Source: Solirubrobacteraceae bacterium
Lineage (GTDB): Bacteria; Actinomycetota; Thermoleophilia; Solirubrobacterales; Solirubrobacteraceae
Direction of reading: 5' to 3'
Assembly: GCA_025928415.1 (NCBI GenBank)
Contig: JAICJK010000028.1
Location: 1-12,272, forward strand
Length of the DNA: 12,272 nucleotides
Shown: in pieces, positions 1-12,272 of the stretch
Position numbering within the stretch: the first letter of the stretch is position 1
How the letters are laid out: each line of letters opens with the position of its first letter
Translations under genes and position numbers: made by a program
The notes under the pieces: generated by a model
The model's database searches: none
Told to the model about the DNA's origin: nothing
The model's input: only the letters and a program-made list of their open reading frames with translations

Positions 1-868
1 GCGCCAGCCGCTCGACGAGCTCGTCGGCGACCGCGTCCGCGACCACCAGCCGCGCGCCGGCGGTGCAGACCTCGCCCTGGTTGCGGAACGTGGCGTTCAT
101 CGCCCCGGCCAGCGCCGCGTCGAGATCGGCGTCGTCGAGGACGATGTTGGCCGACTTGCCGCCGAGCTCCAGCGTCAGGCGCTTCATCGAGTCCGCTGCC
201 GCCCGCTGGATCTCGCGGCCGACCGCGGTCGAGCCGGTGAACGAGATCTTGTCGACCCCCGGATGCCCGACCAGGGCGCGCCCTGTCGTGCCGTCGCCCG
301 TGACCACGTGCCAGACCTCGGGCGGGAAACCCGCCTCCAGCGCCAGCTCGCGCAGGCGTAGCGCGCTCAGCGGGGCGTCCTCGGAGGGCTTGTGGACCAC
401 GGCGTTGCCGCAGGCGAGCGCCGGCGCGAGCTTCCAGGTCGCGATCACCAGCGGGAAGTTCCACGGGGTGATGACGCCCACGACCCCGAGCGGCTCGCGC
501 AGCGTGTAGGTGAACACCCCCGGGTTGGCGGGGTTGGTGGTGCCGAGGATCTTCGACGGCCAGCCGGCGTAGTACAGCCAGGTCTGGGCGGTGAACTTGA
601 CGTCGCGGGCGCGCGCCTCGGCCAGCGGCTTGCCGACGTCGCGGCTCTCGAGCTCCGCGAGCTCGTCGGCATGCCCGTCGATCAGCCGGGCGAGCTCGAT
701 CAGCAGCCGCGTGCGCTGCGTGGGATCCATGCGCGCCCACGCGCGCTGGGCGTCGCGGGCCGCGTCCACGGCCGCGCCGACGTCGGCGGCCCCGTGGACG
801 GGAAGCGTCCCGAGCACCTCGCCGGTCGCCGGATCGACGCTCTGGAAGGTCTGGGCGCTTGCGCTCAC
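1..868 (-). CDS. NAD(P)-dependent aldehyde dehydrogenase, N-terminal 289 residues (3' end outside window)
   Basis: Oxidises an aldehyde to its carboxylic acid with NAD(P)+ in the cytoplasm. Reading leftward from GTG at 868 gives an uninterrupted ALDH-superfamily protein that runs off the window edge. Visible family residues are the oxyanion-hole Asn137 in TPWNFP, the cofactor-binding Lys160 in HKPSE, FTGST, general-base Glu234 in LELGGK and the nucleophile Cys268 in GEVCTAG. The Glu-Cys spacing of 34 is the family's usual one. The specific substrate cannot be read from the sequence; an aryl-acetaldehyde or a ring-cleavage semialdehyde would fit the neighbours. The start is chosen because CATAGT lies 7 bases upstream, the spacing of a leaderless promoter, and no clear Shine-Dalgarno is present. 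GTG at 895 is a possible alternative that adds 9 residues. It is divergent from the aldolase operon, with a 29-base gap holding an operator-like element. Confidence 0.93.
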   Translation of the reverse strand, partial: MSASAQTFQSVDPATGEVLGTLPVHGAADVGAAVDAARDAQRAWARMDPTQRTRLLIELARLIDGHADELAELESRDVGKPLAEARARDVKFTAQTWLYYAGWPSKILGTTNPANPGVFTYTLREPLGVVGVITPWNFPLVIATWKLAPALACGNAVVHKPSEDAPLSALRLRELALEAGFPPEVWHVVTGDGTTGRALVGHPGVDKISFTGSTAVGREIQRAAADSMKRLTLELGGKSANIVLDDADLDAALAGAMNATFRNQGEVCTAGARLVVADAVADELVERLA

Positions 869-875
869 CTGGTCC

Positions 876-881
876 ACTATG
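876..881 (-). promoter_or_regulatory. Putative leaderless -10 hexamer for the aldehyde dehydrogenase
   Basis: On the minus strand the hexamer CATAGT (4 of 6 matches to TATAAT) ends 7 bases before the GTG start codon at 868. That spacing puts transcription start on or next to the start codon, as in leaderless actinobacterial genes, and there is no Shine-Dalgarno. It overlaps the left edge of the operator-like element at 879-899. This is inference from spacing only. Confidence 0.4.
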
Positions 882-899
882 CGAGACTCTGTCACATAT
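879..899. promoter_or_regulatory. Operator-like imperfect palindrome between aldehyde dehydrogenase and aldolase operon (site 1)
   Basis: The 21 bases have 6 of 10 symmetric positions paired, around a core GA-N5-TC. Aligned without gaps to the element at 8024-8044, 15 of 22 bases agree (879-900 against 8024-8045), giving the shared form ATGYGAGAY-N3-GTCNCAYATG. It overlaps the putative -10 of the leftward gene and the ATG (898) of the rightward operon, so a bound protein could block both. The regulator family is not recognisable and no regulator gene is in the window. Confidence 0.5.
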
Positions 900-1587
900 G
901 CTGGGATTTGGCAACCGCCGGCGGGGGCTGTTCCTGAAGCTCGCGTCCACCGAGATCGTCGATCTCACGGCGGCGGCGGGGCTGGACTTCGCGGTCGTCG
1001 ACCTCGAACACTCCCAGCTCTCGGAGGCCGAGGCGCGGGCCCTGATCCGCCACGCCGCGGCGATCGGGTTCCCGGCTCTGGCAAGGATCCCAGACGTCGA
1101 CCGCGGCGCGGTCAACCGGCTGCTCGAGGCGGGCGCGGCGGGCATCCAGCTCTCCACCGTCACCAGCGCCGCCCAGGTCCGCGACCTGCGCGCGGCGATG
1201 CGCTACGCCCCCGACGGCCGCCGCTCGGTGTCGCTCTCCCATCCGCAGGCCGCCTACGGCGCCATCGCGCTGGCCGACTACCTCGGCGCGCAGGCCGCGC
1301 GGCCGGCGCTCCTGGTCGCCCAGATCGAGACCGCGACGACGGAGGACCCGCTCGCGGACATCGCGGCCGCGGGGCCCGACGTCATGTTCCTCGGGATGAC
1401 CGACCTGTCCGTCGACCTCGGGCTCGACGGCGCTCGCGCGCGTGCGCGCGTGGAGGAGGTGGCCGGCGCCGCGGCCGCGGCGGGCATCCCGCTCGGCGCC
1501 TTCGGCCTGGACGACGAGCGGGTCGTCTACGACCTCGTCTCCTCGGACCTGAGCCTGCTGCGCGCGGCGGTGGCCGATGCCGCCTGA
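898..1587 (+). CDS. HpcH/HpaI-family aldolase
   Basis: Predicted divalent-metal-dependent class II aldolase of the HpcH/HpaI (citrate-lyase-like TIM barrel) family. Known members split 4-hydroxy-2-oxo acids to pyruvate and an aldehyde, typically the last step of a meta-cleavage route. The 229-residue protein keeps the expected active-site positions: His38 in DLEHS, Arg63 in ALARIP, the metal ligands Glu144 in QIET and Asp169 in MTDLSVDLG. It is somewhat shorter than E. coli HpaI (about 260), mostly at the N-terminus. The ATG at 898 is chosen because the only upstream in-frame option is a TTG at 859 inside the divergent gene. It is the first gene of a seven-gene operon and overlaps the next gene by 11 bases. 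It has no good Shine-Dalgarno, so it may be translated from a nearly leaderless transcript. The exact substrate is unknown. Confidence 0.9.
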   Translation: MLGFGNRRRGLFLKLASTEIVDLTAAAGLDFAVVDLEHSQLSEAEARALIRHAAAIGFPALARIPDVDRGAVNRLLEAGAAGIQLSTVTSAAQVRDLRAAMRYAPDGRRSVSLSHPQAAYGAIALADYLGAQAARPALLVAQIETATTEDPLADIAAAGPDVMFLGMTDLSVDLGLDGARARARVEEVAGAAAAAGIPLGAFGLDDERVVYDLVSSDLSLLRAAVADAA

Positions 1588-2599
1588 CCTGCGGATCGCG
1601 CTGGGCCCGATCGCGCTGCGCAACCCGCTGATCTGCGGGTCGGGCGAGCACGTGCGGACCCTGGAGGACCTCACCGCGGCGATCGACGCCGGCGCCGCGG
1701 CGGTCGTCGGCAAGTCCGCCAACGAGTCCGACGCGGGCCGCCGGCAGTCCGACGCCATCGCCTGGACGTTCCTCGAGGACGGTCGGCGGGAGGTCCCGAC
1801 CGCGGCGGCGTCGCGGTCGGCCTCGATGCTCAACCGCTCGGGCCTCGTCCAGCAGCCGTGGGATGAGTGGCTGGCCACGCTCGCCGCGGCGGACGCCTAC
1901 GCGAGCGAGCGCGGCGCCTGGGTGGCCGCCAGCCTGATCCCCGCCGACGAGCGCGAGCTGCCGCGCCTGGCCGCCGACGCCGAGCGGGCGGGGCTGCGCT
2001 GGGTCGAGCTCAACCTGTCCGCCCCGCACGCGGGCGAGGCCGCGCCCGGGGCCATCGAGCGGCCGGGCGACCCCGGCCGCGCCGGCCGGCTGACCGCGGC
2101 GGTGCGGGGCGCGGTCTCCGGCGCGCTGACCGTCAAGCTCGCCGCCGAGCACCACGACGTGGTGGCGCTGGCCGCCGCCGTGCGCGAGGCCGGCGCCGAC
2201 GCCGTCGTGCTGGTCGGCCGCCACATGGGCTTCCTGCCCGACCTGGCCACCCGCCGCCCGGTGCTCGGGTCCTTCGGCGGCTACAGCGGCGCCTGGGCGC
2301 TGCCGCTCGCCCTGCGGTGGGTGGCCAAGACGCGCGCCGCGCTCGGCCCCGAGGTGCCGCTGGTCGGCACCAACGGCGCCCGCGACGGCGGCGACGTCGC
2401 GCGCTTCCTGCTGGCCGGCGCGAGCGCCGTGCAGGTCGCCAGCAGCGTGATCGTCGAGGGCTTCGGGGCGCTGACGCGGATGCTGGACGAGCTCTCGGCC
2501 TACCTGGGCGCGCAGGGCGCCGACGCGCGGGAGCTCGTCGGCGCGGCGGCCGACGCCGTGCTGAGCTACGAGGAGGCGGCAGTGAGGAGCAGAGGATGA
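1577..2599 (+). CDS. Dihydroorotate-dehydrogenase-like flavoprotein (FMN TIM barrel) lacking the usual catalytic Cys/Ser
   Basis: Predicted soluble FMN oxidoreductase of the dihydroorotate/dihydropyrimidine dehydrogenase fold, 340 residues. Family features are the opening LGPIALRNPLICGSG, Lys46 in VVGKS, the NLSxPH motif at 146-151, Lys187 in LTVKL, and the C-terminal phosphate-binding segment GTNGARDGGD followed by GASAVQVASSV (264-291). In true dihydroorotate and dihydropyrimidine dehydrogenases the residue after NLS/NVS is a Cys or Ser that acts as base; here it is Ala149. No CxxC iron-sulfur motifs are present. It sits between a catabolic aldolase and a P450, not with pyrimidine genes, so a biosynthetic pyrD role is unlikely. 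A flavin-dependent step on an unsaturated catabolic intermediate is possible. The stop overlaps the P450 start as ATGA. Family call is good; function is open. Confidence 0.82.
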   Translation: MPPDLRIALGPIALRNPLICGSGEHVRTLEDLTAAIDAGAAAVVGKSANESDAGRRQSDAIAWTFLEDGRREVPTAAASRSASMLNRSGLVQQPWDEWLATLAAADAYASERGAWVAASLIPADERELPRLAADAERAGLRWVELNLSAPHAGEAAPGAIERPGDPGRAGRLTAAVRGAVSGALTVKLAAEHHDVVALAAAVREAGADAVVLVGRHMGFLPDLATRRPVLGSFGGYSGAWALPLALRWVAKTRAALGPEVPLVGTNGARDGGDVARFLLAGASAVQVASSVIVEGFGALTRMLDELSAYLGAQGADARELVGAAADAVLSYEEAAVRSRG

Positions 2600-3786
2600 G
2601 CGAGGCGGTGGGAGTCGGCGGGTCGGTGACGCTCGAGGAGCTCGAGCGCGACCCGTACCCGATCTACGCGCGGCTGCGCGACGAGGAGCCGGTGTCGTGG
2701 GTGGAGTCCGTGGGGCTGTGGCTGGTCACGCGCTGGGACGACGTGCAGACCGTCGACAAGGACTCGGCGGCGTTCACCGGCGAGACCGAGCCGTCGACGC
2801 TCAACCGCACGTTCGGCAAGAACCTGCTGGGCTCCGAGGGCGCCTACCACGACCGCGTCAAGGCGATCATCCACCCGTGGTTCCGCACCGGCGCGATCGG
2901 CCACTTCCCCGGCGAGGTCATCGGGCCGCTCGTGCGCGAGCTGATCGCCGGGTTCTCCGAGCGCGGCGAGGTCGACCTCGTCGCGCAGCTCGCCGAGCCG
3001 CTGTCGGTGCGCGTCCTGCGCCGGGCCACCGGGCTGGAGGAGGTCGACGACGACACGCTGCGGCGCTGGTTCGCCGGCCTGGCGGAGGGCGCGGCGAACT
3101 TCGAGGGCGACCCGGCCAAGCAGGAGCTCGCCGACGCCACCAGCCGGGACGTCGACGAGCGCACGGCGCCGATCCTCGACCGCCTGGCCCGGGAGCCCGA
3201 CGACACCCTGCTGTCGAGCATGATCCACACGCGCGTCGACGGGGAGGGCCTGTCGCGCGCCGAGATCCAGGCCAACCTGAAGGTGATGATCGTCGGCGGG
3301 CTGCAGGCCGTCTCCGACGCCATCGCGATCACCGTCTGGGCGCTGCTGTCGCACCCCGAGCAGGCCGCGCTGGTCCGCGCCGACCCGGAGCTCGCCGCGC
3401 CGGCCGTCGAGGAGGCGCTGCGCTGGCACTCCCCGGTCGGGACGTCGACGCGCCAGACGACCGCCGAGACCGAGCTGGCGGGCGTCGCCCTGCCCGCGGG
3501 CGCGCTGATCGCGGCCGTGCTCGCGTCCGCCAACCGCGACCCGCGCCACTGGGACCGCCCCGACGCCTACGTCCTCGACCGCCCGCGGCGCCCGCACCTC
3601 GCCTTCGCCGCCGGCCCCCACGTGTGCGTCGGGAGCCTGCTCGCGCGCTTCGAGGCCCGCACGGCGCTGCAGGAGCTGCTGGGCGCGCTGGGAGGCCTGC
3701 GGCTCGACCCCGCGCGGCCGCCGGTCTTCACGGGCTGGGAGTTCCGCTCGCCGCAGCACCTGCACCTGCTCTTCGACCCCGCCTGA
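2596..3786 (+). CDS. Cytochrome P450 with an unusual I-helix
   Basis: Heme-thiolate monooxygenase, soluble bacterial type, 396 residues. The ExxR motif is Glu273-Ala-Leu-Arg276. The heme loop FAAGPHVCVG (337-346) matches FxxGxHxCxG, with Cys344 as the axial ligand. The I-helix segment reads IVGGLQAVSD (232-241); the usual (A/G)Gx(D/E)T acid-alcohol pair used for O2 activation is replaced by Gln and Ala. The start at 2596 is supported by AGGAG a few bases upstream and a 4-base overlap with the preceding gene. No ferredoxin or ferredoxin reductase is encoded in the window, so electrons must come from elsewhere. Immediately upstream of ring-cleavage dioxygenase subunits, a role in hydroxylating or O-demethylating an aromatic acid to a catechol is likely, but this is inferred from context. 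The CYP family cannot be assigned by eye. Confidence 0.93.
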   Translation: MSEAVGVGGSVTLEELERDPYPIYARLRDEEPVSWVESVGLWLVTRWDDVQTVDKDSAAFTGETEPSTLNRTFGKNLLGSEGAYHDRVKAIIHPWFRTGAIGHFPGEVIGPLVRELIAGFSERGEVDLVAQLAEPLSVRVLRRATGLEEVDDDTLRRWFAGLAEGAANFEGDPAKQELADATSRDVDERTAPILDRLAREPDDTLLSSMIHTRVDGEGLSRAEIQANLKVMIVGGLQAVSDAIAITVWALLSHPEQAALVRADPELAAPAVEEALRWHSPVGTSTRQTTAETELAGVALPAGALIAAVLASANRDPRHWDRPDAYVLDRPRRPHLAFAAGPHVCVGSLLARFEARTALQELLGALGGLRLDPARPPVFTGWEFRSPQHLHLLFDPA

Positions 3787-3796
3787 TCGGAGGACC

Positions 3797-4156
3797 ATGA
3801 CCAGCAGCACCGATGAGCTGACCGCCGACTACCTGCAGCGCCTGGCCGCCGTGCAGCCCAGCGACCTGCCCGCGGACCTCGACCTGTTCTCCGAGGACAC
3901 CGCGACCCGGGGCATCCGCCTCAACAAGGCGGCCTACTCGCTCAAGCACGCCGAGCAGCGCGAGCTGTTCGCCGCCGACGAGGAGCGCTGGATGGAGCAG
4001 TTCGGTTTGACCGGCGAGGAGCGGGACCTGCTGCGCCGCCGCGACTGGATCGGGCTGTGGCGCGGCGGGATGACGATCTACGTGATGGTGAAGCTCTCGG
4101 GCGTGACGGGCACGCCGCTGCCCGAGATCGGCAAGCAGATGAGGGAGGCGGGCTGA
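3797..4156 (+). CDS. LigA-like small (alpha) subunit of a type II extradiol ring-cleavage dioxygenase
   Basis: A 119-residue all-helical protein resembling the alpha subunit of protocatechuate 4,5-dioxygenase. The N-terminal part (RGIRLNKAAYSLKHAEQR, about 38-55) and the C-terminal LigA core (GLTGEERDLLRRRDWIGL, then GGMTIYVMVKLSGV) both follow the family pattern. In characterised LigAB enzymes the alpha subunit covers the active site of the beta subunit and contributes to substrate binding, but carries no metal. It is slightly shorter than LigA of Sphingobium (139). GGAGG at 3789-3793 precedes the ATG. Its stop overlaps the start of the catalytic subunit gene (TGATG), which fits coupled translation of a 1:1 complex. 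Confidence 0.88.
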   Translation: MTSSTDELTADYLQRLAAVQPSDLPADLDLFSEDTATRGIRLNKAAYSLKHAEQRELFAADEERWMEQFGLTGEERDLLRRRDWIGLWRGGMTIYVMVKLSGVTGTPLPEIGKQMREAG

Positions 4157-5007
4157 TGGCCAGGGTGATCGGAGGGATCGGCGCGTCGCACGCGCCGTCC
4201 ATGGAGCACGTGTACGACGCCGGCGACGACGTCCGCCGCAACGACGAGTGGGAGCCGCTGTTCGGGCCGTTCTCGGAGGTCTCGTCGTGGCTGGCCGAGC
4301 TGCGCCCCGACCGGCTGGTCGTCATCTACAACGACCACATGGACGAGTTCTTCCTGAACGCCTACCCGACGTTCGCGCTGGGGGTGGCCGACAGCTACCC
4401 GGTCGCCGACGAGGGCTTCGGCGCCCGGCCGTTCCCGCCGCTGCCGGGCGACGCCGCGCTCGGCTGGCACATCGCCCGGTCGCTGGTGGCCGACGAGTTC
4501 GACCCGACGATCTGCCAGGAGCTCGAGGTCGACCACGGCGTGCTGTCGCCGCTGCCGATGGTCGACTTCGCCGAGGGCGAGGGCGCGTGGCGGATCCCGA
4601 TCGTCCCGCTCGCGGTCAACGTGATCCTGCACCCGCTGCCCACGCCGCGCCGCTGCTGGAAGCTCGGCCAGGCCGTCCGCCGCGCGATCCTGTCCTACCC
4701 CGAGGACCTCGGCGTGGTGGTCGTGGGCACCGGCGGGCTGTCGCACCAGCTCACCGGCCCGCGCTTCGGCGCGGTGACGCCGGAGTGGGACCAGGAGTTC
4801 ATGCGCCTGCTGGCCGAGGACCCCGAGCGCCTGTGCGACTACACGCACGAGGACCTCATCAAGCTCGGCGGCACCGAGTCGGTCGAGGTCGTCAACTGGC
4901 TGGCGATGCGCGGCGCGCTGGGCCCCGAGGCGACCGCGAAGGTCACTGCGTACTACCCGCACAAGATCATGGGCTACGGCCTGCAGTCCTACGCGGTGGC
5001 GGCATGA
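4156..5007 (+). CDS. LigB-like catalytic (beta) subunit of a type II extradiol ring-cleavage dioxygenase
   Basis: Non-heme Fe(II) enzyme predicted to open a catechol-type aromatic ring, 283 residues. It keeps the residues known from Sphingobium LigB at the same or nearly the same numbers: His12 in GASHAPS and His61 in YNDHMDEFF as iron ligands, His197 in GTGGLSHQL as the catalytic acid/base (LigB His195), and Glu244 in the segment GTESVEVVNW as the third ligand (LigB Glu242). Only a small two-residue shift separates the numbering. The family also includes gallate, 3-O-methylgallate, 2-aminophenol and DOPA-type dioxygenases, so the ring substrate is not fixed by the motifs. GGGAGG upstream lies inside the alpha-subunit gene. 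The stop overlaps the next ATG as ATGA. Confidence 0.92.
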   Translation: MARVIGGIGASHAPSMEHVYDAGDDVRRNDEWEPLFGPFSEVSSWLAELRPDRLVVIYNDHMDEFFLNAYPTFALGVADSYPVADEGFGARPFPPLPGDAALGWHIARSLVADEFDPTICQELEVDHGVLSPLPMVDFAEGEGAWRIPIVPLAVNVILHPLPTPRRCWKLGQAVRRAILSYPEDLGVVVVGTGGLSHQLTGPRFGAVTPEWDQEFMRLLAEDPERLCDYTHEDLIKLGGTESVEVVNWLAMRGALGPEATAKVTAYYPHKIMGYGLQSYAVAA

Positions 5008-5903
5008 GCGCCGACCGGGTGGCCGCGCTGCTGGAGGGCGCGGTGGACCTGCACGTCCACCCCGCGCCGTCGCCGCTGCCGCGGCGCATGGACGGCGCGG
5101 AGGCCGCGCGCCTGGCCGGCGAGTCGGGCTTCAGCGCGGTCGTCGTGAAGTCCCATCACCACTCGACCGTGATGGACGTGCTGGCCCTCGAGCAGGCCGG
5201 GGTCGATCACGGCTCGGCCGAGCTCTTCGGCGGGATCGCGCTCAACGGCCCCGTCGGCGGCATCAACCCGAAGGCGGTCGACCTCGCCCTGAAGATGGGC
5301 GGCAGGATCGTGTGGTTCCCGACCATCGGGTCGGCGCAGCACATCCGCCATCACGCCGAGCACCCGAACCTGAAGTTCCCCAAGCTCGCCGTCCACCTCG
5401 AGCCGGAGGAGCCGATCGAGGTCCTCGACGGCAACGGCGGCGTGACCGAGGACGTGTACGCGATCCTCGAGTCGATCAAGGCCCACGACGCGATCCTGGC
5501 CAGCGGCCACATGGCGCCTCACCAGATCACCGCCGTCTTCCAGGCGGCGCGCGAGGTGGGGGTGCAGCGGATGCTCGTCAACCACCCCAACTTCGTCATC
5601 GAGGCGTCCCACGAGGACGCCAGGCGCTGGGTGGAGCTCGGGGCCTACGTCGAGCACTCGCTGTGCATGTACGACGAGGAGTCCTCGTTCCACAACTGGG
5701 ACCTCGACACGATGGTCGCCTGGATCGAGGCCGTCGGCCCCGAGCGGTCGACGCTCGGCTCCGATCTCGGCCAGATGAACAACCCGCTGCCCACCGACTC
5801 GTTCCGGAAGATCGTCGGGCGCCTGCTCGAGCGCGGCACGTCCGAGGACACCGTGCGCCGGATGGTGGCGACCAACCCGGCCGAGCTGCTGGGCGTCGCC
5901 TGA
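5004..5903 (+). CDS. DUF6282-like metal-dependent hydrolase (amidohydrolase superfamily)
   Basis: A 299-residue protein with a metal-dependent TIM-barrel signature: HxH (His17, His19) in DLHVHP on strand 1, a His-rich segment KSHHHST (49-55), His169 in SGHM, His194 in NHPNF and Asp254 in LGSDLGQ. I associate this arrangement with the poorly characterised DUF6282 family. Characterised superfamily relatives in aromatic degradation include LigI (2-pyrone-4,6-dicarboxylate hydrolase), LigJ and ACMSD-type decarboxylases. A hydrolysis, hydration or decarboxylation step after ring opening by the adjacent LigAB pair is therefore plausible but unproven. It overlaps the dioxygenase stop codon by four bases and has no independent Shine-Dalgarno, so it is probably translationally coupled. 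Family recognition is from memory of motifs. Confidence 0.8.
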   Translation: MSADRVAALLEGAVDLHVHPAPSPLPRRMDGAEAARLAGESGFSAVVVKSHHHSTVMDVLALEQAGVDHGSAELFGGIALNGPVGGINPKAVDLALKMGGRIVWFPTIGSAQHIRHHAEHPNLKFPKLAVHLEPEEPIEVLDGNGGVTEDVYAILESIKAHDAILASGHMAPHQITAVFQAAREVGVQRMLVNHPNFVIEASHEDARRWVELGAYVEHSLCMYDEESSFHNWDLDTMVAWIEAVGPERSTLGSDLGQMNNPLPTDSFRKIVGRLLERGTSEDTVRRMVATNPAELLGVA

Positions 5904-5909
5904 GCGCCG

Positions 5910-6506
5910 ATGGCCGGGGCGACCGGAGGTGACCGGCCGGACGTCGCCCCGCAGGCACCACCGGCCTCGGCGCTGGAGCGCGAGGCCGAGGCGTGGGTGG
6001 CGGACTACGTCAACGTCCGCCACCTGCTGCGCACGCGCGACTGGCTGGTCGCGCTTGCGCCGGAGGCCGGGGAGGCGCTCCGCGTCGCGGCGCTCACCCA
6101 CGACATCGAGCGCCGGGTCCCCGGCGGCCCGCGGCTGGACGCCCGCCGCGCGGGCGGGCAGGACGCGGCCTACCTGCACGAGCACGCGCGCCGCTCGGCG
6201 CGGATCGTCGACGCCTGGCTGGGCGAGCGGGGCGCGGGCCGGGAGCTCCGCGCGAGCGTCTTCGAGCTGATCCTGCGCCACGAGATCGGCGGCACGCCGG
6301 CCGCCGACCTGGTGCAGGCCGCCGACTCGCTGTCGTTCCTGGAGGTCAACGCGGGCCGCGCCCGCGCCTGGGTCGACGAGGGGCGCTGCGACCTCGCCGA
6401 GGCGCAGGCCAAGCTGGACTGGATGCGCGACCGCATCGCGGTCCCCGCCGCCGCCGCGGCCGCGGCCGGGCTGCACGCCGTGGCGCTCGTGGCGCTCGCG
6501 GCGTGA
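5910..6506 (+). CDS. Small HD-domain-like protein of unknown function
   Basis: A 198-residue helical protein with the layout of an HD-superfamily metal phosphohydrolase: His38 in VRHLL, the His64-Asp65 doublet in LTHDIE, further His at 90 and 92, His124 in LRHEIGG and Asp139 in QAADSLSFLE. The C-terminus is Ala-rich. It starts 6 bases after the hydrolase stop, so it ends the operon. No Shine-Dalgarno precedes the ATG, and a somewhat later start is possible because the first 20 residues are low-complexity. Why an HD protein belongs with an aromatic catabolic operon is unclear. Nucleotide or phosphoester hydrolysis is the general activity of the fold, but the substrate here is unknown. Confidence 0.72.
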   Translation: MAGATGGDRPDVAPQAPPASALEREAEAWVADYVNVRHLLRTRDWLVALAPEAGEALRVAALTHDIERRVPGGPRLDARRAGGQDAAYLHEHARRSARIVDAWLGERGAGRELRASVFELILRHEIGGTPAADLVQAADSLSFLEVNAGRARAWVDEGRCDLAEAQAKLDWMRDRIAVPAAAAAAAGLHAVALVALAA

Positions 6507-6526
6507 GCCCCGCCTCGTCCGGATCG

Positions 6527-7969
6527 CTAGCCCACCAGCGCCGGCTCGGCCACCGGCTCGCTGGCCGCCTCCGCCTCGGCGACCCGGCCGCGCGTGGCGA
6601 ACCGGAGCACGATGCCGATCGCGATCCAGGCCAGCATGAAGTACGGCGCGTACTTGAACGGGGCGACCTGGTCGACGAACTCCGACCACTCGGCCAGCAC
6701 GACCACGACGAGCGCCAGGGCCGGCGCGATCAGGAGGTCGATCACCGAGCCCCCGTGCCGGCGGGAGTGCAGCGCGCCGCCGATCGCCACGAGCGCGTAG
6801 ACGGGCAGGATGCCCGTCGCCCCGGCCTGCAGCAGCCAGGAGAAGAAGGTCAGGCCGCCGTTGAGCCCGCTGCCCTGCCAGATCAGGCCGCCGACGAACA
6901 CGGCGGCGACGAACACCGCCAGCGCGGCGATCGCCACGTACGGGCTCTTGTAGCGCGGCTGCGTGTTGCCGAAGGCCCGCGGCAGGTAGCCGTCGTGCCC
7001 CCAGGAGAACGCCACGCGGGTGGTGAAGTTCGCCGTCCCCAGCGCCGAGGCGACCGCCGAGATCGCGAGCAGCAGCAGGATGATCTTGCCGAAGGTGAGC
7101 GAGACGTACTGGGCCGAGAGCCCGACGACGGCGCCGCCCGAGTCGGTCGGCCACTGCTTGCCGACCGCGTCGAGGCCGTAGCCGGTCACGATCGAGAAGG
7201 TCACGAACAGGAAGAAGACGATCGCCAGCAGCACGGCGCCGACGACGGCCTTGGGCACCTGCCGGCGCGGCGTCTGGGCCTCCTCGGCGAGGAACACCGC
7301 GGTCTCGAACCCGGAGAACCCGGTCATCGCGATGCCCACCGCCAGCGCGATGTCGTGGAAGCTGTTGCCCTTGGGCCCGAACGAGCTCCACGCGAGCCCG
7401 TGGGCGCCGCCCTTGGCGAGGATCAGGATGCCGAACAGGGTCAGCATGCTCACGCCGATCGCGGTCAGCGTCAGCAGCACCCGGGCGGAGATCTGCACGC
7501 CGAAGTACGAGCAGCCGAGCACGAACACCGCGCCGCAGACCGCCCAGAAGATCCAGTTGGAGTGCAGGAACGTGGCGTCGGGCGTCACGAGGCCGAAGAA
7601 GTTCTGGAACAGGAACCCGGAGGCCACCAGCAGCGCCGGCACGAACACCACGCCGACCGCCAGGACCACCCACCCGGCGAGGAACCCGGCGTCCCGCCCG
7701 AGCCCGGCGCGCACGATCGCGTAGGTGCCGCCGGCGTGCGGGACGAAGCGCGCGAAGCGCCCGTAGATGAGCGCCAGGCCGAGCGCGCCGACGCCGGCGA
7801 TCAGGAAGACGAACGGCGTGGCGCCGGCGACCTTGGCCGCCACGACGCTGGCGATGACGACCGCCGAGATCTCCGGGGCCGTCACCCCGAGGGACTGCGC
7901 CACCAGTCCGCCGAGGCCCACCGCATTGCGGCGCAGCCCACGCTCGGGCACTTCAACGCGCTCTTGCAT
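6527..7969 (-). CDS. APC-family amino-acid/amine permease
   Basis: Integral membrane transporter of the amino acid-polyamine-organocation superfamily, 480 residues with about 12 hydrophobic segments. Family marks are the N-terminal GLGGLVAQSLGVTAPEIS region, the helix-2/3 stretch ending FVPHAGGTYAIVRAGLG, and the TM6 signature GFSGFETAVFLAEEAQTPRRQVPKA (quoted in parts: GFSGFETAVF, then EEAQTPRRQVPKA). It is predicted to import an amino acid or related amine by cation symport or exchange; the substrate is not readable. Start ATG at 7969 has a strong GGAGG-type ribosome binding site (complement of 7974-7983). It diverges from the PLP decarboxylase across 93 bases and converges on the HD gene with only 20 bases between stops. 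The pairing with an amino-acid-acting PLP enzyme suggests both handle the same amino acid. Confidence 0.93.
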   Translation of the reverse strand: MQERVEVPERGLRRNAVGLGGLVAQSLGVTAPEISAVVIASVVAAKVAGATPFVFLIAGVGALGLALIYGRFARFVPHAGGTYAIVRAGLGRDAGFLAGWVVLAVGVVFVPALLVASGFLFQNFFGLVTPDATFLHSNWIFWAVCGAVFVLGCSYFGVQISARVLLTLTAIGVSMLTLFGILILAKGGAHGLAWSSFGPKGNSFHDIALAVGIAMTGFSGFETAVFLAEEAQTPRRQVPKAVVGAVLLAIVFFLFVTFSIVTGYGLDAVGKQWPTDSGGAVVGLSAQYVSLTFGKIILLLLAISAVASALGTANFTTRVAFSWGHDGYLPRAFGNTQPRYKSPYVAIAALAVFVAAVFVGGLIWQGSGLNGGLTFFSWLLQAGATGILPVYALVAIGGALHSRRHGGSVIDLLIAPALALVVVVLAEWSEFVDQVAPFKYAPYFMLAWIAIGIVLRFATRGRVAEAEAASEPVAEPALVG

Positions 7970-8023
7970 CGAACCCCTCCTCCGGTATCCGCCCGGGCCC
8001 AGCGCGCGGGACGCTGACTCGGG

Positions 8024-8044
8024 ATGTGAGATAACGTCCCACAT
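8024..8044. promoter_or_regulatory. Operator-like imperfect palindrome between permease and PLP decarboxylase (site 2)
   Basis: ATGTG-A-GA-N5-TC-C-CACAT: 7 of 10 symmetric positions pair, including 5-base outer arms ATGTG/CACAT. It matches the element at 879-899 in 15 of 22 aligned bases with identical GA-N5-TC spacing. It lies in the -35/spacer region of the rightward promoter (TATAGC at 8050-8055) and over the expected -10 region of the leftward promoter (TTGACA at 8061-8056). A bound regulator would therefore affect both genes. The regulator identity is unknown. Confidence 0.6.
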
Positions 8045-8049
8045 GCAGA

Positions 8050-8055
8050 TATAGC
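8050..8055 (+). promoter_or_regulatory. Putative leaderless -10 hexamer for the PLP decarboxylase
   Basis: TATAGC ends 7 bases before the ATG at 8063, and no Shine-Dalgarno is present. This is the geometry of a leaderless actinobacterial transcript. The site-2 palindrome is directly upstream, where -35 contacts would be. Confidence 0.5.
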
Positions 8056-8061
8056 TGTCAA
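8056..8061 (-). promoter_or_regulatory. Putative -35 box for the permease
   Basis: On the minus strand the bases are a perfect TTGACA. The -10 partner is weak: the best option, CGTTAT (8036-8031), is 19 bases downstream. Transcription from here would give the permease a leader of roughly 50-60 bases containing its strong ribosome binding site. The box touches the start region of the divergent decarboxylase. Confidence 0.35.
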
Positions 8062-8062
8062 G

Positions 8063-9505
8063 ATGGCGACCACCGTGCCCGGCGACCCACCAGAACCGCT
8101 GCTGTCCCTGGACGACCGCGAGCTGCGGCGGCTCGGCTATCGCGTCGTGGACCTGATCGCCGACCACTGGGCGGGGGTGGGCGAGCGGCCGCCGATCACG
8201 GTCGGCGAGCCCGCCGCGCTCGCCGGACGGCTGGCCGAGGAGCCGCCCGAGCACCCCACCCCCGTCGACGACGTGCTCGCCCTCCTGATCGCGGACGTCC
8301 TGCCCTACGTCCAGCACGGCGACCATCCGCGCTTCTACGCGCGCATCCCGGGGCCGAGCAACCCCGTCGGGGTGCTCGCGGACGCGCTGGCCTCGGGGCT
8401 GAACGTGTTCGTCGGGTCGTGGACCGGCGGCTCGGGGCCGGCCACGGTCGAGCTCGTCACGCTCGACTGGATGCGCCGGATCTGCGGGCTGCCGGAGGGC
8501 AGCGAGGGCGCCTTCGTCAGCGGCGGCTCGGTCGCGACGCTCAACGCGCTGGCCGCGGCGCGGGCCTCGCGCCTGGGCGGCCACGACCCCGAGGCCGTCG
8601 TGTACCTGTCCGACCAGGCGCACGCCGCGGTCGCGCGCGCGCTGCGGGTCCTCGGGTTCGCCGACGACCAGGTCCGCACGCTTCCCTCCGACGCCGACCT
8701 GCGCCTGCCGGCCGACGCCACGGCGCGGGCGGTCGCCGAGGACCGCGGCGCGGGCAGGCGCCCGTTCTGCGTCGTGGCCACCGCCGGGTCGACCAACACC
8801 GGCGCCGTCGACCCGCTCGAGGCGCTGGCGGACCTCTGCGCCGCCGAGGGGATGTGGCTGCACGCCGACGCCGCCTACGGCGGGCCGGCGGTCCTGTCGG
8901 AGACCGGCCGGCGCGCCCTGGCCGGCCTCGACCGCGTCGACTCGCTGGCGATCGACCCGCACAAGTGGCTGTTCCAGCCCTACGAGTGCGGGTGCCTGCT
9001 CGTCCGCCACCCGGGCGCGCTGGCCCAGGCCTTCGCGCTGCACCCCGAGTACCTGGCCGACGTGTCCGGCGGCCACGAGGAGGTCAACTTCTTCGACCGC
9101 GGCGTGCAGCTCACCCGCGGCTTCCGCGCGCTGAAGCTGTGGATGACGATCAAGGTCTTCGGGCTGGACGAGCTGCGCCGGGCCGTCGAGCACGGGCTCG
9201 CGCTGGCCGAGCACGCCGAGCGGACGCTGCGGGCGGCCGGCTGGGGCATCGTCACCCCGGCGCAGCTCGGGATCGTGAGCTTCGCGCGCGAGCCGCCGGG
9301 CGCGCCGGCCGCCGAGCTCGACCGCCTGCACCTGCGCACCGTCGCCGAGATGCAGCGCGAGGGCACGGCGGCAATCAGCTCGACGGTGCTGCGCGGCCGC
9401 ACCGTGTTGCGCATGTGCACGATCAACCCCCGCGGCAGCACCGCGGACGTCGAGCGCACGATCGCGGCGCTCGACCGCGCGTGGGCGGCGGCGCAGGCGG
9501 GGTGA
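8063..9505 (+). CDS. PLP-dependent group II aromatic-amino-acid decarboxylase homologue; possible aldehyde synthase
   Basis: Fold type I PLP enzyme of the DOPA/tryptophan decarboxylase family, 480 residues. The PLP Schiff-base lysine is Lys301 in DPHKWLFQPYECG. Asp269 in LHADAAYGG contacts the pyridine nitrogen. His187 in SDQAHAAV is the ring-stacking His. In animal and plant decarboxylases a Tyr in the mobile loop (human Tyr332 in TDYRHW) protonates the quinonoid; the aligned position here is Phe343 or Phe344 in EEVNFFDRGVQL. Plant enzymes with Phe in that place are aldehyde synthases that turn the amino acid into the aryl-acetaldehyde with release of CO2, NH3 and H2O2. That activity is an inference here, since the loop is one residue shorter and related bacterial sequences may share the Phe. 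Start ATG at 8063 has no Shine-Dalgarno and fits a leaderless transcript. It is divergent from the amino-acid permease. Confidence 0.92.
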   Translation: MATTVPGDPPEPLLSLDDRELRRLGYRVVDLIADHWAGVGERPPITVGEPAALAGRLAEEPPEHPTPVDDVLALLIADVLPYVQHGDHPRFYARIPGPSNPVGVLADALASGLNVFVGSWTGGSGPATVELVTLDWMRRICGLPEGSEGAFVSGGSVATLNALAAARASRLGGHDPEAVVYLSDQAHAAVARALRVLGFADDQVRTLPSDADLRLPADATARAVAEDRGAGRRPFCVVATAGSTNTGAVDPLEALADLCAAEGMWLHADAAYGGPAVLSETGRRALAGLDRVDSLAIDPHKWLFQPYECGCLLVRHPGALAQAFALHPEYLADVSGGHEEVNFFDRGVQLTRGFRALKLWMTIKVFGLDELRRAVEHGLALAEHAERTLRAAGWGIVTPAQLGIVSFAREPPGAPAAELDRLHLRTVAEMQREGTAAISSTVLRGRTVLRMCTINPRGSTADVERTIAALDRAWAAAQAG

Positions 9506-9608
9506 GCGCGGCCGGCGGCCCGGCGGCGCGGCGGCGTGTCACGATCCGCGGGAGCGTCGCCGGCAGCCCGGCGCCGCGTCCCGCCGCCCAGCGATCGGAG
9601 TCCCGCGC

Positions 9609-10076
9609 ATGACCAGCAAGGCCGCCTTCAACGCCGAGGAGTGGGCGGTGATCGCCAACGCGCCGTTCCTCACCGCGATGCTCGTGATCGCCGCCGACCG
9701 CGGCGGGACCGTGCGCGAGACGCTGGCCATCTCGCGCGCGTACGCCGCGGCGCGCGAGCAGGAGAGCGGCGAGCTGCTGCGGGCGGTGCTGACCACGCCC
9801 GCCTCGATCGACCCGAAGACCGCGCCGAAGACGCCGGATGAGCTGCGGACCGAGGCGCCCGCGACCCTGCGCCGGGCGGTCGGGATCCTGGAGCGCGTGG
9901 CGACCGACGACGAGGTGGTGGCCTACAAGCGGTTCGTGTTCTCGGTCGCCGACGGCGTCGCCCGCGCGCACCGGGAGGGCGGCTTCCTCGGCCTCGGCGG
10001 CACGGAGGTCAGCGAGTACGAGCAGGCGGCGCTGGACGAGATCGGCGCGATCTTCGACGCGCCCCAGAGCGGCTGA
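9609..10076 (+). CDS. TerB-like helical protein of unknown function
   Basis: A 155-residue, mostly helical, soluble protein. The N-terminal segment (FNAEEWAVIANAPFLTAMLV, then AADRGGTVRETLAISRAY) and the C-terminal segment FLGLGGTEVSEYEQAALDEI are like those of small actinobacterial proteins with a tellurite-resistance TerB-like fold. The pattern FLGxGG-xVSxxE near the end is the best cue. It has no transmembrane segment or signal peptide, and its function is unknown. GGAG at 9597-9600 lies 8 bases before the ATG. A gap of 103 bases separates it from the decarboxylase, so it is probably not part of that unit. It ends 52 bases before a strong hairpin. Confidence 0.75.
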   Translation: MTSKAAFNAEEWAVIANAPFLTAMLVIAADRGGTVRETLAISRAYAAAREQESGELLRAVLTTPASIDPKTAPKTPDELRTEAPATLRRAVGILERVATDDEVVAYKRFVFSVADGVARAHREGGFLGLGGTEVSEYEQAALDEIGAIFDAPQSG

Positions 10077-10128
10077 GCCGAGCGCGCCCCGCCCGCCCGG
10101 GATCGGTCGCGGCGGGCCGGCGCCTCGC

Positions 10129-10157
10129 CGCTGCCCGCGGCGTGACCGCGGGCAGCG
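10129..10157. terminator. Bidirectional terminator-like hairpin
   Basis: A perfect 12-base inverted repeat (CGCTGCCCGCGG / CCGCGGGCAGCG) with a 5-base loop CGTGA lies between the converging TerB-like gene (stop 10076) and the RTX gene (stop 10170). No T-run follows on either strand, which is common for terminator hairpins in very GC-rich actinobacteria. Confidence 0.7.
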
Positions 10158-10169
10158 CGGGGCCCACCC

Positions 10170-11582
10170 TCAGTGCTTCTTGGCCGCCTTCTTGTGGGCC
10201 GCCTTCTTCTTGCTCGTCGCCTTCTTCTTGTCCCAGCCGCGCGGCGGCACCTTGTGGATCACGCGCTCGCAGCCGTGCAGCACGTCGGAGCGATCCGCGT
10301 AGACGGTGTCGCGGCCCGAGCCGCAGTTCACCACGTCCCTGCTGTGGTGGCGGACGTCGATGACGTCCGCGCCCGAGCCGGCGGAGATCACGTTGCGGCC
10401 CGAGCCGCCGTCGATGCGGTCGTTCCCGGCGCCGCCGTAGAGGCGATCGCGGCCGCTGCCGCCGTACAGGCGGTCGTTGCCGCTGCCGCCGGACAGGCGG
10501 TCGTTGCCCGCGCCGCCGTTGAGGTAGTCGTTGCCGACGCTCCCGTACAGCTTGTCGCCGGCGTTGTTGCCGTAGAGCTGGTCGTTGCCGCGCTGGCCGT
10601 AGAGCCGGTCGTTCGACCCGCCGCCGGACAGCAGGTCGGCGCCGTCGCCGCCGAGCAGGTCGTCCCGCCCGGGGCCGCCGTAGAGGCAGTCGTCGCCGAG
10701 GCCGCCGGCCAGGTAGTCGTTGCCGGCCAGGCCGAACTCGCGGTCGCCGGCCTTGCTGCCGTCGATCCGGTCGTTGCGGGGCGTGCCGATGAACGTCACC
10801 TTGCAGGCGCCGGGCTTGATCGTCGCGCCGGGCGCGGCCGAGTTCACCGAGATCGGCGCCGGCGTCCCGAGGGGGGACGGCGCGATCGGCGCGATGGCCG
10901 GCGGGGCGGGGACGTTCCCGCCGCCGGACGGCGGCGCCGGCGGCGCCGGCGGGACCGGCGCGGCCGGGGCGCCGGTGCCGGTGACGTGCTCGCAGCCGGC
11001 CGCGTCGAAGCGGTCGAGGCGGTCGATCACCACGGTGTCGTCGCCGGCGCCGCAGGACGTCACGGTGTCGCGCTCGGCCAGGCCGAGGCCGCCGTCGACG
11101 TCGATGACGTCGTCGCCGCCGCCCCCGGTGATCGTGTCCTCGCCGGCGTCGCCGAAGACGTGGTCGGCTCCCTCGCCGCCGGCGATCGTGTCGTTGCCAG
11201 CGTCGCCGTGCAGCAGCGCGGCGAGCGCGGTGGCGTTGACGATGTGGTCGTCGCCGGTCCCCCCGATGACCCGCAGGTTGGTGATGCCCGCCGCCGGGCA
11301 TGCCGCCTGGTGGACGACCCCGTCGGCCTCCGGCGCGGCCGCCACGCACTTGTTGCCCGAGCCGACGGTCACGCCCGACGGGCCGGCGTCGCGCACGACC
11401 AGGGCCCCGCCCTTCAGCGAGATCGTCACGTCGATCGCCTGGCTCGCGGGCGTCGCCTGGTAGTTGAGGCGCGCGACCGACGAGCTGACGGACACGGTGC
11501 CGGCCAGCGCGGGCGGGGCGGCGACCGAGGCGGCGAGCAGCGCCGCTCCGGCGGCGGTCAACAGGGTGCTTCTGCGGGGCAT
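10170..11582 (-). CDS. Secreted RTX-type calcium-binding repeat protein with two Cys-capped modules and Lys-rich C-terminus
   Basis: A 470-residue exported protein. Residues 1-27 form a Sec signal peptide (MPRRS, hydrophobic core, cleavage near APPALA|G). A beta-rich N-terminal region follows, then a short RTX block (about 106-163, GGTGDD, GDAGND, GGEGAD, GDAGED, GGGGDD). A Cys cap (RDTVTSCGAG to GCEHV, 171-200), a Pro-rich linker (205-243) and a longer block of about a dozen GGxGxDxL nonapeptides (270-408) come next. A second Cys cap (RDVVNCGSG to GCERV, 415-441) precedes a tail of Lys/Ala/His repeats (451-470). RTX nonapeptides bind Ca2+ in a parallel beta-roll. There is no enzymatic domain, so it may be structural or adhesive. 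The start at 11582 has a purine-rich AGGAAGGA ribosome binding site and gives a clean signal peptide; an upstream in-frame start at 11687 would not. Confidence 0.88.
   Translation of the reverse strand: MPRRSTLLTAAGAALLAASVAAPPALAGTVSVSSSVARLNYQATPASQAIDVTISLKGGALVVRDAGPSGVTVGSGNKCVAAAPEADGVVHQAACPAAGITNLRVIGGTGDDHIVNATALAALLHGDAGNDTIAGGEGADHVFGDAGEDTITGGGGDDVIDVDGGLGLAERDTVTSCGAGDDTVVIDRLDRFDAAGCEHVTGTGAPAAPVPPAPPAPPSGGGNVPAPPAIAPIAPSPLGTPAPISVNSAAPGATIKPGACKVTFIGTPRNDRIDGSKAGDREFGLAGNDYLAGGLGDDCLYGGPGRDDLLGGDGADLLSGGGSNDRLYGQRGNDQLYGNNAGDKLYGSVGNDYLNGGAGNDRLSGGSGNDRLYGGSGRDRLYGGAGNDRIDGGSGRNVISAGSGADVIDVRHHSRDVVNCGSGRDTVYADRSDVLHGCERVIHKVPPRGWDKKKATSKKKAAHKKAAKKH
10359..10775 (-). repeat. 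DNA encoding the main RTX nonapeptide array
   Basis: Period of 27 bases, seen on the plus strand as recurring GTCGTTGCCGGCGCCGCCG-like units, translating to about 15 successive GGxGxDxL(Y/S) nonapeptides (residues 270-408). Units near the middle (GGSGNDRLYGG, GGSGRDRLYGG, GGAGNDRIDGG) are most alike, which suggests recent internal duplication. The units at the start (GSKAGDREF, GLAGNDYLA) are more diverged. Confidence 0.8.
11094..11267 (-). repeat. DNA encoding the first, shorter RTX block
   Basis: Encodes residues 106-163 of the same protein, with about five GGxGxD-type units, one interrupted by an inserted segment (VNATALAALLH). It is separated from the main array by a Cys cap and a Pro-rich linker. 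Confidence 0.7.
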
Positions 11583-11640
11583 CTGTTCCTTCCTGGACCC
11601 GTCGAGGGGCTCGACCGGGTCACACGACGAGGGGGGTCGG

Positions 11641-11661
11641 CGGTTCGGAACTCGCGAACCG
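11641..11661. promoter_or_regulatory. Inverted repeat upstream of the RTX gene
   Basis: CGGTTCG and CGAACCG form 7-base arms around a 7-base centre. It lies 59-79 bases upstream of the RTX start codon and downstream of the VOC gene stop. It could be an operator, a hairpin in the RTX leader or a terminator for the VOC gene; the sequence does not decide. Confidence 0.35.
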
Positions 11662-11687
11662 GCTCGGCGTTGCGCTCGGGGCGGCAA

Positions 11688-11727
11688 GACCTCGCCCTAG
11701 GTCCAGGCGACCTCGCCGGAGGTCCAG
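11688..11727. promoter_or_regulatory. Tandem pair of 19-base palindromic repeats between VOC and RTX genes
   Basis: Two direct copies, 11688-11706 and 11709-11727, agree at 17 of 19 bases and are offset by 21 bases, two helical turns. Each is itself an inverted repeat, GACCT-N6-AGGTC. The pair lies 106-145 bases upstream of the RTX start and 24 bases past the VOC stop. The arrangement fits two dimers of a regulator binding on one face of the DNA; paired hairpins are the alternative. Confidence 0.45.
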
Positions 11728-11750
11728 CACGCCGGGCGGCGGTCGTCGCG

Positions 11751-12164
11751 TCAGGCCGGCCAGGCCTCGCCCTCGATGAGCTCGACGGAGTTCCCGGCCG
11801 GGTCGCGGACGTAGAGCGAGCGCCCGCCCTGGCCCCAGGTGATCTCCCGTTCGACCTCGATGCCGGCGGCCTGCAGGCGCACGGCGAACGCCGCCAGCCC
11901 GCCGGCGCCGACCGAGAACGCGATGTGCCCGGCCCCGCGCGCGCCGTGCGCAGGGACGTAGCGGCCGGGCTCCGAGGCGCGCTCGGGGTCGAAGATCAGC
12001 AGGACGCCGCCGTCGTCCAGCCGGAAGACGGCGCCCAGCCCCTCGGAGGCCTCCAGCGCGCGCAGGCCGAGCGGCCCCGCGTAGAACCGGGCGGTCGCCT
12101 CCACGTCGCGGGCGTACAGGACCGTCTCGTACACGCCCAGCACGGCGGCCTCGGGATGCGTCAT
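11751..12164 (-). CDS. VOC-superfamily (glyoxalase/dioxygenase fold) protein
   Basis: A 137-residue protein with two beta-alpha-beta3 modules typical of vicinal-oxygen-chelate enzymes. The N-terminal module begins VYETVLYARDVEATARFY and continues LGLRAL and GGVLLIFDP; the C-terminal module holds GHIAFSV and RDPAGNSVELIE. Probable metal ligands are Glu13, His80 and Glu128. Position 13 is more often His in this fold, so a metal site with Glu or no metal is possible. Family members include glyoxalase I, fosfomycin-resistance enzymes and type I extradiol dioxygenases; at this length a glyoxalase-like or unknown role is most likely. A TAGCGT hexamer 9 bases upstream of the ATG suggests a nearly leaderless transcript. 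It is divergent from the DUF5996-like gene. Confidence 0.85.
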   Translation of the reverse strand: MTHPEAAVLGVYETVLYARDVEATARFYAGPLGLRALEASEGLGAVFRLDDGGVLLIFDPERASEPGRYVPAHGARGAGHIAFSVGAGGLAAFAVRLQAAGIEVEREITWGQGGRSLYVRDPAGNSVELIEGEAWPA

Positions 12165-12173
12165 CGCCCGGCA

Positions 12174-12195
12174 ACGCTATCCCTCCCGGTAGCGT
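12174..12195. promoter_or_regulatory. Face-to-face TAGCGT promoter hexamers for the VOC and DUF5996-like genes
   Basis: ACGCTA (12174-12179) and TAGCGT (12190-12195) form a 6-base inverted repeat with 10 bases between. Read outward, each strand shows TAGCGT, a TAN3T -10 type hexamer, 9 bases before the VOC ATG and 6 bases before the rightward ATG at 12202. The symmetry is thus well explained by two leaderless promoters back to back, though it could also serve as an operator. Confidence 0.5.
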
Positions 12196-12201
12196 CCGGC
12201 C

Positions 12202-12272
12202 ATGTCCTCCGAGTGGCCGGCGCTGAGCTACGAGGCGTGGCGGGAGACCTGCGACACGCTGCACGCCCACAC
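12202..12272 (+). CDS. DUF5996-like protein, first 23 codons (continues beyond window)
   Basis: The ATG at 12202 opens a frame reading MSSEWPALSYEAWRETCDTLH before the window ends. The pattern WPAL-x2-(Y/A)-x-(E)-W-x-(D/E)T-x2-TLH is the usual beginning of DUF5996 proteins in actinobacteria; their function is not known to me. A TAGCGT hexamer 6 bases upstream and the absence of a Shine-Dalgarno fit leaderless translation. Only the N-terminus is visible, so the call rests on a short match. Confidence 0.6.
   Translation, partial: MSSEWPALSYEAWRETCDTLHAH

Follow-up and report, generated by a model that had tools for sequence, protein, structure and literature searches.

A candidate catabolic island, under putative IclR control, for aromatic amino acid or arylethylamine breakdown in a Solirubrobacteraceae bacterium

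Homoprotocatechuate meta-cleavage by the Hpa pathway involves HpaBC, HpaD, HpaE, HpaF, HpaG, HpaH and HpaI. A P450 is used in the Cre pathway, and the pairing of an APC permease with a PLP decarboxylase is common in acid resistance. The P450s GcoA, AgcA and SyoA have been grouped as CYP255A O-demethylases (PMC13101465, in its accessible part). A two-part kinase accompanied by a phosphatase occurs in the aromatic operons of CreHI (4-cresol) and HpeHI (acetovanillone), according to the available excerpt of PMC9618137. For the extradiol dioxygenases, the gallate-contact roles of DesB residues, and the Phe that LigAB has at the position equivalent to DesB Glu377, are given in the available portion of PMC3962378. 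Here we compare these systems with a 12,272-nucleotide stretch of a Solirubrobacteraceae genome (the window), which holds the following features.

2..895, minus strand: aldehyde dehydrogenase (ALDH), first 298 residues, truncated by the window start (PF00171, 2.9e-108)
879..900, plus strand: operator-like site in the ALDH/HpaI intergenic region (genome-wide consensus scan)
898..1587, plus strand: HpcH/HpaI-type aldolase (PF03328, 7.6e-19)
1577..2599, plus strand: dihydroorotate-dehydrogenase-like (DHOD-like) flavoprotein (PF01180, 7.6e-20)
2596..3786, plus strand: cytochrome P450, CYP255A-like, GcoA group (PF00067, 9.6e-22)
3797..4156, plus strand: LigA-type small subunit of a class III extradiol dioxygenase (PF07746, 1.9e-18)
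4156..5007, plus strand: LigB-type catalytic subunit (PF02900, 3.6e-60)
5004..5903, plus strand: DUF6282 protein, predicted amidohydrolase-superfamily metal enzyme (PF19799, 1.2e-68)
5910..6506, plus strand: HD-domain protein, possible phosphohydrolase (PF01966, 26.3 bits against a cut-off of 22)
6527..7969, minus strand: APC-family amino acid/amine permease (PF13520, 3.1e-29)
8024..8045, plus strand: operator-like palindromic site in the permease/decarboxylase intergenic region (22 bases identical in six f7 HpaI/permease promoters)
8063..9505, plus strand: group II PLP decarboxylase, aromatic type (PF00282, 1.2e-63)

The genes were assigned by Pfam and NCBIfam profile matches, which bore out the families named by the initial annotation (ALDH, HpaI, DHOD-like, P450, LigA/B, DUF6282, HD, permease and PLP gene), and the gaps between the seven plus-strand genes from HpaI to HD run from -11 to +10 bases. 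We read the locus, with a probability of about 0.5, as part of a catabolic island under IclR control that serves to break down an aromatic amino acid or an arylethylamine. With the conserved gene set, uncultured bacteria can probably use such an amino acid or an aromatic amine for growth. What the sequences display is gene content, synteny, a common operator-like site and active-site residues kept or lost.

The window covers about half of this gene set. Another contig of the same genome (G000:C627) ends with the last 178 ALDH residues and overlaps the window start by 7 bases, and it is well supported that the two parts are one gene across the contig junction. Beyond ALDH, that contig carries genes for a class III aminotransferase, an IclR regulator, a cupin, PPDK_N and a PEP-utilizer, each of which overlaps the next. 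The aminotransferase, IclR, cupin and two-part phosphotransferase were missing from the initial scheme because they lie off the window. The aminotransferase, which has amine and polyamine transaminases among its solved relatives, adjoins ALDH in all five loci whose contig extends that far.

HpaI, DHOD, P450 and LigA are all present at eight loci in seven of the 399 genomes of the class, the genomes with this module all being incomplete drafts. All P450 genes at or above 61% identity (8/8) adjoin HpaI, DHOD-like and LigA genes, and homologues of LigA, LigB, HpaI and DHOD were found in none of 10 P450-paralogue and none of 20 DUF6282-paralogue neighbourhoods, so that the adjacency exceeds chance. 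The P450 controls are 11 of the 29 other places listed, less one (L075), which was dropped since it lies on the G386 contig, where the stretch ends just past the module; the DUF6282 controls are 20 of 54 other listed rows, G181 and G037 being left out of the 54. LigB was not found in G443 or in any of the 215 high-quality genomes sampled from the class, and DUF6282 was absent from seven same-genus genomes. In a 396-genome phylum sample, LigB relatives of 45-48% identity occur at four places in three other genomes, without other core genes save one weak LigA. The plasmid records (opened for 5 of 47 with DUF6282 and 3 of 173 with LigB) gave no close cluster, their LigB, P450, DUF6282 and PEP-utilizer matches all being below 60% identity. 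In a Chloroflexota version of the core (L004, one genome), HpaB stands in place of the P450; its score over the TIGR02309 cut-off (4-hydroxyphenylacetate 3-monooxygenase, 574.3 versus 480.2 bits) fits an arylacetate-derived catechol.

Each of the two divergent promoters of the window holds one operator-like site. No other position of the 3.25-Mb draft genome matches the consensus with 3 or fewer mismatches, the site at 879..900 having itself contributed to that consensus. The permease/decarboxylase site is identical over 22 bases to the HpaI/permease promoters of six loci of family f7, the ALDH/HpaI promoters of the window and of G386 carry a related site, and the module promoters in 7/7 genomes bear the same or a related one. 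The IclR protein would bind this site, which offers a simple handle toward the inducer. Furthermore, a related permease adjoins HpaI in all six f7 loci (61-66% identity to that of the window at five of them; the sixth, of which there is a short end fragment, matches at 79%); G386 has a relative at 29% identity only. The f7 permease adjacency, the common operator-like site and the HpaB of the Chloroflexota core agree with the single catabolic unit first proposed. The PLP gene has no ortholog in the other module genomes: relatives of 31-33% occur in two of the three other loci with that region visible, and none was seen within 20 kb in G386. The expected co-conservation of permease and PLP gene with the LigAB operon thus held for the permease in f7 and failed for the PLP gene.

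The PLP enzyme had been called an aldehyde synthase. In plant-type aromatic aldehyde synthases, the catalytic-loop Tyr of the decarboxylases is replaced by Phe. This Tyr is kept in the window enzyme (Tyr330, with Lys301 presumably the PLP lysine) and in 4obu (Tyr335), 7xin, 6eew (Tyr348) and 6liu, and is Phe338 in 6eei, which we take to be a phenylacetaldehyde synthase (PDB title: tyrosine decarboxylase 1). Tyr330 speaks against the aldehyde synthase identity, which we dropped, and marks a decarboxylase; with the Pyridoxal_deC match (PF00282) and the nearest solved relatives (4obu at 2.6e-93, followed by decarboxylases of DOPA, Tyr and Trp), it places the enzyme among the group II aromatic amino acid decarboxylases. 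Because the loop Tyr is kept, arylacetaldehyde formation is probably the task of the class III aminotransferase.

We infer each reaction, the substrate and the phosphorylated intermediate as follows. Import of an aromatic amino acid or an arylethylamine would fall to the APC permease. The PLP enzyme would form the amine by decarboxylating the amino acid, the aminotransferase would convert the amine to an arylacetaldehyde and ALDH would oxidise this to an arylacetate. The P450 would turn the ring into a catechol, perhaps aided, via an aryl phosphate, by the two-part phosphotransferase and a phosphohydrolase, which would be the HD protein in the window and a histidine phosphatase in relatives. 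LigAB would then open the ring, and the cupin, DHOD-like, DUF6282 and HpaI proteins would take the product to pyruvate and a small aldehyde or oxo-acid.

The aldolase scores 69.5 bits against the 368.8 of the TIGR02311 HpaI equivalog cut-off and is within the wider HpcH/HpaI family. The DHOD-like protein has Ala in an N-x-x-A-P-H motif (6/6 aligned sequences, five of the module and one of Chloroflexota), at a position where DHOD and DPD have Cys. Members of the amidohydrolase superfamily are TIM barrels with HxH, two more His and one Asp; in DUF6282, H17xH19, H169, H194 and D254 are invariant among 31 sequences, and its AF2 model (pLDDT 95.3) matches TIM-barrel folds, which predicts a metal enzyme of this superfamily. 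We claim no dipeptidase, dihydroorotase or phosphotriesterase role for it, since the top fold matches are tied and a common fold proves no function. LigI and LigJ are absent from the titles of the best 50 fold matches per search, which excludes neither, and no paper on DUF6282 was found in the open-licence literature. Beyond the module and a distant paralogue group, 11 of the 13 intact loci opened have an HpaI-type gene no more than 10 kb from DUF6282. The HD protein, directly 3' of DUF6282, has a DUF4202 match under its cut-off; its model, predicted without an alignment, has a pLDDT of 54, so that we withhold a fold claim. The same slot holds a histidine phosphatase in three f7 loci; no phosphatase stands beside DUF6282 in G386, and no HD homologue was found after it in three other visible flanks (L074, L123 and L124).

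A lignin-type methoxy-aromatic catabolism, in which the P450 would O-demethylate a guaiacyl or syringyl compound while the aminotransferase, ALDH and decarboxylase act on its side chain or elsewhere, seems unlikely to us. The substrate could be methoxy-aromatic, since the closest solved relatives of the P450 (8u09, 6e-73; 9ia1, 4e-63; GcoA, 2e-62) are O-demethylases, and the enzyme (I-helix GGLQAVSD, heme Cys344) keeps Phe75, Phe395 and the I-helix Gln of GcoA. Its residue at GcoA position 169 is Ala, with which GcoA accepts syringol too; we considered this Ala an indication of a syringyl substrate and dropped it, as it is the majority CYP255A residue (PMC6628648, as far as its accessible text goes). 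However, where GcoA has a Glu after the I-helix Gln, Ala stands in 125/125 sequences (that of the window, the top 120 of 2092 database matches and four module loci), the Chloroflexota version relies on a phenol hydroxylase, and the aminotransferase sits within the operon in 5/5 visible loci. The I-helix of the P450 paralogues reads GGMQEPGH in 11/11. LigB passes the PRK13365 class III extradiol subfamily cut-off (349.8 versus 299 bits). Far less probable still is 4,5-cleavage of protocatechuate or gallate by a pathway with uncommon accessory genes, even though LigB has gallate and protocatechuate dioxygenases as nearest solved relatives (DesB, 1.1e-74; LigAB, 4.5e-70). Scores fall short of the cut-offs for gallate dioxygenase and for the fused protocatechuate dioxygenase; LigB alone reaches 306.7 versus 412 bits for PRK13367, LigA reaches 37.4 versus 108.6 bits for TIGR02792, and LigC, LigI, LigJ and LigK are not among the names given to the operon genes. 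The alignment conserves the active-site His residues of DesB, but its gallate-contact residues (as described in the accessible part of PMC3962378) Thr13, Thr267, Glu377, Asn387 and Tyr391 are replaced by Ala, Met, Val, Leu and Gly, respectively. A segment that should hold Tyr412 is missing; Thr13, Thr267, Tyr391 and Tyr412 are the carboxylate contacts. Thr13 was read from the DesB alignment row, the other positions were transferred via an Acidovorax protein annotated as gallate dioxygenase, and the spacing pattern for the four C-terminal residues is off by one at Tyr412. A DesB/GalA identity was rejected on the contact residues and the PRK13367 score, and a protocatechuate 4,5-dioxygenase identity on the TIGR02792 score and the Val, rather than the Phe of LigAB, at the Glu377-equivalent position of LigA.

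The permease and decarboxylase might instead be a separate acid-resistance or amine-export pair merely adjoining the operon, as the frequency of such pairs in acid resistance and the non-orthologous PLP genes would allow; we hold this improbable, given that one of the only two operator-like sites lies in the pair's promoter and the other at ALDH/HpaI, and that the related f7 permease adjoins HpaI and ALDH. A stronger contender, which we place a little short of even odds and which is compatible with the other readings, is that the PPDK_N/PEP-utilizer pair works in pyruvate/PEP metabolism and makes no aryl phosphate. Pyruvate is the expected end product, and the NCBIfam matches are generic (PEP synthase, rifamycin phosphotransferase and the unnamed PRK08296), none over its cut-off. 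Against this, the separate PPDK_N and PEP-utilizer subunits have the architecture of the phenol-type two-part kinases PpsAB, CreHI and HpeHI (the HpeHI split as given in the available excerpt of PMC9618137), the gene immediately after DUF6282 encodes a phosphatase or HD protein in 4/5 visible loci, PPDK_N copies of 58-64% identity occur in module genomes only (E <= 1e-30), and L004, which lacks the P450, shows no such pair across its 16.5 kb. In G409 and G375:C6 a decarboxylase, not the phosphotransferase, follows the cupin, and no close PPDK_N was found in G409.

Within the catabolic island reading, we tentatively suggest, as less likely than not, an aerobic route in which an amine-derived phenol would be phosphorylated by the two-part kinase, oxidised by a CYP255A-like P450 without the usual O2-activation residues, dephosphorylated and opened by a LigAB of new specificity. 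DUF6282 would be a new ring-fission-product hydratase or lactonase feeding the HpaI-type aldolase, the pair being reused elsewhere for other polycarboxylates. If true, this would give DUF6282 a function, join in one regulon CYP255A-type P450s, phenol kinases and LigAB, which are usually studied apart, and partly explain aromatic amine use by uncultured, probably actinobacterial organisms.

In conclusion, the gene set was found undescribed in the open-licence literature searched, a scope that leaves out subscription papers and preprints, and no match to the combination, which probably mixes parts of several known pathways, was found there. As in CYP255A enzymes (its best solved relatives), the P450 keeps two of the three GcoA pocket Phe and the I-helix Gln; unlike them, it has Ala for the next Glu (125/125), no reductase was found among the operon genes, and some relatives are fused to LigA. 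The LigA/LigB architecture and the active-site His are those of the DesB/GalA/LigAB dioxygenases, whereas the gallate-holding residues and the partner genes differ. The two-part phosphotransferase and phosphatase in an aromatic operon recall Cre and Hpe (in the available part of PMC9618137), although the subunits are smaller (272 and 524 aa versus 40.6 and 71.2 kDa, by the same excerpt), no carboxylase was seen in the module, and LigAB would open the ring. Compared with Hpa, a two-subunit LigAB stands for HpaD and a P450 for HpaBC, DUF6282, DHOD-like and cupin genes replace HpaE to HpaH, and the aldolase falls far under the HpaI cut-off; the module nevertheless shares with Hpa a probable arylacetate catechol, extradiol cleavage, an HpaI-type aldolase, an ALDH and, in its Chloroflexota version, HpaB.

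The gene set in the window is a real, conserved catabolic unit, and each of the gene families named in the initial annotation was matched by Pfam. Seven plus-strand genes (HpaI-type aldolase, DHOD-like, P450, LigA, LigB, DUF6282 and HD) follow one another closely, at spacings of -11 to +10 bases. The window is contig C176 of its source genome, a draft of 3.25 Mb in 669 contigs, 87.5% complete, and the start of the window truncates an ALDH gene. A 178-residue ALDH end terminates a second contig of the same genome, C627; the two contig ends have 7 bases in common, in frame, and the fragments placed side by side make up a complete ALDH when compared with those of the G409 and G386 loci (L114 and L074). 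The comparison of the two contig ends supports this junction well. After ALDH, C627 carries a class III aminotransferase (AT), an IclR regulator, a cupin, a PPDK_N protein and a PEP-utilizer protein, and the genes from AT to PEP-utilizer overlap by 4 to 14 bases. Together with the HpaI-side run, these ALDH-side genes point to two divergent operons starting from the ALDH/HpaI promoter. The window also encodes an RTX calcium-binding repeat protein (10170-11687) and a glyoxalase-family protein (11751-12164), for neither of which a link to the module was seen. In the DHOD-like protein (1577-2599) and its relatives, Ala takes the motif position at which DHOD and DPD carry Cys (6 of 6 aligned sequences).

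A P450 search over a sample of 399 genomes of the class listed 37 places, eight of which, in seven genomes, are module loci: the window, G386 (family f11), and G409, G443, G375 (two loci), G444 and G438 (family f7). HpaI, DHOD-like, P450 and LigA are present in all eight. LigB lies on the same contig in six; the G443 and G444:C254 contigs stop within or just beyond LigA, G444 has LigB and DUF6282 on a different contig, and a search for LigB in G443 found none. A permease is next to HpaI in all six f7 loci, AT is next to ALDH in the five loci whose contig reaches that far (the window via C627, G409, G375:C6, G438 and G386), and IclR and cupin follow AT in 4/4. The PPDK_N/PEP-utilizer pair is visible in four loci, behind the cupin in the source genome and G386, whereas G444 and G438 have it behind DUF6282 and a histidine phosphatase. 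The cupin of G409 and G375:C6 is followed by a decarboxylase, and the flank past DUF6282 is cut off there, with a histidine phosphatase fragment remaining in G409. A PPDK_N search of the class sample gave matches in 67 genomes at E <= 1e-30; identities of 58-64% were found solely in G386, G444, G438, G375 and G443 (three partial), the next best being 47%, and G409 had no match at this threshold.

Two absences count against this reading: all 215 high-quality members of the class sample lack the module LigB, and DUF6282 is missing from the seven genomes of the same genus. The module genomes are all drafts, 68-88% complete. As control neighbourhoods, we opened 11 of the 29 other P450 places and 20 of the 54 other DUF6282 rows (G181 and G037 not counted). 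None of these 31 contained a homologue of LigA, LigB, HpaI, DHOD, PPDK_N or PEP-utilizer, and relatives of AT and cupin occurred in 2 of the 20 DUF6282 controls. PLP decarboxylases were present in five of the 11 P450 controls and permeases in four; L075 is the stretch directly after the G386 module and was therefore excluded as an unfair control, leaving 10. CYP255A-like P450 paralogues bearing the GGMQEPGH motif adjoin PLP decarboxylases in L077, L081, L082, L083 and L084, with a VOC-type HpaD-like dioxygenase and an ALDH also nearby in all but L083; these neighbourhoods form a second recurring aromatic gene set.

The permease and the decarboxylase are tied to the LigAB operon by an operator-like site common to both window promoters. 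The copy between permease and decarboxylase (8024-8045) recurs unchanged over its 22 bases in six f7 loci; there the site separates HpaI from permease. It is a palindrome, TGTGRGA-N5-TCYCACA. A consensus was built from this site, the six f7 sites, the G386 site and the window ALDH/HpaI site. Within 3 mismatches this consensus occurs just twice in the source genome, both times at the window promoters; the zero mismatches at these promoters are given by construction, which does not hold for the lack of further sites. Across the remaining six module genomes the consensus matches seven module promoters and one other place (3 mismatches). The module genes are probably co-regulated, and we infer that the operon's own IclR protein may bind this site.

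The PLP aldehyde synthase step of the initial annotation does not hold. Tyr330 of the window enzyme aligns with Tyr335 in 4obu, Tyr348 in 6eew and Phe338 in 6eei; Phe at this loop position is the mark of aldehyde synthases, so that the retained Tyr makes an amine the expected product. AT would then supply the aldehyde from this amine. The decarboxylase behind the cupin in G409 and G375:C6 is a different group II enzyme (31-33% identity to that of the window), and no PLP decarboxylase was seen within 20 kb in G386. An O-methyltransferase gene (Methyltransf_3; L071, 11430-12059) follows the decarboxylase in G375.

The best solved relatives of the window P450 are 8u09, 9ia1 and GcoA. We surveyed the window P450 together with four module loci and the best 120 of 2092 database matches. 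All 125 sequences retain GcoA Phe75 and Phe395, Ala at position 169 (GcoA numbering) and a GG[LMI]QA I-helix; the I-helix of 11/11 paralogues reads GGMQEPGH. The Ala says little, because it is the CYP255A majority residue there according to PMC6628648. Two relatives, P0155 and P0175 (522 and 527 residues), are natural P450-LigA fusions. LigB exceeds the cut-off of PRK13365, a class III extradiol subfamily, and falls below those of gallate and protocatechuate dioxygenases. The residues of the window LigAB differ from those of DesB at the gallate-holding positions, whose roles come from PMC3962378; Thr13 was compared directly, the others were transferred via a gallate dioxygenase from Acidovorax, and for Tyr412 no exact position could be assigned. 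These replacements make a substrate with a carboxylate directly on the ring less likely.

A substrate of the 4-hydroxyphenylacetate type is best indicated by a single genome, that of the Chloroflexota version of the core (L004). It holds LigA, LigB, HpaI, DHOD-like, cupin (62%), IclR (56%) and a DUF6282 whose record has a frameshift; it has no P450 match and carries instead an HpaB above the TIGR02309 cut-off and a flavin reductase. The 16.5 kb read, which leaves one contig side outside, showed neither a phosphotransferase nor a phosphatase; PPDK_N genes are located elsewhere in the genome. Another gene set lies directly after the module in G386 (L074, 12469-19833): a VOC dioxygenase (HpaD-like), an HpaB-like hydroxylase below cut-off, an acetoacetate-decarboxylase-family protein, an ALDH and a second P450. 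Downstream of the module in G409 (L114, 12027-15006) are two proteins resembling styrene monooxygenase, one of which has a fused flavin reductase domain.

DUF6282 is predicted to fold as an amidohydrolase-like barrel (pLDDT 95.3), and H17xH19, K49, H169, H194 and D254 are invariant in 31 sequences. Of the 13 intact loci opened that belong neither to the module nor to the distant paralogue group, 11 have an HpaI-type gene no more than 10 kb from DUF6282 (present in L002-L007, L086, L087 and L172-L174; absent in L175 and L177; plasmid loci judged by annotation), which suggests that DUF6282 makes the substrate of the aldolase. A broken 52% DUF6282 fragment among the 20 controls (L107) has no HpaI. 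Two further genomes from the order carry a DUF6282 of about 50% identity together with an HpaI-type aldolase and IclR, without LigAB (L086, 8751-10444; L087, 1974-10514). The distant paralogue group of the same order (L088-L106, about 30-37% identity) has no HpaI beside DUF6282.

The general role of the module as a catabolic unit is fairly secure, and the gene set is undescribed as far as the open-licence literature searched shows. An aryl phosphate intermediate, which the two-part phosphotransferase would form, is plausible from the gene content. The pair is accompanied by a histidine phosphatase in G438 and G444 (a fragment in G409) and by the HD protein in the window; in G386 neither adjoins DUF6282. 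Two-part kinases act in known aromatic pathways, and according to PMC9618137 these include HpeHI, CreHI and phenylphosphate synthase, which the PPDK_N/PEP-utilizer pair of the module resembles in its two-part make-up.
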